DNA from: Hylemonella sp.
GTDB taxonomy: Bacteria > Pseudomonadota > Gammaproteobacteria > Burkholderiales > Burkholderiaceae_C
Length of the DNA stretch: 64,000 bases
NCBI RefSeq assembly: GCF_027532185.1
Contig: NZ_JAPZSV010000002.1
Span: 124,001 to 188,000 of the forward strand
Direction: 5' to 3'
Positions within the stretch are counted from its first letter, which is position 1. Each line of letters starts with the position of its first letter. The notes below the pieces were generated by a model. It made no database searches. It saw only the letters and a program-made list of their open reading frames with translations, and was not told the origin of the DNA. Position numbers and translations under genes: made by a program. This document shows, in pieces, positions 1 through 64,000 of the stretch.

Positions 1-1265
1 AGGGCCGCTACAAGGACCTGGCCTACGTCAAGAACATCACGGCGCACTACCGCAAGCTCTTCGACGAGCTGCTGGAGCAGCGCCCTGAGCTGGCCCGCGC
101 GTCGAGTGGCAAGACCACCTTCAGCTTCACGCCCGACCCGGACCAGAACTTCAATCGCGAGTTCACCGACTACTTTGTGCAGGGCCGCAAGGAGGACATC
201 GGTGCCTTCGACACGCCCAAAAACCCGGGCCGCCACCTGGGCTACGTCACCAAGGTCGGCCCCGATTTCGTCGAGCTCACGGTCAGCGAGCCCGGCACCG
301 TGCTGCACAACGGCGACGGCCTGTGCTACTACGACCTGCAGAAGGAACTCGTGGGCCTGGCGATCAACCGTGCCGAGCCGGCCGGCGCCATGTCGGTCGA
401 CAGCTGGCGCGTGTATCCGAAGGACCCGATCAGCAGCCTCAAGGACCTGCGCAAGGGCACCGAGCTCAACCGCAATCGCGATATGAACTGGGTGCGCATG
501 CTGGAGAAGAAATCCAGCGAGCGTCGCATCGGTGTCTGGGCCAGCCTTCAAGAAACGCCGAACGGCTTTGCCTTGCAGCTGACCGACGAGGACGGCCACA
601 CAGGCGGCGCTTCCGTGGTGGCAGCCAAGGAAGCGGCCAGGAACCCGGCCCAGGCCGAGACCACCTTGCGTGAGCAGCTGGGTCGCTTCGGCACGACCAT
701 TTTCGAGCCCATCGACATCACGCTGGCCCTGGCCAAGCCCTGGTTCATCCCCGCCTCGACGCTCAACCAGCTGCGTCGCGATGCCGTGGCCGCGCTGGAA
801 GCCTCACGCGCCGCCGCCTATGTGCGCCCGCCGCGTGCGCAGCCGGTGGAGCCGCCCGTGGCCTACCCCGAAGACACGCTGAGCTACCTGGCCAACGTCT
901 ACAACGAAAAGGCGCGCGACTTCTATGCGAAACACGGCGTCAAGGTGATTGCCGCGGCCTACGAGAGCCATGAGGAAGAAGGCGAAGTCAGCCTCATGAT
1001 CACCAAGCACTGCGTGCGCTTCTCGCTGAGCCTGTGCCCCAAGCAGGCCAAGGGCGTGACGGGCGTGCAGGGCACGGTGCGCGCCGAGCCGCTGACCCTG
1101 ATCAACGGCAAGGAAAAGCTCACGCTGCGTTTCGACTGCAAGCCCTGCGAGATGCACGTGGTGGGCAAGATCAAGAAATCGGTGCTGAACCAGGCCGCGC
1201 GCGAGGCGCAGGAAATGCCGCTGAAGTTCTACCGCACCCGGCCCGAGCCGATCACGCTGGACTGA
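1..1265 (+). CDS. rlhA: U32 family peptidase-like protein, RlhA type (5' truncated by window edge)
   Basis: This is the C-terminal 420 codons of a U32-family protein; the reading frame is open from base 3 and the start lies outside the window. RlhA (YdcP) makes 5-hydroxycytidine at position 2501 of 23S rRNA in E. coli. The visible start (GRYKDLAYVKNITAHYRKLF) and the later LNRNRDMNW stretch near visible residue 155, which opens the DUF3656 region, fit RlhA better than the shorter TrhP/YegQ group. The family is about 650 residues, so roughly the first third, including the U32 catalytic-like region, is missing here. It converges on the next gene with only a 6-bp gap. Confidence 0.8.
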   Translation, partial: GRYKDLAYVKNITAHYRKLFDELLEQRPELARASSGKTTFSFTPDPDQNFNREFTDYFVQGRKEDIGAFDTPKNPGRHLGYVTKVGPDFVELTVSEPGTVLHNGDGLCYYDLQKELVGLAINRAEPAGAMSVDSWRVYPKDPISSLKDLRKGTELNRNRDMNWVRMLEKKSSERRIGVWASLQETPNGFALQLTDEDGHTGGASVVAAKEAARNPAQAETTLREQLGRFGTTIFEPIDITLALAKPWFIPASTLNQLRRDAVAALEASRAAAYVRPPRAQPVEPPVAYPEDTLSYLANVYNEKARDFYAKHGVKVIAAAYESHEEEGEVSLMITKHCVRFSLSLCPKQAKGVTGVQGTVRAEPLTLINGKEKLTLRFDCKPCEMHVVGKIKKSVLNQAAREAQEMPLKFYRTRPEPITLD

Positions 1266-1271
1266 AGCCCC

Positions 1272-1865
1272 CTAGCGGCGGCGTTGGCGCTCGTCGCCGC
1301 GCGGGCCATCGAGCGGCGCCATGTCCGTGAGGTACTCCAGCGCGCCCACATGCAGAACGGGCAGTTCGCTGCCCTCGCGGATGGCTTCCATCAGCGCCTG
1401 TTTTTCCTCGTCCGACACCAGCTCCCAGGGGCGCAGGCCCTCCTGCGCCAGCGTTGGGCTGCTACCGGCACGCTGGCTGACGCGCCGCTCGAAAGCCGCC
1501 TGCTCCCGGGCACTGGCCCGCCAGTAGATGCCTTCAAAGCTCAGGCCGTAACGCTCGTAGGCGTTGCGCCGCAGGCGTGCCTCGACCTCGCTTTCGGTGC
1601 AGGCCTGGCCACGCTGGCTGGGCGCAAAGCCCGGCGCTACGTCGAGCATCACGATGTAGCGGTGGTGCCGGGGATCGAGCGGCATGAGCCGCAGGCTGTA
1701 TTGCGTCGCGGGCACCGCCAGCTCCTGCAGGCTTTCGTGCACCACCTGCTCGGCCAGCTCGCGACGGAAAGCCATGCGCTCTTCGAGGCTCATGCGTCGT
1801 GTGCCCTTGGCTGACAGCATGACGGTTTCGGGGGCAGCAGCGCTCTTGCGGAATAGAGAGAACAT
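1272..1865 (-). CDS. Conserved hypothetical protein, 197 aa
   Basis: I do not recognise this family. The protein has no signal peptide and no membrane segment; it is charged and mostly helical in appearance, with an Arg-rich tail (DERQRRR). The ATG giving MFSLFRKS was chosen because the upstream in-frame extension begins in poor coding sequence; neither start has a convincing Shine-Dalgarno sequence, so the N-terminus is uncertain. It is convergent with rlhA and is separated from the next minus-strand gene by that gene's terminator, so it is probably transcribed on its own. It is a real coding region judging by codon usage, but no function is assigned. Confidence 0.6.
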   Translation of the reverse strand: MFSLFRKSAAAPETVMLSAKGTRRMSLEERMAFRRELAEQVVHESLQELAVPATQYSLRLMPLDPRHHRYIVMLDVAPGFAPSQRGQACTESEVEARLRRNAYERYGLSFEGIYWRASAREQAAFERRVSQRAGSSPTLAQEGLRPWELVSDEEKQALMEAIREGSELPVLHVGALEYLTDMAPLDGPRGDERQRRR

Positions 1866-1946
1866 GACGACTGATTCTGCAGGGACCTGTGTCGGCCGTC
1901 CGTGCATTTGGTATGGATTTGTAAAACCACGTCGCGGATACCGCGG

Positions 1947-1974
1947 CCAAAAGAAAAGCCGCCCGCAGGCGGCT
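1947..1974 (-). terminator. Rho-independent terminator of the DUF1161 gene
   Basis: Read on the minus strand, a 6-bp GCCGCC/GGCGGC stem with a TGCG loop is followed directly by TTTTCTTTT. It lies 20 bp after the stop of the small secreted-protein gene. Confidence 0.8.
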
Positions 1975-1994
1975 GGTGCTTGTGAAGACGGTGC

Positions 1995-2219
1995 TCAGTT
2001 GCGCACGTAGACGATCTTCTTGCTACCGCCTTCGCAGCTGCCCACCACCTTGCGGTCACCGACCTGCTCGGTGGGCACGATCTCCAGCGTGTAGTTGGTC
2101 ACGCCGTTGGCATCGATCTTGGCCGCGATCTCGGCCTTGAGTTCCTCGCAGGGCTTGACCTGGGCCCAGACGCCGGGCAGGGCCAGAGCCAGGGCGACGA
2201 AAAGCGACAGACGTTTCAT
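1995..2219 (-). CDS. DUF1161 family small secreted protein
   Basis: This 74-residue protein has a clear Sec signal peptide (MKRLSLFVALALALPGVWAQ) followed by a short mature domain with two cysteines (KPCEEL and VGSCEGG) and the ending KKIVYVRN, which is the pattern of the DUF1161 family. Its function is unknown; a periplasmic location with an internal disulfide is likely. The start is set by AAGGAGCATCC just before the ATG. It has its own terminator downstream and appears monocistronic. Confidence 0.75.
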   Translation of the reverse strand: MKRLSLFVALALALPGVWAQVKPCEELKAEIAAKIDANGVTNYTLEIVPTEQVGDRKVVGSCEGGSKKIVYVRN

Positions 2220-2335
2220 GGATGCTCCTTGCTTGTGGGATGAATCAGAGGTGGACAGCAGAACCGTAGGCACTATATACCGAAGCCCCGTACGGCCATT
2301 CGGCCACGCCGATTTGTTGCAATTGCATACAGAAA

Positions 2336-3118
2336 TCAGAGCAGCGAGCGTACTTCCCGCGCGGCCTCCCAGAGCAAGGGCAGCAGATCGCGCTGCATGG
2401 CGGCCCCCGACAGACGCGAGGTCGCGGCCACCGCATTGAGTGCCGCCACGGTGCGGCCCTGGACGTTGCGCAGCGGCACGGCCAGGGCATGGACGCCGAG
2501 CTCGTGCTCTTCGGTGCTCAGGCAGAAGTCCTCACGCCGCACCTGTTCGATCAGGGCACGAAAGGCGCGCGGCTCGGTCACGGTGTGCATGGTCAGGCGC
2601 GTCAGCAGCCGGCCCTTGAGCCAGGCGTTGAAATCGGTCTTGGGCAGCGCCGCCAGCAGCACCCGGCCGGTGGAGGTGGCATGGGCCGGCAGGCGCGCGC
2701 CCAGATGCAGGCCATAGGCCAGCACCTGCGGCAGACCCTCGGCGCCGGTACGTCGCACGTCGCTGCTGCGCGCCACGATCACCACCTCATCACCGTTGAG
2801 CACCACGGCCGAGAACGATTCACCAGTCTGCGTGGCCAGGCGTTCCAGCATGGGCTGCAGGGCCCGGGGCAGGCGCGAGGTGGCCAGGTAGCTGCCGGAG
2901 AAGCGCAGCACCTTGCTCGACAGCCAGAAATGGCTGCCGTCGGTCTCCAGATAGCCCAGATGGGCCAGGGTGAGCAGATGCCGGCGTGCTGCGGCGCGCG
3001 TGATGCCGGCACGCTGCGCAGCCAGCGTGGCATTGAGCCGCTGGCGCTCGGTGTCGAAACTCTCCAGCACGGCCATGCCCTTGGCCATGCCCTCGATCAG
3101 GTCGGATCTGGCGATCAT
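2336..3118 (-). CDS. pobR: IclR family regulator, PobR-like
   Basis: This 260-residue protein has the IclR layout: an N-terminal winged helix-turn-helix (about residues 10-75, with ITRAAARRHLLTL as the recognition region) and a C-terminal effector-binding domain. It is transcribed divergently from pobA, and IclR-type PobR/PcaU proteins are known activators of 4-hydroxybenzoate and protocatechuate genes. PobR is therefore the best inference, with 4-hydroxybenzoate the likely effector. The ATG giving MIARSDL was chosen; its start codon sits on a third near-copy of the operator motif, which suggests autoregulation. The gene symbol rests on context rather than on diagnostic residues. Confidence 0.75.
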   Translation of the reverse strand: MIARSDLIEGMAKGMAVLESFDTERQRLNATLAAQRAGITRAAARRHLLTLAHLGYLETDGSHFWLSSKVLRFSGSYLATSRLPRALQPMLERLATQTGESFSAVVLNGDEVVIVARSSDVRRTGAEGLPQVLAYGLHLGARLPAHATSTGRVLLAALPKTDFNAWLKGRLLTRLTMHTVTEPRAFRALIEQVRREDFCLSTEEHELGVHALAVPLRNVQGRTVAALNAVAATSRLSGAAMQRDLLPLLWEAAREVRSLL

Positions 3119-3136
3119 CGGTGCCCCATCATTTGC

Positions 3137-3167
3137 GCGATGATCGCGCAACTATGGCGATCATCGC
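3137..3167. promoter_or_regulatory. Double palindromic operator between pobR and pobA
   Basis: Two 11-bp palindromes, GCGATGATCGC (3137-3147) and GCGATCATCGC (3157-3167), each GCGAT-N-ATCGC, are spaced 20 bp centre to centre, which is two helical turns. They are also perfect inverted repeats of one another. A third near-copy (GCGATCATCGG, 3111-3121) overlaps the pobR start codon. They lie 75 bp upstream of the pobA ATG, fitting an IclR-type activator binding as a dimer of dimers. Confidence 0.7.
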
Positions 3168-3175
3168 ACATTTGA

Positions 3176-4438
<1,263 letters not shown>

Positions 4439-4469
4439 GTACAGCGCGGGCTTGGCTACACTGGGCCGG

Positions 4470-5336
4470 ATGATGGCCCGCAACCCCAAGCCCCTGCGCG
4501 GCGAGCGCATTCTCAGCCTCGCCCTCAACCTGCCCGGCCCGGCGGCGCTGATGCGCCTGCACATCCTTGGCGCCCGCTGCGCCAAGCTCGAGCCTCCTGC
4601 CGGGGACCCCATGCAGGCCTATCGTCCCGAGGCCTATGCCGCGCTGCATCAAAGCATCCGGGTGCTGCAGGCCGACCTCAAGAGCGATGCGGGCCGCAGG
4701 ACCCTGCACCGTGAGCTGGCCCGCAGCGATGTGCTGCTGACGTCCTTTCGTCCCTCGGCGCTCAAGCGCCTCGGTCTGGACTGGACCACGCTGCATCAGC
4801 TGTTCCCTGCCCTGTGCCTGGTGGCCATCGTCGGCGCGCCGGGCAAGGCGGCGGAAATTCCCGGACACGACCTGACCTATATGGCCGAGCAAGGTCTGGT
4901 GCAGGGCTTGAACCTGCCGCCCACGCTTTACGCCGACATGGGCGGTGCCCTGCTGGCCGTCGAGGCGGTGCTGCAGGCGCTGATGGCGCGCGCGCAAAAA
5001 GGAACGGGGGTGCGGCAGGAGGTGGCGCTGTCAGACGCCGCCGCCTGGCTGGGCCTGCCGCGCCATTGGGGCCTGGTCTCCCCCACGAGCGCCGTGGGCG
5101 GCGGCCATGCGGGTTACCGGGTCTACGCCTGCAAGGACGGGCGCGTGGCCGTGGCCGCGCTGGAGCCGCATTTCGCGCAGGCCCTGTGTGGTGCGGCCGG
5201 TCTCAAGCCCGCAGCGATGATGGCGCCCGCCGTGCACCGGGCGCTGGAGGCCTGGTTCGCGCAGCAGACGCGGCGCACGCTGGATGCCCTGGCGCAGCGG
5301 CTGGATCTGCCGCTGCACACCTTGCCCAAAAACTGA
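4470..5336 (+). CDS. Short class III (CaiB/BaiF) CoA-transferase family protein
   Basis: This is a 288-residue member of the family III CoA-transferases. Recognisable parts are the N-terminal LALNLPGPAALMRLHILGA region and YADMGGALLAVEAVL, whose Asp aligns with the catalytic Asp of the family, followed by GTGVRQEVALSDAA. Typical members are about 400 residues, so the C-terminal domain is shortened. The Gly-rich substrate loop and much of the dimer-interlocking tail are absent. Substrate is unknown. It starts 31 bp after pobA and may be cotranscribed, but proximity alone does not prove a role in aromatic catabolism. The ATG at 4470 is followed by a second ATG. Confidence 0.65.
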   Translation: MMARNPKPLRGERILSLALNLPGPAALMRLHILGARCAKLEPPAGDPMQAYRPEAYAALHQSIRVLQADLKSDAGRRTLHRELARSDVLLTSFRPSALKRLGLDWTTLHQLFPALCLVAIVGAPGKAAEIPGHDLTYMAEQGLVQGLNLPPTLYADMGGALLAVEAVLQALMARAQKGTGVRQEVALSDAAAWLGLPRHWGLVSPTSAVGGGHAGYRVYACKDGRVAVAALEPHFAQALCGAAGLKPAAMMAPAVHRALEAWFAQQTRRTLDALAQRLDLPLHTLPKN

Positions 5337-5340
5337 GCGT

Positions 5341-7668
<2,328 letters not shown>

Positions 7669-7819
7669 GGGGAGGGCCGTGAGGCTCTGCAGGCAACCCG
7701 CTAGTGTACGTTTTTGGCAATACCAACGGGTCCCCCGGGGACTCCCTCGCTTGGCAGGGCCTCGGCCTGGGCGCAGAATGGATGCGTCTTTCATCTCATC
7801 CCTGCCCCCGTCTCGCGCC

Positions 7820-8563
7820 ATGCCCACCTACGACACCCTCGCCGCCTTCTGGACCGCCCCCATGCTCAAGACCAATATCCTGGTCTTCTTCAATCTGCTG
7901 GGGGCCTTGCTGCTGGGGCTGCTGGTGGGCTACGAGCGCGCCTACCATGGACGCGCCGCGGGCATGCGTACCTACGGTCTGGTCTGCATGGCCTCGGCCG
8001 CGCTCACCGTCATCGGCGGCTTCTCCTCGGCCTGGTTCGGCGGCAACTTCCTGCTGGGCACGGCCACCGACACCAGCCGCGTGATCCAGGGCATCGTCAC
8101 CGGCATCGGCTTTCTCTGCGCGGGCGTGATCATGCGCGAGGGCTTCAACATCAGCGGCCTGACCACGGCCGCCTCGCTGTGGTCCGCCTCGGTCATCGGT
8201 ATCCTGGTCGGCGTGGGTTTCTATGCCGCGGCCATCGCCCTGGCCGGACTCTCGGCCCTGTCCATGATGTGGATCTCGCGGCTTGAGGCCTGGCTGCCCT
8301 CGCGCCAGGCCGTGGCCGTGCGTCTGTGCTTCAAGCCAGGCTTCGTGCCCAGCGAGCAGGCCATGCGCCAGATGGCGGCCAACCGTGGCTACGACATCGC
8401 CTCCGGCACCATTGCCATCGACTGCAAGGAGGGTGCCGAGCAGTGGTCCTTCGTCGCTGTGGCGCGCAACCGGCAGAAGATGGTGCCCATCTCCGAACTC
8501 TCGCAGCAGATCGGCCGCTTTGAGGGCGTGACCAGCTACCAGCTCAACTACGCGCGCAACTGA
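7820..8563 (+). CDS. MgtC/SapB family inner-membrane protein
   Basis: The N-terminal membrane domain has about four or five helices and the MgtC signatures [25 protein letters not shown] and [19 protein letters not shown]...[15 protein letters not shown]. It is followed by a small soluble C-terminal domain (from about residue 155). MgtC proteins modulate Mg2+ stress responses, in some species by acting on the F1Fo ATPase; they are not proven Mg2+ transporters. The ATG at 7820 gives a normal family length of 247; an ATG at 7778 would add 14 residues. It is divergent from ygiQ. Confidence 0.88.
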
Positions 8564-8606
8564 GTCCCGCCACAGACCCGCACGGGCGGCGCCATAATCG
8601 CCAGCC

Positions 8607-9185
8607 ATGCACTCCGATCCCGCACTGGCCCCGCGCGTCCAGCCCAAGTCCCCGGGCGACCTTTTTCTCTCCTTCACCGTCCTGGCCCTGCAGGGTTTCG
8701 GCGGCGTGCTGGCCGTGGCCCAGCGTGAACTGGTCGAGCGCAAGCGCTGGATGACCAACGAGGAGTTCGTCGAGGAGTGGTCGGTGGCGCAGATCATGCC
8801 CGGCCCCAACATCATCAACCTCTCCATCATGATCGGCAGCCGTTACTTCGGCCTGCGCGGCGCCGTGGCCGCGGTGCTGGGCATGCTCACGGCGCCCATG
8901 CTGGTCGTGCTGCTGATCGCCCTGCTCTACGCACGTTTTGCCGACCACGCGGGTGTGGCCGGCGCCCTGCGCGGCATGGGCGCGGTGGCCGCCGGGCTCA
9001 TCATCGCCGTCGGCCTCAAACTCTTCCCGGCGCTGCGCAACAATGCCTTGGGCCTGGGCACCTGCATCTTCTTCGGCCTGCTGTGCTTCGTGGCCATTGC
9101 CCTGCTGCGCTGGCCCCTGGCCTATGTGCTGCTGGGCCTGGGCTCGCTGGCCTGCGTGGTCGCCTACCGCAAGCTCCAGCCATGA
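8607..9185 (+). CDS. Chromate transporter, ChrA N-terminal-half subunit
   Basis: This 192-residue protein is a short-chain CHR family member: one CHR domain with PGPNIINLSIMIG and about six hydrophobic segments. Paired short-chain ChrA proteins work as a heterodimer equivalent to the fused long-chain ChrA, usually effluxing chromate in exchange for protons. The downstream gene is the partner and begins within the stop codon of this one (ATGA overlap), so the two are translationally coupled. Actual chromate specificity is inferred from the family only. Confidence 0.88.
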   Translation: MHSDPALAPRVQPKSPGDLFLSFTVLALQGFGGVLAVAQRELVERKRWMTNEEFVEEWSVAQIMPGPNIINLSIMIGSRYFGLRGAVAAVLGMLTAPMLVVLLIALLYARFADHAGVAGALRGMGAVAAGLIIAVGLKLFPALRNNALGLGTCIFFGLLCFVAIALLRWPLAYVLLGLGSLACVVAYRKLQP

Positions 9186-9760
9186 ACCCCGTCCTCGACT
9201 TCGGCTGGCCCCAGTGGCTGCAGCTCTTCACGCACTTCGCCTCGCTCTCGCTGCTGGCCGTGGGCGGTGCCATCACCACGGCGCCCGACATGCACCGCTA
9301 CCTTGTGGACCGGCAGGCCTGGCTCAGTGACCCCCAGTTCAACGCGTCGATTGCCATCGCCCAGGCGGCGCCCGGTCCCAACATCCTCTTCGTGGCGCTC
9401 ATGGGCTGGAACGTGGGCCTCAACGCCGGCGGTCTGGGGCTGGCCCTGCTGGGTGTGGCGGTCTCGATGCTGGGCGTGATGCTGCCCAGCTCCACACTGG
9501 CCTACTTTGCGGCGCGCTGGGGCCATGAGAACCGCGATCTGCGCAGCGTGCGTGCCTTCAAACAGGGCATGGCCCCGGTCGTGATTGCCCTCTTGATCGC
9601 CACCGGCTGGATCCTGGCCAGCGCCCACGGCGACCCGGCGCGGGACTGGCCGCTGTGGCTGCTGACCGTGGTCACGGCCGCGATTGTCTGGCGCACCCGT
9701 CTGCACCTGTTGTGGCTTTTGGGTACGGGCGCGGCGCTGGGCTGGTTCGGGCTGGTCTGA
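9182..9760 (+). CDS. Chromate transporter, ChrA C-terminal-half subunit
   Basis: This second CHR-domain half is also 192 residues, with the repeated motif AAPGPNILFVALMGWNVG and about six membrane segments. Its ATG overlaps the stop of the first half by 4 bp, so equal translation of the two halves is expected. The CHR domain half-repeats PGPN in both subunits show the internal duplication seen in fused ChrA. The downstream Rossmann-fold gene follows after only 11 bp and may share the transcript. Confidence 0.88.
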   Translation: MNPVLDFGWPQWLQLFTHFASLSLLAVGGAITTAPDMHRYLVDRQAWLSDPQFNASIAIAQAAPGPNILFVALMGWNVGLNAGGLGLALLGVAVSMLGVMLPSSTLAYFAARWGHENRDLRSVRAFKQGMAPVVIALLIATGWILASAHGDPARDWPLWLLTVVTAAIVWRTRLHLLWLLGTGAALGWFGLV

Positions 9761-9771
9761 GCGACGCCCTC

Positions 9772-10602
9772 ATGTCCTCGCCCCAGCCTACGCTCAACCT
9801 CGTCGGTGCCGGTCGGGTCGGCAAGACGCTGGGACGGCTCTGGCAGCAGGCCGGTGTGCTGCAGCTCCAGGATGTGCTGACCACGTCCACTGCCAGCGCG
9901 CAGGCGGCGGTGGACTTCATCGGCGCGGGGCGCGCCGTCTCCACCGTGGCGCAGATGCGGCCCGCCGATCTCTGGCTGCTCGCCGTGCCGGACCGACACA
10001 TCGCCGCCTGTGCACAGCTGCTTGCCACGTGCAATCAGCCGCCTACCTTGGCCTTCCATGCCAGCGGTGCGTTGGCCGCGGCCGAACTCGCACCGCTGCA
10101 GGCCGATGGCTGGCGCTGTGCCAGCGCGCATGGCATCCTGAGCTTTGCGGATCCCGCCCGGGCCCTGCAGCAGTTCCCGGGGACCGTCTGCGCGCTCGAA
10201 GGCGATGCCGAGGCCACGGCCCGGCTGCAGCCCCTGTTCACGGCCATCGGTGCGCAGTGCTTCGCGCTGGCGTCCGAACACAAGCTGATCTATCACGCGG
10301 CGGCCGTCTGGGCCACCAACTTCCTGCCCGTGCTGCAGGCCCAGGCCGAGGCCCTGTGGCAGCACAGCGGCCTGCCGGCCGAGCTATTGCCGGGTCTGCG
10401 CGAGCGTCTCCTGCGCAACGCCTTGGATAACCTGCTGGCCCTGGGCCCGGCCGGCGCGCTCACCGGGCCGGCCGCGCGTGGCGATACCGCCTTGGTCCAA
10501 CGCCAGGGCCTGGCCGTGGCTGCACTTGATGCCCAGGCCGGCGCCGCGTACGCCGCGCTCAGTGCGCTGGCACACCGTCTGGCCCGCGACGGCCGGCTAT
10601 AA
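9772..10602 (+). CDS. Rossmann-like/DUF2520 family oxidoreductase-like protein
   Basis: This 276-residue protein has an N-terminal NAD(P)-binding Rossmann fold with GAGRVGKTLGRLW (residues 11-23) and LLAVPDRHI, followed by the C-terminal DUF2520 domain, which includes AHGILSFADP and the helix containing KLIYHAAAVWATNF. The arrangement resembles ketopantoate reductase or pyrroline-carboxylate reductase enzymes, but no substrate is known for this family. It sits 11 bp downstream of the split chromate transporter, probably on the same transcript, with no evident functional link. Confidence 0.8.
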   Translation: MSSPQPTLNLVGAGRVGKTLGRLWQQAGVLQLQDVLTTSTASAQAAVDFIGAGRAVSTVAQMRPADLWLLAVPDRHIAACAQLLATCNQPPTLAFHASGALAAAELAPLQADGWRCASAHGILSFADPARALQQFPGTVCALEGDAEATARLQPLFTAIGAQCFALASEHKLIYHAAAVWATNFLPVLQAQAEALWQHSGLPAELLPGLRERLLRNALDNLLALGPAGALTGPAARGDTALVQRQGLAVAALDAQAGAAYAALSALAHRLARDGRL

Positions 10603-10696
10603 AACCGGGGACCGGGGTGAGGGCAGAAAACCTTTTGTCACCTCATCGTCGAAGCTGCTGCGTTATCCTCAACGCCGTCTTCCTCGTGTGCCCGCC

Positions 10697-12676
10697 ATGA
10701 AAAAAGTCCTCAAGTACCTGCTGATCGCCCTCGGTATCTTCGTCGCCCTGGTGGTGGCCGTCGTGGCCTATGTTGCCGCCACCTTCAACCCCAACGACTA
10801 CAAGCCCCAGCTCATCCAGCTCGTGCAGGACAAGACCGGCCGCACCCTGGCCATTCCCGGTGAGATCAGCCTGACCTTCTTCCCGCGCATCGGCGCCGAG
10901 CTCGGCCAGATCTCCCTGTCCGAGCCGCGCAGCACACAGATCTTCGCCGCTGCGCAGCAGCTGCGCGTCTCGGTCGCGCTGCTGCCGCTCTTGAAGAAGG
11001 AAGTGCGCGTGGACCGCGTGCTCATCGACGGCCTGGACGTGAAGCTCGCGCGGGACGCGCGCGGCCGTTTCAACTTCGACGACCTGCTCAAGAGCGCACC
11101 TGAGGCGGCGACCGCAGACAAGCCCGCAGAGACCGGCACCCAGGCCCTGCCCCGCCTCGACATTGATGGCATCACCCTGAGCCGCGCACGTGTTGAGTAC
11201 CGTGACGCCGCCAGTGGCCAGCAGCTGCAGATCGCCCCGCTCGAATTCAACACCGGCCCGATTCGCGACGGTCAGCGCGCCCAGCTTGCGCTCGACGCCA
11301 CGCTCAGCGGCCAACAGCCCGAGCTCGCGCTCAAGCTCGGCCTGCGCACGGCCTACACCCCCGCACTGGCCCAGCAGCAGATCAAGCTCGATGCGGTCGA
11401 CTTCACGCTCAACGGCGCCGCCGCCGGTCTCAAGGATCTGCAACTCAAGCTGGGCCTGGCCCAGGCTGAAGCCTCGGCCAGCAAGATCGACGCCCAGGGC
11501 CTGACCCTGGAACTCAGCGCCCCCAACCCGGCCGGCGGCAGTCTGGCCCTCAAGGCCCAGGGGCAGGCCAGCGTGGACCTGGCGCGTGAGGCCGTGCAAC
11601 TGGCCCTGGACGGCACCTTGGACAGCACCACGCTGGCGCTCAAGGCCGGGGTGCAGAAGTTCGCCCGCCCCGCGATCAGTTTCGACCTCGCCCTGGGCGA
11701 TCTCGACGCCGACCGCTACCTGCCCAAGAACCAGCCGGCGACCGCCGCCGGCACCCCCGCCAACACCCCGGTGCCATCCGGCCCCGAGCCCCAGATCGAC
11801 CTCTCGCCCCTGAACGGGCTGGATCTGCGGGGCACGCTCAAGGTGGCCGCCCTCAAGGTCATGAACGTCAAGACCACGGGCCTGCGCCTGCAGCTCAAGG
11901 CCCAGAACGGCCGCGCCGAGCTCAACCCCGTCACGGCATCGCTGTACCAGGGCGGCGTCAACGGCAGCCTCACGGCCGATGCCGCGGGCGCCCAGCGCCT
12001 GGCCGCCAAGCTGGACCTGCGTGGCATCCAGATCGGCCCGCTGATGAAGGATGCGCTCGACCAACAGCCGCTGGAAGGCCGCGGTAACGTGGCCCTCGAT
12101 GTCAGCACCGGCGGCAACACGGTCACCCAGTTCAAGCGCAAGCTCAACGGCACGGTCGGCGTGCAGCTCACCGACGGCGCGCTCAACGGCGTCGACATCG
12201 CCGGCATGCTGCGCAATGCCAAGGCCAAGCTCGGCGGCGGCAGCGAGGAAGGCCAGGCCTCCGGCCAGCAGAAGACCGACTTCACCGAATTCGGCGCCAG
12301 CCTCAAGATCACCGACGGCGTGGCCCGCAACGACGACCTCTCGGCCAAGACCCCGCTGCTGCGCCTGGGCGGCGCGGGCACCATCTTCATCCCTGAAGAC
12401 CGGCTGGACTACACCGTCAAGGCCACCGTGGTTCCCACCCTGCAGGGCCAGGGCGGCCCCGAGCTGGACCAGCTGCGCGGCCTGACCATCCCCGTGCGCC
12501 TCACGGGGCCCTACAGCGACCTGAAGTGGAAGATCGACTTCGGCGGCATCGCCGGCCAGCGCAAGGCTGTGCTCAAGGAAGAGACGAAACAGAAGCTTGA
12601 CGCCAAGAAGGAAGCCGCCAAGGAACAGCTCAAGGACAAGGCCAGCGACAAGCTCAAGGACCTGCTGAAACGCTGA
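10697..12676 (+). CDS. AsmA family protein
   Basis: This 659-residue protein has a single N-terminal membrane anchor (LLIALGIFVALVVAVVAYVA) preceded by MKKVLKY, then a long periplasmic beta-rich AsmA/VPS13-like domain with PNDYKPQLIQLVQDKTGRT near the start. The conserved C-terminal AsmA_2 region includes FKRKLNGTVGVQLTDGALNG and NGVDIAGMLR. The end is a Lys-rich helical tail (KEAAKEQLKDKASDKLK). AsmA-like proteins are implicated in outer-membrane biogenesis and phospholipid transport between the membranes. It has a strong terminator downstream and no operon partner. Confidence 0.9.
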   Translation: MKKVLKYLLIALGIFVALVVAVVAYVAATFNPNDYKPQLIQLVQDKTGRTLAIPGEISLTFFPRIGAELGQISLSEPRSTQIFAAAQQLRVSVALLPLLKKEVRVDRVLIDGLDVKLARDARGRFNFDDLLKSAPEAATADKPAETGTQALPRLDIDGITLSRARVEYRDAASGQQLQIAPLEFNTGPIRDGQRAQLALDATLSGQQPELALKLGLRTAYTPALAQQQIKLDAVDFTLNGAAAGLKDLQLKLGLAQAEASASKIDAQGLTLELSAPNPAGGSLALKAQGQASVDLAREAVQLALDGTLDSTTLALKAGVQKFARPAISFDLALGDLDADRYLPKNQPATAAGTPANTPVPSGPEPQIDLSPLNGLDLRGTLKVAALKVMNVKTTGLRLQLKAQNGRAELNPVTASLYQGGVNGSLTADAAGAQRLAAKLDLRGIQIGPLMKDALDQQPLEGRGNVALDVSTGGNTVTQFKRKLNGTVGVQLTDGALNGVDIAGMLRNAKAKLGGGSEEGQASGQQKTDFTEFGASLKITDGVARNDDLSAKTPLLRLGGAGTIFIPEDRLDYTVKATVVPTLQGQGGPELDQLRGLTIPVRLTGPYSDLKWKIDFGGIAGQRKAVLKEETKQKLDAKKEAAKEQLKDKASDKLKDLLKR

Positions 12677-12693
12677 TCTTGATCGCCCTTCAT

Positions 12694-12722
12694 AAAAAAG
12701 CAACCTGATGGTTGCTTTTTTA
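12694..12722. terminator. Terminator after asmA-like gene
   Basis: A perfect stem AAAAAAGCAACC / GGTTGCTTTTTT with a TGAT loop lies 17 bp after the AsmA stop. It has a T-run on either strand and could terminate in both directions, insulating the following operon. Confidence 0.85.
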
Positions 12723-12741
12723 TTCTTGGATCGCCATAATT

Positions 12742-12769
12742 CAATACGCAACCAATTTGTTGCGTATTG
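12742..12769. promoter_or_regulatory. Palindromic operator upstream of the SRPBCC-ArsR operon
   Basis: A perfect 11-bp inverted repeat, CAATACGCAAC and GTTGCGTATTG, is separated by CAATTT and ends 8 bp before the first start codon of the operon. Its placement over the start region suggests repression. The ArsR-type regulator encoded third in the operon is the natural candidate to bind it. Confidence 0.7.
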
Positions 12770-12777
12770 GAGGCTCC

Positions 12778-13239
12778 ATGGAAAACTTCCGACTCAGCCT
12801 GCTGATCCAGGCCCGTCCTGCCGTCGTCTATGAGGCGCTCACCACCGCCGCGGGCCTGCGCGGCTGGTGGACACAGGACTGCGACTTTGCGCCCACCTTG
12901 GGCGACACCCACCGCGTGCGCTTCGGCCCTCACCACAAGGACTTGCGCGTGGACCAGCTGGAGCCCCGCCTGGTGCGCTGGCATTGCACGGGCGCCCTGA
13001 TCGATCTGCCCGAGCTTCGCCGCAAGGACGAATGGGTCGGCACCGAACTCGTGTTCCGCATCGAGGCACAGGGCGAGGGGCAGACCCGGCTGGACTTTGA
13101 GCACCTCGGACTGATCCCCGCGGTCGAGTGTTACGAGGTCTGCGAGCAGGGTTGGCGCCATTTCCTCGCCAGCCTGCAGCAGTACGCCGAGACCGGCCGC
13201 GGCACACCCCACGCGCTGGCCGACAGCTGCGCCCACTGA
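12778..13239 (+). CDS. SRPBCC (AHSA1-like) domain protein
   Basis: This 153-residue START/Bet v1-like fold protein carries the AHSA1-type N-terminal pattern LLIQARPAVVYEALTTAAGLRGWW. Its substrate is unknown; these cavities bind hydrophobic ligands. GGAGG lies 6 bp before the ATG. It is the first gene of a three-gene operon with a second SRPBCC protein and an ArsR regulator, an arrangement often seen when the regulator senses a compound handled by the SRPBCC proteins. The operator sits immediately upstream. Function beyond fold is not assigned. Confidence 0.8.
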   Translation: MENFRLSLLIQARPAVVYEALTTAAGLRGWWTQDCDFAPTLGDTHRVRFGPHHKDLRVDQLEPRLVRWHCTGALIDLPELRRKDEWVGTELVFRIEAQGEGQTRLDFEHLGLIPAVECYEVCEQGWRHFLASLQQYAETGRGTPHALADSCAH

Positions 13240-13264
13240 ACCTCCTCCCAACCGAAGGAACAGC

Positions 13265-13750
13265 ATGAACACCGCAACGACCCTCGCTCCCCAGACCGAC
13301 CGCGTCGAACGCCAGATCCTGATTCACGCCCCGCGTGCACGGGTCTGGCAGGCCCTGACCACGGCCGAGGCATTCGGCACCTGGTTTGGCGCCAAGCTCC
13401 AGGGACAGACCTTCGCGCCCGGCCAGCGCGTGCGCGGCCCCATCACCATCTGCAACTACGAGCACGTCTGGTTCGACGCGTTGATCGAGCGCATGGAGCC
13501 TATGGAGCTCTTCTCCTACCGCTGGCATCCCTATGCCGTGGATCCGGACGTTGATTACGAGCTGGAGGAACGCACGCTCGTGACCTTCACGCTGCAGGAC
13601 GTCGCCGGGCCGGCCACCTTGCTCAAGGTGGTCGAATCGGGCTTCGACAAGCTGCCCCCGCAGCGTCGCCTGCAGGCCTTCCCCATGAACGACCAGGGCT
13701 GGGCCGCCCAGCTGGACAACATTGCCCGCCATGTCACCGCAGCGAACTGA
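13265..13750 (+). CDS. SRPBCC (AHSA1-like) domain protein
   Basis: This is a second START-like protein of 161 residues with VERQILIHAPRARVWQALTTAEAFGTWFGAKL, the typical AHSA1 opening, and the family ending NDQGWAAQLDNIARHV. It is only distantly similar to its neighbour, so the pair is not a recent duplication. CGAAGGAACAGC precedes the ATG. Its 3' end overlaps the ArsR regulator gene by 20 bp, so regulator and binding protein are translated from the same message. Confidence 0.85.
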   Translation: MNTATTLAPQTDRVERQILIHAPRARVWQALTTAEAFGTWFGAKLQGQTFAPGQRVRGPITICNYEHVWFDALIERMEPMELFSYRWHPYAVDPDVDYELEERTLVTFTLQDVAGPATLLKVVESGFDKLPPQRRLQAFPMNDQGWAAQLDNIARHVTAAN

Positions 13751-14078
13751 AACCACCCCCGACCGTCCGGCGCTGGCGCGCGTCTTTGCCGCGTTGGGTG
13801 ACCCCACGCGGCTGCAACTCGTCACTCTGCTCTGCGCAGGCGGCGCCCTGTCGATTGCCCAGCTCACGGCCCATACCGACATCAGTCGCCAGGCCGTGAG
13901 CAAGCATCTGCAGGTGCTGACCGAGGCGGGCGTGGTACACGGCCTCAAGCTGGGACGGGAAAGGCTCTGGCAGCTCGACCCGGTGCAGCTTGAGGAAGCG
14001 CGTCGGGCGCTCGACGAGATCGGCCGTCAGTGGGACGCTGCGCTCGGCCGCCTCAAGACCTTCGTCGAAGCGGGCTGA
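13731..14078 (+). CDS. ArsR family winged-helix regulator
   Basis: This 115-residue ArsR/SmtB-fold repressor has RVFAALGDPTRLQLVTLLC (residues 17-35) and the recognition helix SRQAVSKHLQVL. It lacks the CxC metal-binding motif in helix alpha3 and has a single cysteine in the dimer-proximal part, so it probably senses an organic ligand or acts through its SRPBCC partners rather than metals. The start overlaps the preceding gene by 20 bp; this ATG was preferred to an upstream TTG. The 11-bp inverted repeat upstream of the operon is its likely operator. Confidence 0.85.
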   Translation: MSPQRTETTPDRPALARVFAALGDPTRLQLVTLLCAGGALSIAQLTAHTDISRQAVSKHLQVLTEAGVVHGLKLGRERLWQLDPVQLEEARRALDEIGRQWDAALGRLKTFVEAG

Positions 14079-14088
14079 GGCGTCCGCC

Positions 14089-14550
14089 TCAGTCCTCGTG
14101 CGGCTGCCCGAACTTGAGCACGCGCGTGGCCAGCAGGGTCTCGGCGAAGAAGCAGCACAGCGCGGCCATGAAGCAGCTCACGCCGGCGAGGAAGGCGTAG
14201 ATCGCCAGCTTGTCCACGCCGCGCAGTGCCGTGGTCTCGCCCAGGAACAGCACGACGATGGTCAGGCCGATCATGAAGGCGCACAGCGTGAGCAGACCGA
14301 TGGTGCTGTTGGCCAGCAGCCCGCGCTTGCGCAGCATGGCCAGCTCGGCGTTCCATTGCGGCGCCAGAATGGGTTCGGTGTCCAGGCGCAGCTTTTCCTC
14401 CAGCACGCGGCCGCGGTCGATGATGCGCGAGAGCCGCCCGGCCACCGCGCCGATCATGCCGGAGACGGCGGTCAGCAGGAACACGGGCGCCACAGCGAGC
14501 TGGATGCCGTGGGTGACGGTAGCGGATTCGACAAAAACGGCCATGGGCAT
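14089..14550 (-). CDS. DUF2721 family membrane protein
   Basis: This 153-residue protein has three hydrophobic segments (VAPVFLLTAVSGMIGAVAG, GLLTLCAFMIGLTIVVLFLG and IYAFLAGVSCFMAALCCFF) with the DUF2721 pattern GRLSRIIDRGRVLEE between the first two. Family function is unknown. An alternative ATG lies two codons downstream of the one chosen. It is convergent with the ArsR operon across a 10-bp gap and divergent from the caspase-domain gene. Confidence 0.8.
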   Translation of the reverse strand: MPMAVFVESATVTHGIQLAVAPVFLLTAVSGMIGAVAGRLSRIIDRGRVLEEKLRLDTEPILAPQWNAELAMLRKRGLLANSTIGLLTLCAFMIGLTIVVLFLGETTALRGVDKLAIYAFLAGVSCFMAALCCFFAETLLATRVLKFGQPHED

Positions 14551-14656
14551 GCGGGTAAGAAAGACGCGTCGATTATGGCGCCCTCCCACAAACGGGGGAA
14601 GACAAGTCCGATTTTTACTCCTATAAAGGCGCACCAAGCACCTCAGGGGGAACATC

Positions 14657-16453
14657 ATGGGCATCCGCATCCTGTGCATCCACGGCGTCAACACCAACGA
14701 GAACGGCGACTGGCTGGCCACCTGGGAGCAGTCCATCCGCACCTCGGCCACGCGCGCCGGCGTGGCTGCCGATTCGCTGGAGTTCCAAGAGCTGCGCTAC
14801 AACGCCCGCTTCGAAGCCGTCGAGCCCGAGGGGGCGCTTTATGCAGAAGCCGTCAAGCGCCTCTGGAACAGCTACTGGGTGCACCGCCGCGCGCTGGGCC
14901 GTACCGCCGAGAAAGGCCTGGGCACCCTGATCGACAACACCATCGGCATGGTCGCGAAATGGACGGCCTTGCCCGCGCTGCGCCAGCAGCTGGCCGGCGA
15001 CCTGGCCCAGGCCATCCGCCGCGTGGACCCACACGTCATCTGCGCCCACAGCCTGGGCTCGCTGATCAGCTACGACACCCTGGCCGCCCAGCAGACGCTG
15101 GCGCAGGACCGCCTCTTCGTCACCCTGGGCTCGCAGATCGGGCACCCGGCCTTGGCCGAGACCTTTGGCGGCTACCTGCGTCCCATCAGCACCGTGCGCC
15201 ACTGGTACCACCTCTACAACCACGAGGATGCGGTGCTCACCTGTGAGCTCGATTTCCCCGAGGCGCCGTTTACCCAGCTTGATACCCGTTTCGATGAATC
15301 GGGTCCGCTGGACCACAGCGCCGAAAAGTACCTCAAGCACGAAGTCACATCCGCCAATGTCTGGGCCGGCCTGGCCGCCGCCCTGCCGCGCAGCGCGGCC
15401 GCAGCCGTGACCAAGCCCCGGCCCGGCCCGACCGTCGCCGCAAGCTGGTTCAAGGCCCCGACGATCCAGCGCCGCAGCCCGCGCAAGCGCCGCGCCCTGC
15501 TGATCGGCATCAACGACTACCCGCAGCCGGAAAACCGTCTCAACGGCTGCGTCAACGACGTGTTCCAGATGAGCGCCATGTTGCAGGAACGCGGCTACCA
15601 GCCCGAGGAGATCCGCGTGGTGCTGGACGCACGTGCCACCACGCGCGGCGTGCAGGAGCGGCTGCAGTGGCTGCTCGAAAACGTGCGCGCCGACGACGAG
15701 AGAGTGCTCTTCTACTCGGGCCACGGTGCCCAGGTCGCCGCGCTCGACGCCGACGGCGAGCCCGACCACAAGGACGAGGCCCTGGTCACCTACGACTTTG
15801 ATTGGAACGGCAACAGCGGCATCACCGACGACATGCTGTGCCGGCTCTATGCCAACCTGCCCTACGAGGCACGCTTTTCCATCATCCTGGACTGCTGCCA
15901 CTCGGGTGGCGTGGCGCGCGCTGGTGGTGTGGCCGTGCGCGGCATCAACCCGCCCGACGACGTGCGCCACCGCGCCATCGAATGGGACGCCGGCAAGCAG
16001 ATGTGGTTTCCGCGCAAGAGCCTGGACCTGCGCCGACGCATGGGCAAGGCCCCGGCCGATCAGGTGCAGCGCTACCTGGGTGATGGCGCGACGCAGAAGC
16101 TGGGCCGCGCCGTGAGCCGCTGGAGCGACACGCCCGCGGCTTTCAAGGCCGCCTCACGCCGCCTGGGCCACCACGGTCCCTACAACCCCGTCATTCTGGC
16201 CGCCTGCCGCGAAGACCAGTACGCCTACGAATACACGCATGGCTCCGTACCCTATGGTGCGCTGACCTTCATGCTGATCCAGCAGCTGCGCGCCAGCGGC
16301 GGGCGCAAGACGCTCGAAGCCATCGTCGAGCAATGCAACAGCGTGCTCAAGAGCAAGCTGGGCTACGAACAGCAGGCCCAGCTCTACCGCCCGCGTGCAC
16401 ACCGGCAGACCCATTTCCCGGGCCAGGCGCCAGTGGTGAAGAAAAAAGCATGA
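14657..16453 (+). CDS. Alpha/beta-hydrolase and caspase (C14) domain fusion protein
   Basis: This 598-residue protein has two enzyme-like halves. Residues 1-230 look like an alpha/beta hydrolase: it opens with the strand RILCIHGVN and has the nucleophile-elbow-like AHSLGS with Ser132. From about residue 275 (RRALLIGINDY) it is a C14 caspase/metacaspase p20-like domain with the catalytic dyad His356 (YSGHGAQ) and Cys414 (DCCHSGG). There is no signal peptide or membrane segment, so it is cytoplasmic. Bacterial caspase-like proteins include cell-suicide and defence proteases, but no partner gene is visible: neighbours are convergent or divergent housekeeping genes. Substrate and activator are unknown. 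Confidence 0.88.
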   Translation: MGIRILCIHGVNTNENGDWLATWEQSIRTSATRAGVAADSLEFQELRYNARFEAVEPEGALYAEAVKRLWNSYWVHRRALGRTAEKGLGTLIDNTIGMVAKWTALPALRQQLAGDLAQAIRRVDPHVICAHSLGSLISYDTLAAQQTLAQDRLFVTLGSQIGHPALAETFGGYLRPISTVRHWYHLYNHEDAVLTCELDFPEAPFTQLDTRFDESGPLDHSAEKYLKHEVTSANVWAGLAAALPRSAAAAVTKPRPGPTVAASWFKAPTIQRRSPRKRRALLIGINDYPQPENRLNGCVNDVFQMSAMLQERGYQPEEIRVVLDARATTRGVQERLQWLLENVRADDERVLFYSGHGAQVAALDADGEPDHKDEALVTYDFDWNGNSGITDDMLCRLYANLPYEARFSIILDCCHSGGVARAGGVAVRGINPPDDVRHRAIEWDAGKQMWFPRKSLDLRRRMGKAPADQVQRYLGDGATQKLGRAVSRWSDTPAAFKAASRRLGHHGPYNPVILAACREDQYAYEYTHGSVPYGALTFMLIQQLRASGGRKTLEAIVEQCNSVLKSKLGYEQQAQLYRPRAHRQTHFPGQAPVVKKKA

Positions 16454-16456
16454 GGC

Positions 16457-16672
16457 CTATTGGCGCCTCAGTGGGTCGAGCAGGCCCTTGAGCCCGTTGT
16501 GGTCGATCTCGTGCATCAGGGCCAGCAGCCGGCCCAGATCGCCTTTGGGGAAACCTTCACGGGCAAACCAGTTGAGATAGTTGCCGGGCAGATCGGCGAT
16601 CAAGCAGCCCTTGTGTTTGCCAAAGGGCATTTCCACGGTCAGCAGGCGCTGCAACTGTTCGCCGTCGTACAT
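16457..16672 (-). CDS. DUF3820 family protein
   Basis: This 71-residue protein contains the DUF3820 signature EMPFGKHKGCLIADLPGNYL followed by WFAREGFPKGDLGRLLALM and an ending around LLDPLR. Its function is unresolved. The start codon overlaps the stop of the upstream yciH-like gene (TGATG), so translation is coupled. It is too short to hold a known catalytic site and is probably a small nucleic-acid or protein-binding module; that is inference. Confidence 0.85.
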   Translation of the reverse strand: MYDGEQLQRLLTVEMPFGKHKGCLIADLPGNYLNWFAREGFPKGDLGRLLALMHEIDHNGLKGLLDPLRRQ

Positions 16673-17037
16673 CAGCCGCCTGCCTTCTTGGCCGCGTAAC
16701 CCTGCTTGGACAGCCAGGCCAGCACCTTGTCCACATGGTCGCCCTGCACCTCCACCACGCCGTCTTTCACGGTCCCGCCCGTGCCGCAGGCGGCCTTGAG
16801 CTGCTTGCCCAGGGCCTGCAGGGCGGTGGCGTCCAGGGGCAGGCCGCGCACCACGGTCACGGCCTTGCCGCCGCGACCCGAGGTTTCGCGCCGCACACGC
16901 ACCTGGCCGTCCCCGAGCACGCGCGCGGCAGCTTGGGCCTGGCAACTGCAACGGTCCTGCGGTTGACGGCATTGCGGGCACATGCGCCCGCCTTCGGTGG
17001 AATAGACCAGCCCGCCGGGGCTGTTGGGGGATGACAT
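16672..17037 (-). CDS. yciH: SUI1/YciH family translation factor-like protein
   Basis: This 121-residue bacterial eIF1 homologue has an N-terminal zinc-knuckle-like segment (CPQCRQPQDRCSCQ) and the SUI1 domain (RRETSGRGGKAVTVVRGLPLD, then KQLKAACGTGGTVKDGVVEVQGDH). E. coli YciH can act like IF3 in start-site discrimination; it is not essential. The gene is translationally coupled to a DUF3820 gene at its 3' end. Length and motif order are normal for the family. Confidence 0.9.
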   Translation of the reverse strand: MSSPNSPGGLVYSTEGGRMCPQCRQPQDRCSCQAQAAARVLGDGQVRVRRETSGRGGKAVTVVRGLPLDATALQALGKQLKAACGTGGTVKDGVVEVQGDHVDKVLAWLSKQGYAAKKAGG

Positions 17038-17080
17038 GGAAAAGCGACCTTCTGACGGAGGCCGCTATCGTAAAGCCGGT

Positions 17081-17323
17081 TCAGCGCTCGAAGGTCGAGC
17101 GCGGCGCGCGCCGGCGCTCCAGCAAAAACATGCGTTTTTCCTCCTGCTCGATGGCCGTGAGCTGCTCACGCGCCAGATGCAGGATCTCGTTGAATTCGCG
17201 CACCCTGTCGTAGGATCGGCCGTGCGACTCGTTGGCCAGCTTGCGCCCCATGTCCTGCGTGACCGACAGCAGCTTGGAAAGCTGGTCGATCAAGTCGGAT
17301 CGGTCTTCGGATTCGTACGTCAT
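17081..17323 (-). CDS. Small helical hypothetical protein, 80 aa
   Basis: I do not recognise this protein. It is highly charged and predicted helical throughout (SDLIDQLSKLLSVTQDMGRKL, then REQLTAIEQEEKRMFLLERR), probably a short coiled coil with a basic tail. A good ribosome binding site (AGGGGGT) lies 6-7 bp before the ATG, which supports it as a real gene. It is 43 bp upstream of yciH on the same strand and may be cotranscribed. Confidence 0.65.
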   Translation of the reverse strand: MTYESEDRSDLIDQLSKLLSVTQDMGRKLANESHGRSYDRVREFNEILHLAREQLTAIEQEEKRMFLLERRRAPRSTFER

Positions 17324-17441
17324 GATGCACCCCCTGATCTGGCGAGCTGATGGCCCTCTGCTGTTCCCGCAGTTGAGCGACTAGCATACACAATCAGTAA
17401 CTATTTGTCACACTTCTATCCCACATGAAGAAATTTGTCTG

Positions 17442-18053
17442 ATGCGCAGCCACCATCCCACCCCCGACAAGGACGCCATCGCCGCGCTCGAACCCTTCGA
17501 GCGCCTGGGACTGGACCGCATCCGCGTCATCAGCAGCCCGCGCGAGGCCGAAACCGCCTGCGCCGAGCTGGCCGCCGCGCCGCATCTGGGCTTCGACACC
17601 GAATCCAAGCCCACGTTCCGCGTCGGTGAGGTCTCCGATGGGCCGCACATCGTGCAGCTGGCCACGCCGGACCGGGCCTGGATCTTCCAGCTGCACGATC
17701 CGGGATGCCGCGGCCCCGTGGCTGAGCTGCTGGCACTGGAGCGCGTGGTCAAGGCCGGCTTCGGGCTGGGCGATGACCGCAAGCGCATCACAGCCAAGCT
17801 GGGCCGCGAGCCCGGTGGCGTGCTGGAACTCAACGCCGTCTTCCGTGAGCGCGGTTACCGCAAGGAGATGGGCGTCAAGGGTGCCGTGGCCGTGCTCTTC
17901 AACCGGCGCTACCTCAAGTCCAAGAAGGCCGCCACCTCCAACTGGGCCGCCCCGCGCCTGAGCGAAGCGCAGCTGGTCTATGCGGCCAACGACGCCTGGG
18001 CCGCGATCCGCGTCTTCCACGCGCTTGGGCTGGCTCAGGACGCAGGCGCCTGA
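17442..18053 (+). CDS. 3'-5' exonuclease domain (DnaQ/WRN-like) protein
   Basis: This 203-residue DEDD-superfamily exonuclease is of the RNase D/WRN type. Exo I is GFDTESKP (the D and E metal ligands near residues 50-52), Exo II is in KAGFGLGDD, and Exo III is the YAANDAW segment near the C-terminus (Tyr plus Asp, DEDDy type). No helicase or HRDC domain is present, so it is a stand-alone nuclease acting on RNA or DNA 3' ends. Its 3' end overlaps the convergent MFS gene by 19 bp. Confidence 0.85.
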   Translation: MRSHHPTPDKDAIAALEPFERLGLDRIRVISSPREAETACAELAAAPHLGFDTESKPTFRVGEVSDGPHIVQLATPDRAWIFQLHDPGCRGPVAELLALERVVKAGFGLGDDRKRITAKLGREPGGVLELNAVFRERGYRKEMGVKGAVAVLFNRRYLKSKKAATSNWAAPRLSEAQLVYAANDAWAAIRVFHALGLAQDAGA

Positions 18054-19234
18054 TAAGCCCGCCGGCTCAGCGGCCGGAACATCCACAGACCCACCATCGG
18101 CCCCAGGCCCAGCAGCGGCAGCAGCACGGCCAAGGGCACGTGCGGCAACGCCGCCACGAAGAGCTCGATGCTCAGCACCGAAATCGCAAAGCCGATGCAG
18201 TTCACAAAGGTCAGCACGCTGCCCACGGCTGCCGGCGGTGCGTTCTGTGCCGTCAGCGTGGAGAACTGCGGTGAGTCGCCGGACACCGTCAGGCCCCAGA
18301 TCAGCAGCCAGGCCAGGAAGAGTGCGTCGGGCGCCTGCAGCATCAGCGGCGCCAGCAGGCAGCAGGCGCCGCTGGTGGCCAGCTGGCGCTGCGCGACGCG
18401 CGCACTGCCCCAGCGCCGTACCAGCAGGCCGCCGCCCACGCAGCCGATGAAGCCGGCCGCGATGATGCAGAAGGCCGCCGCGCTCTGCGTGGAGCCAGAC
18501 CAGCGCAGGCCCACGATGAGCGGCACCAGCACGAAATAGGTGTAGAGCTCCCACATGTGGCCGAAGTAGCCGAAGACCGAGGCACGCAATTGGCGGTCGC
18601 TCCAGATCAGGCGCAGCGCCGCGGGCGTGATGCGGGCACCGCGCTGCAGCCAGGGGCTCTCGGGCACGAAGAGCCCGGTCAGCAGGCCACCCGCCGCAGC
18701 CAACAGAGACACACCCAGCACCACGCTCTGCCACGAGGGCAGCAGGCCGCCGCCGCCCTCGCCCACCAGTGCGCGCAGGCCATGCGGCAGCGCCGTGCCC
18801 AGGATCAGCGCGCCGATCAGCACGCCCATGGCCGCGCCCAGGCCCTGGCGGTACCAGCTGGCCGCGATCTTCATGCCCACGGGGTAGATGCCCGCGAGCA
18901 GAAAGCCCACGGCGAAACGCAGCGCGAGCAGCAGGCCGAAGCTGCCACCGATCCAGAGCGTGGCCGCATTGGCCAGCGCGCCCAGCAGCGCACAGGCCAT
19001 GAAGACGCGTGAAGGCGAGAACCGGTCCGCCACCATGAGCAGCGCAAACACCAGCGTGCCCGCGACGAAGCCCAGCTGCACGGCCGAGGTCAGCGTGCCC
19101 ACGGCGGTGGCGGGCAGGCCCCAGGCGGCCTGCAGGTCCGGCATGACGGCATTGACCGCGAACCACAGCGAGGTGCCCGCGAACTGCGAGAGCACGATCA
19201 GCGGCAGCACCCGGCGCGGCACGGTCTGCGTCAC
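18035..19234 (-). CDS. MFS transporter
   Basis: This 399-residue protein has about 12 hydrophobic segments and major-facilitator features: GTLTSAVQLGFVAGTL in the first half, RFAVGFLLAGIYPVGMKIAASWY (motif typical of sugar/oxyanion MFS) and a symmetric second half. Substrate cannot be read from sequence. It starts with GTG, whose TG is shared with the TGA stop of the upstream hypothetical gene (GTGA), so the two are coupled. The 3' end overlaps the exonuclease gene on the other strand. Confidence 0.85.
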   Translation of the reverse strand: MTQTVPRRVLPLIVLSQFAGTSLWFAVNAVMPDLQAAWGLPATAVGTLTSAVQLGFVAGTLVFALLMVADRFSPSRVFMACALLGALANAATLWIGGSFGLLLALRFAVGFLLAGIYPVGMKIAASWYRQGLGAAMGVLIGALILGTALPHGLRALVGEGGGGLLPSWQSVVLGVSLLAAAGGLLTGLFVPESPWLQRGARITPAALRLIWSDRQLRASVFGYFGHMWELYTYFVLVPLIVGLRWSGSTQSAAAFCIIAAGFIGCVGGGLLVRRWGSARVAQRQLATSGACCLLAPLMLQAPDALFLAWLLIWGLTVSGDSPQFSTLTAQNAPPAAVGSVLTFVNCIGFAISVLSIELFVAALPHVPLAVLLPLLGLGPMVGLWMFRPLSRRAYQAPAS

Positions 19235-19548
19235 GCGCCGTCCTCTGCGGGCTTCAACTCGTAGTCGCCGTCGCCCATGCCGCGCAGCGGGCCGTAGACG
19301 GCGGTGATGGCCGCGCTCTCAGCCGCCTGCCACTGCTCGGCGATCTCACGCTCGGCATCCGTCAGGGCCTCGACGTTCGGTGGGTCGCCATAGGCTGCAG
19401 CGATGCGCTGGTAGGCCTGGTAGACCGGCAGCACCAGGGCAGCGTCGCCCAGCGTCTCTTCCAGCACCTGTTTGAAGCGCTTTTGCGCCGCGCGCTGCTG
19501 CGCCTCGCTGACGCCTTCGGCGTCGTAAAGTTTGACCGTATAGCTCAC
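19231..19548 (-). CDS. Conserved hypothetical protein, 105 aa
   Basis: I do not recognise this family. The protein is acidic and mostly helical, with EAQQRAAQKRFKQVLEETLG and LTDAEREIAEQWQAAESAAI, no membrane segment and no cysteines. Its stop overlaps the GTG start of the MFS carrier, so it is likely cotranscribed and coupled with transport. It is divergent from the following small plus-strand gene. Confidence 0.65.
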   Translation of the reverse strand: MSYTVKLYDAEGVSEAQQRAAQKRFKQVLEETLGDAALVLPVYQAYQRIAAAYGDPPNVEALTDAEREIAEQWQAAESAAITAVYGPLRGMGDGDYELKPAEDGA

Positions 19549-19601
19549 AGACGCAAGCTTAACTTGTGTACATTCGGAGGCCTCTGGAGAAAAGCGTCCC
19601 T

Positions 19602-19829
19602 ATGTCCAAACCAAGCGAGTGGCCAGCCAAGATGCTGGCCGTCATCAAGACCGGCAACACCGCGGCGGCCATCGCGCAGATCAAGGTCGCGCCCAGCGTC
19701 AAGGAACTGCGCCAGCTGCAGGCCGCCATCGAGAAGGCACAGCTCAAGGGCCGCTGGCGCGAGCTGGACATGGCCATCGAGGAAAACATGGCCCTGCTGG
19801 CCGCGCCGCGCCTGCACCGCTCGCCCTGA
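19602..19829 (+). CDS. Small helical hypothetical protein, 75 aa
   Basis: I do not recognise this family. The start was placed at the ATG giving MSKPSEW, preceded by TGGAGAAAAG; a longer in-frame version has no better signal. The product is helical (AAIAQIKVAPSVKELRQLQAA and RWRELDMAIEENM), soluble and basic-to-neutral. It is followed after 22 bp by a DUF4389 membrane-protein gene and is probably in the same operon. Confidence 0.6.
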   Translation: MSKPSEWPAKMLAVIKTGNTAAAIAQIKVAPSVKELRQLQAAIEKAQLKGRWRELDMAIEENMALLAAPRLHRSP

Positions 19830-19851
19830 GCCCCCAGACCAGGAGAACCCC

Positions 19852-20130
19852 ATGAGCCCCGAGACGACCACCCCCGCCGAGAAACGCAGCCTCTGGTCCC
19901 GCGTCCTGCTCATGCTGCTCATGGGCCTGGCCTTCCACATCGCCGTCACCATCCTTGGCGCGCTGGCCCTGGTGCAGCTGCTCTTCGCCGCCGTGAGCGA
20001 CGGCCCCAATGCACGGCTGCAGCATTTCGGCAGCAGCCTCGGTGTCTATCTGCGCCAGATCACCGACTTCCTGAGCTTTGCCAGCGAAGACGTCCCCTTC
20101 CCCTTCAGCGACTGGCCCTCGGACGACTGA
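19852..20130 (+). CDS. DUF4389 family membrane protein
   Basis: This 92-residue protein has one long hydrophobic region (LLMLLMGLAFHIAVTILGALALVQLLFA) and the hallmark DUF4389 ending VPFPFSDWP. The region LQHFGSSLGVYLRQITDFLSF also matches. Function is unknown; the family occurs in many proteobacteria as small inner-membrane proteins. AGGAGAACCCC before the ATG is a good ribosome binding site. It converges with fadH, leaving 9 bp. Confidence 0.85.
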   Translation: MSPETTTPAEKRSLWSRVLLMLLMGLAFHIAVTILGALALVQLLFAAVSDGPNARLQHFGSSLGVYLRQITDFLSFASEDVPFPFSDWPSDD

Positions 20131-20139
20131 GCCCGCCGC

Positions 20140-22302
<2,163 letters not shown>

Positions 22303-22342
22303 CTAACATTGCGGTTTCTTTGTTCGCTAGAAGGAGCCCCTC

Positions 22343-22513
22343 ATGGGCAACAAGATCGTTACCGAAGCCGACCGCAAGGCCACCCCCCGTCCGAAGGCTG
22401 CCAACGGCACCAGCCTGCCCTCCCCGGGCCGCGGCCAGCGCGTGAGCCTGGAGCGTGGCGTCGCCACCCGCAGCAAGAAGAATCCGGGCAAGCGCTCCAA
22501 GAAGGGCGGCTGA
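22343..22513 (+). CDS. Small basic protein, 56 aa
   Basis: A short open frame starts MGNKIVTEADRKATPRPK and ends NPGKRSKKGG. GAAGGAGCCCCTC before the ATG is a strong ribosome binding site and a rho-independent terminator follows 30 bp after the stop, so the gene has the layout of a free-standing, well-translated transcription unit. The product is very rich in Lys, Arg, Gly and Pro with no hydrophobic core, suggesting a disordered nucleic-acid or ribosome-associated protein. I do not recognise it and assign no function. Confidence 0.65.
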   Translation: MGNKIVTEADRKATPRPKAANGTSLPSPGRGQRVSLERGVATRSKKNPGKRSKKGG

Positions 22514-22543
22514 TCGCCCGCGGATCGCTCCGCTGCCACCCCC

Positions 22544-22574
22544 AAGGCCCTCGTACGAGGGCCTTGTCGTTTGT
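22544..22574 (+). terminator. Terminator of the small basic protein gene
   Basis: A perfect 10-bp stem, AAGGCCCTCG/CGAGGGCCTT with a TA centre, is followed by GTCGTTTG. The T-run is weak, so the element may also act as a spacer hairpin. Confidence 0.6.
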
Positions 22575-22633
22575 GCGCCCCGGGCTCGCTACACTGGCTG
22601 CGCCCCTGTCGGGCACCCAGCCTCTCGCGCCGC

Positions 22634-24145
22634 ATGACCCGTCTGCTCGCCCTCGCCGCCCTGCTCGCCCTGGCCCTGCTGCCCTGCCAGGCCGCGGAGC
22701 CGCTGAACGTGGGCTCCAAGCGTTTCACCGAGTCCTACCTGCTGGCCGAGCTCGTGCGCCAGACCGCTGCGGGCACGGACGAGGGCCCCGTGCTGCACAA
22801 GCCCGGCCTGGGCAACACGGCCATCCTGCTCGGTGCCCTGCGTGCCGGCAGCATCGACCTCTACCCCGAATACACAGGCACCATCGCACGCGACATCCTG
22901 CAGCTGCCCGAGGTGCCGCCCCTGCCGGAACTCAATGCCCGGCTGGCCGCACTGGGCCTGCAGGCTTCGGTGCCGCTGGGCTTCAACAATAGTTACGGTT
23001 TGGCTGTGCGCGCCGCACAGGCCGAGGCCCTGGGCATCACGCGCCTGTCCCAGCTGCGCCAGCACCCCACGCTGCGCTACGGCCTCTCGCAGGAGTTCAT
23101 GGGGCGCGCTGACGGCTGGCCCGGCCTGCAGCAGGCCTATGGGCTGGCGGCCGTGCGCCCGCGCGGTCTGGACCATGGCCTGGCTTATGAGGCCCTCGCG
23201 CAGCAGCAGGTGGACGTGATCGACATCTACACCACCGACGCCAAGCTCACGCCCTACAACTTGCGCGTGCTCGTCGATGACATGAGCTATTTCCCGCGCT
23301 ATGAGGCGGTGCTGCTGCACCGCACGGACCTGCCGGCGCGTCACCCCCAGCGCTGGGCCGGGCTCCAAAGCCTGCAGGGCCGCATCAGCGAGGAGGCCAT
23401 GCGGCGCATGAACGCCGCAGCCGAACTGGCGCAGCAGCCTTTTGCCAACGTGGCCGCGCAGTTTCTGGCCGGCGCGACCGCGACGACGTCGCCGGCCGCG
23501 CCGCGCCCCGGTTTCTGGCAGCGCCTGGGCGGCCCGGACCTCTGGCGCCTGGGCCTCGAGCATCTCGCGCTGGTCTTCCTCTCCCTGGGCGTGAGCGTCG
23601 TCGTCGGTGTGCCGCTGGGCATGCTCGCGGCGCGTCATCCGCTGGCCGAGAGCCTGATCCTCGGCATCACGGGCATGCTGCAGACCATCCCCTCGCTGGC
23701 CCTGCTGGCCATCCTCATCCCGCTGACGGGGCGCATCGGCCTGGTGCCGGCCTTCATCGCGCTGTCGGTGTACGCGCTGCTGCCCATCGTGCGCAACACC
23801 CACGCCGGTCTGCGCCAGGTGCCTGCGGGCCTGCGCCAGGCCGCCCAGGCCCTGGGCCTGTCGCGCCGCCAGACCCTGACACTCGTGGAGCTGCCGCTGG
23901 CCACGCCCACGCTGCTGGCGGGCATCAAGACCTCGGCCGTGCTCAATGTGGGCACGGCCACCATCGCCGCCTTCATCGGTGCCGGCGGCTATGGCGAACG
24001 CATCGTCACCGGCCTGGCCCTGAACGATCACGCCCTGCTGCTGGCGGGCGCCATCCCGGTCGCCCTGCTCGCCCTGGGCATCGAGGCCGCCTTCCGGCTG
24101 GGTGAGCGTGGCCTGCTGCCCGCCGGCTGGCGGCTGCCACGCTGA
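22634..24145 (+). CDS. Osmoprotectant/glycine betaine ABC transporter, fused substrate-binding and permease protein
   Basis: This 503-residue protein begins with a signal peptide (LLALAALLALALLPCQA), continues as a quaternary-amine substrate-binding domain of the OpuAC/ProX type (VGSKRFTESYLLAELV, DLYPEYTGTI, YTTDAKLTPYNLRVLVDD), and ends in a six-helix permease domain (from about residue 300) with an EAA-like loop and GTATIAAFIGAGGYGERI. The substrate-binding domain is N-terminal; in many fused relatives it is C-terminal. No ATPase gene is next to it, so the energising subunit must lie elsewhere. Substrate identity (betaine, choline or similar) is inferred. Confidence 0.88.
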   Translation: MTRLLALAALLALALLPCQAAEPLNVGSKRFTESYLLAELVRQTAAGTDEGPVLHKPGLGNTAILLGALRAGSIDLYPEYTGTIARDILQLPEVPPLPELNARLAALGLQASVPLGFNNSYGLAVRAAQAEALGITRLSQLRQHPTLRYGLSQEFMGRADGWPGLQQAYGLAAVRPRGLDHGLAYEALAQQQVDVIDIYTTDAKLTPYNLRVLVDDMSYFPRYEAVLLHRTDLPARHPQRWAGLQSLQGRISEEAMRRMNAAAELAQQPFANVAAQFLAGATATTSPAAPRPGFWQRLGGPDLWRLGLEHLALVFLSLGVSVVVGVPLGMLAARHPLAESLILGITGMLQTIPSLALLAILIPLTGRIGLVPAFIALSVYALLPIVRNTHAGLRQVPAGLRQAAQALGLSRRQTLTLVELPLATPTLLAGIKTSAVLNVGTATIAAFIGAGGYGERIVTGLALNDHALLLAGAIPVALLALGIEAAFRLGERGLLPAGWRLPR

Positions 24146-24161
24146 AACCCAGCCGAAGGAA

Positions 24162-25037
24162 TCAGGCCGTTGCCGCCTGCGCCACGTGGCGCCGCAGCAC
24201 CAGCACGCCGAACAGCGCCGCCGTCACATACATGCTCACCGAGTAGATGGCCGCGGGCAGCGCGAGCTGGAAGTTCTGCAGCACCGACAGCGCCACGAAG
24301 ATGGCCAGCGTGGAGTTGTGGATGCCGATCTCGAAGCTCACCGCCGTGGCCATGGGCTTGTCCAGCCCGCCCCAGCGCGACAGGTAATACCCCGCCAGCA
24401 GGCTCAGCAGGTTGAAGGCCAGCACCACCGGCCCCAGGCTGGCAAAGCTCTGGTTCAGCGCCGTCCACTCCTTGGCGATGGCAATCAGCGCAAAGGCCGC
24501 CAGCACCAGCACGCTCAGCAGCTTCATGGGCTTTTCCATGCGCGTGGCAAAACCCGGGCGTTTGCTGCGCACCGCCATGCCGATGAGCACGGGCACCAGG
24601 ATCACGCCCACCACCTCGAAGACCTTGCCGAACTGCAGGGGCACGATCTGCCCGCTCTGCACAAAGGTGGCGATGGCCCAGTTGGTGATCAGCGGCAGGC
24701 TCACGATGGACAGCACCGTGTTGATGGCCGTGAGCGAGATGTTCATCGCCACGTTGCCGCCAAACAGATGGCTGAAGAGGTTGGCCGACACGCCGCCGGG
24801 CGAGGCCGCGAGCAGCAGCAGGCCCACGGCGTAGACGGGCTCCACCTTCAGCAACACCACCAGCGCCCAGGCCGCGGCCGGCAGCAGCAGCATCTGGATG
24901 GCCAGGGCCAGTAGCACGGCCTTGGGGTGATGGCGCAGGCGCGCAAAGTCGCCCACGGTCAGCGACAGGCCCAGGCCAAACATGACCAGGGCCAGCGCGC
25001 CCAGCAGCAGCGCGGGCAAGGCCGCAGTAAAGCTCAT
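24162..25037 (-). CDS. Bile acid:sodium symporter family (BASS) transporter
   Basis: This 291-residue protein has about nine or ten membrane helices and SBF-family motifs: LLLAASPGGVSANLFSHLFGGNVAMNISLT, and FEIGIHNSTLAIFVA near residue 240. Family members are Na+-coupled carriers of organic anions such as pantoate, pyruvate or bile acids; the substrate here is unknown. Its ATG overlaps the stop of the upstream Mpo1-like gene (ATGA). The pair is divergent from a Crp/Fnr regulator with a palindromic site in the intergenic region. Confidence 0.88.
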   Translation of the reverse strand: MSFTAALPALLLGALALVMFGLGLSLTVGDFARLRHHPKAVLLALAIQMLLLPAAAWALVVLLKVEPVYAVGLLLLAASPGGVSANLFSHLFGGNVAMNISLTAINTVLSIVSLPLITNWAIATFVQSGQIVPLQFGKVFEVVGVILVPVLIGMAVRSKRPGFATRMEKPMKLLSVLVLAAFALIAIAKEWTALNQSFASLGPVVLAFNLLSLLAGYYLSRWGGLDKPMATAVSFEIGIHNSTLAIFVALSVLQNFQLALPAAIYSVSMYVTAALFGVLVLRRHVAQAATA

Positions 25038-25564
25038 GCCGCCACCACGCGGCGACGCGCGCCGTGCGCGCCCTCACCCAGGCGGCGCTGGATCTCGGCG
25101 TACACGTCCTGGCGCATCTTCAGCGCAAAGGCCACCTCGGCCGTGAGAAAGAGCGGGCCCACGAGCAGGCCCACGAGGTCGTCCACAAAAGCCGGCTTGC
25201 GGCCCTCCCAGTAGTGGCCGATGAACTGGATGATCCAGCCCACCACAAACAGACCGATGCCCCAGCTCAGCCACACCGTGGTGCTCTGCGCCGCGATCCA
25301 CTGGCTGATCCACAGGCTCAGGATGAGCTGGGCCACCATGGCCAGGCCGAAGCGCAGGTCCAGGCGCAGGTAGAAGATGGACGACAGCGCGGCCACCACG
25401 AGGGCCGGCGTCAACGGCAGGCCGCCCACGTCCAGCGTCGGGCGCGAGAGCAGCGTGGTCACGGCCAGCACGATCATGGGGATGCCCACGAAATGCGTGG
25501 CCACGTTGCGGTGGTCCTGGTGGTAGGCCGCGTACTGGGTCAAATGGTCGGTTAGGGTCTTCAT
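25034..25564 (-). CDS. Mpo1-like (DUF962) membrane protein
   Basis: This 176-residue protein has four hydrophobic stretches and the DUF962/Mpo1 signatures HQDHRNVATHFVGIP (residues 15-29) and IQFIGHYWEGRKPAFVDD; the conserved histidines are the presumed Fe2+ ligands. Yeast Mpo1 is an iron-dependent dioxygenase in alpha-oxidation of 2-hydroxy fatty acids, so a lipid or fatty-acid role is plausible here. It is coupled by a 4-bp overlap to the downstream symporter. A TGTC...GACA palindrome lies 69-84 bp upstream of its start. Confidence 0.85.
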   Translation of the reverse strand: MKTLTDHLTQYAAYHQDHRNVATHFVGIPMIVLAVTTLLSRPTLDVGGLPLTPALVVAALSSIFYLRLDLRFGLAMVAQLILSLWISQWIAAQSTTVWLSWGIGLFVVGWIIQFIGHYWEGRKPAFVDDLVGLLVGPLFLTAEVAFALKMRQDVYAEIQRRLGEGAHGARRRVVAA

Positions 25565-25632
25565 GGTCGTCTCCTCGTCGGTGTCTTGGACATTGACAGG
25601 CGCCCATGATCAACCTACCCTCGCCCACAGTC

Positions 25633-25648
25633 TGTCAGGTACCCGACA
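25633..25648. promoter_or_regulatory. Near-perfect 16-bp palindrome in divergent promoter region
   Basis: TGTCAGGTACCCGACA matches its reverse complement at 14 of 16 positions (TGTCRGGTACCYGACA). It lies in the 124-bp gap between the Mpo1-like gene and the Crp/Fnr gene, 41 bp before the latter's ATG. Its size and symmetry suit a dimeric Crp/Fnr protein. Confidence 0.6.
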
Positions 25649-25688
25649 CAAGCCTGCACCCCCGTACAAACCCCAAGCTCGACCCGCA

Positions 25689-26393
25689 ATGCTAGCCCCC
25701 GCTCGCTACCTCCCCGTGCTCAACACCGGCCGCTGGTTCGCCCAGCTCCCGGCGGAGTTTTCACAGGCCCTGCTGCGCATGGCCCGCGTGCGCCAGCTGG
25801 CAAGCGGCGAGGTGCTCTTCCTGCGCGACAGCCCACCCTGCGGGCTCTACGCCGTGGTGTCCGGCTCCATCCGCATCTCAGGCCAGAGCGGCCGCGGCGA
25901 CGACGCGCGCGAAGCTCTGCTGGTGCTGCTGCCGCCGCCGCAATGGTTTGGCGAGATCACCGTCTTCGACGGCGCCACCCGCACCCACCGCGCCCACGCC
26001 GCCGAGCCCAGCACCCTGCTGCAGGTGCCGCAGGCCGAGCTGCGGGCCTGGCTGCACGAACACCCGCAGCACTGGCGTGAACTTGCCTTGCTCATGGCTG
26101 ACAAGCTGCGCCTGGCCTTCCAGACCATGGAGGAACAGACCGTGCTCAGCGCCCCGCTGCGCCTGGCGCGGCGCCTCGTGGTCATGGCCGAGGGTTATGG
26201 GGTGCAGGGCGGCAAGGGTGGCACCCGGCGTGTGCTGGCCGTGACCCAGCAGGAGCTGGCGCTGATGATCGGTATCTCACGGCAGACGACGAACGAGATC
26301 CTCAAGGGGATGGAGGCGCGGGGGATTGTGCGGGTGCAGCGGGGGGGAATGGAGATCGTCAACCTTGCGGGCCTGCGCTCCATGAGTCAGTGA
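25689..26393 (+). CDS. Crp/Fnr family transcriptional regulator
   Basis: This 234-residue protein has an N-terminal cyclic-nucleotide-binding-type beta barrel (ASGEVLFLRDSPPCGLYAVVSGSIRIS) and a C-terminal HTH_Crp domain (LAVTQQELALMIGISRQTTNEILKGMEARGI). The recognition helix SRQTTNEILKGM is CRP-like in layout but differs from FNR (no E-x2-SR). There is no Fe-S cysteine set, so it does not look like an oxygen sensor. It is divergent from the Mpo1-symporter operon and probably controls it and itself through the 16-bp palindrome. The effector is unknown. Confidence 0.88.
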   Translation: MLAPARYLPVLNTGRWFAQLPAEFSQALLRMARVRQLASGEVLFLRDSPPCGLYAVVSGSIRISGQSGRGDDAREALLVLLPPPQWFGEITVFDGATRTHRAHAAEPSTLLQVPQAELRAWLHEHPQHWRELALLMADKLRLAFQTMEEQTVLSAPLRLARRLVVMAEGYGVQGGKGGTRRVLAVTQQELALMIGISRQTTNEILKGMEARGIVRVQRGGMEIVNLAGLRSMSQ

Positions 26394-26530
26394 AACCCTC
26401 GCCTAAATTGCTGCGCGGGAACTCCACTGTGCGCTGCACCGCGTCCTTGAAAACGTCGCCGTTGTAGACATAGACACGCTGGCTGTCGCTCTTGTTCCAG
26501 GCATGGGTAACGTCCGCATATCCGGGACGG
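26394..26530 (-). other. Unidentified gene fragment at element border
   Basis: Between the Crp/Fnr stop and the integrase remnant, the minus strand stays open and reads as protein-like sequence (QRVYVYNGDVFKDAVQRTVE, then FPRSNLGEGF) before running into the antisense of the regulator gene. I take it as the torn end of another gene, not an intact one. The family is not recognised. Confidence 0.3.
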
Positions 26531-26542
26531 TGGCTCTCGGTT

Positions 26543-26881
26543 ATGCGTAACGAGACAGTGGCTCGGCTGGGGATCGAAATCACCGGGCACCTGGCCCAGG
26601 TTATCGAGAGGATCAATCAGAGGCCCAGGAAAGCCATTAGCGCGTACCTCATCCAGCATGAAAACTGCCAGCCGCGTAGCCAGTTTGCCCTGCACTCAAG
26701 GTTCGACTAGCCCCGAACCCTGGCCAACGTGGATTTTCAGTTCCGGGATATTCGTTTGAACACAGCCACTGATATTGGGGACCTAGCCCATTCTCAGAAG
26801 CTCCTCGCGCATAAAAACCGAGACATGACAGAGCACTACGTTCGAGCAGGGAAAGGAGAGCTAGTAAAACCGCTGCGGTAG
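26543..26881 (+). pseudogene. Tyrosine recombinase (phage integrase) C-terminal remnant
   Basis: The frame reads GIEITGHLAQVIERINQ, then SQFALHSRFD, a TAG stop (26708-26710), and continues in the same frame as NVDFQFRDIR, LAHSQKLLAHKNRDMTEHYVR and a final KPLR before the stop. This is the C-terminal catalytic half of a tyrosine recombinase; the HYVR tyrosine is the expected nucleophile and RDIR carries the second arginine. The N-terminal DNA-binding and core regions are missing and the internal stop interrupts the rest, so it cannot be active. It marks a decayed integrated element and lies next to a low-G+C orphan gene. Confidence 0.85.
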
Positions 26882-26911
26882 TGACAACCTGGCGCCTTTC
26901 TAGGTGCTGAT

Positions 26912-28336
26912 CTACACAACTTGCGCAACACCCTCATCGCCGCCTTTGCTTGTGCTAGACACACCCTTCTTTCGGGTGCGCCTGGTCTTCGCCGCGATCT
27001 TTGTGTCCTCAGAAGCATCTACTTGTTGACTTGGGTGTTGATCTTGGAGAATACGAGCTTCAGCGACATCAGCCGCTACTTTTGAGCGGAAGCTAACACC
27101 GTAGACTTCTTGGTACGAATTCTGAAATTCTTCAGACTCTCTAAACTTATGAAAAAGAGGCCACTGGTGATATGCCACTTCATTCACCATCTCACCAGTC
27201 TTGCCAATTTCACGCATGAATTGCGCAGCTGCCGTGAAGTCGTCGTTCAGTACCGCGACAGCGAGTTTGAAATCACGGTACGTCGCGGTCCAATCGAAGT
27301 TCTCAATTAGACGAATTGCGTCCGCATGTTTCCCGGAAAACTTTAGTGCGATTGCGCAGTTCACGATGCGCGCCCTCAGGCGTATCTCGGAAACACCCTT
27401 TCGCATTGGCTCTGACAAGCTGAATCCAGACAATTCCGCAGCAGTACTCCATCTCTTCTTCTCAAGCATTGAGTAGATGGTCTGATTCATTGCCTCAGCT
27501 TGCACGTCTACTTCATGGGGAAAAACTTTGCGCCAAAGAGTGTGTGCCAGCATGAAGCCAACCTTCGAAAGCACGACTATTGCTCGTGAACGGTACTCGC
27601 CATTCACGCCCAGGATTTCCCCCAAGCTCGGACGATTCTTAAAGGCGTAGCCTTCTCTGTCGCAAACAAGCAAGTACTGCTCGCTCACTCGTCCACCGTT
27701 GTGAGTCAGTAAGTTGCGTCGTTGAGAAAGTTCAATAAATTCACCCCACTCAGGAAAATCTTTGAGAGTCTTGAACCCAAACTTTTTCTCGAGCGTTGCA
27801 AACTGCTCCGAATAACTGTCCCGCCGGAAGTTTTCGATCTCCTTCTCCAGCATGTTCAACTTCACAGCTTCCAGACTATCGAACTCCAGAAGCTCGCTCA
27901 AGGAGACCTCGCGCGAGACTCCCTTCAAGAGGTCAGCCTTGTTTGTGTAAATTGCAGTCAGCAGTGCACCCGTGAACGAATCAAACTCCGCAAACATCTG
28001 CGTGAATAGGCTGCGATCAAGGGTTTCCAGCATCTGGACTGGTCGGAACTCATGGATATCAGAGACAGCTGCCAGAAGCTCTGCCGTCTCGTGAGCGGAC
28101 GCCAGCGTGAAGCTAGTCCCGTCCTCTGAGGCGTGCTTTTCAAACTTTTCGATCCGGGCATACTTTTTGTCCAGCTCTTCGCGTGCCCAGGACGCGGTCT
28201 TGGGCACCACGTAGTTGGCGGTCCGGCGGATGATGTCAATAGCCGCTAGAAATGTCTCCAGAGCCATATTTATCGGCTTTGGAACTACTGCTACTTCGCG
28301 TTTATCGCCTTCTAGTTGCACGGAGTGATCCGTCAT
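26912..28336 (-). CDS. Orphan 474-aa protein with HEPN-like R-x4-H motif
   Basis: The family is not firmly recognised. The 474-residue protein is soluble and helical. Residues 195-222 (WGEFIELSQRRNLLTHNGGRVSEQYL) hold R207-NLLT-H212, the R-x4-H pattern of HEPN nuclease domains of the kind found in defence proteins. The C-terminal half (from about residue 300) looks like a helical-repeat region, and the last 30 residues form a basic Lys/Arg/Ser tail. The chosen ATG has a G-run just upstream (CTGGGGGGGCGT). A sampled stretch of the gene is about 50% G+C, well below its neighbours. It lies between an integrase remnant and a tRNA 3' fragment, so it is probably cargo of an integrated element. RNase activity is inference. 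Confidence 0.7.
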   Translation of the reverse strand: MTDHSVQLEGDKREVAVVPKPINMALETFLAAIDIIRRTANYVVPKTASWAREELDKKYARIEKFEKHASEDGTSFTLASAHETAELLAAVSDIHEFRPVQMLETLDRSLFTQMFAEFDSFTGALLTAIYTNKADLLKGVSREVSLSELLEFDSLEAVKLNMLEKEIENFRRDSYSEQFATLEKKFGFKTLKDFPEWGEFIELSQRRNLLTHNGGRVSEQYLLVCDREGYAFKNRPSLGEILGVNGEYRSRAIVVLSKVGFMLAHTLWRKVFPHEVDVQAEAMNQTIYSMLEKKRWSTAAELSGFSLSEPMRKGVSEIRLRARIVNCAIALKFSGKHADAIRLIENFDWTATYRDFKLAVAVLNDDFTAAAQFMREIGKTGEMVNEVAYHQWPLFHKFRESEEFQNSYQEVYGVSFRSKVAADVAEARILQDQHPSQQVDASEDTKIAAKTRRTRKKGVSSTSKGGDEGVAQVV

Positions 28337-28437
28337 ACGCCCCCCCCAGTCAGATGAGTCTTCGGGAATTGTAGATAGGACTGGAAGAATGTAGAAACGC
28401 CCCAGAACCCGAATCGGGCGCTGGGGCGCGTAAAGAC

Positions 28438-28474
28438 TGGTGGCCTGGGGCGAAATCGAACCACCGACACGCGG
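28438..28474 (-). other. tRNA-Phe-like 3' fragment, probable attachment-site remnant
   Basis: On the minus strand 37 nt read as the 3' half of a tRNA. They include CCGCGTGTCGG (anticodon-stem 3' strand and variable loop), a T-arm GGTGG-TTCGATT-TCGCC, the acceptor strand CCAGGCC, discriminator A and the encoded CCA. It matches my recollection of betaproteobacterial tRNA-Phe with one difference in the T-arm. There is no D-arm or acceptor 5' strand; upstream is the end of the aminotransferase gene. tRNA 3' ends are standard attB sites, so this is most likely an att duplicate left by the element to its left. Confidence 0.7.
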
Positions 28475-28478
28475 TTTA

Positions 28479-29666
28479 TTAAACCGCCTTCCCCAACCTC
28501 TCCACCCCCTCGCGGATCTTGTCCTCTCCCACCGTCGCAAAGCTCAGGCGCAGGGATGAGAGATCCGGATTCGTGGCAAAAAACGGCGCGCCCGGCACAA
28601 AGGCCACGCCCTGCTCGATGGCACGCTTTGCCAGCTCATTGCCATCCTTGATCTTGCCGCCGGCGCCCGTGAGGCGGGCCCAGAAAAACAGGCCGCCGCC
28701 GGGCTGGGTGAACTCGATCGCGTCGCCCAGTTCTTTCTTGAGGCATTCGCCCATGGTGCGGGCGCGGCTGGCGTAGACCTCGCGCACGCGCGCCAGGGTG
28801 GCGGGCATGCGGCCGGCTTTCAGATACTGCGCGGCCGTGGCCTGGACGAAGGTGCTGGTGTGGGCGTCGCTGAACTGCTTGCACATGGTCGCGCGGGCCA
28901 GCAGCGCGGGCGGCGCGATCATCCAGCCCACGCGCAGGCCGGGGCTCAGTACCTTGCTCAGGGAACCGCAGTGAACCAGCCAGTCGCGGCTGCCCGGCAC
29001 CTGGGCCGTGAGGGCCATGAGGCTGGGCGGCGGGGCCTCGCCAAAGTACAGATCGCCATAGGGATCGTCCTCGATCACCACGGTCTGCGTCTTCACCGCA
29101 ATTTCCAGGATGCGCTTGCGGCGCTCCAGGCTCAGGGTGGCGCCGCTGGGGTTGCCGAAGGTGGGGATGAGGTAGACGAAACGCGGCTTGTGTTCGGCGA
29201 TCAGTTGCTCCAGCTTGTCCACCTGCACGCCCTGCGCGTCGATGGGCGCGCCGATGACGTGGGCGCCGTAGAGGCGGAAGCACTGGATGGTGGCGAGGAA
29301 GGTGGGTGCCTCGACGATGACCTTGGCGCCCGGGTCCACCAGGGTCTTGCCGATCAGGTCCAGGGCCTGCTGGCTGCCCGTGGTGACGATGAGGCCATCC
29401 GATGCGACCTGCACGCCCTTGCTGCCCATGAAGGCGGCGATCTGTTCCCGCAGGGGGTTGTAGCCTTCGGTGGCGCCGTACTGCAGGGCGGCGCCCGGTT
29501 CGTCGCTCAGCGCCTTTTGCGAGGCTTCGCGGATGCCCTCGACGTCGAACATGGCGCTGTCGGGGAAGCCGCCGGCAAAGGAGATGATGCCGGGCTTGCC
29601 CAGCAGCTTGAAGAGTTCGCGGATGGCGGAGGTTTCGACGTTGTTCAGGCGTTCGGCGAATTGCAT
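28479..29666 (-). CDS. PLP-dependent aminotransferase class I/II (LysN/2-aminoadipate transaminase-like)
   Basis: This 395-residue fold-type I aminotransferase has FAGGFPDSAMFD near the N-terminus (a marker of the MocR/LysN-related subgroup), IPTFGNPSGATLS, DDPYGDLYF and the Schiff-base lysine in GSLSKVLSPGLRVGW. It lacks the GntR DNA-binding domain of MocR regulators, so it is an enzyme. 2-Aminoadipate, aromatic or branched amino acids are possible substrates. The stop codon lies 4 bp from the tRNA fragment, so the region immediately after this gene was the insertion site. Confidence 0.85.
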   Translation of the reverse strand: MQFAERLNNVETSAIRELFKLLGKPGIISFAGGFPDSAMFDVEGIREASQKALSDEPGAALQYGATEGYNPLREQIAAFMGSKGVQVASDGLIVTTGSQQALDLIGKTLVDPGAKVIVEAPTFLATIQCFRLYGAHVIGAPIDAQGVQVDKLEQLIAEHKPRFVYLIPTFGNPSGATLSLERRKRILEIAVKTQTVVIEDDPYGDLYFGEAPPPSLMALTAQVPGSRDWLVHCGSLSKVLSPGLRVGWMIAPPALLARATMCKQFSDAHTSTFVQATAAQYLKAGRMPATLARVREVYASRARTMGECLKKELGDAIEFTQPGGGLFFWARLTGAGGKIKDGNELAKRAIEQGVAFVPGAPFFATNPDLSSLRLSFATVGEDKIREGVERLGKAV

Positions 29667-29737
29667 GGGCAGGCGAGTTTGTGAGGGAGAAAAACGCCAT
29701 TCTCCACCATGCAGAGCTGCGCCGCCCTGCCCTCACC

Positions 29738-31468
29738 TCACTTCGGTTGCGGCAGCAGCTTGCCTTCAGACGCCGAGGGCACGGCCACGCCCAGCCATTG
29801 CGAGACGGTGGGCGCGATGTCCACCACCTCCACGCGCGCGTCCACCTTGCCCGGCTTCACCCAGCGCGGACCCCAGGCCAGGATGGGCACGTGGGTGTCG
29901 TAGGGATAGGGCGAGCCGTGGGTGGCGATGCTGGCGCTGGACTGGAACATCCAGTAGGGCTTGACGGTGTACTGCACGTCGCCCGAGACCTCTTCATGCC
30001 AGCTGCGGCGCATGGCGCTGAAGAAGGGGCCGTCGCTGCGGTTGCCGGTGACGAAGTCGGCGCGGGTGTAGGCCGCGGCGATGCCTGGCTCTTCGAGCAG
30101 CAGCGCGCGCGCGGCCTCGGCCAGCTCGTTGGGATCGACGCGGGTCTGGGCGACGAGCTGCTTGTTGAACAGCAGGGCCGTGCCCGAGAAGCTCACCCAC
30201 TTGCCGGCGCCGAACTCTTCTTCCAGGCCATTGTTGAGGCGCGTGAGCAGCTGCGCACCCGTGATGCGGCCCGAGCGCAGGCCCTGCTGGGCGGTGAATT
30301 CGGGTGCGGGCATGAAACCGTGGTCGGAGGTGAGCAGGGCCACGTAATTGTCCTTGCCCAGGGTGCTGTCGAGGTGGGCAAAGAAGTCCTGCAGCATGCG
30401 GTCCAGATGCAGCAGGTGGTCGTGCGAGAAGCGCGATTCGGCGCTGAAGCGGTGGTTGATGTAGTCGTGTCCCGAGAGGCTGATGGCCAGGATGTCCGGC
30501 ACCTCGTCGCTGCCCAGCTTTTCGCCGGCGATGGCCGCGCGCGCGAAATCCAGCGTGAGCTGGTCGGCAAAGGGGCTGCGCAGCAGCTGGCTGTAATAGG
30601 CGGGGCCCGGGGCTTCGTCGTCGGGCGCGCCCATCATCATGGGCAGCTCGGCGGCCTTCACGCCGTACCAGGGCTGGCGGTCCGGCAGGGACTTGGCGTA
30701 GGCCTCCTCGGGCAGCAGGGCTGTCCATGTCTGCTTGAACCAGCGGTCGGCGGGCTTGCCCTGGTTGAAGGACTCGACCCAGGCCGGGTGCTGGTCCATG
30801 TAGTACGTGCTGCTGGCGAAGAAGCCGGTCTGCGTCATGTACATATAGGCCGTGCCCTTGTGGCCGGCCGGCAGGATGGCGCCACGGTCCTTGCCCGAGA
30901 TGCCGATGACCTTGGCGCGCGGGTCGATGCCGCGCAGCACGTCGCCCACGGTCTCCACCTTCAGGTTCCTCGGGCTGGTGCCGTCGAGCGGCTGGGTCTT
31001 GTGGCCGATGTAGAGCGCACCCAGGTCGCCCGTGCAGTACGTAGGCTGGCCGCTCATGGCGTCGCGCCATTCGTTGGCGATGATGCCGCTGCGGTGCGGG
31101 TAGGCGCCCGTGAGCACCGCGGCGTGGCCGGCCGCGGTGACGGTGTAGGCATGGCCGTAATGGGCGTCGGCGTACCAGGCGCCCTGCTGCAGAAAGCGGT
31201 TGAAGCCGTCGGGCGCGAGCTGATCACGGTAAGCCACCACCTGGCGCTGTGGCAGGCCGTCGACGACGAGCAGCACGAGCAGCTTGGGCCGGCCGGTCCA
31301 GCTGGGGGACACGGGGCCGGCCGGGCTGGCGACGGGGGTGGCGGGCACCGGCGCCGGGGTGGGCTCGGGCGGCGGCGCCTGGGCGGGCATCAGCGCCTGG
31401 CAGCCGGCCAGCAGCAGGGCCAGGCCCAGGGGCAGGAGGCGCTGGACGAGACGGGCTGGGGTGTGCAC
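29738..31468 (-). CDS. Lipoprotein alkaline phosphatase family protein (PafA-like)
   Basis: This 576-residue protein has a lipoprotein signal (LLPLGLALLLAGC), a Pro-rich linker, and an alkaline-phosphatase-superfamily domain: metal ligand Asp in LLVVDGLPQRQV, nucleophile Thr in YTVTAAGHAAVLTGAYPHRSG, DH pairs in LSGHDYINH and TSDHGFMP, and a late His in IATHGSPY. This layout matches PafA-type Ca/Zn phosphatases. It should be an outer-membrane- or periplasm-anchored phosphomonoesterase or diesterase. The GTG at 31468 was chosen because it gives a normal signal peptide; the frame extends to 31528. It is monocistronic. Confidence 0.82.
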   Translation of the reverse strand: MHTPARLVQRLLPLGLALLLAGCQALMPAQAPPPEPTPAPVPATPVASPAGPVSPSWTGRPKLLVLLVVDGLPQRQVVAYRDQLAPDGFNRFLQQGAWYADAHYGHAYTVTAAGHAAVLTGAYPHRSGIIANEWRDAMSGQPTYCTGDLGALYIGHKTQPLDGTSPRNLKVETVGDVLRGIDPRAKVIGISGKDRGAILPAGHKGTAYMYMTQTGFFASSTYYMDQHPAWVESFNQGKPADRWFKQTWTALLPEEAYAKSLPDRQPWYGVKAAELPMMMGAPDDEAPGPAYYSQLLRSPFADQLTLDFARAAIAGEKLGSDEVPDILAISLSGHDYINHRFSAESRFSHDHLLHLDRMLQDFFAHLDSTLGKDNYVALLTSDHGFMPAPEFTAQQGLRSGRITGAQLLTRLNNGLEEEFGAGKWVSFSGTALLFNKQLVAQTRVDPNELAEAARALLLEEPGIAAAYTRADFVTGNRSDGPFFSAMRRSWHEEVSGDVQYTVKPYWMFQSSASIATHGSPYPYDTHVPILAWGPRWVKPGKVDARVEVVDIAPTVSQWLGVAVPSASEGKLLPQPK

Positions 31469-31622
31469 GAGAGTCAGCAAAGTGAGACAGCGAAGGCTGA
31501 GATCATCCCATGAAACAGCATGCCTCACGCCCGATGGTGGAGAATGCGTAAGCAGAAATTACCGCTCTTGCTGCCCGCGTGTGTCCCCGGCACACTCGAC
31601 CCGCATCCCACGAGAGGCCTCC

Positions 31623-32429
31623 ATGTCCGACCTGTCCGCCTTCTTCCAGTCCGTCAAGCTGCCCGTGATGCCCGAGGTGGCGCACGCGCTGATCCGCACC
31701 CTGCACGACGACGAGATCTCCATCAGCCAGGTGCGGGACCTGATCGCCAAGGATCCGGTGCTCACTGCCAAGGTGCTGCGCGCCGCCAACAGCGCGGCCA
31801 TGGGCCTCAAGCGCGAGGTGGGTTCGCTGGACGCGGCCATTGCCATGGTGGGCCTGTCGCAGGTGCGCACGCTGGCGCTGACGGCCTGTATGAACGTGGC
31901 CTTCCCCGTGGTGCCCGGCCTCAACCGTACCGAGTTCTGGCGCAACTGCATGGCCTGCGCGGGCTATGCGCAGTGGCTCGCCAGCGGCATCGGCATCGAT
32001 GCCCAGCAGGCCTGGCTGGCCGGCATGATGCTGCGCCTGGGCGAACTCATCATCGTGCAGACCAAGCCCGAAACCCTGGCCGAACTGGAGCGCCAGCCGC
32101 AGATCCCCGGCGACCGCTGGACGCGCGAGCAGCAGGTGCTGGGCTTTACCGAGGCGCAGGTCACCGCCGAGCTGGCCCACCGCTGGAACTTCCCGGCCGG
32201 CATCGTGCGCGGGCTCAACGCCGCCTCGAACCCGCTGGCCGCCCAGCCGCTCTCGCAGCTCGGTGCCGTGCTGCACCTGGCCAGCCGCCTGGCCGACATG
32301 GCCTTCAGCGACCCGGAGATCGTGGATGCCTTGCCGCAGGAGGTGATCGGCGGGCTGGACCTGAACAAGGACTGGATGCGTACCAAGCTGCCCGAGCGCG
32401 AAAGCTTCCTCGACCTGTCTTCCCTCTGA
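31623..32429 (+). CDS. HDOD domain protein
   Basis: This 268-residue protein is a single HDOD domain: LPVMPEVAHALIRTLHDDEISISQVRDLIAKDPVLTAKVLRAANSA at the N-terminus and helices with LAGMMLRLGELI in place of the HD-GYP catalytic residues. HDOD proteins are non-catalytic relatives of HD-GYP proteins used as signalling adaptors. No GGDEF, EAL or receiver domain is attached, so its partner is unknown. The start has an ATG soon after GAGAGGCCTCC. It is followed by nth after 41 bp. Confidence 0.88.
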   Translation: MSDLSAFFQSVKLPVMPEVAHALIRTLHDDEISISQVRDLIAKDPVLTAKVLRAANSAAMGLKREVGSLDAAIAMVGLSQVRTLALTACMNVAFPVVPGLNRTEFWRNCMACAGYAQWLASGIGIDAQQAWLAGMMLRLGELIIVQTKPETLAELERQPQIPGDRWTREQQVLGFTEAQVTAELAHRWNFPAGIVRGLNAASNPLAAQPLSQLGAVLHLASRLADMAFSDPEIVDALPQEVIGGLDLNKDWMRTKLPERESFLDLSSL

Positions 32430-32470
32430 ACCCCGGGGCGTGCCGCCCCGCCCTGCTCCCGCCTGCTTCC

Positions 32471-33109
32471 ATGACGCCCGCCGCCATCCGTTCCTTCTTC
32501 GCCACGCTCCAGGCCGCCAACCCGCATCCCGTCACCGAACTCGAATACACCTCGGTCTTCGAGCTGCTGGCCGCGGTGCTGCTCTCGGCCCAGGCCACGG
32601 ACGTGGGCGTGAACAAGGCCACGCGCAAGCTCTTTCCCGTGGCGAACACGCCGCAGCAGATCCTGGACCTCGGGCTCGAAGGGCTGGAGAGCTACATCAA
32701 GACCATCGGCCTGTACCGCAGCAAGGCGAAGCATCTGATGGAGACCTGCCGCATCCTGGTGGAACGCCACGGCGGCCAGGTGCCACGCACGCGCGAGGAA
32801 CTCGAGGCCCTGCCCGGCGTGGGCCGCAAGACTGCGAACGTGGTGCTCAACGTGGCTTTCGGCGAGCCGACCATGGCGGTCGACACGCACATCTTCCGCG
32901 TGGGCAATCGCACCGGCCTGGCGCCGGGCAAGAATCCCTACGAGGTGGAGATGCAGCTGCTCAAGCGCATCCCGCCTGAGTTCATGGTCGACGCGCACCA
33001 TTGGCTGATCCTGCACGGCCGCTATGTCTGCCAGGCGCGCAAGCCGCTGTGCTGGCAGTGCAGCGTGTCCGCCTACTGCGATTTCAAGCCGAAGACGCCC
33101 GCGGGCTGA
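32471..33109 (+). CDS. nth: Endonuclease III
   Basis: Nth is the DNA glycosylase/AP lyase that removes oxidised pyrimidines. The 212-residue protein has the helix-hairpin-helix with the catalytic Lys (LPGVGRKTANVVLNVAF), the catalytic Asp in AVDTHIFRV, and the 4Fe-4S cluster loop C-x6-C-x2-C-x5-C near the C-terminus (CQARKPLCWQCSVSAYC). Length and motif spacing match E. coli Nth (211). It sits between the HDOD gene and a solute-binding-like gene, with short gaps. Confidence 0.95.
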   Translation: MTPAAIRSFFATLQAANPHPVTELEYTSVFELLAAVLLSAQATDVGVNKATRKLFPVANTPQQILDLGLEGLESYIKTIGLYRSKAKHLMETCRILVERHGGQVPRTREELEALPGVGRKTANVVLNVAFGEPTMAVDTHIFRVGNRTGLAPGKNPYEVEMQLLKRIPPEFMVDAHHWLILHGRYVCQARKPLCWQCSVSAYCDFKPKTPAG

Positions 33110-33117
33110 GCCTGGCC

Positions 33118-33849
33118 ATGGCCCTGGACGCTCAACTGGTACAGGAACTGATCCCGAGCGGGACGTTGCGCGTCGGGGTGGCCTACGCGCCCCGGCCCAC
33201 GCCGATCTTCGTTGCGCAGGCCGCCGATGGCGACTACCAGGGCGTGGCCGTGGACCTGGGCCGCGCGCTGGCTCAGCGGCTGGGCGTGCCGCTTGAGATC
33301 GTCGCCGCCGCGACGACGGCAGAGCTGACGCGGGCCTGCCTGGCCGGAGAGATCGATCTGGGCTTCATGCCAGCGGATGAAGAGCGCCGACGGCAGCTCG
33401 ACTTCAGCCCGCCCTACTTCATCATTGAAAGCACCTACCTGGCAGCGGGGCAGGCCGGCATCGCGACGCAGGCCGATGTCGACCGGCTGGGCGTGACGGT
33501 GGTGGGCATTGCCGGCTCGACCACGATCCGGGCAGCCGGCCGAAGCCTCACGCGGGCCACTGTCGTCGCGGCACCCTCGATCGATGCGGCCATGGCCCTG
33601 ATGAAGTCAGGCCAGGCGCAGGTCTTCGCCCTCACGCATGACGCACTGCCGCCCTTGCAGCGGGAGCTGCCCGGTTCGGTGATCCTCGCGGGTGCCTTCC
33701 AGGTCACCGGTGTCGCCATGGCCGTACGCCAGCATCGCCCGGCGGCGCTCGCCTGCCTCACACGGTTCATCGAGGAGGCCAAGGCCAGCGGTCTGCTTCG
33801 GCAGGCGTTCGACGCCGCCGGGCTGGGCCGGCTGGACGTGGCTCCCTGA
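33118..33849 (+). CDS. Extracellular solute-binding family 3-like protein without signal peptide
   Basis: This 243-residue protein has the family 3 polar-amino-acid binding fold: LRVGVAYAPRPTPIF, GVAVDLGRALAQRLGVPLEIV, GEIDLGFMPADEERRRQLDFSPPYF and AGSTTIRAAGRS. It starts MALDAQLVQELIPSG with no hydrophobic leader, and the 8-bp gap after nth leaves no room for one. It is therefore probably cytoplasmic, or the fold has been reused for sensing or as an enzyme (arogenate dehydratase-like proteins share it). There is no transporter gene beside it. Function not assigned. Confidence 0.75.
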   Translation: MALDAQLVQELIPSGTLRVGVAYAPRPTPIFVAQAADGDYQGVAVDLGRALAQRLGVPLEIVAAATTAELTRACLAGEIDLGFMPADEERRRQLDFSPPYFIIESTYLAAGQAGIATQADVDRLGVTVVGIAGSTTIRAAGRSLTRATVVAAPSIDAAMALMKSGQAQVFALTHDALPPLQRELPGSVILAGAFQVTGVAMAVRQHRPAALACLTRFIEEAKASGLLRQAFDAAGLGRLDVAP

Positions 33850-33875
33850 GGCCACGTGGGTTCGGCCGCCCCCGT

Positions 33876-34421
33876 CTACAGCGTCCGTTCCTCCCACTCG
33901 CCCCAGCCCGCCACGTCCCGTGGCCATAGCGGTGCCCGGTCGAGGGTGTGCAGGCCCTGCTCGAGCAAGGCCATGGCGCGCAGCACGCCGGCATGCGTGA
34001 CCCAGACCGCGTCCTGCCCCGCAGCCTGCGCCTCGGCACGCACAGCGGCCACGCGCTGCAGCAGCTCGTTGACGCTCTCGCGTCCACCGAAGCGGGCCGC
34101 GCCGAAATCGGCCGTCCAGTCGTCGTAGGCCGCGCGCGGGATGGCGTCCCAGCGCTGGCCTTCCCAGCAACCGAAGTCCAGCTCGGCCAGGCGGGCGTCG
34201 TGGCGCAGTTGCAGATCCGGGCGTAGCGTGAGCAGCAGGTCGGCCAGCGCACTGCAGCGTTGCAACGGTGAGGTCCAGACCGTGAGGCCCGCGGGCAACA
34301 GGGGCGCGAGCTGCGCGGCCGTGGCCTGGGTGTGAGCGGCATCGGCCGGGACATCGGTGGCGCCATAGCAGATGCCGGCATCGATGAGCGGGCGCGCGTG
34401 GCGGACCAGCCAGAGTTTCAC
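33876..34421 (-). CDS. cobC: Histidine phosphatase, alpha-ribazole phosphatase (CobC-like)
   Basis: CobC removes phosphate from alpha-ribazole phosphate (or adenosylcobalamin phosphate) in nucleotide-loop assembly. The 181-residue protein has the histidine phosphatase motif LVRHARP near residue 6, SPLQRCSALADLL, LAELDFGCWEG and VTHAGVLRA. It starts with GTG that overlaps the TGA of cobS (GTGA), so translation is coupled. It is the last gene of the 14-gene cobalamin operon. Position in the operon is the main reason to prefer CobC over other phosphoglycerate-mutase-like phosphatases. Confidence 0.82.
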   Translation of the reverse strand: MKLWLVRHARPLIDAGICYGATDVPADAAHTQATAAQLAPLLPAGLTVWTSPLQRCSALADLLLTLRPDLQLRHDARLAELDFGCWEGQRWDAIPRAAYDDWTADFGAARFGGRESVNELLQRVAAVRAEAQAAGQDAVWVTHAGVLRAMALLEQGLHTLDRAPLWPRDVAGWGEWEERTL

Positions 34422-35224
34422 AGTGTCAGGGCGACCGCGAGGCCGAAGTAGATGGCGATCTCGCCCACCTGCTGCGTGGCACCCAGGCAGTCGCCCGTGT
34501 AGCCCTGCAGGCGGCGCGCGAAGTAGCGCCACATCCAGAGCCAGGCCAGCACGGCCCCGATGGCGCCACAGACCCAGAGCCGTGCATCCGGCAGCCACCA
34601 CCCTGTCAGGGCCACGGCGGCCACGGTCCACAGCGCGGCCACGAACAGGCCCGCGCCACTGATCTGGTCCGCGAGCGGCTTGGACTTGGAGCGCGCGGTA
34701 TCGCCCACATGCGGCAACAGGCGAATGAGCCCGAGCGGCAGGAAGCGCGAGAGCACATGGGCGAAGAACAGCGCCGCGCAGGCCAGGGCCGGATCGGCCT
34801 CGCCCAGCACCGCCAGCAAGCTCACCTTGAGCAGCAGCGCGAGCACCAGGGCCAGCGCGCCGTAGGCGCCGATGCGCGAGTCCTTCATGATGTCGAGCGC
34901 GCGCTCCTTGTCATAGGAACCGCCCAGGCCATCGGCCACATCGGCCAGGCCATCTTCGTGGAAGGCGCCGGTGAGCCGCACGGTGAATACGGTGCTGAGC
35001 ACCGCCAGCAGCAAGGGGGTGTAACCGCCGTCCGGCAACACGGCGGCCAGACCCGCATAGACCAGCGCAGCGAGTCCACCGACCAACCAGCCGACGCCGG
35101 GGAAATGGGCGGCGGATCGGCGCAACATCTCGGGGCTGTAGCCCACCCAGTCCGCGAGCCGACCCGTGACGGGCACGCGCGTGAAGAATTGCAGGGCCAG
35201 CAGGTAATGACGGACGAACTGCAT
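34418..35224 (-). CDS. cobS: Adenosylcobinamide-GDP ribazoletransferase (cobalamin synthase)
   Basis: CobS (CobV) is the integral-membrane enzyme that joins adenosylcobinamide-GDP to alpha-ribazole. The 268-residue protein has several membrane helices and the family motif FHEDGLADVADGLGGSYDKERALDIMKDSRIGAYGA, whose acidic residues bind Mg2+. Near the N-terminus is YLLALQFFTRVPV, the standard opening. It is separated from cobT by 2 bp and overlaps the phosphatase gene by 4 bp. Confidence 0.93.
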   Translation of the reverse strand: MQFVRHYLLALQFFTRVPVTGRLADWVGYSPEMLRRSAAHFPGVGWLVGGLAALVYAGLAAVLPDGGYTPLLLAVLSTVFTVRLTGAFHEDGLADVADGLGGSYDKERALDIMKDSRIGAYGALALVLALLLKVSLLAVLGEADPALACAALFFAHVLSRFLPLGLIRLLPHVGDTARSKSKPLADQISGAGLFVAALWTVAAVALTGWWLPDARLWVCGAIGAVLAWLWMWRYFARRLQGYTGDCLGATQQVGEIAIYFGLAVALTL

Positions 35225-35226
35225 CC

Positions 35227-36267
35227 TCAGGCCGATTTCTCCGACACGCCGGCGGACTCGAAGCTGGCCATCTCGCGCAGCACGGCGCAGGCCGAGACCA
35301 GCAGGGGCCAGGCCAGGGCCGCGCCCGAGCCCTCGCCCAGGCGCAGGCCCAGGTCCAGCAAAGGCTTGGCCTGCAGCTGGGCCAGCAGCAGCGCATGGCC
35401 ACGCTCACCCGAGCGGTGGGCGAAGACGCAGCGCTGCAGCACGGCCGGTGCCAGGCGTGCAGCCACGAGAACGGCAGAACTGGCGATGAAGCCGTCGACC
35501 ACGATGACGCGGCGTTCGCTCGCAGCCTGCAGCACCGCACCCGCCAGGGTGGCGATCTCGAAACCACCGAAGGCGGCCAGTGCCTCCAGCGGGGTGCGCG
35601 CTGCAGGGTGCTTGAGCAGCACCTCGCGCAGCACCGCGGTCTTGCGGACCACGGCCTCGGCGTCCAGGCCCGTGCCCGCGCCGGTGCAATCGGCGATGTC
35701 CAGGCTGGCCAGGCGCGCGAGCAGCAGCGAGGCGGCCGAGGTGTTGGCGATGCCCATCTCGCCGAGCAGCAGGGCGTTGCCCGGCAGGCCCTGCACGATG
35801 CGCAGGCCGTTGACCAGCGCCTGTTCGCACTGCGCGGCCGTCATGGCCGGGCCGCTGAGGGCGTCGGCCGTGCCCGGCGCGACTTTCATGTTCAGCAGGC
35901 CGGGGCGTGGCGCGAAGTCGTGCCGTACGCCGCAGTCGGCCACGGTGAGCGCGATGCCGTGCTGGCGCGCCAACACGCTGACGCAGGCGCCGCCGGCCAG
36001 GAAGTTCTCCACCATCTGCCAGGTCACGTCGCTCGGGAAGGCCGAGACGCCGCGCGCGGCCAGGCCATGGTCGCCGGCGCAGACCAGCATCTGCGGCGCG
36101 CGCAGCTCGGGCGTTTCGCTGCCGAGGATCAGCCCGAGCTTGAGCGCCAGATCTTCGAGGCGGCCCAGCGAGCCCAGGGGCTTGGTCTTGTGGTCGAGCT
36201 TGTGCTGCAGGCGCTGGGCCAGCGTGGCATCGTGCAGGTCGGGGATGGGTGGGATCTGGAAGGTCAT
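35227..36267 (-). CDS. cobT: Nicotinate-nucleotide--dimethylbenzimidazole phosphoribosyltransferase
   Basis: CobT makes alpha-ribazole 5'-phosphate from nicotinate mononucleotide and a lower-ligand base. The 346-residue protein has KTKPLGSLGRLEDLALKLG, CAGDHGLAARGVSAFP, LLGEMGIANTSAASLL and the C-terminal LRLGEGSGAALAWPL with the catalytic Glu. Family length is about 350. The start overlaps the cobQ stop by 4 bp. Its presence with cobS shows the cell can build the nucleotide loop; which base it uses cannot be told from sequence. Confidence 0.95.
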   Translation of the reverse strand: MTFQIPPIPDLHDATLAQRLQHKLDHKTKPLGSLGRLEDLALKLGLILGSETPELRAPQMLVCAGDHGLAARGVSAFPSDVTWQMVENFLAGGACVSVLARQHGIALTVADCGVRHDFAPRPGLLNMKVAPGTADALSGPAMTAAQCEQALVNGLRIVQGLPGNALLLGEMGIANTSAASLLLARLASLDIADCTGAGTGLDAEAVVRKTAVLREVLLKHPAARTPLEALAAFGGFEIATLAGAVLQAASERRVIVVDGFIASSAVLVAARLAPAVLQRCVFAHRSGERGHALLLAQLQAKPLLDLGLRLGEGSGAALAWPLLVSACAVLREMASFESAGVSEKSA

Positions 36268-37724
36268 GGCTGGATCAGATTGGTGAGCACACCGGGCTGG
36301 AAATGTTTCTCAATGTAGTCGGCCAGGTGCTCGAAGACGGATTCCAGCGTGGGCACCTGGGCGCCGAAGAGCGCCTGCAGCACGGCCGGGTCTTCGAACA
36401 GGCCGTGCAGATAGACGCCCAGCACGTGGCCGGTCTCCTTCTGCCAGGCCAGGCCGGGGATTAGTTCGCGCGCCACGTCGCCCTTGGCGGCCATGGCCGG
36501 GTGCTGGGTCGTCTGGCCGTGGTGGATCTCGTAGCCTTGCACGGCGAGTTGCGCGAGCGCGGCCCAGGGACCGCGCACGGCGCCGAAGCGCGCCTGCGTG
36601 CGCCGCACGGTCTTGGCCGGCTCAAAATTGGTGACCAGGGGCAGCAGGCCCAGACCGGGCGCGTTGCCGTCGATGCCGTGTGTGTCGATCAGCCCCTCGC
36701 CCAGCATCTGCAGGCCGCCGCAGATGCCCAGCACCGCCCTGCCCTGTGCCGCGTGCGCGGCAATCGCCCGGTCCAGACCCTGGGCGCGCAGCCAGGCCAG
36801 GTCGCCGCTGGTGTGCTTGGAGCCGGGCAGGATGATCCAGTCCACGCCTTGCAGTTCGGCCGGGCTGCGGGCCCAGCGCAGGCTCACGCCGGGCACGTTC
36901 TTGAGCGGCTGGAATTCGTCGAGGTTGCTGATGCGCGGATACGCCACGACGGCGATGCGCGTGTGGACCTCGCCGCTGGCCGTGTGGCGGTCATCGAAGA
37001 CGCCATCCTCTTCGGGCAGGCCGTGCTGCCACCACATGGGCAGCGTGGCCACGACGGGCACACCCGTGAGCTGCTGCAGCTGCTGCGGGCCGGGGGCCAG
37101 CAGGGCCGCATCGCCGCGGAACTTGTTGAGCACGAAGCCGTGGATCAGCGCGCGGTCGGCCTCGGGCAGCAGGGCCCAGGTGCCGTAGAGATGGGCGAAG
37201 GCGCCGCCGCGGTCGATATCGGTGACCAGCAGGCAGCGCGCCCGCGCGTGGCGGGCCACGCGCAGGTTGACGATGTCGCTGCCCATGAGGTTGATTTCGG
37301 CCGGCGAGCCCGCGCCCTCGATCACCACCACGTCGTTCTCGGCCATGAGTTCGTCAAGCGCCCGCGCCACCGTGGGCCAGACCTGCTCGCTGCGGCCGCG
37401 CCAGTCGATGCGCGTGAGGGCCTCGTCGACCTGGCCCAGCAGCACGACCTGGCTGTGCGTGTCGCGCTCGGGCTTGAGTAGCAGCGGGTTCATGCGCACC
37501 TCGGGCTCGGCGCGCGCAGCCAGGGCCTGGAAGTACTGGGCGCTGCCGATTTCGCCGCCCACCACCACTCTGGCGTTGTTGCTCATGTTCTGCGCCTTGT
37601 AAGGCGCCACCTTGAGCCCTTGACGCGCGTAGTGGCGGCACAGGGCCGTGGTGAGCCAGCTCTTGCCGGCACCGCTGGTGGTGCCCAGCACCATGACGGC
37701 GCGTGCGCGTCGCGGGCCGCTCAT
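36264..37724 (-). CDS. cobQ: Cobyric acid synthase, glutamine-dependent
   Basis: CobQ (CbiP) amidates four carboxylates of adenosylcobyrinate a,c-diamide, taking ammonia from glutamine. The 486-residue protein has an N-terminal ATP-dependent synthetase domain with a P-loop-like GTTSGAGKSWLTTALCRHYA and PYKAQNMSNNA, and a C-terminal class I glutamine amidotransferase domain with the Cys in GICGGLQMLGE and the His in YEIHHGQT. It overlaps the upstream aminotransferase-like gene and cobT by 4 bp each. Confidence 0.95.
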   Translation of the reverse strand: MSGPRRARAVMVLGTTSGAGKSWLTTALCRHYARQGLKVAPYKAQNMSNNARVVVGGEIGSAQYFQALAARAEPEVRMNPLLLKPERDTHSQVVLLGQVDEALTRIDWRGRSEQVWPTVARALDELMAENDVVVIEGAGSPAEINLMGSDIVNLRVARHARARCLLVTDIDRGGAFAHLYGTWALLPEADRALIHGFVLNKFRGDAALLAPGPQQLQQLTGVPVVATLPMWWQHGLPEEDGVFDDRHTASGEVHTRIAVVAYPRISNLDEFQPLKNVPGVSLRWARSPAELQGVDWIILPGSKHTSGDLAWLRAQGLDRAIAAHAAQGRAVLGICGGLQMLGEGLIDTHGIDGNAPGLGLLPLVTNFEPAKTVRRTQARFGAVRGPWAALAQLAVQGYEIHHGQTTQHPAMAAKGDVARELIPGLAWQKETGHVLGVYLHGLFEDPAVLQALFGAQVPTLESVFEHLADYIEKHFQPGVLTNLIQP

Positions 37725-38728
37725 GCCTGCACCTCACCGGTCTGCGTGAGCTGCTGCCAGGCCACACGCAAGGCGTCCTGCGAGGCCGGCGGCAGCACGC
37801 CCAGGCGCACCTGGCCCGGCAGGCCGAAGGAAGCGGCCGCGCGCAGCTTGATGCCCTGTGCACGCAGGGTCTGCAAGGCCAAGGCCAAGGCCGGCCCCTG
37901 CACGGTGGTGCGGGCGCAGAAAAAATTGGCCAGGCTGGGCGCGCACTGCCAGCCCAGTGACTCGCACAGGCTGAGCTGGCGCGCCTTCCAGGCGCGCAGC
38001 GTGTCCAGGCTGGCGTGTAGCCAGGCCTGCACATCGGCACGCACCCAGGCCTGCAGCAGGGCCACACCGTGGGCTCCCAGCGGCCAGGAGGGGCACAGGG
38101 CTTCGAGCTGGGCTACGGTCTCGTCGGCTTGCTGCGGCGCGATCACATAGGCGGCGCGCACGCCGGTCAGGCCCAGGGCCTTGTTGGGTGTCCAGAGCTG
38201 CCAGACCTGTGCCAGTTCCTCGGGCTTCAGGCTGGGCTCACCTTGCAGGCGCAGCGGCTCGTAGGCGCGGTCGAGCACGCACAGCGGTGCCTCGCGTACC
38301 AGCTGCGAAAGTCCGGCCTGCGCCTGGCCCAGCGGGCTCGACGGTTCGCAGGCCCAGACCAGGCTGGCGGTGTGCACCTCATCGATCGGGCGCAGGCCCC
38401 AGGCCAATGCGGCAGCCGTGTAGTCGCCATAGCAATGCTGGGGCAGCCAGACACTGCGCGGGCCGCGCTGCGCCACCCAGGCGCTGATGCGGTGGATGAA
38501 CTCGCTTGCGCTCGCGGCCAGCAGCACGCGGCCAGGCGCCACACCATGCCAGTCGGCCAGCTGGGTGCGCAGGGCGGTGTAGGCGGGGTCGGGGTAATGC
38601 GTGGCGTCGGCAGCCTGCAAAGCCGCCAGGGCCTGGGGACAGGGACCACAGGCATTGCTGTTGGTGGAGAAGTCGTGCGCGGGCACACCGATTGCGTCCG
38701 GCCCGCCATGCAGCTGCTGCGAAATCAT
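37721..38728 (-). CDS. cobD: Threonine-phosphate decarboxylase-like PLP enzyme
   Basis: This class makes (R)-1-amino-2-propanol phosphate, the linker between the corrin ring and the nucleotide loop. The 335-residue fold-type I protein opens with HGGPDAIG...DFSTNSNACGP and carries the Schiff-base lysine in WTPNKALGLTGVRAAYV. Sequence features are those of the CobC/CobD group in cobalamin operons. It is about 20-25 residues shorter than Salmonella CobD and lacks a C-terminal metal-binding tail. It overlaps cbiB and cobQ by 4 bp. Whether the substrate is threonine phosphate or threonine is not visible. Confidence 0.85.
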   Translation of the reverse strand: MISQQLHGGPDAIGVPAHDFSTNSNACGPCPQALAALQAADATHYPDPAYTALRTQLADWHGVAPGRVLLAASASEFIHRISAWVAQRGPRSVWLPQHCYGDYTAAALAWGLRPIDEVHTASLVWACEPSSPLGQAQAGLSQLVREAPLCVLDRAYEPLRLQGEPSLKPEELAQVWQLWTPNKALGLTGVRAAYVIAPQQADETVAQLEALCPSWPLGAHGVALLQAWVRADVQAWLHASLDTLRAWKARQLSLCESLGWQCAPSLANFFCARTTVQGPALALALQTLRAQGIKLRAAASFGLPGQVRLGVLPPASQDALRVAWQQLTQTGEVQA

Positions 38729-39705
38729 GCGCGATTCTCGCCCACGAAGAGCAGCGCTGCGCCCAGCAGCAGCGCGAGCAGCAACACCACGCGCTCGCCC
38801 AGCTGCACGGCCCGCAAGGTGTCGCCGGCCTGCGGCGCACGCCCGGACTCATGCAGCACATAGACGCCGGGCTTGCCCAGGCGCACGTCGAGCGCCAGCG
38901 CCATGGCCGCCATGGGCCAGCCGCTGTTGGGTGAAGGCGTGCGCGGCGCCTGGGCGCGCAAGATCCGCCAGGACAGACCACCACGCACCAGCGCAAGCAG
39001 CAGCGCTGTCAGACGGGCCGGTATCCAGGACAGCACGTCGTCCGCGCGCGCGGCCCACTTGCCGGCCCAGGTCCAGTCGCGGCCCTCACGCAGGCCGCGG
39101 TAGCCCCACATGGCGTCGGCCGTGTTGGCGTAGCGGTAAAGTGCCGCGCCCGGCAGGCCCAGCAGCGCGAACCAGAACAGCGGCGCGACCAGCGAGTCGT
39201 TGAGGTTCTCGGCCAGCGACTCGATGGCGCTTTCGCGGACCTGATGCGCATCGAGTGTGCTCACGTCGCGGCTGACCAAGCGTGCCAGCTGCGCCCGCCC
39301 GCTCTCCAGGCTCGTTTGCAAGGCCGTTTCGACCGCCTGCACCTCGTCACGCAACATGCGCCAGGCCAGCAGGGGTTTGAGCAGCAGGCCCAGCAACACC
39401 ATGGCCACCACGGCATGCCAGGACAGCAGCCAGCGCTGGAGCCACCAGGCCAGCATGGTGATCACGATGGCGCCCAGACTCCAGGCCAACGCACCCCGTA
39501 CGAAACGCGTGATGTCCGCGCCCTCCCCGGCCTGCGTGCGTTGCGGTGCGATGCGTTGCCCCATCCAGCCCAGGTAATGGCCCATCCACACCACCGGATG
39601 CCAGCGCGCAGGTGGCTCGCCAAGCGAGCGGTCCACGAGCAGGGCCAGCCAGAGCGCGCCCGCCAGCGACGGGCCCAGGGTGGAGGTGACAGGCCAGAAG
39701 TCCAT
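38725..39705 (-). CDS. cbiB: Adenosylcobinamide-phosphate synthase
   Basis: CbiB (CobD in Pseudomonas naming) attaches aminopropanol phosphate to adenosylcobyric acid. The 326-residue membrane protein has LVDRSLGEPPARWHPVVWMGHYLGWMGQ, the family's amino-terminal signature, ESLAENLNDSLVAPLFWFALLGLPGAALYR, and about five hydrophobic segments. The ATG shares its A with the TGA of cobO (TGATG), supporting this start over longer in-frame options. It lies directly before the PLP decarboxylase that makes its co-substrate. Confidence 0.93.
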   Translation of the reverse strand: MDFWPVTSTLGPSLAGALWLALLVDRSLGEPPARWHPVVWMGHYLGWMGQRIAPQRTQAGEGADITRFVRGALAWSLGAIVITMLAWWLQRWLLSWHAVVAMVLLGLLLKPLLAWRMLRDEVQAVETALQTSLESGRAQLARLVSRDVSTLDAHQVRESAIESLAENLNDSLVAPLFWFALLGLPGAALYRYANTADAMWGYRGLREGRDWTWAGKWAARADDVLSWIPARLTALLLALVRGGLSWRILRAQAPRTPSPNSGWPMAAMALALDVRLGKPGVYVLHESGRAPQAGDTLRAVQLGERVVLLLALLLGAALLFVGENRA

Positions 39706-40274
39706 CAGTCTTCGATACCCCGTTGCGCCGGGATGCCGGCATTGAAGGCGTGCTTGATCTTGCTCATCTCGGTCACGGTGTCGGCCAGCTCGATGATCTC
39801 GGGCGGGCAACGCCGACCCGTGAGCACCACGTGCACGTCCTTGGGACGCTCGCGCAGGGTCTGCAGCACCTCGTCCAGCGGCAGCCAGCCGTAGATCAGC
39901 GGGTAGGTGATCTCGTCGAGCACGACCAGAAAGTAGTCGCCAGAAAGGATGGCCGCCCGCGCCCTGGCCCAGCCGTCGCGCGCCAGCTGCGCCGAATGCT
40001 CCAGGTCCTGGCTCTTCCAGCTGAAACCATCGCCCAGGCCTTCGATGGGGATGCCGATCTGCTCGAACATGCGGTGTTCACCGAAGCGCGCCGTGGGCAC
40101 CTTCATGAACTGGTAGATCTTCACGGCCTTGCCGCGACCATGCGCACGCAGGGCCAGGCCGAAAGCGGCTGTGCTCTTGCCCTTGCCGTCGCCGGTGTTG
40201 ACGATGACGAGGCCGCGCCGCTCGCCCTCGGGTTTTTCGTAGGGCTTCTCGCTGGGTGGGGTTTCAATCTGCAT
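39705..40274 (-). CDS. cobO: Cob(I)yrinic acid a,c-diamide adenosyltransferase
   Basis: This CobO/BtuR/CobA-type enzyme transfers 5'-deoxyadenosine from ATP to the cobalt of Co(I) corrinoids. The 189-residue protein has the unusual P-loop [19 protein letters not shown] (residues about 26-44), [17 protein letters not shown] and [13 protein letters not shown]. Family length is about 190-200. It can serve both de novo synthesis and salvage. It sits 10 bp after btuD and 1 bp into cbiB. Confidence 0.95.
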
Positions 40275-40284
40275 AAGGTAGCGC

Positions 40285-41073
40285 CTAAATTTTCGGCAGG
40301 GACAGCCACTGGCCGGCCACCTGCTGGATGTGGATACGTTCGTCGAACACGGCTTCGAGCGCGCGATGCGTGGCTACTGCATCGCAGGCACCGTGGTGGG
40401 TGATACGGCCGGCGGCCATGATGAGCAGGTCGTCGGACTGCAGGGCCAGCGGCAGCTCATGCAACACGCTGACCACGGTGCGGCCCTGGCGCACGAGTTC
40501 GCGCACCAGCAGCAGCCAGTCCACCTGGTGCGGTGGATCGAGGTTGGCCAGGGGCTCGTCCATGAGCAGCACCTGGGCTTCGACAGCCAGCGCGCGCGCC
40601 AGCAGCACCCGCTGGCGCTCACCGCCCGAGAGTTGTCCCAGGGGCCGATCACGCCAATCCCAGGCCTGGGTGGCGCGCAGGGCGCGCTCCACCGCTGCGT
40701 GGTCGGCTGCGCTCGGCGGCGCCAGCCAGGGCTGATGCGGCAGGCGGCCGAGCATGGCCACGTCGTAGGCCAGCAGGTCATCGGTGGCGCCTTCGTTCTG
40801 ACCCAGCCAGGCCAGGCGCTGCGCGCGCAGCCGGCTCGGCACGGTGAACAGGACTTCACCTTGCAACCTCACCTCGCCTCGCGCCTGCGGCAGCAGACCC
40901 GCCAGTGCCTTGAGCAGGGTGGACTTGCCCGCGCCGTTGGGACCGACGATGCTGGTCCAGCGCGCGGCCGGCAGGTCCAAGGTGATGCCGTGCAGGACTT
41001 CGACCTGGCCCAGCGTGGCGCTGAGGCCGCGGGCGCTCAGGGCCGGTGTGGCGGGCGTGGGATACAGATTCAT
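40285..41073 (-). CDS. btuD: Cobalamin ABC transporter ATP-binding protein
   Basis: This 262-residue ABC ATPase of the FecCD/BtuCD class has Walker [10 protein letters not shown], the Q-loop region [13 protein letters not shown], signature [15 protein letters not shown], Walker [13 protein letters not shown] and the H-loop in [11 protein letters not shown]. The ATG overlaps the btuC stop (ATGA), fixing both start and partner. Location in the cobalamin operon identifies the likely cargo as corrinoids rather than siderophores. Confidence 0.92.
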
Positions 41074-42071
41074 ACCACCCCTCCACCAGCACTCGTGCGC
41101 CGGTGCATGAGCCACAGCAGGTAGCTGCCGCCGAGGACGGCGGTGAGCACGCCCACGGGCAGCTCTTGCGGTGCAATGAGCCAGCGTGCCAGGATGTCGG
41201 CCGCCATGAGCAGCAGCCCGCCCATGAGCGCGGCCAGCAGCACGAGCCGGCCGTGCGTGGTCTTGACCATGGAGCGCACGAGGTGGGGCGCCGCCAGGCC
41301 GACGAAGGCGATGAGTCCCGTCTGCGCCACCGCGGTGCCCGTGGCCAGCGCGAGCACGGCCACCAGCACCACGCGCATGGGTCCCAGCGGCAGGCCCAGA
41401 CTGGCGGCCGTGGCCTCGCCCAGGCTCAGGCCATCGAGCGCGCGCGCACAAGCCCAGGCGGCCAGCGCGCACAGCGCCCCCACACCTGCCATGAGCGCGC
41501 AGGCCGACCAGCCCACAAAACTCGCGCTGCCCAGATTGAAGCCCAGCATGGCCGGAACGATGTCGGGCGCGGCCAGCGTCACCAAGTCCTTGGCGGCGCC
41601 CAGCACCACACCGACGATGACGCCGGCCAGCAGCAGGCGCAGCGTGTGCTGCACGCCACGTGCGAGCTGCAGCGTGAGCAGCACCGCCAGCACCGCGCCC
41701 AGGAAGGCCGCGCCCGTGAGCCCCAGGCGCGTGACCCAGGCCACGGCCGAGGGCGAGACACCGAGCAGGGCCATGGCCGAGGCCACGCCCAGAGAAGCGC
41801 CCGAGGCGCTGCCGAGCAGAAAGGGATCGGCCAGCGGGTTGCGGAACAGCCCCTGCGCCACCGCGCCGGCCAGACCCAGCAGCGCACCCGCGAGCCAGGC
41901 GCCCAGGGTGCGTGGCAGGCGGATCTCCCAGACGATCTGCGCCGACACCGGGTCTTGCGTGGCGCGCAGCACGCTCTCGAAACCCGTGCTGCCCACGCTG
42001 GCGCCCAGAGCCAGCACCAGCGCCGAGAGCAGCAGCAGGCCGAAACCGAGTGCGGAGGCCGGGCGCTTCAT
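41070..42071 (-). CDS. btuC: Cobalamin ABC transporter permease
   Basis: This 333-residue FecCD-family permease has about ten membrane helices and family motifs: WEIRLPRTLGAWLAGALLGLAGAVAQGLFRNPLADPFLLGSASGA near residue 50, and GLIAFVGLAAPHLVRSMVKTTHG in the second half. It should form a dimer with two BtuD subunits and receive corrinoid from the periplasmic binding protein encoded just upstream. It overlaps btuF and btuD by 4 bp each. Confidence 0.93.
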   Translation of the reverse strand: MKRPASALGFGLLLLSALVLALGASVGSTGFESVLRATQDPVSAQIVWEIRLPRTLGAWLAGALLGLAGAVAQGLFRNPLADPFLLGSASGASLGVASAMALLGVSPSAVAWVTRLGLTGAAFLGAVLAVLLTLQLARGVQHTLRLLLAGVIVGVVLGAAKDLVTLAAPDIVPAMLGFNLGSASFVGWSACALMAGVGALCALAAWACARALDGLSLGEATAASLGLPLGPMRVVLVAVLALATGTAVAQTGLIAFVGLAAPHLVRSMVKTTHGRLVLLAALMGGLLLMAADILARWLIAPQELPVGVLTAVLGGSYLLWLMHRRTSAGGGVV

Positions 42072-42955
42072 GGACGGCCCCCCGGAGGCACAGGCAGGGC
42101 CAGCTTCTCGCTGATGCAGCGCGCCATGATCTGCGCGGCCTCGGCCATGCGCGGGCCGGGTCGCACGACGACATCCGAATCGCCGACGCCGTAGACGCAG
42201 AGGCGCTGGGCGCGTACGGCCTTCATCTGGTCCCAGCCCGGATAGGGCACGCGTGCCTGCATGCTGCGGTTGCCGATCATGATGAGGTCGGGGTCGGCGC
42301 GCACCACGAACTCGGGGTTGAGCCGCGGAAAGGGTCCGAGCTCGGCCGGGATCACGTTCTTCACACCCAGGCGCGTCAGCGTCTCGCCGATGAAGGAGGC
42401 CTCGCCCGCGCCATAGGGGCCGCGGCTGACCTCGAAGTAGACGCGCAGGCCGCGCGCCGCCGGTGGCAGGCTGCGGGCCGCGGCGTCCACGCTGTCCTGG
42501 ATCTCGCGCCAGAGTTTTTCAGGCGCAGCAGGCGGCACGTCGAGCAGCACCCCCAGGGCCTGCAGCACGCGCCGTACATCGGCATGGGTCTTGGGTTCGA
42601 GTGCCACAACCCTGAGCCCCAGCGCCTCCAGACGCTCGGCGGCGCGCGAGGACATCGAGATCAGCACCACGTCGGGCCGCAGCGCAACCACGGCCTCGAT
42701 GCTCGGGTCCAGCCCGCCGCCGAGCCGCGGCAGGCCCGCGAGGCTCTCCGGATGGTTGGAATAGCGGTCCACGCCCACAAGGCGCTGGCACTGACCGAGC
42801 GCGCAGACGCTTTCGGTCAACGAAGGCAGCAGGCTCACGATGCGCTGCGGCGTCTGCGCAAAGCGCACCGTGACGCCACGCTGGTCGGTGATCTCCAGCG
42901 CCTGCGCGGAGCCGACCAGGGTCAACAGCCAGACCAGGGCAAGACGGAAATTCAT
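42068..42955 (-). CDS. btuF: Periplasmic cobalamin-binding protein
   Basis: This 295-residue class III binding protein has a signal peptide (LALVWLLTLVGSAQA) and the BtuF-like beginning RIVSLLPSLTESVCALG, VGVDRYSNHPESLAGLPRLGG and ALRPDVVLIS. It should deliver corrinoids to BtuCD. A second binding-protein-like gene without a leader lies two genes upstream. The start overlaps the stop of cobU by 4 bp. Confidence 0.88.
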   Translation of the reverse strand: MNFRLALVWLLTLVGSAQALEITDQRGVTVRFAQTPQRIVSLLPSLTESVCALGQCQRLVGVDRYSNHPESLAGLPRLGGGLDPSIEAVVALRPDVVLISMSSRAAERLEALGLRVVALEPKTHADVRRVLQALGVLLDVPPAAPEKLWREIQDSVDAAARSLPPAARGLRVYFEVSRGPYGAGEASFIGETLTRLGVKNVIPAELGPFPRLNPEFVVRADPDLIMIGNRSMQARVPYPGWDQMKAVRAQRLCVYGVGDSDVVVRPGPRMAEAAQIMARCISEKLALPVPPGGRP

Positions 42956-43518
42956 GCATGTCCTTTCAGCGTGAGCGGCAGGCCGGCGGCCATGAAGCTC
43001 ACACGCTCGCAGATGGCGGCCACCTCCTGGTTGAGCCGGCCCAGGGCGTCGACGAAGTGGCGCACCTCGCGGCCCATGGGAATCACGCCCAGACCGATCT
43101 CGTTGCCCACGAGCACCACGGGGCCAGCAGCGGCACGCAGAGCAAGCAGCAACGCTTCGATGGGTGGCTCACTCGCGGTGCCATCGGCCGGCATCAGGTG
43201 GTTGGTGAGCCACAGGGTCAGGCAGTCCACCACGAGCAGGGTCGCGGGGGTGCTGTGCTCTGTGATCGCGCGGTCGAGGTGCAGCGGCTCTTCGATGGTC
43301 CCCAGGCCGGGCACGCGCTCGGCGCGGTCGCGTTGGTGCCGGGCGATGCGCTCACGCATCTCGGTGTCATGGGGCTGGCCGGTGGCGATCAGCACCGCAC
43401 GGTTCTGCGAGGACTGCGCCAGCCAGACACGTGCCAGCAACTCGGCACGGCGCGACTTGCCGCTGCGCTGGCCGCCAAGGATGAGTTCGCGGGGTGCGAC
43501 GGTCAGCTCAACGTCCAT
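42952..43518 (-). CDS. cobU: Bifunctional adenosylcobinamide kinase/adenosylcobinamide-phosphate guanylyltransferase
   Basis: CobU (CobP) phosphorylates adenosylcobinamide and then adds GMP. The 188-residue protein has the P-loop LILGGQRSGKSRRAE (about residues 13-27), the guanylylated-His region ATGQPHDTEMRERIARHQRDR, LLVVDCLTLWLTN and GNEIGLGVIPMGREVRHFVDALG. These match the family throughout. The ATG giving MDVELTV overlaps the preceding gene by 11 bp. Confidence 0.95.
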   Translation of the reverse strand: MDVELTVAPRELILGGQRSGKSRRAELLARVWLAQSSQNRAVLIATGQPHDTEMRERIARHQRDRAERVPGLGTIEEPLHLDRAITEHSTPATLLVVDCLTLWLTNHLMPADGTASEPPIEALLLALRAAAGPVVLVGNEIGLGVIPMGREVRHFVDALGRLNQEVAAICERVSFMAAGLPLTLKGHA

Positions 43519-44323
43519 GGGTCTCGCTCCACTGTTGAATGAGGCGCTGCAACTGGGCGACGCCATCGGTGAGCGCGGCGGGGCCGGGCTGCAGGATGTC
43601 GGCCGACTTGATCTCGAAGAGCTGCTGGTGTTGGACCGCCGGCACGTCCTGCCAACCCGGGCGTGCGGCCACCCTCTCGGGGCGGAACTTCTTGCCGCAC
43701 CAAGAGCCGACGATGAGATCGGGTGCACGGCGCACGATCTCGGCACTGTCGGCGATGATGCGTTGCTTGCCCAGGGACTGCACGGCCAGCTCGGGGAAGA
43801 TGTCGTCACCGCCCGCGATGCCGATCAGCTCGGACACCCAGCGGATGGCGCTGATGTGCGGCTCGTCCCATTCCTCGAAGTACACGCGCGGGCGACGCGG
43901 CAGAGCTGCGGCCGCCACGCGTATATCCTCCAGGCCCTGGCGCAGCGCGGCAATGCGCTGCGCGCCCTGCTCCGCCTGCCCCACCATGGCCGCCACCTGG
44001 TACATCATGGAGAAAATCTCTTCCACGCTGCGCTGGTTGAAGACTGTGACGGAGATGCCCCGGCGGATGAGCTCGCTGGCGATCTCGGCCTGCAGATCGG
44101 AGAAGCCGAAGACGCAGTCGGGCTGCAGCGCGACGATCTGTTCGATCTTGGCGCTCAGGAAGGCGCTGATCTTGGGCTTCTCGGCGCGCGCACGGCGCGG
44201 TCGCACCGTGTAGCCCGAGATGCCCACGATGCGCCGCTCCTCGCCCAGCAGGTAGAGCCACTCGGTCGTCTCCTCGGTCAGGCAGACGATGCGTTGCGGG
44301 CCCAGCGTTGGCGTTGCACTCAT
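43508..44323 (-). CDS. Cobalamin-binding-protein-like protein without signal peptide
   Basis: This 271-residue class III solute-binding fold protein begins MSATPTLGPQRIVCLTEETTEWLYLLGEE directly, with no leader; the ATGA overlap with cobB upstream leaves little room for a longer start. Motifs include VGISGYTVRPRRARAEKPKISAFLSAKIEQIVALQPDCVFGFSDLQAEI and PDLIVGSWCGKKFRPERV. It belongs to the cobalamin/haem binding-protein group, but without export it would be cytoplasmic. It could be a corrinoid chaperone or sensor. Position among pathway genes supports a corrinoid role; the rest is inference. Confidence 0.8.
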   Translation of the reverse strand: MSATPTLGPQRIVCLTEETTEWLYLLGEERRIVGISGYTVRPRRARAEKPKISAFLSAKIEQIVALQPDCVFGFSDLQAEIASELIRRGISVTVFNQRSVEEIFSMMYQVAAMVGQAEQGAQRIAALRQGLEDIRVAAAALPRRPRVYFEEWDEPHISAIRWVSELIGIAGGDDIFPELAVQSLGKQRIIADSAEIVRRAPDLIVGSWCGKKFRPERVAARPGWQDVPAVQHQQLFEIKSADILQPGPAALTDGVAQLQRLIQQWSETHGR

Positions 44324-45669
44324 GCAGCCTCCTGAACTTGGGCCAGTCCCGCGCTGAACAGCCGCGCCACCAGCGCCGGGTCGGAAGGGAACCAGGCGTG
44401 AAAATAGCTCGCAGCAATCGAACCCTGCCGGTACACCGCCTCGCCCTCCCCGGCCATGCCCGTCGGTCGCGTGGTGCGCAGGGCCGGCTGCAAGGATGTG
44501 TCGCAGGTGGAGTAATGGAAGGTGTGGCCGCGCAATTCACCGCCATCGGCTTGCAGGGCCTGTGGGCCGAGTGCGGCGAGACGTTTCTGCAGGGTGACGC
44601 CGCCGGGCAACAGGCCCCAGAGTTCATGCGTCACGCCTGCGCCATCGGTGAGCCGCTCGAACAAGGCCATCATGCCGCCGCATTCGGCCCACAGGGGCTT
44701 GCCCGCCGCCACATGGGCGCGCAGGCTGTCGCGCAGGCCATGGTTGGCGGCCAGGCGTGTGGCATGCAGCTCGGGATAACCGCCGGGCAACCAGACGGCA
44801 TCGCAAGCTGGCAGGGCACTGTCCTTGAGCGGCGAGAAGAAGACCACGCGCGCCCCGAGGCGCTGCAGGCATTCGATGTTGGCGGCATAGATGAAGCAGA
44901 AGGCTGCGTCCGAGGCGACGGCCACGGTGCAGCCCCGCAGCAGTGCGGGCACGGGCGCCGGCAGGACGGGGCCGGGGAACTCCACGGCCCAGCGCGTACG
45001 AAGCTCCTCCAGCGTCATGCGTCCGAGCGGCGTCTCGGCCAGGGCATCGGCCGCGGCGTCCAGACGCTGCTGGGCATCGCCCAGTTCGGTGGCGGCCACC
45101 AGGCCCAGATGGCGCTCGGGCAGGACCAGGGACGGGTTGCGCTGCAGCGCGCCCAGCCAGTGCTGCGGATCCCGCAGGCCCTGTTGCAGCATCTCGGCAT
45201 GGCGCGCACTGCCTACGCGATTGGCCAGCACGCCGGCCCAGCGCAAGCCGGGCTGGTAATGCTGCAGACCATAGGCCAGTGCACCGAAGGTCCCGGCCAT
45301 GGCCGAGGCATCGATCACCGCCAGCACGGGCAGGCCGAAGTGTTGCGCCAGGTCGGCCGCACTGGGTTGGCCGTCATACAGTCCCATGACGCCCTCGACA
45401 AGGATGAGATCAGCCTCTTGCGCCGCCGCGTGCAGGCGGGCTCGGCAATCGGCCTCGCCGGTCATCCACAGATCGAGCTGGTGCACGGGCGCGCCGGTGG
45501 CCAGCGTGTGCCAGAACGGGTCCAGGAAATCGGGCCCGCACTTGAAGACCCGGACCCGCCGCCCCTGACGTGCGTGCAGACGAGCCAGCGCGGCCGTGAC
45601 CGTGGTCTTGCCCTGGCCGGACGCCGGGGCAGCGATCAGCAGGGCGGGACAGGATGTCGTGTGGGTCAT
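44320..45669 (-). CDS. cobB: Cobyrinic/hydrogenobyrinic acid a,c-diamide synthase
   Basis: CobB/CbiA amidates the a and c carboxylates of the corrin ring using glutamine and ATP. The 449-residue protein has the P-loop LLIAAPASGQGKTTVTAALARLHARQG at the N-terminus, FKCGPDFLDPFWH, and a C-terminal glutaminase domain with WLPGGYPELHA, LWAECGGMMALFE (nucleophile Cys) and TFHYSTCD in the His region. It follows btuB after 10 bp. It is the earliest biosynthetic step present in this operon. Confidence 0.93.
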   Translation of the reverse strand: MTHTTSCPALLIAAPASGQGKTTVTAALARLHARQGRRVRVFKCGPDFLDPFWHTLATGAPVHQLDLWMTGEADCRARLHAAAQEADLILVEGVMGLYDGQPSAADLAQHFGLPVLAVIDASAMAGTFGALAYGLQHYQPGLRWAGVLANRVGSARHAEMLQQGLRDPQHWLGALQRNPSLVLPERHLGLVAATELGDAQQRLDAAADALAETPLGRMTLEELRTRWAVEFPGPVLPAPVPALLRGCTVAVASDAAFCFIYAANIECLQRLGARVVFFSPLKDSALPACDAVWLPGGYPELHATRLAANHGLRDSLRAHVAAGKPLWAECGGMMALFERLTDGAGVTHELWGLLPGGVTLQKRLAALGPQALQADGGELRGHTFHYSTCDTSLQPALRTTRPTGMAGEGEAVYRQGSIAASYFHAWFPSDPALVARLFSAGLAQVQEAA

Positions 45670-45679
45670 GCGACGAAGC

Positions 45680-47491
45680 TTAACGGGGGACCCAGCGCAA
45701 GGTCAGGTAAGCAGCGCGGCCCTGCTGGTTGTAGCCGTTGACCGTCTGGTAGACCTTGTCGCCCAGGTTGTTGACGCGCGCCTGCACGGACCAGTCCTTA
45801 TTGAGGACGTAGTCCACATGGGCGTCCAGAGTGCCGAAGCCTCCCAGGTAGATCGTGTTGGCTACGTTGTCATAGCGCTCGGAGGCTGCCAGGAATGTGG
45901 CCCCGTATTTCCAGGCACCACGGCGGTAGTCCGCCCCCAGGGTGAGCTGCTCGTCAGCGCGGCGTTGCAGCATCTTGCCCGTCAGCTCGTCACGCGCCTC
46001 CAGCAGATCGAGTGCGCCACGCAGGCCCAGCGCATCAAACTGGCCGACGTAGCTCAGCGTCCAGCCCTGGATGCGCACACGCGGAATGTTGGTGGCTACA
46101 GGCTGGGTCGTGATGAACCCCTTGATCTTGTTGTCGAAGTAGACAACCTTGTACTCCTGCGCGCCTGGCGTATAAGCCAAACCGACCTCGCGGTTGCGCC
46201 CTTCTTCGGGCTGGGTGGTCGCGTTGCCGAAGTTCGGGAAATACAGGGTGTTAAAGGACGGCGCCTTGAACGAGGTGCCGTAGGACACATGGGCGCGCAG
46301 ATCACGCGTGAGCTTGTAGCCGTAGCCGGCAAAGCCGGTGGTCGCACCGCCGAACTGCGAGTTATCGTCCCGCCGAACATTGATTTGCCAACTGTGACCG
46401 TCGGCATCGCCGTTGAGGCCGGCAAACACCGAGTCCGTGCTGCGCTGGTTGACGGCATAGGCCGTGGTGCCGCTCACCCGTTGATCCACGCGCTCCAGGC
46501 CTGCCAGCACCAGACCCAGCGGGGTTCCGATCTCATTGAGCCAAGACCACTGGTCCTGATGCGTATCGAAGCGCGACGTCGAGGTGCTGGTGTAGCTGGT
46601 GGATTTGTCGTCGCTGCCCCCGTAGGACAAACGCGATTTCCAGTTCTGCAGCAATTGACCTTCCAGATTCACGCCATAGCTCTGGGTCTGGACGTCGGCG
46701 CGTACGTCGAAGGCGCTGGCACCACTGTCGTAGTGGTTGACACCATCGGCGTGCAGCAGATTGGCCCCGAGCTTCCAGCCCGGGGCGAAACGCCAGCTGG
46801 TGGAGGCCGTGAGGCTGTCCTGGGAAAACCCGTCGAGGTCCCTGTTGTAACCGGAGCCGACAGCGGGGTTGGTGGCCGAGAAGCCTCTTTCGCGCAAGGA
46901 CTGTACGCCCAGGTTGTAAGACACCGCTTTGGAGCCGCCACTCAGGCCCGTACTGATTTCATTGCGCCCGGCGCTGCCCACGGTCGCGCTGGCGTAGGGG
47001 AAGAAGCCCTCACGGCCTTGGCGCATGAAGATCTGGATCACACCGCCGACGGCATCGCTGCCATACAGGGCCGACGCCGGGCCCTTGAGCACCTCGATGC
47101 GCTCGATGCTCTCCAGCGGGATGTTGTCGAAATTGGCCTGGCCAGCCGTGGCCGAACCCACACGCACGCCGTCGACCAGCAGCAGCACATGGGTACTGGC
47201 CGTGCCGCGGATGAAGATGCTTGAGTTCTTGCCCAGGCCGCCATTGCCCGTCATCTGCACGCCGGCCACGCGGGAAATCAGCTCGGCCACGGTTCTGCCC
47301 GTGCCCTTTTCGATGTCCTCGCGGGTGATGACCGTCACGTCGCTTAGCACGGCATCGGCGCGCGATGCGGTGCGGGTCGCGGTCACGACGGTCGGGCTGA
47401 GCTCGCCGCCCTGAGCGAGGACGGATGAAGAAAGCAAGGCAGCGGCCAGCGCGACGGCAGCCTGGCGCTTGTACGAAACGCAAAGAGTCAT
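45680..47491 (-). CDS. btuB: TonB-dependent cobalamin receptor
   Basis: BtuB carries corrinoids across the outer membrane using TonB energy. The 603-residue protein has a signal peptide (QAAVALAAALLSSSVLAQ), a TonB-box-like LSPTVVTATRT, a plug domain (DVTVITREDIEKGTGRTVAELISRVAGV, FIRGTASTHVLLLVDGVRVG) and a beta-barrel ending in an aromatic-containing strand (GRAAYLTLRWVPR). E. coli BtuB is about 600 residues. The cobalamin riboswitch lies about 80 nt upstream, which both identifies the ligand and explains regulation. It is the first gene of the 14-gene operon. Confidence 0.92.
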   Translation of the reverse strand: MTLCVSYKRQAAVALAAALLSSSVLAQGGELSPTVVTATRTASRADAVLSDVTVITREDIEKGTGRTVAELISRVAGVQMTGNGGLGKNSSIFIRGTASTHVLLLVDGVRVGSATAGQANFDNIPLESIERIEVLKGPASALYGSDAVGGVIQIFMRQGREGFFPYASATVGSAGRNEISTGLSGGSKAVSYNLGVQSLRERGFSATNPAVGSGYNRDLDGFSQDSLTASTSWRFAPGWKLGANLLHADGVNHYDSGASAFDVRADVQTQSYGVNLEGQLLQNWKSRLSYGGSDDKSTSYTSTSTSRFDTHQDQWSWLNEIGTPLGLVLAGLERVDQRVSGTTAYAVNQRSTDSVFAGLNGDADGHSWQINVRRDDNSQFGGATTGFAGYGYKLTRDLRAHVSYGTSFKAPSFNTLYFPNFGNATTQPEEGRNREVGLAYTPGAQEYKVVYFDNKIKGFITTQPVATNIPRVRIQGWTLSYVGQFDALGLRGALDLLEARDELTGKMLQRRADEQLTLGADYRRGAWKYGATFLAASERYDNVANTIYLGGFGTLDAHVDYVLNKDWSVQARVNNLGDKVYQTVNGYNQQGRAAYLTLRWVPR

Positions 47492-47569
47492 GATGAAGAG
47501 CGGATACGTGTCCTCCCCGGCTTCCCCGCCAGGGCATGGACGGCACGGCTGCGCGCAGGCGCACAACCA

Positions 47570-47775
47570 CCTCGTTGGCCGGTATCCGGGCTGGTGGAAA
47601 CAACCTCCATCGCCTTCCCGGCTGCTTGTTCAGGGCAGCCAGTGGCCGATTGATGAAAGCGGCGCCTTGCGGCGCGTCCACTTACCGTTGCGGGGGCAGC
47701 GCAGGTTGGGCTGGACCGGGGTGGTCTGGCCTTCCTGCTTCCCGTTGAACTGCGGCGTGTGAACCACACCGCGAG
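47570..47775 (-). ncRNA. Cobalamin riboswitch
   Basis: On the minus strand the leader contains the ordered conserved blocks of the adenosylcobalamin riboswitch: CTGCCCCCGCAACGGTAAG (47680-47698 region), GGCCACTGG (47640 region), GCCGGGAAGGCG and CAGCCCGGATACCGGCC (47577-47593 region, pairing-element end). The btuB start lies about 80 nt downstream, room for an expression platform that hides the ribosome binding site or ends transcription. It should switch off the whole uptake and assembly operon when cobalamin is plentiful. Confidence 0.95.
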
Positions 47776-47847
47776 CACCAACGGCTGAGATTTTACGTTC
47801 GAAATCTTGCGTAAACCCTACAATGGCAAGACTTTTATTGACGATCC

Positions 47848-48078
47848 ATGTCAAAACCTACGCCCATCGAAGAACTGGTTGAACGCGTCGAGCGTCTGCT
47901 GGTGCGCTATGCCGAACTGCAACGCACCAACGAGCTGCTGACCGATCAGATCGACGAGCTCACTGCCGAGCGTGATCAGCTCAAGCAGCGCCTGGCTGCG
48001 GCCCGCACCCGTGTGGATGCCCTGCTGGAGCGTATCTCCGAGCCGGCTGAGGGCGAAGGCCAGAAGGACGCCGCATGA
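47848..48078 (+). CDS. ZapB-like coiled-coil protein
   Basis: This 76-residue protein is almost entirely a heptad-repeat coiled coil (ELVERVERLLVRYAELQRTNELLTDQIDELTAERDQLKQRLAAART). It resembles short ZapB/DUF904-type proteins that bridge division components. Its stop overlaps the zapA start (ATGA), so the two are translated together, supporting a role at the division site. The exact orthology to E. coli ZapB is not shown by sequence alone. Confidence 0.75.
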   Translation: MSKPTPIEELVERVERLLVRYAELQRTNELLTDQIDELTAERDQLKQRLAAARTRVDALLERISEPAEGEGQKDAA

Positions 48079-48401
48079 AGCAGCTCGAAGTGCAGATCAT
48101 GGGCCAGAGCTATCTGCTGAGCGCCCCCGAGGGCGGCGAAGCGAAACTGCTTGAGGCCGTGGAGCGCGTGGACACCGCCATGTGCAAGATCCGCGACGCA
48201 GGCAAGGTCAAGGCACGCGACCGCATCGCCGTGCTGGCCTCGCTGAACCTGGCCTTCGACCTGAGCGACCGTGAGCCCGCAGCCGCACCTCCCCGCGCCA
48301 GCGTCGCGGCGGCCAGCACGACCGCCCAGGCCGATGCCGTGATCCTGGGGCTGATCCAGCGCCTTGACGCCGCTCTCGGGGAAGACGGCCGCTTGATTTG
48401 A
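48075..48401 (+). CDS. zapA: Cell division protein ZapA
   Basis: ZapA cross-links FtsZ filaments in the Z-ring. The 108-residue protein has the family opening QLEVQIMGQSYLLSAPEGGEAKLLEAVERVDTAM and the central KARDRIAVLASLNLAFDL, followed by a helical C-terminal part for tetramer formation. The ATG overlaps the ZapB-like gene by 4 bp. The zapA followed by 6S RNA order seen here is common in proteobacteria. Confidence 0.93.
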   Translation: MKQLEVQIMGQSYLLSAPEGGEAKLLEAVERVDTAMCKIRDAGKVKARDRIAVLASLNLAFDLSDREPAAAPPRASVAAASTTAQADAVILGLIQRLDAALGEDGRLI

Positions 48402-48497
48402 TTCCCCCCCAGGCTCCGCTCCCTTCGTTCGCTATGCCTCCCCCCTTGCAGGGGGTAACGCCCGTGGCCCGGCAAAGCCGGTTCCACGGCGTTCCGC
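48402..48497. repeat. Intergenic repeat-like block with two hairpins
   Basis: This block combines CAGGCTCCGCTCCCTTCG, CCCCCTTGCAGGGGG and the imperfect hairpin CGTGGCCCGGC/GCCGGTTCCACG. It resembles an intergenic repeat I remember from Comamonadaceae genomes; only one copy is in the window, so repeat status is inferred. It may help end zapA transcription. Confidence 0.4.
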
Positions 48498-48531
48498 AAA
48501 AAAGCCTGCCATGCATTCCATCGCAGCGCAC

Positions 48532-48537
48532 TACAAT
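48532..48537 (+). promoter_or_regulatory. -10 hexamer of the 6S RNA promoter
   Basis: TACAAT lies 6 bp before the inferred 5' end of 6S RNA. No good -35 is visible at the standard distance. Confidence 0.55.
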
Positions 48538-48542
48538 GGGCC

Positions 48543-48717
48543 TGTCTGCAATGCCATCGGGCTTTATATTTCCTTGAACCAATGCTCATTGAGCCCGGGC
48601 TTGGAACATTGCCTGGCTAGCGTGATCGTCTCGCGTCAGATGAACCCAAAGCCAACGCTGACCTCGCCCACCTGAACCCCCGGTTCAGGATGACGGTCCG
48701 GAGGACCATTGCAGACA
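48543..48717 (+). ncRNA. ssrS: 6S RNA
   Basis: The ends form a perfect closing stem, GTCTGCAATG (48544-48553) with CATTGCAGAC (48707-48716), giving a transcript of about 175 nt. Between them are CCTTGAACC near the 5' side and CACCTGAACCCCCGGTTCAGGATGACGG near the 3' side, matching the typical 6S 3' strand. The central region would form the open bubble that mimics promoter DNA and sequesters sigma-70 RNA polymerase. Its place directly after zapA is the conserved location. Confidence 0.88.
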
Positions 48718-48731
48718 CCTACATTTCCCCG

Positions 48732-49532
48732 ATGCTTCTCGAACCGCTGTTGATCGCCGAACTGGCCCTGATGGGCGTCTGCGCGGGCTTTCTGGCGGGA
48801 CTGCTGGGCATCGGTGGCGGGATGATCATGGTGCCCTTCATGACCATCATCCTCGAGGCCAAGGACTTCCCGGCCGAGTACGTGGTCAAGATGGCCGTGG
48901 CCACCTCGCTGGCCACGATCTGCTTCACCTCGCTGTCCTCGGTGCGCTCACACCACAAGCATGGCGCCGTGCTCTGGCCCGTGGCGCGCGTGCTGGCGCC
49001 GGGCATCCTCGTGGGCGCGCTGATCGGCGCGCAGATCGCCGCGGCCCTGCCCACCCGTGTACTAGGCTTGGTCTTCTCGCTCTTCATCGCCTACTCGGCG
49101 ACGCAAATGATCCTGGACCGCAAGCCCAAGCCCACGCGCACCCTGCCCGGCGGCTGGGGGATGTTCGGCATGGGCAATGTGATCGGCCTGCTGTCCTCCG
49201 TGGTCGGCGCGGGCGGCGCCTTCGTCTCCGTGCCCTTCATGACTTGGTGCAATGTGAAGATCCACCAGGCGGTGGCGACCTCGGCGGCACTGGGCTTTCC
49301 GATCGCGCTGGCCGGCACGCTGGGCTACATCTGGGCCGGCCGCGGCCTGCCCGACATGCCGCCGGGGGCCTTCGGCTACCTCTACCTGCCGGGCCTGCTG
49401 GTGATTGCGACGACCAGCATCCTGACTGCCCCGCTGGGCGCGCGCATGGCGCACCGCATGGACATCCGCCCGCTCAAGCGGGCCTTCGGCGTGGTGCTCT
49501 ACCTGCTGGCCGCGTACTTCCTGCTGCGCTAG
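48732..49532 (+). CDS. TauE/SafE family sulfite/anion permease
   Basis: This 266-residue protein has about eight membrane segments and the TauE/SafE repeats: GVCAGFLAGLLGIGGGMIMVPFM in the first half and GLLSSVVGAGGAFVSVPFMTW in the second, each with the glycine-rich motif. The family exports or imports sulfoacetate, sulfite or other C2/C3 anions. The ATG 15 bp after the end of 6S RNA was chosen. It lies just before the oxalate-related genes but has no box of that regulon, so a link is speculative. Confidence 0.88.
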   Translation: MLLEPLLIAELALMGVCAGFLAGLLGIGGGMIMVPFMTIILEAKDFPAEYVVKMAVATSLATICFTSLSSVRSHHKHGAVLWPVARVLAPGILVGALIGAQIAAALPTRVLGLVFSLFIAYSATQMILDRKPKPTRTLPGGWGMFGMGNVIGLLSSVVGAGGAFVSVPFMTWCNVKIHQAVATSAALGFPIALAGTLGYIWAGRGLPDMPPGAFGYLYLPGLLVIATTSILTAPLGARMAHRMDIRPLKRAFGVVLYLLAAYFLLR

Positions 49533-49650
49533 GAATTTCCGCTGCATCAGGACGGGCTGTCCAACCTTTTGAGGCAGCGAAACCGGGGCGCCGGGACCGA
49601 TAATCCACGGTGGACATCCACGAGCAAGAATCTTCGAGGGGACCTACGAC

Positions 49651-50583
49651 ATGCGTATTGCCATCATCGGCCAGCAGGATTTCGGCAAGGCTGTGCTGGA
49701 AGCCTTACTCGCGCGCGGTGACGACGTCGCCGGCGTGTTCTGCAAGCCCGAGAAGCCCGGCGAGAAGCCCGACGCCCTGCGCGCGGCGGCCGAGAGCATG
49801 GGGCTGAAGGTCTTCCAGTTCGCCAGCCTCAAGAGCCCCGAGGCTGAAGAGGCCCTGCGCGCGCTGAATGTCGATCTGGGCGTGATGGCCTATGTGCTGC
49901 AGTTCGTGCCGCAGGCCTTCGTCAACATCCCGAAGCACGGCACCATTCAGTACCACCCCTCGCTGCTGCCCAAATACCGCGGCCCTTCCTCGATCAACTG
50001 GCCCATTGCGCGCGGCGACAGCGAGACCGGGCTGACCATCTTCCGCCCCACCGACGGGCTGGACGAAGGGCCGGTGATCCTGCAGAAGCGCTGCGCCATC
50101 GGTCCCGACGACACTTTGGGTGACGTGTACTTCAACCAGCTCTTCCCGCTGGGCGTGGCCGCACTGCTGGAAGCCGCCGACCTGGTGGTGGCCGGCCGGC
50201 ACACCGAGACCGTGCAGGACGAGCGCCAGGCCAGCTACGAGGGCTGGTTCAGGGCCGAGGAATCGCGCATCAACTGGGCCAACCACGTCGACCAGGTCTA
50301 CAACCTGATCCGAGCCTGCAACCCCGCACCCGGCGCCTGGTGCGAACTCGGTGGCGTCAAGGTCTCGCTCTACGATTGCCGCAAGCATCCGGTACGCACC
50401 TTCGGAGCGGTGCGTGGCAAGCCGGGCGAGATCGTGCGCATCACCGAGCAGTCGCTGTTCATCAATGCCCAGGGCGGCATGATCGAGGTGCTGCGCCTCA
50501 AGCCCGAAGGCGGCAAGAAGATGGGCGCGGCGGATTTCGCCCGCGAGCGCGGTCTGCAGGCTCTGACACAGACCAGCGCCTGA
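49651..50583 (+). CDS. Formyltransferase family protein (10-formyl-THF hydrolase-domain-like)
   Basis: This 310-residue protein has an N-terminal formyltransferase fold (RIAIIGQQDFGKAVLEALL; HPSLLPKYRGPSSINWPI with the catalytic His; TDGLDEGPVILQK; then GPDDT) and a C-terminal formyltransferase domain (INWANHVDQVYNLIRACNPAPGAW). It is closer in pattern to the N-terminal hydrolase region of 10-formyltetrahydrofolate dehydrogenase than to methionyl-tRNA formyltransferase; the aldehyde dehydrogenase part is absent. In this oxalate region it may handle formyl groups, for example formyl-CoA or formyl-THF. A terminator follows. Confidence 0.78.
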   Translation: MRIAIIGQQDFGKAVLEALLARGDDVAGVFCKPEKPGEKPDALRAAAESMGLKVFQFASLKSPEAEEALRALNVDLGVMAYVLQFVPQAFVNIPKHGTIQYHPSLLPKYRGPSSINWPIARGDSETGLTIFRPTDGLDEGPVILQKRCAIGPDDTLGDVYFNQLFPLGVAALLEAADLVVAGRHTETVQDERQASYEGWFRAEESRINWANHVDQVYNLIRACNPAPGAWCELGGVKVSLYDCRKHPVRTFGAVRGKPGEIVRITEQSLFINAQGGMIEVLRLKPEGGKKMGAADFARERGLQALTQTSA

Positions 50584-50608
50584 GCTTGTGCCGCGCACCA
50601 TGCGCAGG

Positions 50609-50631
50609 GGGCAGCCGCGGCTGCCCTTTTT
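50609..50631 (+). terminator. Terminator of the formyltransferase gene
   Basis: A perfect 8-bp stem GGGCAGCC/GGCTGCCC with a 2-nt centre is followed by five T residues, 25 bp after the stop. Confidence 0.9.
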
Positions 50632-50766
50632 CATGTGCGCGTCATGCACCTTGCGTAAACATAAGACGCTGGTGATGCGTTGAATAGCTGCGTCGAGCTG
50701 CTTACGCGCAGATACGCAATACCCCCACTCGTGAAAACCCTAGGGCCCGCGAAAATTATTGAAAAG

Positions 50767-50780
50767 TTGACCGCAATCAA
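50767..50780 (+). promoter_or_regulatory. FNR-type box upstream of tctC
   Basis: TTGACCGCAATCAA fits the TTGAY-N4-ATCAA half-site layout with one mismatch to the FNR consensus. Exactly 22 nt downstream is CACAGT, a poor but possible -10, which would place the box centre at -41.5. The rest of this 310-bp gap holds the terminator upstream and an AT-rich leader. Confidence 0.7.
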
Positions 50781-50893
50781 GAGCGTTTTCGCGAGAAAAT
50801 TTCACAGTAGCTGACATCGATTGCTGCGAAGCGATCGAGAGGCTATCGAAGAGTGGTCCTCGTCGACAGACGGTTTATCAACAGGAGACAAAG

Positions 50894-51916
50894 ATGAAGA
50901 GCTTTCAAGCCAAACTGAAAACCCGGGTGGTGGCTGCTGCCACCGCCATCATCGCCGCCACCGGCCTCGGTGCATCGATGACGGCCCATGCGTGGGAGCC
51001 GACCAAGCCCGTCGAATTCGTCGTGCCTGCCGGCACTGGCGGCGGCGCGGACCAGATGGCCCGCCTGATGCAGGGCATCATCGTCAAGCACAAGCTGATG
51101 AACCAGTCCCTGATCGTGGTGAACAAGTCCGGCGGCGCTGGCGCCGAGGGCTTCCTCTCCGTCAAGGAAGCCAAGGGCGATCCGCACAAGATCATCATCA
51201 CCCTCTCCAACCTCTTCACCACCCCGCTGGCCACCGGCGTGCCCTTCAACTGGAAGGACATGACCCCCGTCTCCATGATGGCGCTCGACCAGTTCGTGCT
51301 GTGGGTCAACGCCGACAAGCCCTACAAGACCGCCAAGGAGTACCTGGATGCCGTCAAGGCCGCTGGCCCCAACAAGTTCAAGATGGGCGGCACGGGCTCC
51401 AAGCAGGAAGACCAGATCCTGACCGTGGGCATGGAAAAGGCCACCGGCACCAAGTTCATCTACGTGCCCTTCAAGGGGGGTGGTGAGGTGGCTGTGCAGC
51501 TGGTCGGCGGCCACGTCGACTCCAGTGTGAACAACCCGGCCGAGGCCGTGGCCCAGTGGCGTGCCGGCAAGCTGCGCGCCCTGTGCGTGTTCGACGACAC
51601 CCGCATGCCCTACAAGGAAAAGGTCACCGACACCCAGTCCTGGGCTGACATCCCGACCTGCAAGGAAGCTGGCGTGCCGGCGGACTACGTCATGCTGCGC
51701 GGCATCTTCGCAGCGCCTGGCATCACGGCCGACCAGCTCAAGTACTACGTGGACCTGATGCAGAAGATCCGCGCCACGCCGGACTGGAAGGAGTACATGG
51801 AGAAGGGTGCCTTCAACCAGACCTTCATGACCGGTGCCGACTTCACCAAGTGGCTGACCGCTGCTGAAAACACCCACCGCGACCTCATGAAGGAAGCGGG
51901 CTTCCTGGCCAAGTGA
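50894..51916 (+). CDS. tctC: Tripartite tricarboxylate transporter substrate-binding protein (Bug/TctC)
   Basis: This 340-residue Bug-family periplasmic binding protein has a signal peptide ending around MTAHAW, followed by the family opening KPVEFVVPAGTGGGADQMARLMQGII, the FVVPAG loop that binds carboxylates. It should deliver a carboxylic acid to TctA/TctB. GGAGACAAAG precedes the ATG. The FNR-type box shared with the oxc promoter makes oxalate or a related acid a reasonable ligand; that is inference. A strong hairpin follows the gene. Confidence 0.92.
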   Translation: MKSFQAKLKTRVVAAATAIIAATGLGASMTAHAWEPTKPVEFVVPAGTGGGADQMARLMQGIIVKHKLMNQSLIVVNKSGGAGAEGFLSVKEAKGDPHKIIITLSNLFTTPLATGVPFNWKDMTPVSMMALDQFVLWVNADKPYKTAKEYLDAVKAAGPNKFKMGGTGSKQEDQILTVGMEKATGTKFIYVPFKGGGEVAVQLVGGHVDSSVNNPAEAVAQWRAGKLRALCVFDDTRMPYKEKVTDTQSWADIPTCKEAGVPADYVMLRGIFAAPGITADQLKYYVDLMQKIRATPDWKEYMEKGAFNQTFMTGADFTKWLTAAENTHRDLMKEAGFLAK

Positions 51917-51944
51917 TCCACTTGATCCGGTAAAAAACCAAACC

Positions 51945-51974
51945 GCCGGACCCGGCATTCCGCCCGGGTCCGGC
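51945..51974 (+). promoter_or_regulatory. Intercistronic stem-loop between tctC and tctB
   Basis: A perfect 11-bp stem GCCGGACCCGG/CCGGGTCCGGC with an 8-nt loop and no T-run lies between binding-protein and permease genes. Such elements commonly stabilise the upstream message, giving more binding protein than permease. Confidence 0.6.
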
Positions 51975-52091
51975 ACCTCCAACCCAACGCAACTGCAAGA
52001 GTGGGACGGTGACCGGTACAGCTGGCACTGACCCAAGTTTTCTGCCGCCCAAAATTACATCAACAGACCTTTCTTTTTCACGGAATTGACT

Positions 52092-52601
52092 ATGGAATCA
52101 CACGAAGGCGAACGCAAAGGCGTAGCCACCAACATCGTCGACGCAGTTGTCGCCGTCTTGGTCCTGATCTTGGGCGGCATCGTTATTTATGGCAGCCGCA
52201 AGCTCGGCTCAGAGTGGACCACCGATGGTCCTGGCGCCGGCTATTTCCCCTTTTACATCGGCCTGATCCTCTGCATTTCCGGCGTCGGCGTGCTGTACCA
52301 GGCCCTGGCCGGCAAGGAAAAGAACACGGAAGTCTTCGTGGACCGCGAGCAGCTGGGCCGCGTGCTGTCGGTGCTGGTTCCGGCCGCCGTCTACGTGGGC
52401 GCAATCCAGCTGATCGGCATCTACGTCGCGTCGGCGATCTACATCGCCCTGTTCATGATCATCCTGGGCAAGTACAGCTGGCTCAAGAGCGCGATCGTCG
52501 CCGTGGCGGTCAACACGCTCTTCTTCATGATGTTTGAAGTCTGGTTCAAGGTTCCGCTGCACAAGGGCGCCCTGGATCCGCTTAGCTTCCTGGGCTACTG
52601 A
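52092..52601 (+). CDS. tctB: Tripartite tricarboxylate transporter small membrane subunit
   Basis: This 169-residue protein has four membrane segments (IVDAVVAVLVLILGGIVIYG, GYFPFYIGLILCISGVGVLY, VLVPAAVYVGAIQLIGIYVASAIYIALF and a last one) and the TctB pattern GPGAGYFPFYIGLILC. It forms the membrane complex with TctA. The ATG giving MESHEGE was chosen; a TTG two codons upstream is in frame. TctA begins 32 bp downstream. Confidence 0.9.
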   Translation: MESHEGERKGVATNIVDAVVAVLVLILGGIVIYGSRKLGSEWTTDGPGAGYFPFYIGLILCISGVGVLYQALAGKEKNTEVFVDREQLGRVLSVLVPAAVYVGAIQLIGIYVASAIYIALFMIILGKYSWLKSAIVAVAVNTLFFMMFEVWFKVPLHKGALDPLSFLGY

Positions 52602-52633
52602 GCGCCCGCGCGGAATAACGGAGATTAGAGAAA

Positions 52634-54163
52634 ATGGAAGAAATCAACGCATTGTTCCAGGGCTTCGCCACGGTGATGACCCCCATGAACTTCCTGCTCA
52701 TGGTGGTTGGCATCATCCTCGGTGTGCTCATCGGCGTGCTGCCAGGCCTGGGCGGCGCCAACGGCGTGGCCATCCTGCTGCCACTGACCTTCAGCATGAA
52801 CCCGACCTCGGCCATCATCATGCTGTCGTGCATCTACTGGGGCGCCCTCTTCGGCGGCGCCATCACCTCGGTGCTGTTCAACATCCCGGGTGAACCCTGG
52901 TCGGTCGCCACGACCTTCGACGGCTATCCCATGGCCCAGAAAGGCCATGCGGGCGAGGCGCTGACGGGTGCTTTCACCTCCTCCTTCATCGGCGCCTTCG
53001 TGGCGGTGGTGATGATCACCTTCCTGGCCCCGCTGGTTGCCAAGTTCGCCCTGAAGTTCGGCCCGCCCGAGTTCTTCTCGGTCTACCTGCTGACCTTCTG
53101 CAGCTTCGTGGGCATGGGCAAGGGCTCGCCCTTCAAGATCCTGGCCTCGATGACCATCGGCTTCGCCCTGGCGGCCGTGGGCATGGACACCGTGACCGGT
53201 CAACTGCGCCTGACCTTCGGCTTCCATGAACTGATGCGCGGCTTCGACTTCCTGATCGCGGTGATCGGCCTGTTCGGTATCGGTGAAATCCTGCTGTCCA
53301 TGGAAGAGGGCCTGTCCTTCTCGGGCAAGAGCGCCAAGATCGACCCCAAGGTCGTCTGGCAGACCTGGAAGAAGCTGCCCGCCTACTGGGCCACTTCGCT
53401 GCGCAGCTCCGTGATCGGCATCTGGATGGGTATCACCCCCGGTGGTGCCACCCCGGCCTCCTTCATGGCCTACGGTATCGCCAAGAAGGTCTCCAAGACC
53501 GGCGACAAGTTCGGCACCGGCGAACTCGAAGGCATCGTTGCGCCCGAGACGGCCGCCCACGCTGCCGGTACGGCCGCCCTGCTGCCCATGCTGGCCCTGG
53601 GCATCCCCGGCTCTCCGACCGCCGCCGTGCTGCTGGGTGGTCTGCTGATCTGGGGCCTGCAACCCGGCCCGCTGCTCTTCGTCGAGCAGAAGGACTTCGT
53701 CTGGGGTCTGATCGCCTCCATGTACCTGGGCAACCTGGTTGGCCTGCTGGTCGTGCTGACGACGGTGCCGCTGTTCGCCTCGATCCTGCGCATCCCCTTC
53801 TCGATCATCGCTCCCGTGATCATCGTGATCTGCGCCATCGGTGCCTACACCGTGCACAACGCCATGCTCGACATCTGGTTCATGCTGCTCTTCGGCGTGG
53901 TGGGCTATGTGTTCAAGAAGCTCGACTACCCGATCGCGCCGCTGGTGCTGGCCCTGGTGCTGGGCGACAAGGCCGAGGACTCCTTCCGCCAGGCCATGCT
54001 GGTCTCGCAGGGTGAGATGTCGATCATGTTCTCCAACGCACTCGTCGGCTCCATCACCACCCTCGCCCTCGTGCTGCTGTTCTGGCCGGTCATCTCCAAG
54101 CTGATCGCTCTGGTCAAGCCGCCGAAGCAGGACGAGTTTGCCGAGCAGCGCGGCGTGGACTGA
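52634..54163 (+). CDS. tctA: Tripartite tricarboxylate transporter large permease
   Basis: This 509-residue TctA protein has about 11-12 membrane segments and the family signatures GVLIGVLPGLGGANGVAILLPLTF, YWGALFGGAITSVLFNIPGEPWSVATTFDGYPMAQKG, and GEGLEGIV-type EGIVAPETAAHAAGTAALLPMLALGIPGSPTAAVLLGG. It is the transporting subunit driven by an ion gradient. Family length is about 500. The next gene starts 53 bp later and probably shares the transcript. Confidence 0.95.
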   Translation: MEEINALFQGFATVMTPMNFLLMVVGIILGVLIGVLPGLGGANGVAILLPLTFSMNPTSAIIMLSCIYWGALFGGAITSVLFNIPGEPWSVATTFDGYPMAQKGHAGEALTGAFTSSFIGAFVAVVMITFLAPLVAKFALKFGPPEFFSVYLLTFCSFVGMGKGSPFKILASMTIGFALAAVGMDTVTGQLRLTFGFHELMRGFDFLIAVIGLFGIGEILLSMEEGLSFSGKSAKIDPKVVWQTWKKLPAYWATSLRSSVIGIWMGITPGGATPASFMAYGIAKKVSKTGDKFGTGELEGIVAPETAAHAAGTAALLPMLALGIPGSPTAAVLLGGLLIWGLQPGPLLFVEQKDFVWGLIASMYLGNLVGLLVVLTTVPLFASILRIPFSIIAPVIIVICAIGAYTVHNAMLDIWFMLLFGVVGYVFKKLDYPIAPLVLALVLGDKAEDSFRQAMLVSQGEMSIMFSNALVGSITTLALVLLFWPVISKLIALVKPPKQDEFAEQRGVD

Positions 54164-54216
54164 TCGCCTGGGCCCGCCCCCTGCCCTGACCACCCTGCAT
54201 TGAAGGAGTTCAGACC

Positions 54217-55050
54217 ATGGCCGTGATTGCAATGACCCAGGAAATGGGATCGCTCGCAAAAGACGTGGCCATGGAGCTGGCCAGCACGATGAACCTCTCC
54301 ATGCTGCGGCATGAGGTGGTGGATCACGTGGCCGGCAAGATGCATGTGTCGTCCAGCCTCATCAAGCGGCTGCGCGAGGGCAAGGCGGGCCTCATCGAGC
54401 GGGCCACGGCGGATACGGCGAGCATGGCGCTCTACACCGCCGAGGAAGTCTACGAGCTGGCCAACCGGGGCAATGTGGTCCTGCGCGGCTGGGGAGCCAC
54501 CTGCCTGTTGCGCCCGGTGCCCCATGTGGTCACCGTGCGCATCACGCGCTCCTTCCACAAGCGCGTCGAGTGGCTGATGAACCACCTGGAGACCGACGAC
54601 CGCGATTTCGCGGAAAGCGAGATCCGCCGTAGCGACCATGCGCATGCCACCCGCATGCATCAGCTCTTCGGCGTGACCTGGGGCGACCCGGTGCTCTACG
54701 ACCTGGTGCTCAACACCGACCGTCTCAGCGTGCACAGCTGTGTGGAGCAGATCCGCCAGCTGACGCAGCGTCCCGAGTTTCAGGCCTCGGAGGCTTCACG
54801 CCAGCTGCTGGCCAATATGGCGCTGTCAGCCCACGTGCGCTCTGCCCTCAAGGCCAACGAGAGCACGCAGGAAGTGAACATCACGGTCGAAGCCCAGCAG
54901 GGACGCGTCGTCCTCAAGGGCATCGTGGTCAATGAGCAGGAACACCAGCAGGCCGAGAGGGTCGCGGCCGCTGTCAAGGGCGTCACAGGCGTGGAAAACC
55001 GCCTGCGCCTCATGAAAGCCACCCGGACCTTCACCTACTCCAAGACCTGA
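54217..55050 (+). CDS. Cytidylate-kinase-like protein with C-terminal BON domain
   Basis: This 277-residue protein begins MAVIAMTQEMGSLAKDVAMELA, like the cytidylate-kinase-like family (PF13189), but the usual GSGG phosphate loop is changed to GSLAK. The region VVLRGWGATCLLRPVPHVVTVRI and LYDLVLNTDRLS also fit. Residues about 212-272 are a BON domain (VNITVEAQQGRVVLKGIVVNEQEHQQAERVAAAVKGVTGVENRLRL), which normally binds membranes or ligands. There is no signal peptide, so it is cytoplasmic. It follows tctA with a good ribosome binding site (GAAGGAG). A sensing role for transport or stress is speculation. Confidence 0.7.
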   Translation: MAVIAMTQEMGSLAKDVAMELASTMNLSMLRHEVVDHVAGKMHVSSSLIKRLREGKAGLIERATADTASMALYTAEEVYELANRGNVVLRGWGATCLLRPVPHVVTVRITRSFHKRVEWLMNHLETDDRDFAESEIRRSDHAHATRMHQLFGVTWGDPVLYDLVLNTDRLSVHSCVEQIRQLTQRPEFQASEASRQLLANMALSAHVRSALKANESTQEVNITVEAQQGRVVLKGIVVNEQEHQQAERVAAAVKGVTGVENRLRLMKATRTFTYSKT

Positions 55051-55093
55051 GCGGCATCTTGCCGACCTGCCCTGAGCGGACAGGGCAGCCTCC

Positions 55094-55126
55094 AGGCCTG
55101 TTCCTCACAGAACAGGCCTTTTTTCT
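55094..55126 (+). terminator. Terminator of the tct operon
   Basis: A perfect 10-bp stem AGGCCTGTTC/GAACAGGCCT with a CTCACA loop is followed by six T residues and CTT. It ends the transcript that includes tctCBA and the kinase-like/BON gene. Confidence 0.92.
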
Positions 55127-55151
55127 TGTTCTTGGGAACGACGCGCGCGCC

Positions 55152-55760
55152 TCAGATCTTGCCGCGTTGTTTCAAACGGCTCAAGGTCTCGGCCGAGAGA
55201 TTGAGGTAGGCCGCGAGCTCCTTCTTGGGGATGCGGTCGAAGAGCTCGGCATGCTTGCGCAGAAACCGGTGCACGCGGCCCGGCGCGTCCAGCAGGTGCA
55301 GCGTGATGGTGTGCGCCATGATCTCGCTCATGAGGTGCATGACGCTGTACTCGAAAAGGCGCTTTTCCTCGGGGTGACGTTCGAGGAAGGCGATCCATTC
55401 GGGCATGGGCAGCTTGACCACCCGCGACTTGATCACCGAGACGATGCTGTAGGGCGTGGGGGTCTTCAAAGACCATGCGGCGTAGCTGGTTTCCATCTCA
55501 CGCTCGGCCGCGAAGCGCAGGATCATTTCCTTGCCTTGCGGGTTGGCCACCACGCGCTTGAGCACGCCGTCGAGGATGAAATACTGTTCCATCTCGTGCA
55601 CGCCCTGGTGCAGCAGGAAGTCACCCTTGTTGCAGTCCACCACCGTGAGATGCTGCTCCAGCTCCTCGTGCGAGGTTGCACTCATGCCCTTGAGGACGTG
55701 GTTCTGGCGGAGTTGAACCCGGATGATGTTTTTTTCCGGATGATTCTCTATGGATGTCAT
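55152..55760 (-). CDS. Crp/Fnr family regulator of the oxalate region
   Basis: This 202-residue protein has an N-terminal effector barrel (CNKGDFLLHQGVHEMEQYFILDGVLKRVV) and a short C-terminal HTH whose recognition helix SAETLSRLKQ carries E-T-x-S-R, the combination FNR uses to read TTGA half-sites. It has only one cysteine (Cys43) and lacks the FNR Fe-S cysteines, so it probably senses a metabolite. It ends soon after the HTH. It is divergent from oxc and convergent with the tct operon, and both have TTGAC...TCAA boxes. It is therefore the likely activator of both. Confidence 0.88.
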   Translation of the reverse strand: MTSIENHPEKNIIRVQLRQNHVLKGMSATSHEELEQHLTVVDCNKGDFLLHQGVHEMEQYFILDGVLKRVVANPQGKEMILRFAAEREMETSYAAWSLKTPTPYSIVSVIKSRVVKLPMPEWIAFLERHPEEKRLFEYSVMHLMSEIMAHTITLHLLDAPGRVHRFLRKHAELFDRIPKKELAAYLNLSAETLSRLKQRGKI

Positions 55761-55837
55761 GGGGTCCTGGAATCGCGCCCGCCTGGCGCCGGTTTCGGGC
55801 CGTCTTCCCTCTGGAAGCCGGTCATTTGTCCCGAAAA

Positions 55838-55851
55838 TTGACCGTGGTCAA
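55838..55851. promoter_or_regulatory. FNR-type palindrome upstream of oxc
   Basis: TTGACCGTGGTCAA is a TTGAC-N4-GTCAA palindrome. TATCAT (55874-55879) starts exactly 22 nt after it, so if this is the -10 the box is centred at -41.5, as in class II FNR/CRP promoters. It lies 77 bp before the divergent regulator's start and may also autoregulate it. Confidence 0.78.
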
Positions 55852-55873
55852 TGGCGTAAAACGGATCGCTTCC

Positions 55874-55879
55874 TATCAT
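55874..55879 (+). promoter_or_regulatory. Candidate -10 of the oxc promoter
   Basis: TATCAT lies 22 nt after the TTGACCGTGGTCAA box. This would put transcription start near 55886 and give a 5' leader of about 165 nt before oxc. I see no riboswitch motif in that leader. Confidence 0.6.
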
Positions 55880-56051
55880 AACCCGGCGTTACCAACCGAC
55901 CCGGCTCCACCCCTGTGCAGCCATGGAGGGCGGCAACGCTGGCACCCCGCCTGCGCGCTCCCGGGGCGCGCCTTATCCCCCGGAGCCGCAGGTATTTGCC
56001 AGCCGGGTCGCCCGACTTTCAACGACGTCCAACACCGAGAGAGACTGCACC

Positions 56052-57788
56052 ATGTCCAACGACGCCCAAACCAGAGAACTGACCGACGGTTTCCACCTCG
56101 TCATTGATGCTCTGAAACTCAACGGGATCACCAACATCTACGGCCTGCCGGGTATTCCGGTCACGGACCTGACCCGCATGATGCAAGCCGAAGGCATGCG
56201 CGTGATTTCCTTCCGCCATGAGGCCAACGCGGGCAACGCCGCGGCCATCGCCGGCTTCCTCAACGGCGCCAAGGGCATCCCCGGCGTCTGCCTGACGGTG
56301 TCGGCCCCCGGCTTCCTCAACGGCCTGGTGCCGCTGGCCAACGCGACGACCAACTGCTGGCCCATGATCCTGATCTCTGGCTCCTCCGAGCGCGAGATCG
56401 TCGACCTGCAGCAGGGCGACTACGAAGAGATGGACCAGCTGGCCATCGCCAAGCCCCTGTGCAAGGCCGCCTTCCGCGTGCTGCACGCCGAAGACATCGG
56501 TGTGGGCATTGCCCGCGCCATCCGTGCTGCCGTCTCCGGCCGCCCGGGCGGTGTCTACCTGGACCTGCCGGCCAAGCTGTTCTCGCAGACCATGGACGCG
56601 CTGGCTGGCAAGAACTCGCTGATCAAGGTGGTCGATCCGGCCCCGCGCCAGATCCCCGCCCCCGAGTCCATCGATCGCGCACTGAACCTGCTCAAGGGTG
56701 CCAAGAAGCCGCTGATCCTGCTGGGCAAGGGTGCCGCCTACGCCCAGGCCGACGCCGACATCCAGGCGCTGGTCGAGAAGACCGGCATCCCCTACCTGCC
56801 CATGTCCATGGCCAAGGGCATCCTGCCCGACACGCACCCGCAATCGGCCGCTGCCGCACGCTCCTTCGTGCTGCCCGAAGCCGACGTGGTGCTGCTGGTC
56901 GGCGCCCGCCTGAACTGGCTGCTCTCGCACGGCAAGGGCAAGACCTGGGGTGGCAAGGATCACAAGGACTGGGGTGGCCAGAAGTTCATCCAGATCGACA
57001 TCGCCTCCACCGAATTCGACAGCAACGTGCGCATCGACGCACCCATCGCCGGTGACATCGGTTCCAGCGTGGCCGCCCTGCTGGCCGGCATCGGCAACAA
57101 CTGGACCAAGCCCTCGGCTGAGTGGCTCAACGCCATCAACGAGAAGAAGACGAAGAACATCGCCAAGATGGCCGAGACCCTGGCCAAGGATCCGAAGCCG
57201 ATGAACTTCCACAGCGCCCTCAACGTGGTGCGCGACATCTTCAAGGCCCACCCCGACACCGTGATGGTCAACGAAGGCGCCAACGCGCTGGATTTCACCC
57301 GTTCCATCGTCGACATGTACAAGCCGCGCAAGCGCCTGGACGTGGGTACCTGGGGCGTGATGGGCATCGGCATGGGCTTCGCCGTGGCCGCCGCCGTCGA
57401 GACCAACCAGCGTGTCGTGGCCATCTGCGGCGACAGCGCCTTCGGTTTCTCCGGCATGGAGGTCGAGACCATCGCCCGCTACAACCTGCCTGTCTGCGTG
57501 GTGATCTTCAACAACAACGGCGTCTACCGCGGCACCGATGTGAACCCCACCGGCGGCAAGGACGTGGCCCCGACCGTGTTCGTCAAGGACTCCCGCTACG
57601 AGAAGCTCATGGAAGCCTTCGGCGGCGTGGGCGTCTACGCCCAGACCACGGCCGAGCTGCGCAAGGGCATTGAGGAAGCCCTCAAGTCCGGCAAGCCCAC
57701 CCTGATCAATGCCATCATCGACGAGACGGCCGGCACCGAGAGCGGTCGTATCACGAGCCTGAACCCCGCAGCCGCGATCAAAAAGTAA
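56052..57788 (+). CDS. oxc: Oxalyl-CoA decarboxylase
   Basis: Oxc is the thiamine-diphosphate enzyme that turns oxalyl-CoA into formyl-CoA and CO2. The 578-residue protein (O. formigenes Oxc about 568) has the N-terminal TPP domain with [12 protein letters not shown] and the catalytic Glu in [15 protein letters not shown], a central domain with [13 protein letters not shown], and the C-terminal TPP/Mg motif [33 protein letters not shown]. The ATG giving MSNDAQT was chosen. frc follows after 35 bp. The FNR-type box upstream suggests co-regulation with the transporter operon. Confidence 0.95.
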
Positions 57789-57823
57789 GTCCACAAGACT
57801 CGTTTCACCAAGGAGAAAAAACC

Positions 57824-59098
57824 ATGTCTGGAAACAAACCCCTCAAGGGCATCAAGATCATCGACTTCACGCACGTGCAAGCCGGTCCCGCCTGCACCCA
57901 GCTGCTGGCCTGGTTCGGCGCTGACGTGATCAAGGTCGAGCGCCCCGGCGCCGGTGACGTGACCCGCAGCCAGCTGCGCGACATCCCCGATGCCGACGCG
58001 CTGTACTTCACCATGCTCAACAGCAACAAGCGTTCCCTGACCCTGGACACCAAGACCAAGGAAGGCAAGGAAGTGCTGGAGAAGCTGATCAAGAAGTCCG
58101 ACGTCATGGTCGAGAACTTCGGTCCCGGCGCGCTGGACCGCATGGGCTTCACCTGGGAGTACATCCAGAAGCTCAACCCCGGCATGATCCTCGCGTCCGT
58201 CAAGGGCTTCAGCGAAGGCCACCACTACGAAGACCTCAAGGTCTACGAGAACGTGGCCCAGTGCGCCGGCGGTGCCGCCTCGACCACCGGCTGGTGGAAG
58301 GGCGAGAACGCCGTGCCGACCATCTCCGCCGCGGCCCTCGGTGACTCCAACACCGGCATGCACCTGGCCATCGGTATCCTGACCGCCATCATCGGCCGCC
58401 AGCAGACCGGCAAGGGCCAGAAGGTCGCCGTGTCCATGCAGGACGCCGTGCTCAACCTGTGCCGCGTGAAGATGCGCGACCAGCAGCGCTTGGAGAAGGT
58501 CGGCTACCTGGAAGAGTATCCCCAGTACCCGCACGAGATGGAGTACTTCAAGGACAAGGTCACCCCGCGCGGCGGCAACGCCGGCGGCGGCGGCCAGCCG
58601 GGCTGGATCCTGAAGTGCAAGGGCTGGGAGACCGACCCCAACGCCTACATCTACTTCACCATCCAGGGTCACGCCTGGGAGCCGATCTGCGACGCGCTGG
58701 GCAAGCCCGAGTGGAAGACCGACCCGGCCTACACCACCGCCAAGGCCCGCCAGCCGCACATCGAAAAGATCTTCGCCACCATCGAAGACTTCATCAAGGA
58801 CAAGACCAAGTACGAGGCCGTCGACATCTTCCGCAAGTTCGACATTCCTTGCGCTCCCGTGCTCTCCATGAAGGAACTGCTGGTGGACGAGTCGCTGCGC
58901 AAGAGCGGCTCCATCGTGGAAGTGCCGCACCCCGTGCGTGGCAGCTACTACACCGTGGGCAGCCCGATCAAGTTCTCCGACCTCAAGCCCGAGGTCACCG
59001 CTTCGCCGCTGCTGGGCCAGCACACCGACGAGGTGCTTGCCGAGTTGGGCTACAGCAAGGACCAGATCGCGGCCATGCACACCAACAAGGCCGTCTGA
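57824..59098 (+). CDS. frc: Formyl-CoA:oxalate CoA-transferase
   Basis: Frc moves CoA from formyl-CoA to oxalate, making formate and the Oxc substrate oxalyl-CoA. The 424-residue class III CoA-transferase has [29 protein letters not shown], the catalytic Asp174 in [14 protein letters not shown], and the four-glycine substrate loop in [12 protein letters not shown] that is typical of Frc. It is nearly collinear with E. coli YfdW through most of its length. It forms an operon with oxc and ends with a strong terminator. Confidence 0.95.
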
Positions 59099-59120
59099 TC
59101 TGCATGATCCGACCCTGAAA

Positions 59121-59148
59121 ACGGCGCCTTCGGGCGCCGTTTTTTTTT
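59121..59148 (+). terminator. Terminator of the oxc-frc operon
   Basis: An 8-bp stem ACGGCGCC/GGCGCCGT closed by a TTCG tetraloop is followed by eight T residues, 22 bp after the frc stop. It separates the first frc from the second. Confidence 0.95.
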
Positions 59149-59266
59149 GCCTCTCAACGCCGGCGTCGGACTTGCATAAGTGATTCAGCATGCCTATCGT
59201 GGTACGTATCAGTGCAGAACGTTAAGCGCATAAAAAACGACGATGGTTTCAGCCGGATGAAGCCCC

Positions 59267-59272
59267 TATAAT
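59267..59272 (+). promoter_or_regulatory. Candidate -10 of the second frc gene
   Basis: A consensus TATAAT lies 75 bp before the second frc start, in AT-rich DNA. No clear -35 and no TTGAC...TCAA box is visible, so this gene appears to be expressed independently of the oxc operon. Confidence 0.55.
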
Positions 59273-59347
59273 GCTCAAGTCATATAGAAGACCTGGTCTT
59301 ACTATCCATAAGAATTTTTTATTATTTAGCATCATAGGAGTTCACTC

Positions 59348-60595
59348 ATGACCAAGGCCCTCGAAGGCATCCGCATCCTCGACTTCACCCACGTGCAGTC
59401 GGGCCCGACCTGCACGCAGCTGCTCGCGTGGTTCGGCGCGGACGTGATCAAGGTGGAGAAAGCCGGCGAAGGCGACGCCACGCGTGCGCAACTGCGCGAC
59501 GTGGATGGCGCCGACAGCCTGTACTTCACCATGCTGAACCACAACAAGCGCTCCATCACACTGGACACCAAGAACCCCAAGGGTAAGGAAGTGCTGGTCA
59601 ACCTGATCAAGCAGTGCGATGTCATGGTGGAGAACTTCGCGCCGGGTGCGCTGGACCGCATGGGCTTTCCCTGGGAGAAGATCCAGGAGATCAACCCCCG
59701 CATCATCCTGGCCTCGGTCAAGGGCTTCGGCCCCGGTCCCTACGTCGACTGCAAGGTCTACGAGAATGTGGCCCAGTGCACGGGCGGCGCTGCCTCCACC
59801 ACCGGTGACCCGGACGGCATGCCCATGGTGACCGGCGCGCAGATCGGCGACAGCGGCACCGGCCTGCACCTGGCCCTGGGCATCGTGACCGCCCTGTTCC
59901 AGCGCGAAAAGACCGGCCGTGGCCAGAAGGTGCTGGCCGCCATGCAGGACGCCGTGCTCAACCTGTGCCGCGTCAAGCTGCGCGACCAGCAGCGCCTGGA
60001 GCGCACCGGCGTGCTCAAGGAGTATCCGCAATACCCCGAGATCGAGTTCGGCGAAGCCGTGCCGCGCGCGGGCAACGCCTCGGGCGGCGGCCAGCCGGGC
60101 GCTGTGCTCAAGTGCAAGGGCTGGCAGAAGGATCCCAATGCCTACATCTACTTCATCACACAGTCCAACGCCTGGCCGGCAATCTGCAAGGTGATTGGCG
60201 AGGAAGACTGGATCACCAACCCGCACTTCGCCACGCCGGCCGCCCGCCTGCCGCACCAGAAGATGATCTTCGCGCGCATCGAGGAGTGGACCAAGACCAA
60301 GACCAAGTTCGAGGCCATGGACATCCTCAACGAGTTCGACATCCCCTGCGGTCCCATCTTGTCCATGAAGGAGATCGCCGAGGACCAGTCGCTGCGTGCC
60401 ACCGGCACCATCGTCGAGGTCGACCACCCCGTGCGCGGCAAGTACCTCAGCGTGGGCAACCCCATCAAGCTCTCCGACAGCCCGACCGAAGTCACGCGCT
60501 CGCCGCTGCTGGGCGAGCACACCGAGGAAGTGCTGATGCAGATGGGCTACAGCAAGGCCCAGCTCGACGAGCTGCGCGCGGCAAAGGCCATCTGA
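59348..60595 (+). CDS. Second formyl-CoA:oxalate CoA-transferase-like protein
   Basis: This 415-residue class III CoA-transferase is clearly paralogous to the preceding frc: [27 protein letters not shown], catalytic Asp168 in [14 protein letters not shown], and [15 protein letters not shown]. The glycine loop reads [10 protein letters not shown] instead of [11 protein letters not shown], replacing one loop glycine with serine, and a 6-residue stretch after YPQYP is missing compared with its neighbour. It could be a second Frc or an acetyl-CoA:oxalate transferase of the YfdE/UctC kind. AGGAG lies before the ATG. It has its own promoter. Confidence 0.9.
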
Positions 60596-60624
60596 CCCCA
60601 TGCCTGGCGCGCCGGGCAGAGACG

Positions 60625-60653
60625 AAAAAGCCGCTGCCCTGCAGCGGCTTTTT
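60625..60653. terminator. Bidirectional terminator between frc2 and HD-GYP gene
   Basis: A perfect stem AAAAAGCCGCTGC/GCAGCGGCTTTTT with a CCT loop gives a T-run on both strands. It serves the two convergent genes. Confidence 0.93.
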
Positions 60654-60672
60654 CATGGGGCCTTGCACCCAC

Positions 60673-61947
60673 TCAGGCGTCCTCCAGGGGCGCCGGCCCC
60701 GAGTTCTCGAAGTAGTAGGCGATGCGCTGGCGCGGCCCCAGGTACTCCAGCGCGTCGGTGGGCAGGCTCGCGGGCTTGAGGCTGCGCCGGATGCCGATGT
60801 GCGGCTGGCTCTCCAGATCGAGGATCAGCGCCTCGTGCTTGGGCACCGAGGGCTCGTGCACGATGACGCGGGGTTTCAGCGGTCGCACCGAGTTGACCGA
60901 GACCACCAACGCATAGCGCCCGTCGATGAGCTGCACCACCGAACCCGGCGGGTACACCCCCATCATGCGGATGAAGGCGCTGAGCACCAGGTTGTCGAAG
61001 CGCGCCTTGTGCTGGGCGAAGAGCAGCGACAGGGCCTCATGCGGCGTCAGAGCCGTGACCAGACGCACCGGATTGCACAGGTTGTCGTAACGGTTCACCA
61101 GGGCCAGGATGCGCGCGGCCAGGCTCAGCTCGCTGGCCGGCGGCTTCATGGGAAAACCGCTGCCGTCCATCATCTCGTGGTGCTGGGCGATGGCCATCAG
61201 CGCCCCCTCGCTGAGCTGCATGCGGTTGCCGATGGCCACGCTCTTGGCCACGTGTTCCTGGTATTGCTTGAATTCCTCGATCGAGAAACCATCCTCGAAC
61301 CAGCGCACGCGCTGCGGCAGCTGCAGCTTGCCCACATCGTGCAGAAAGGCGGCCATGCCCAGGTCCACCAGATCCTGGCCGCCGAGGTTCATGGCCTTGC
61401 CCAGCAGCAGGCACATCACGGTGACGTTGACCGGATGCATGGCGGCACGCTCGCCCACACCTTCGGAGAGCAGACGGATGGCCGACTCGCCATCGCAGTT
61501 CATCTCTTCCATGTACTGGTTGACCATGGCCATGCAGCGCTCGCGCACGGCCCGCGGCTGCTCCAGCACGTCTTCCTGCACCTGGCGGTACAGCTGCTGG
61601 GCCGCACCGAAGCGTTGTTCGCAGAGCTTCAGGCTTTTCTGCTGCGCCTCGATCAGGGCGGCGCGCTGGCGGCGCAACTCGCGCTCATGCGCCTGCGCGC
61701 GGGCTGCGGACTCCGCGTCGGGGAGCGGGCGGCTTTCGTTGGCGTCATCCATCGGGGGATCGCTCTTGGCCGGCACCCAGCGCACCTGCTTGAGGCCGAG
61801 GCCACGGATCACCTCGATCTGCTTGAGCGAGCTGATCTTGAAACTGCCAGTGGGAAACGGGTGGGACATCCAGCCCAGATCAAGCTCGACATAGAGCCCG
61901 ATGCGCAAATCGGCGATATCGATCAGTTCGGTGTCGGATGGCTTCAT
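60673..61947 (-). CDS. HD-GYP domain protein with N-terminal DUF3391
   Basis: This 424-residue protein has a DUF3391-like N-terminus (IDIADLRIGLYVELDLGWMSHPF), a coiled linker, and an HD-GYP phosphodiesterase domain: His171, HDVGK (203-207), His232, HHEMMDGSGFP (256-266). The GYP triplet is GFP, a common variant. It probably degrades cyclic di-GMP; no receiver or sensor domain is attached, so input comes through DUF3391. The start giving MKPSDTE was chosen over an upstream one six codons earlier. Confidence 0.9.
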   Translation of the reverse strand: MKPSDTELIDIADLRIGLYVELDLGWMSHPFPTGSFKISSLKQIEVIRGLGLKQVRWVPAKSDPPMDDANESRPLPDAESAARAQAHERELRRQRAALIEAQQKSLKLCEQRFGAAQQLYRQVQEDVLEQPRAVRERCMAMVNQYMEEMNCDGESAIRLLSEGVGERAAMHPVNVTVMCLLLGKAMNLGGQDLVDLGMAAFLHDVGKLQLPQRVRWFEDGFSIEEFKQYQEHVAKSVAIGNRMQLSEGALMAIAQHHEMMDGSGFPMKPPASELSLAARILALVNRYDNLCNPVRLVTALTPHEALSLLFAQHKARFDNLVLSAFIRMMGVYPPGSVVQLIDGRYALVVSVNSVRPLKPRVIVHEPSVPKHEALILDLESQPHIGIRRSLKPASLPTDALEYLGPRQRIAYYFENSGPAPLEDA

Positions 61948-62004
61948 GAGTAAACGGATCTGCACCCCGACAATTCAGGTGCCTGCAGACGCCGCCGATT
62001 CTAG

Positions 62005-62024
62005 GGCATGAAATACATCATGCC
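62005..62024. promoter_or_regulatory. Inverted repeat in the HD-GYP/META intergenic region
   Basis: GGCATGA and TCATGCC are perfect inverted repeats separated by 6 bp. The 277-bp gap between the divergent genes otherwise shows no recognisable promoter or RNA. Significance is uncertain. Confidence 0.35.
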
Positions 62025-62224
62025 ACGCCCGTTGGGCATGAACATGAAGCGCTTTTGCTACAAATCCTGCAGCACCCTGCATACCGCCCTTCCATTTCAT
62101 TCAAGCCCCGGAGCATCCCTGTCCCGGCGGTGACCTACCAGCCCATCTCTGTATATCGGCCGATGCACATCAGAATGAATATCATCATGCGATGCACGCT
62201 GCTCTTCTGATCAGGAATAACCCC

Positions 62225-62956
62225 ATGCTCGATACCACCCTCCAAGCAACAGCGCGCCAGCACCTGTTAGGTGCACTGCTGATGGCGGCCCTGCTGGGCG
62301 GCTGCGCCCAGACCGCCGCACCGATCGCCGCTGCGTCGGCGGACGGTGAGACGGTGCTGCGTGCCCGCGGCCAGGAACCGTCGTGGTCCCTGGTGCTCAC
62401 CGGTGAACAGCTGCAGTGGCAGGCTGGCGAGCAGACCTTCAGCGCCCAGATGCGTCCGGCGCCCAGCGCCAGCGGCATGCGTCTGGCCGGCATGCACGAA
62501 GGCCAGATCATCGAGGTCTGGACCAAGGCCCGCATCTGCCGCGACAGCATGAGCGGCATGCCGCATCCCTATGAAGTCCTGGTGCGCCTCGACGAACGTC
62601 GCTATGCGGGCTGCGGCGGCGAGCCGGCGGCCTTGCTGCAGGGCGAGTGGCAGATCAGCGCGCTGGCCGGCGGCCTGCCCGCGGGCGCGCAGCTCACGCT
62701 GCAGTTCGACGCCCGCGGTCGCGTGAGCGGCCGTGCGGGGTGCAACCGTTACACCAGCCGCTACACGCTCAGCGGCGAAGGCCTGCGCCTCGCGCCGGGC
62801 GCCGCCACACGCATGGCCTGCGCGCCCGCACTCATGGACGTGGAGGCGCGCTACCTGCGCCAGCTCGCAGCCGTGCAGCGTTTCGACATCGGCGAGGACG
62901 GCACGCTGCAGCTCATCGGCGCACAGGACCAGCGCATCGTCGCGCGCCGGCCCTGA
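62225..62956 (+). CDS. META (DUF306) domain lipoprotein
   Basis: This 243-residue protein has a lipoprotein signal with lipobox LLGGC (residues about 24-28), a central region with WSLVLTGEQLQWQAGE and a COG3650-like section, and a C-terminal META domain including LTLQFDARGRVSGRAGCNRYTSRY and ATRMACAP with paired cysteines. Similar to HslJ-type heat-shock lipoproteins. The ATG giving MLDTTLQ, preceded by AGGAATAACCCC, was preferred to one 33 bp upstream. Function is unknown; it is probably an outer-membrane lipoprotein. Confidence 0.82.
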   Translation: MLDTTLQATARQHLLGALLMAALLGGCAQTAAPIAAASADGETVLRARGQEPSWSLVLTGEQLQWQAGEQTFSAQMRPAPSASGMRLAGMHEGQIIEVWTKARICRDSMSGMPHPYEVLVRLDERRYAGCGGEPAALLQGEWQISALAGGLPAGAQLTLQFDARGRVSGRAGCNRYTSRYTLSGEGLRLAPGAATRMACAPALMDVEARYLRQLAAVQRFDIGEDGTLQLIGAQDQRIVARRP

Positions 62957-62962
62957 ATGCCC

Positions 62963-63430
62963 TCAGGCGGCGGGCTGGCAGGCGTCAACCCACTGCCCGC
63001 CCGTGATCTCGGCCAGACGCGCGGGCGACAGGCGCACAGCGCTCGTCGTGCTGCCGGCCGCGGGCAAGACTTCGTCGTACTGCTGCAGGGCGACGTCCAG
63101 GTAGACGGGCAGCGGCTGCGCCAGGCCAAAGGGGCAGACCCCGCCCACAGGGTGACCCGTGAGCTCGGCCACCTCTTCGGGCGGCAACATGCGGCCACGC
63201 CCGAAGGCCTCCTTGAACTTGCGGTTGTCGATGCGCAAGTCCCCGGCACAGACCAGCAGCACCACACGCCCATCGCCCAGGCGAAAGGCCAGGGTCTTGG
63301 CGATGCGCCCGGGCGGCACGCCATGCGCTGCGGCTGCCAGGGCCACCGTGGCGGTGCTGGCCTCCAGCTCAATGATGGGGATGTCCAGCTGGCGGGACGC
63401 AAAGAATTCGCGGACGGACTGCAGGCTCAT
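62963..63430 (-). CDS. YbaK/EbsC family aminoacyl-tRNA deacylase
   Basis: This 155-residue protein has the YbaK/ProX fold: EASTATVALAAAAHGVPPGRIAKTLAFRLGDG with the conserved Lys, LVCAGDLRIDNRKF, and HPVGGVCPFGLAQPLPVYLD. These proteins hydrolyse mischarged tRNA (for example Cys- or Ala-tRNA-Pro). Exact specificity is not visible. It converges on the META lipoprotein gene with a 6-bp gap. Confidence 0.9.
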   Translation of the reverse strand: MSLQSVREFFASRQLDIPIIELEASTATVALAAAAHGVPPGRIAKTLAFRLGDGRVVLLVCAGDLRIDNRKFKEAFGRGRMLPPEEVAELTGHPVGGVCPFGLAQPLPVYLDVALQQYDEVLPAAGSTTSAVRLSPARLAEITGGQWVDACQPAA

Positions 63431-63504
63431 ACTCGTTTGATTCAGCGCAAAGCGTGCACTTTATCAAGCCCGGCCAGCGCCTTTGGGCGCCCTACACTAC
63501 GGCC

Positions 63505-63699
63505 ATGCGCCGTCTGACCGCCCTCCTGCTGGCCCTTGCCGTCCTGCCCGGCTGCAGCGCCCGTGCCTGGTACGAAGGGGGACGTGCCGGCGCGGAAAAC
63601 GAATGCCGCAAACTGCCCCCGGGCGGCTACGAAGACTGCATGGCCCGCGTGAACCGCCAGTCCTACGAAGACTACGACAAGGAACGCCGGCGCCAATGA
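63505..63699 (+). CDS. Small lipoprotein, 64 aa
   Basis: This short protein has a lipoprotein signal (RLTALLLALAVLPGCSA) and a small hydrophilic mature part with two cysteines (NECRKL and EDCMARV) and the pattern SYEDYDKERRRQ. The ATG was chosen to give a standard signal length. It belongs to a type of small betaproteobacterial lipoprotein I cannot name, with no function assigned. Confidence 0.7.
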   Translation: MRRLTALLLALAVLPGCSARAWYEGGRAGAENECRKLPPGGYEDCMARVNRQSYEDYDKERRRQ

Positions 63700-63754
63700 A
63701 GCGGCGACACCGCGTCGTCACACATCCAACAAAGACGCGTGTCAGAATGAGCGC

Positions 63755-64000
63755 ATGACCGAAGATCGTCCCCAGACCCTGGGCGAGGAAATCGCCAACA
63801 GCGTGAGCCACGGCGTGGCCCTGCTGGCCGCCCTGGTCGGCGCGCCCTTTCTGCTGGTGTCCGCCAGCCAGCTCAGCGCCACCAACATCGTCGGTGCCGC
63901 CGTTTTCGCGGCCACCATGATCCTGCTCTACCTCACCTCCACGCTCTACCACGCACTGCCCGTGGGTCGCGCCAAGGGCATCTTCCTCAAGCTTGACCAC
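63755..64000 (+). CDS. Hemolysin III family (YqfA/PAQR) protein, 3' truncated by window edge
   Basis: The first 82 codons are present. The start MTEDRPQTLGEEIANSVSHG is followed by a membrane segment, then LLYLTSTLYHALPVGRAKGIFLKLDH, which includes the S-x3-H motif of hemolysin III/PAQR proteins. The rest of the seven-helix protein lies outside the window. The family is named for a Bacillus haemolysin but most members have no proven toxic role. Confidence 0.9.
   Translation, partial: MTEDRPQTLGEEIANSVSHGVALLAALVGAPFLLVSASQLSATNIVGAAVFAATMILLYLTSTLYHALPVGRAKGIFLKLDH

Follow-up and report, generated by a model that had tools for sequence, protein, structure and literature searches.

Genes and boxes of the locus

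The window, meaning the whole 64-kb stretch of Hylemonella sp. DNA analysed here, carries a transport unit and an oxalate unit on the forward strand, with a Crp/Fnr-type regulator gene on the reverse strand between them. The transport unit consists of tctC (50894..51916; Pfam TctC), which encodes a tripartite tricarboxylate transporter receptor, tctB (52092..52601; Pfam TctB; the ATG at 52092 was chosen by eye, and the open reading frame is listed from a TTG at 52086) and tctA (52634..54163; Pfam TctA). Upstream of tctC lies a formyltransferase-like gene (49651..50583; Pfam Formyl_trans_N/C), and tctA is followed by a gene for a cytidylate-kinase-like protein with a BON domain (54217..55050; Pfam Cytidylate_kin2 and BON), both on the forward strand. 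Among 83 orthologous loci, the former is found near the regulator gene in 56 and the latter in 18; in many other loci, the formyltransferase-like gene comes after the frc-like gene.

The oxalate unit is an oxc/frc operon in which both families score above their cut-offs: oxc, for oxalyl-CoA decarboxylase (56052..57788; TIGR03254, 963 bits against a cut-off of 739), frc, for formyl-CoA transferase (57824..59098; TIGR03253, 721 against 504 bits), and a second frc paralogue (59348..60595; TIGR03253, 715 against 504 bits). The regulator gene (55152-55760, reverse strand) encodes 202 amino acids, and its predicted model (m323df85745b5) matches Crp/Fnr structures. It carries the recognition-helix motif ETLSR at residues 191-195 (55176..55190, reverse strand), and a sequence-only reading of the same DNA had rightly placed such a gene between the two units.

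Direct reading of the forward strand gives one box before tctC, TTGACCGCAATCAA at 50767-50780, and one in the gap between the regulator gene and oxc, TTGACCGTGGTCAA at 55838-55851. From the end of each box it is exactly 22 nt to a -10-like hexamer, as the sequence-only reading had stated, correctly to the base: the putative weak -10 CACAGT (50803-50808) on the tct side, with a predicted start near 50815, and the -10 TATCAT (55874-55879) of oxc, with a predicted start near 55886. These two boxes are the only zero-mismatch matches to TTGACCGYRRTCAA within the 64 kb, and the palindrome TTGAN6TCAA occurs three times in the window where 0.26 occurrences are expected. In the whole 3.33-Mb Hylemonella genome, TTGACCGNNNTCAA has four sites (2 + 2 matches; 1 + 1 for the reversed-pattern control). 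Of the two further sites, one precedes a gene resembling those for universal stress proteins and the other adjoins a TerC-like gene (both genes named by eye); neither seems to have a link to oxalate. In each of two congeners (G014 and G145), the strict pattern TTGACYGNGGTCAA finds the regulator-oxc site alone, though it does not match the TerC-side site and hence is blind to any counterpart of that site there. With respect to RNA elements, Rfam at gathering scores reports none in the predicted oxc leader of approximately 166 nt; its sole report in the window is a cobalamin riboswitch elsewhere.

Conservation of the box, its spacing and its company

The sequence-only reading had staked its proposal on the boxes being conserved upstream of orthologous operons, and conserved they are. 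Of the 83 orthologous loci, 71 have the box between the regulator gene and the divergent gene, whereas shuffling gave a mean of 0.36 among 84 loci (maximum 3) and nine control patterns gave 0 or 1; the 84 include a 43% paralogue that was excluded from the 83. The remaining 12 loci have an exact box before oxc, frc or fmt, nine of them at the same locus and three before a distant oxc. In a second set, the best 80 of 539 relatives, which shares genomes with the first (both congeners, for instance, are in each), all 80 named loci have the box in the regulator gap. Seven carriers with a distant oxc were also inspected: three have an exact box within 400 bp upstream, two have it with one mismatch and one has it before a leading tctC, while the seventh is without any upstream sequence. 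With respect to the transport genes, an exact box lies within 450 bp upstream of the head tctC in 32/47 and 47/53 cases of two partly overlapping sets, leaving 15/47 plus 6/53 without one. Separately standing second frc genes mostly lack it, with the box present in 9/32 and 7/48. A chance origin of the boxes was rejected on the conservation in relatives, the window counts and the shuffle controls; since the boxes are conserved in relatives, it is very unlikely. As to its sequence, the shared consensus first proposed is better written TTGACCGYGGTCAA. TTGAC makes up 364 of 416 half-sites, and FNR-like T/A on both inner sides is seen in 3 of 208 boxes. The genomes compared are related, although the flank from -44 to -12 relative to the box holds no more than 0.21 bits.

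FNR class II promoters have their box centred at -41.5, which gives a 22-nt spacing to the -10. Promoter contexts in the relatives were reduced to those that differ over a 70-nt stretch, which left 129; the first gene is oxc or resembles it in 120 of these and is frc in 9. A TA...T hexamer lies 22 nt (68 contexts) or 23 nt (49 contexts) past the box in 117 of the 129, and any other spacer is found at most three times. Of the 79 distinct tct contexts, 70 have.A...T 22 or 23 nt past the box, with non-overlapping spacer pairs reaching at most 35; by weight matrix, 22 of the 79 score at spacers 21-23, as compared to a mean of 12.8 elsewhere. A -35 element is mostly absent, with at least four of six matches to TTGACA in 15/129 of the oxc/frc contexts and 4/79 of the tct contexts. 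Judged from the spacing, then, the promoters combine a site near -41.5 and a -10 with no -35, and the predicted class II geometry has been retained before oxc and also before tct, where the -10 is weak. The earlier claim of a 22-nt class II spacing thus holds at both units, except that the spacing is 22 or 23.

The regulator keeps close company with oxc. In 200 genomes of the family, 35 have the regulator, 37 have oxc and 35 have both (Fisher 5e-37); in 300 genomes of the order the numbers are 54, 51 and 46 (Fisher 5e-40), although the genomes are related and the counts therefore not independent. In 274 genomes of the class, the regulator was found only in Hylemonella sp. itself. The carriers within Burkholderiales include Oxalicibacterium, Herminiimonas, Collimonas, Variovorax and Polaromonas, and the same box stands at matching places before oxalate genes in dozens of genera. 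For the 53 order carriers besides Hylemonella, 48 regulator loci were used (G301, G341, G435, G436 and G465 were left out, though the oxc region of G341 was used). In genomes without the regulator, oxc has the box in 1 of 16 cases, and 6 of 7 oxc genes from regulator-less Burkholderiales have no exact box in front. The exceptions are G052, which has an oxc box (its oxc lies at a contig end), and G486, which has a box before tctC. The co-occurrence together with these regulator-less genomes therefore indicates the Crp/Fnr protein at 55152-55760 as the cognate factor.

Eight genomes of the order have the regulator and no true oxc, and in seven of these the divergent gene is 2-hydroxyacyl-CoA-lyase-like and the box is retained. 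The enzyme encoded there would also yield formyl-CoA. The oxalate regulon that had been proposed is borne out insofar as the regulator is tied to oxc; its name, however, may be too narrow, because the regulon follows formyl-CoA-generating clusters even in the absence of oxc.

A wide genome regulon was considered and rejected. The search for strict boxes covered 30 of the 34 family carriers besides Hylemonella and 30 of 165 non-carriers. The carriers have 45 such boxes, 35 of them no farther than 10.5 kb from the regulator, a limit chosen after the hits were known. Away from the regulator, the density of strict boxes is 0.076 per Mb in carriers versus 0.059 in non-carriers, which is near background, and the regulon therefore looks local.

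The regulator protein

The N-terminal part of the regulator is a cNMP-binding-like beta-roll (Pfam cNMP_binding, 31.9 against a cut-off of 27.5 bits), whereas the Crp helix-turn-helix family PF13545 scores 15.6 bits, under its cut-off of 27. The predicted model places helices at residues 179-185 and 190-198 in the C-terminus, HMM alignments with DNR and CRP extend through ETLSR, and each residue of this motif is at least 97% conserved in the 83 orthologues. The chain stops seven residues past the motif and, unlike CRP, has no wing beyond the recognition helix; its DNA box differs from that of CRP as well. The E-T-x-S-R helix is that of FNR and TTGA boxes adjoin the gene, from which recognition of these boxes is predicted. 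The best sequence matches among solved structures are DNR (3dkw_A) and Cytophaga hutchinsonii 3dn7, of which DNR also comes first in Foldseek with the regulator model, while the alignment of the profile with 3dn7 extends to residue 199. Identity to both is about 20% or less, and no tie of either to oxalate was seen in this analysis.

In CRP, cAMP is contacted by Glu72, Arg82, Ser83, Thr127 and Ser128. None of the five is kept in the regulator, as judged by eye from an HMM alignment with CRP (4i02), where Ser92, a variable residue (Thr102 here), Pro103, Ile147 and Met148 stand in their positions. The FNR-type [4Fe-4S] cysteines are absent too; the protein has one cysteine (C43), which is replaced in several orthologues. 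A cAMP-sensing or Fe-S-sensing identity was therefore rejected on these alignments, and by its predicted sensor residues the regulator is neither an FNR-type oxygen sensor nor a CRP-type cAMP sensor. The places of the cAMP contacts are occupied by the conserved residues T91, Y93-A-A-W96 and P103. We tentatively put forward the possibility that the protein belongs to a Crp/Fnr subfamily in which the beta-roll has been adapted to the sensing of a short acyl-CoA, either formyl-CoA or oxalyl-CoA. This is suggested by these residues and by the fact that the regulator stays with the pathway where a lyase-like enzyme replaces oxalyl-CoA decarboxylase.

A probable pathway-specific activator and its alternatives

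The regulator is probably a pathway-specific class II activator of the Crp/Fnr family that switches on oxc-frc and tctCBA, and its position beside the oxalate genes, with the same box in dozens of genera, makes it look like a dedicated on-switch. A dimer would bind boxes of the form TTGAC(C/T)GYGGTCAA, whose centre near -41.5 makes them overlap the site where the missing -35 would be, and sigma-70 RNA polymerase would be recruited in class II fashion. The oxc-frc unit would thereby be turned on, leading from oxalate via oxalyl-CoA to formyl-CoA, and tctCBA would be turned on as well, probably for oxalate import. The most likely inducer would be one of the pathway's own metabolites, either formyl-CoA or oxalyl-CoA, or else oxalate.

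This arrangement resembles class II regulation by FNR, as in E. coli and at cld of Ideonella dechloratans (PMC7349173), in the E-T-x-S-R helix, the TTGAN6TCAA palindrome, the box at -41.5 and the weak -10 or missing -35. The likeness raises the question whether FNR itself, or another protein of its kind, drives the oxalate genes from these boxes while the neighbouring Crp/Fnr gene has some other role. Hylemonella encodes an FNR with CX2CX5C and LETVSR (contig C10, approximately 305 kb), and among the twelve Crp/Fnr loci of the genome that were read is a third ETLSR protein (C11:709941, approximately 710 kb), a 223-residue frame with PETLSR. In Ideonella, itself a member of Burkholderiales, the target of FNR is TTGACTTAAATCAA at a class II position, combined with a weak -10 (PMC7349173). 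Furthermore, TTGACNNNNRTCAA occurs in 15 places in the Hylemonella genome, one of them between fnr and a hemN-like gene, where TTGAC-type sites are found as they are before the stress-protein-like gene, and the tct box agrees with the consensus for FNR at 9/10 positions. With two more ETxSR regulators in the genome, cross-talk is therefore possible, mainly at the tct box. We nevertheless regard control by one of these other proteins as improbable: the consensus is TTGACC..GGTCAA, with inner bases mostly C/G and not the T/A of FNR sites, the box is nearly absent before oxc where the regulator is missing, and the regulator is tied to oxc, has a conserved recognition helix and, unlike FNR, has its boxes concentrated at the oxalate/formyl-CoA cluster.

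That the regulator is instead a repressor, or mainly an autoregulator, at the divergent gap, with metabolite binding releasing oxc, seems very unlikely. The box does precede the start of the regulator itself by 8-179 nt, and on the reverse strand there is a mild enrichment of -10-like hexamers at 9-12 nt from it, the distance expected for a -35 inside the box, but also at 1 and 5-7 nt. However, tct boxes show a similar enrichment, so that AT-richness may explain these hexamers, and the geometry recurs at the tct box, which is far away from the regulator gene; this recurrence, like the fixed spacing to the oxc -10 and the absent -35, fits activation. Unlikely, too, is a broader formate or one-carbon response (to formate, CO or redox) of which the oxalate genes would be the most conserved targets. 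The lyase-like genes that face a retained box and the frequent neighbourhood of a formyltransferase-like gene speak for it, but the regulon looks local, and the regulator keeps neither an Fe-S nor a cAMP signature.

Pathway-specific activation by the neighbouring Crp/Fnr protein is thus the reading we favour. A dedicated Crp/Fnr regulator of oxc-frc is not described among the matches listed in open-access literature, as far as the texts were available. The oxalate cluster of Burkholderia phytofirmans PsJN, which is built as antiporter-oxc-frc with an oxalate/formate antiporter (PMC3886118), shares oxc plus frc with the Hylemonella locus, and the words Crp, Fnr and 'regulator' are absent from the available text of that paper. 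Likewise, neither Crp nor Fnr appears in the available text of PMC12542777 and PMC12927642, nor Crp in that of PMC9476978.

The analysis ties one Crp/Fnr regulator to the oxc-frc pathway across many Burkholderiales, with a box and a promoter architecture precise enough for mutational testing. An oxalate- or formyl-CoA-responsive switch may be of use in soil carbon studies, in oxalate removal and in formyl-CoA-based C1 engineering. If the tentative acyl-CoA-sensing reading is true, the protein would control transcription in response to formyl-CoA and would offer formyl-CoA chemistry a biosensor ready for use.

The oxalate locus and the distribution of its candidate regulator

The genes in the window run tctC, tctB, tctA, a cytidylate-kinase-like/BON gene, the Crp/Fnr gene (55152-55760, minus strand), oxc, frc and a second frc, with the Crp/Fnr gene on the strand opposite to its neighbours tctCBA and oxc-frc. 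When the window was reread, the palindromic boxes before tctC (50767-50780) and oxc (55838-55851), both putative -10 hexamers (CACAGT and TATCAT) and the 22-nt spacers agreed exactly with the sequence-only reading. The cytidylate-kinase-like and BON-domain fusion after tctA (54217-55050) occurs in 18 of 83 loci. A cobalamin riboswitch (RF00174, 75.6 bits, 47560-47797, minus strand) directly precedes an ORF at 45680-47566 (minus strand) that by eye resembles a TonB-dependent receptor.

Regulator orthologues are present in 35/200 family genomes (identity at least 66%, the next matches down lying at 43%) and, with the own genome counted, in 54/300 order genomes (identity at least 58%); among 274 genomes at class level, only the own genome (3.33 Mb) carries it. 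True oxc (TIGR03254) was found in 37/200 family and 51/300 order genomes. Both occur together in 35 family genomes (Fisher 5e-37) and 46 order genomes (Fisher 5e-40), p-values that kinship among the genomes makes optimistic. Genomes with oxc and no regulator number two in the family (G049, G052) and five in the order (G316, G355, G441, G449, G486). In the named collection, the nearest orthologues belong to Curvibacter, Hylemonella and unclassified Burkholderiales assemblies. Second copies are 34-43% paralogues, in G066 (L054), G168 and G104. One copy in G066 lies beyond tctC, and a separate TTGACCGCGGTCAA box precedes it by about 150 bp; that of G168 has a helix reading ETFCR, and no exact box was found in its 16.6-kb locus.

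Mapping the loci of 83 regulator orthologues, window included, we found that in most of them the regulator and oxc (or, in its stead, frc or a lyase-like gene) are divergently oriented, and that tctCBA frequently flanks the regulator on the opposite side; tctC is near it in 53/83 and a formyltransferase-like gene in 56/83.

Conservation of the boxes and promoter geometry

The prediction that the boxes would be conserved before orthologous operons was borne out: TTGAN6TCAA precedes the divergent gene in 71/83 loci (71/84 when one 43% paralogue is included), while shuffling gave a mean of 0.36 (maximum 3) and nine control patterns 0 or 1 matches each. The 12 orthologous loci lacking this exact gap box (L110-L113, L115, L117, L122, L131, L137-L140) carry an exact box elsewhere, before oxc, frc or fmt; it lies in the same locus in nine and at a distant oxc of the same genome in three (L110, L115 and L117, with oxc at L174, L173 and L170, respectively). 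In the named loci (best 80 of 539 relatives), the box was found in 80/80. Head genes were scanned over the 450 bp upstream in two locus sets sharing some genomes: an exact box precedes oxc or oxc-like genes in 72/77 and 75/76, tctC in 32/47 and 47/53, and the second frc in just 9/32 and 7/48. For seven carriers a distant oxc was also retrieved: in three an exact box lies no more than 400 bp upstream, and in two the box has one mismatch; the oxc of G197 lies behind tctCBA with a box before tctC, and that of G341 begins at a contig end. Flanking positions (-44 to -12 from the box) hold at most 0.21 bits, which argues that box conservation does not reflect recent descent alone.

The proposed class II geometry held well on the oxc side, with 129 distinct contexts (120 headed by oxc or a lyase-like gene, nine by frc): TA...T starts 22 nt (68 contexts) or 23 nt (49 contexts) downstream of the box, 117/129 together, and at any other spacer in at most three. 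A weight matrix placed a -10-like hexamer at spacers 21-23 in 129/129 (mean 12.1 for ten other triples), and the -35 is mostly absent (15/129 match TTGACA at four or more positions). On the tct side it held in part:.A...T occurs at spacer 22 or 23 in 70/79 (non-overlapping spacer pairs, at most 35), but the matrix scores just 22/79 at spacers 21-23 (mean elsewhere, 12.8). The tct -10 is weak, like that of an Ideonella dechloratans FNR class II promoter, which PMC7349173 describes as weak and retaining -11A and -7T.

The protein probably acting at the boxes

Sixteen genomes that have oxc but no close regulator (G449 having only a weak match, E 4e-6) were scanned upstream of oxc, over 400 bp in seven and 1500 bp in nine; an exact box was present in one (G052, where oxc lies at a contig end), and G486 has none before oxc and one before tctC. 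Of 30 carrier genomes, 23 contain the strict box TTGACYGNGGTCAA, with 45 sites in all; 35 sites lie no more than 10.5 kb from the regulator, a limit chosen after the hits were known, and one more in the second tct-oxc cluster of G197. Outside, the density of the strict box is 0.076 per Mb in carriers versus 0.059 per Mb in 30 non-carriers (eight sites in eight genomes). Moreover, the boxes read TTGACC..GGTCAA, unlike the FNR site TTGAT....ATCAA, with T/A at both inner bases in just 3/208. The rarity of the box without the regulator, the distribution of strict sites and the non-FNR form together favour the neighbouring Crp/Fnr protein as the probable factor for these boxes.

Cross-talk with other ETxSR regulators is nevertheless possible, because three of twelve cNMP-domain loci read in the own genome carry such a helix (the regulator itself, an FNR that has the CX2CX5C motif and, at C11:709941, a third protein whose helix reads PETLSR), TTGACNNNNRTCAA occurs there at 15 places (21 matches; control 1 and 2), and the tct box agrees with the FNR consensus at 9/10 positions. 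Two such places, between fnr and a hemN-like gene (C10:305062-305075, L271) and before a universal-stress-protein-like gene (C13:97797-97810, L003), both genes named by eye, have TTGAC-type boxes that are possible targets of the host FNR. The third protein (C11:709941-710198, minus strand, L158) lies in a stretch with four cNMP-domain genes (C11:701909-710198).

Lyase-like genes and formyl-CoA

Eight order genomes have the regulator without true oxc. In seven (G206, G235, G247, G279, G290, G329, G473), the divergent boxed gene encodes a ThDP enzyme that shares 24-27% identity with Oxc; each of the seven retains TA...T at spacer 22 or 23 and has frc-like genes following, and six have a formyltransferase-like gene, absent from G206. 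In the eighth, G483, where both frc-like and fmt-like genes are present, a box precedes the frc-like gene. The two enzymes searched (L099, L105) fall below the cut-off of all 25 NCBIfam models among the matches listed, and L099, for which a comparison with solved structures was made, most resembles the 2-hydroxyacyl-CoA lyase 7pt3. Boxed, divergent lyase-like genes replace oxc at L065, L099, L100, L101, L105, L106, L126 and L127; the genome of L065 (G197) also has true oxc, in its second cluster. Lyases of this kind release formyl-CoA, according to PMC7176365, and formyl-CoA, a candidate ligand of the regulator, would be the metabolite common to the oxc and lyase-like clusters.

The formyltransferase-like protein (window 49651-50583) accompanies the oxalate cluster. 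Among solved structures it is nearest to the hydrolase domain of 10-formyl-THF dehydrogenase (1s3i, E 8e-58), and Q[YF]HPS[LV]LP is present in 56/56 copies read; it might transfer formyl groups between formyl-CoA and tetrahydrofolate.

Co-occurrence with oxc, conserved boxes and spacing thus uphold, on comparative-genomic grounds, the regulon first proposed from the window. A dedicated Crp/Fnr class II activator, which would serve oxalate/formyl-CoA metabolism together with its transporter, is a well-supported hypothesis.
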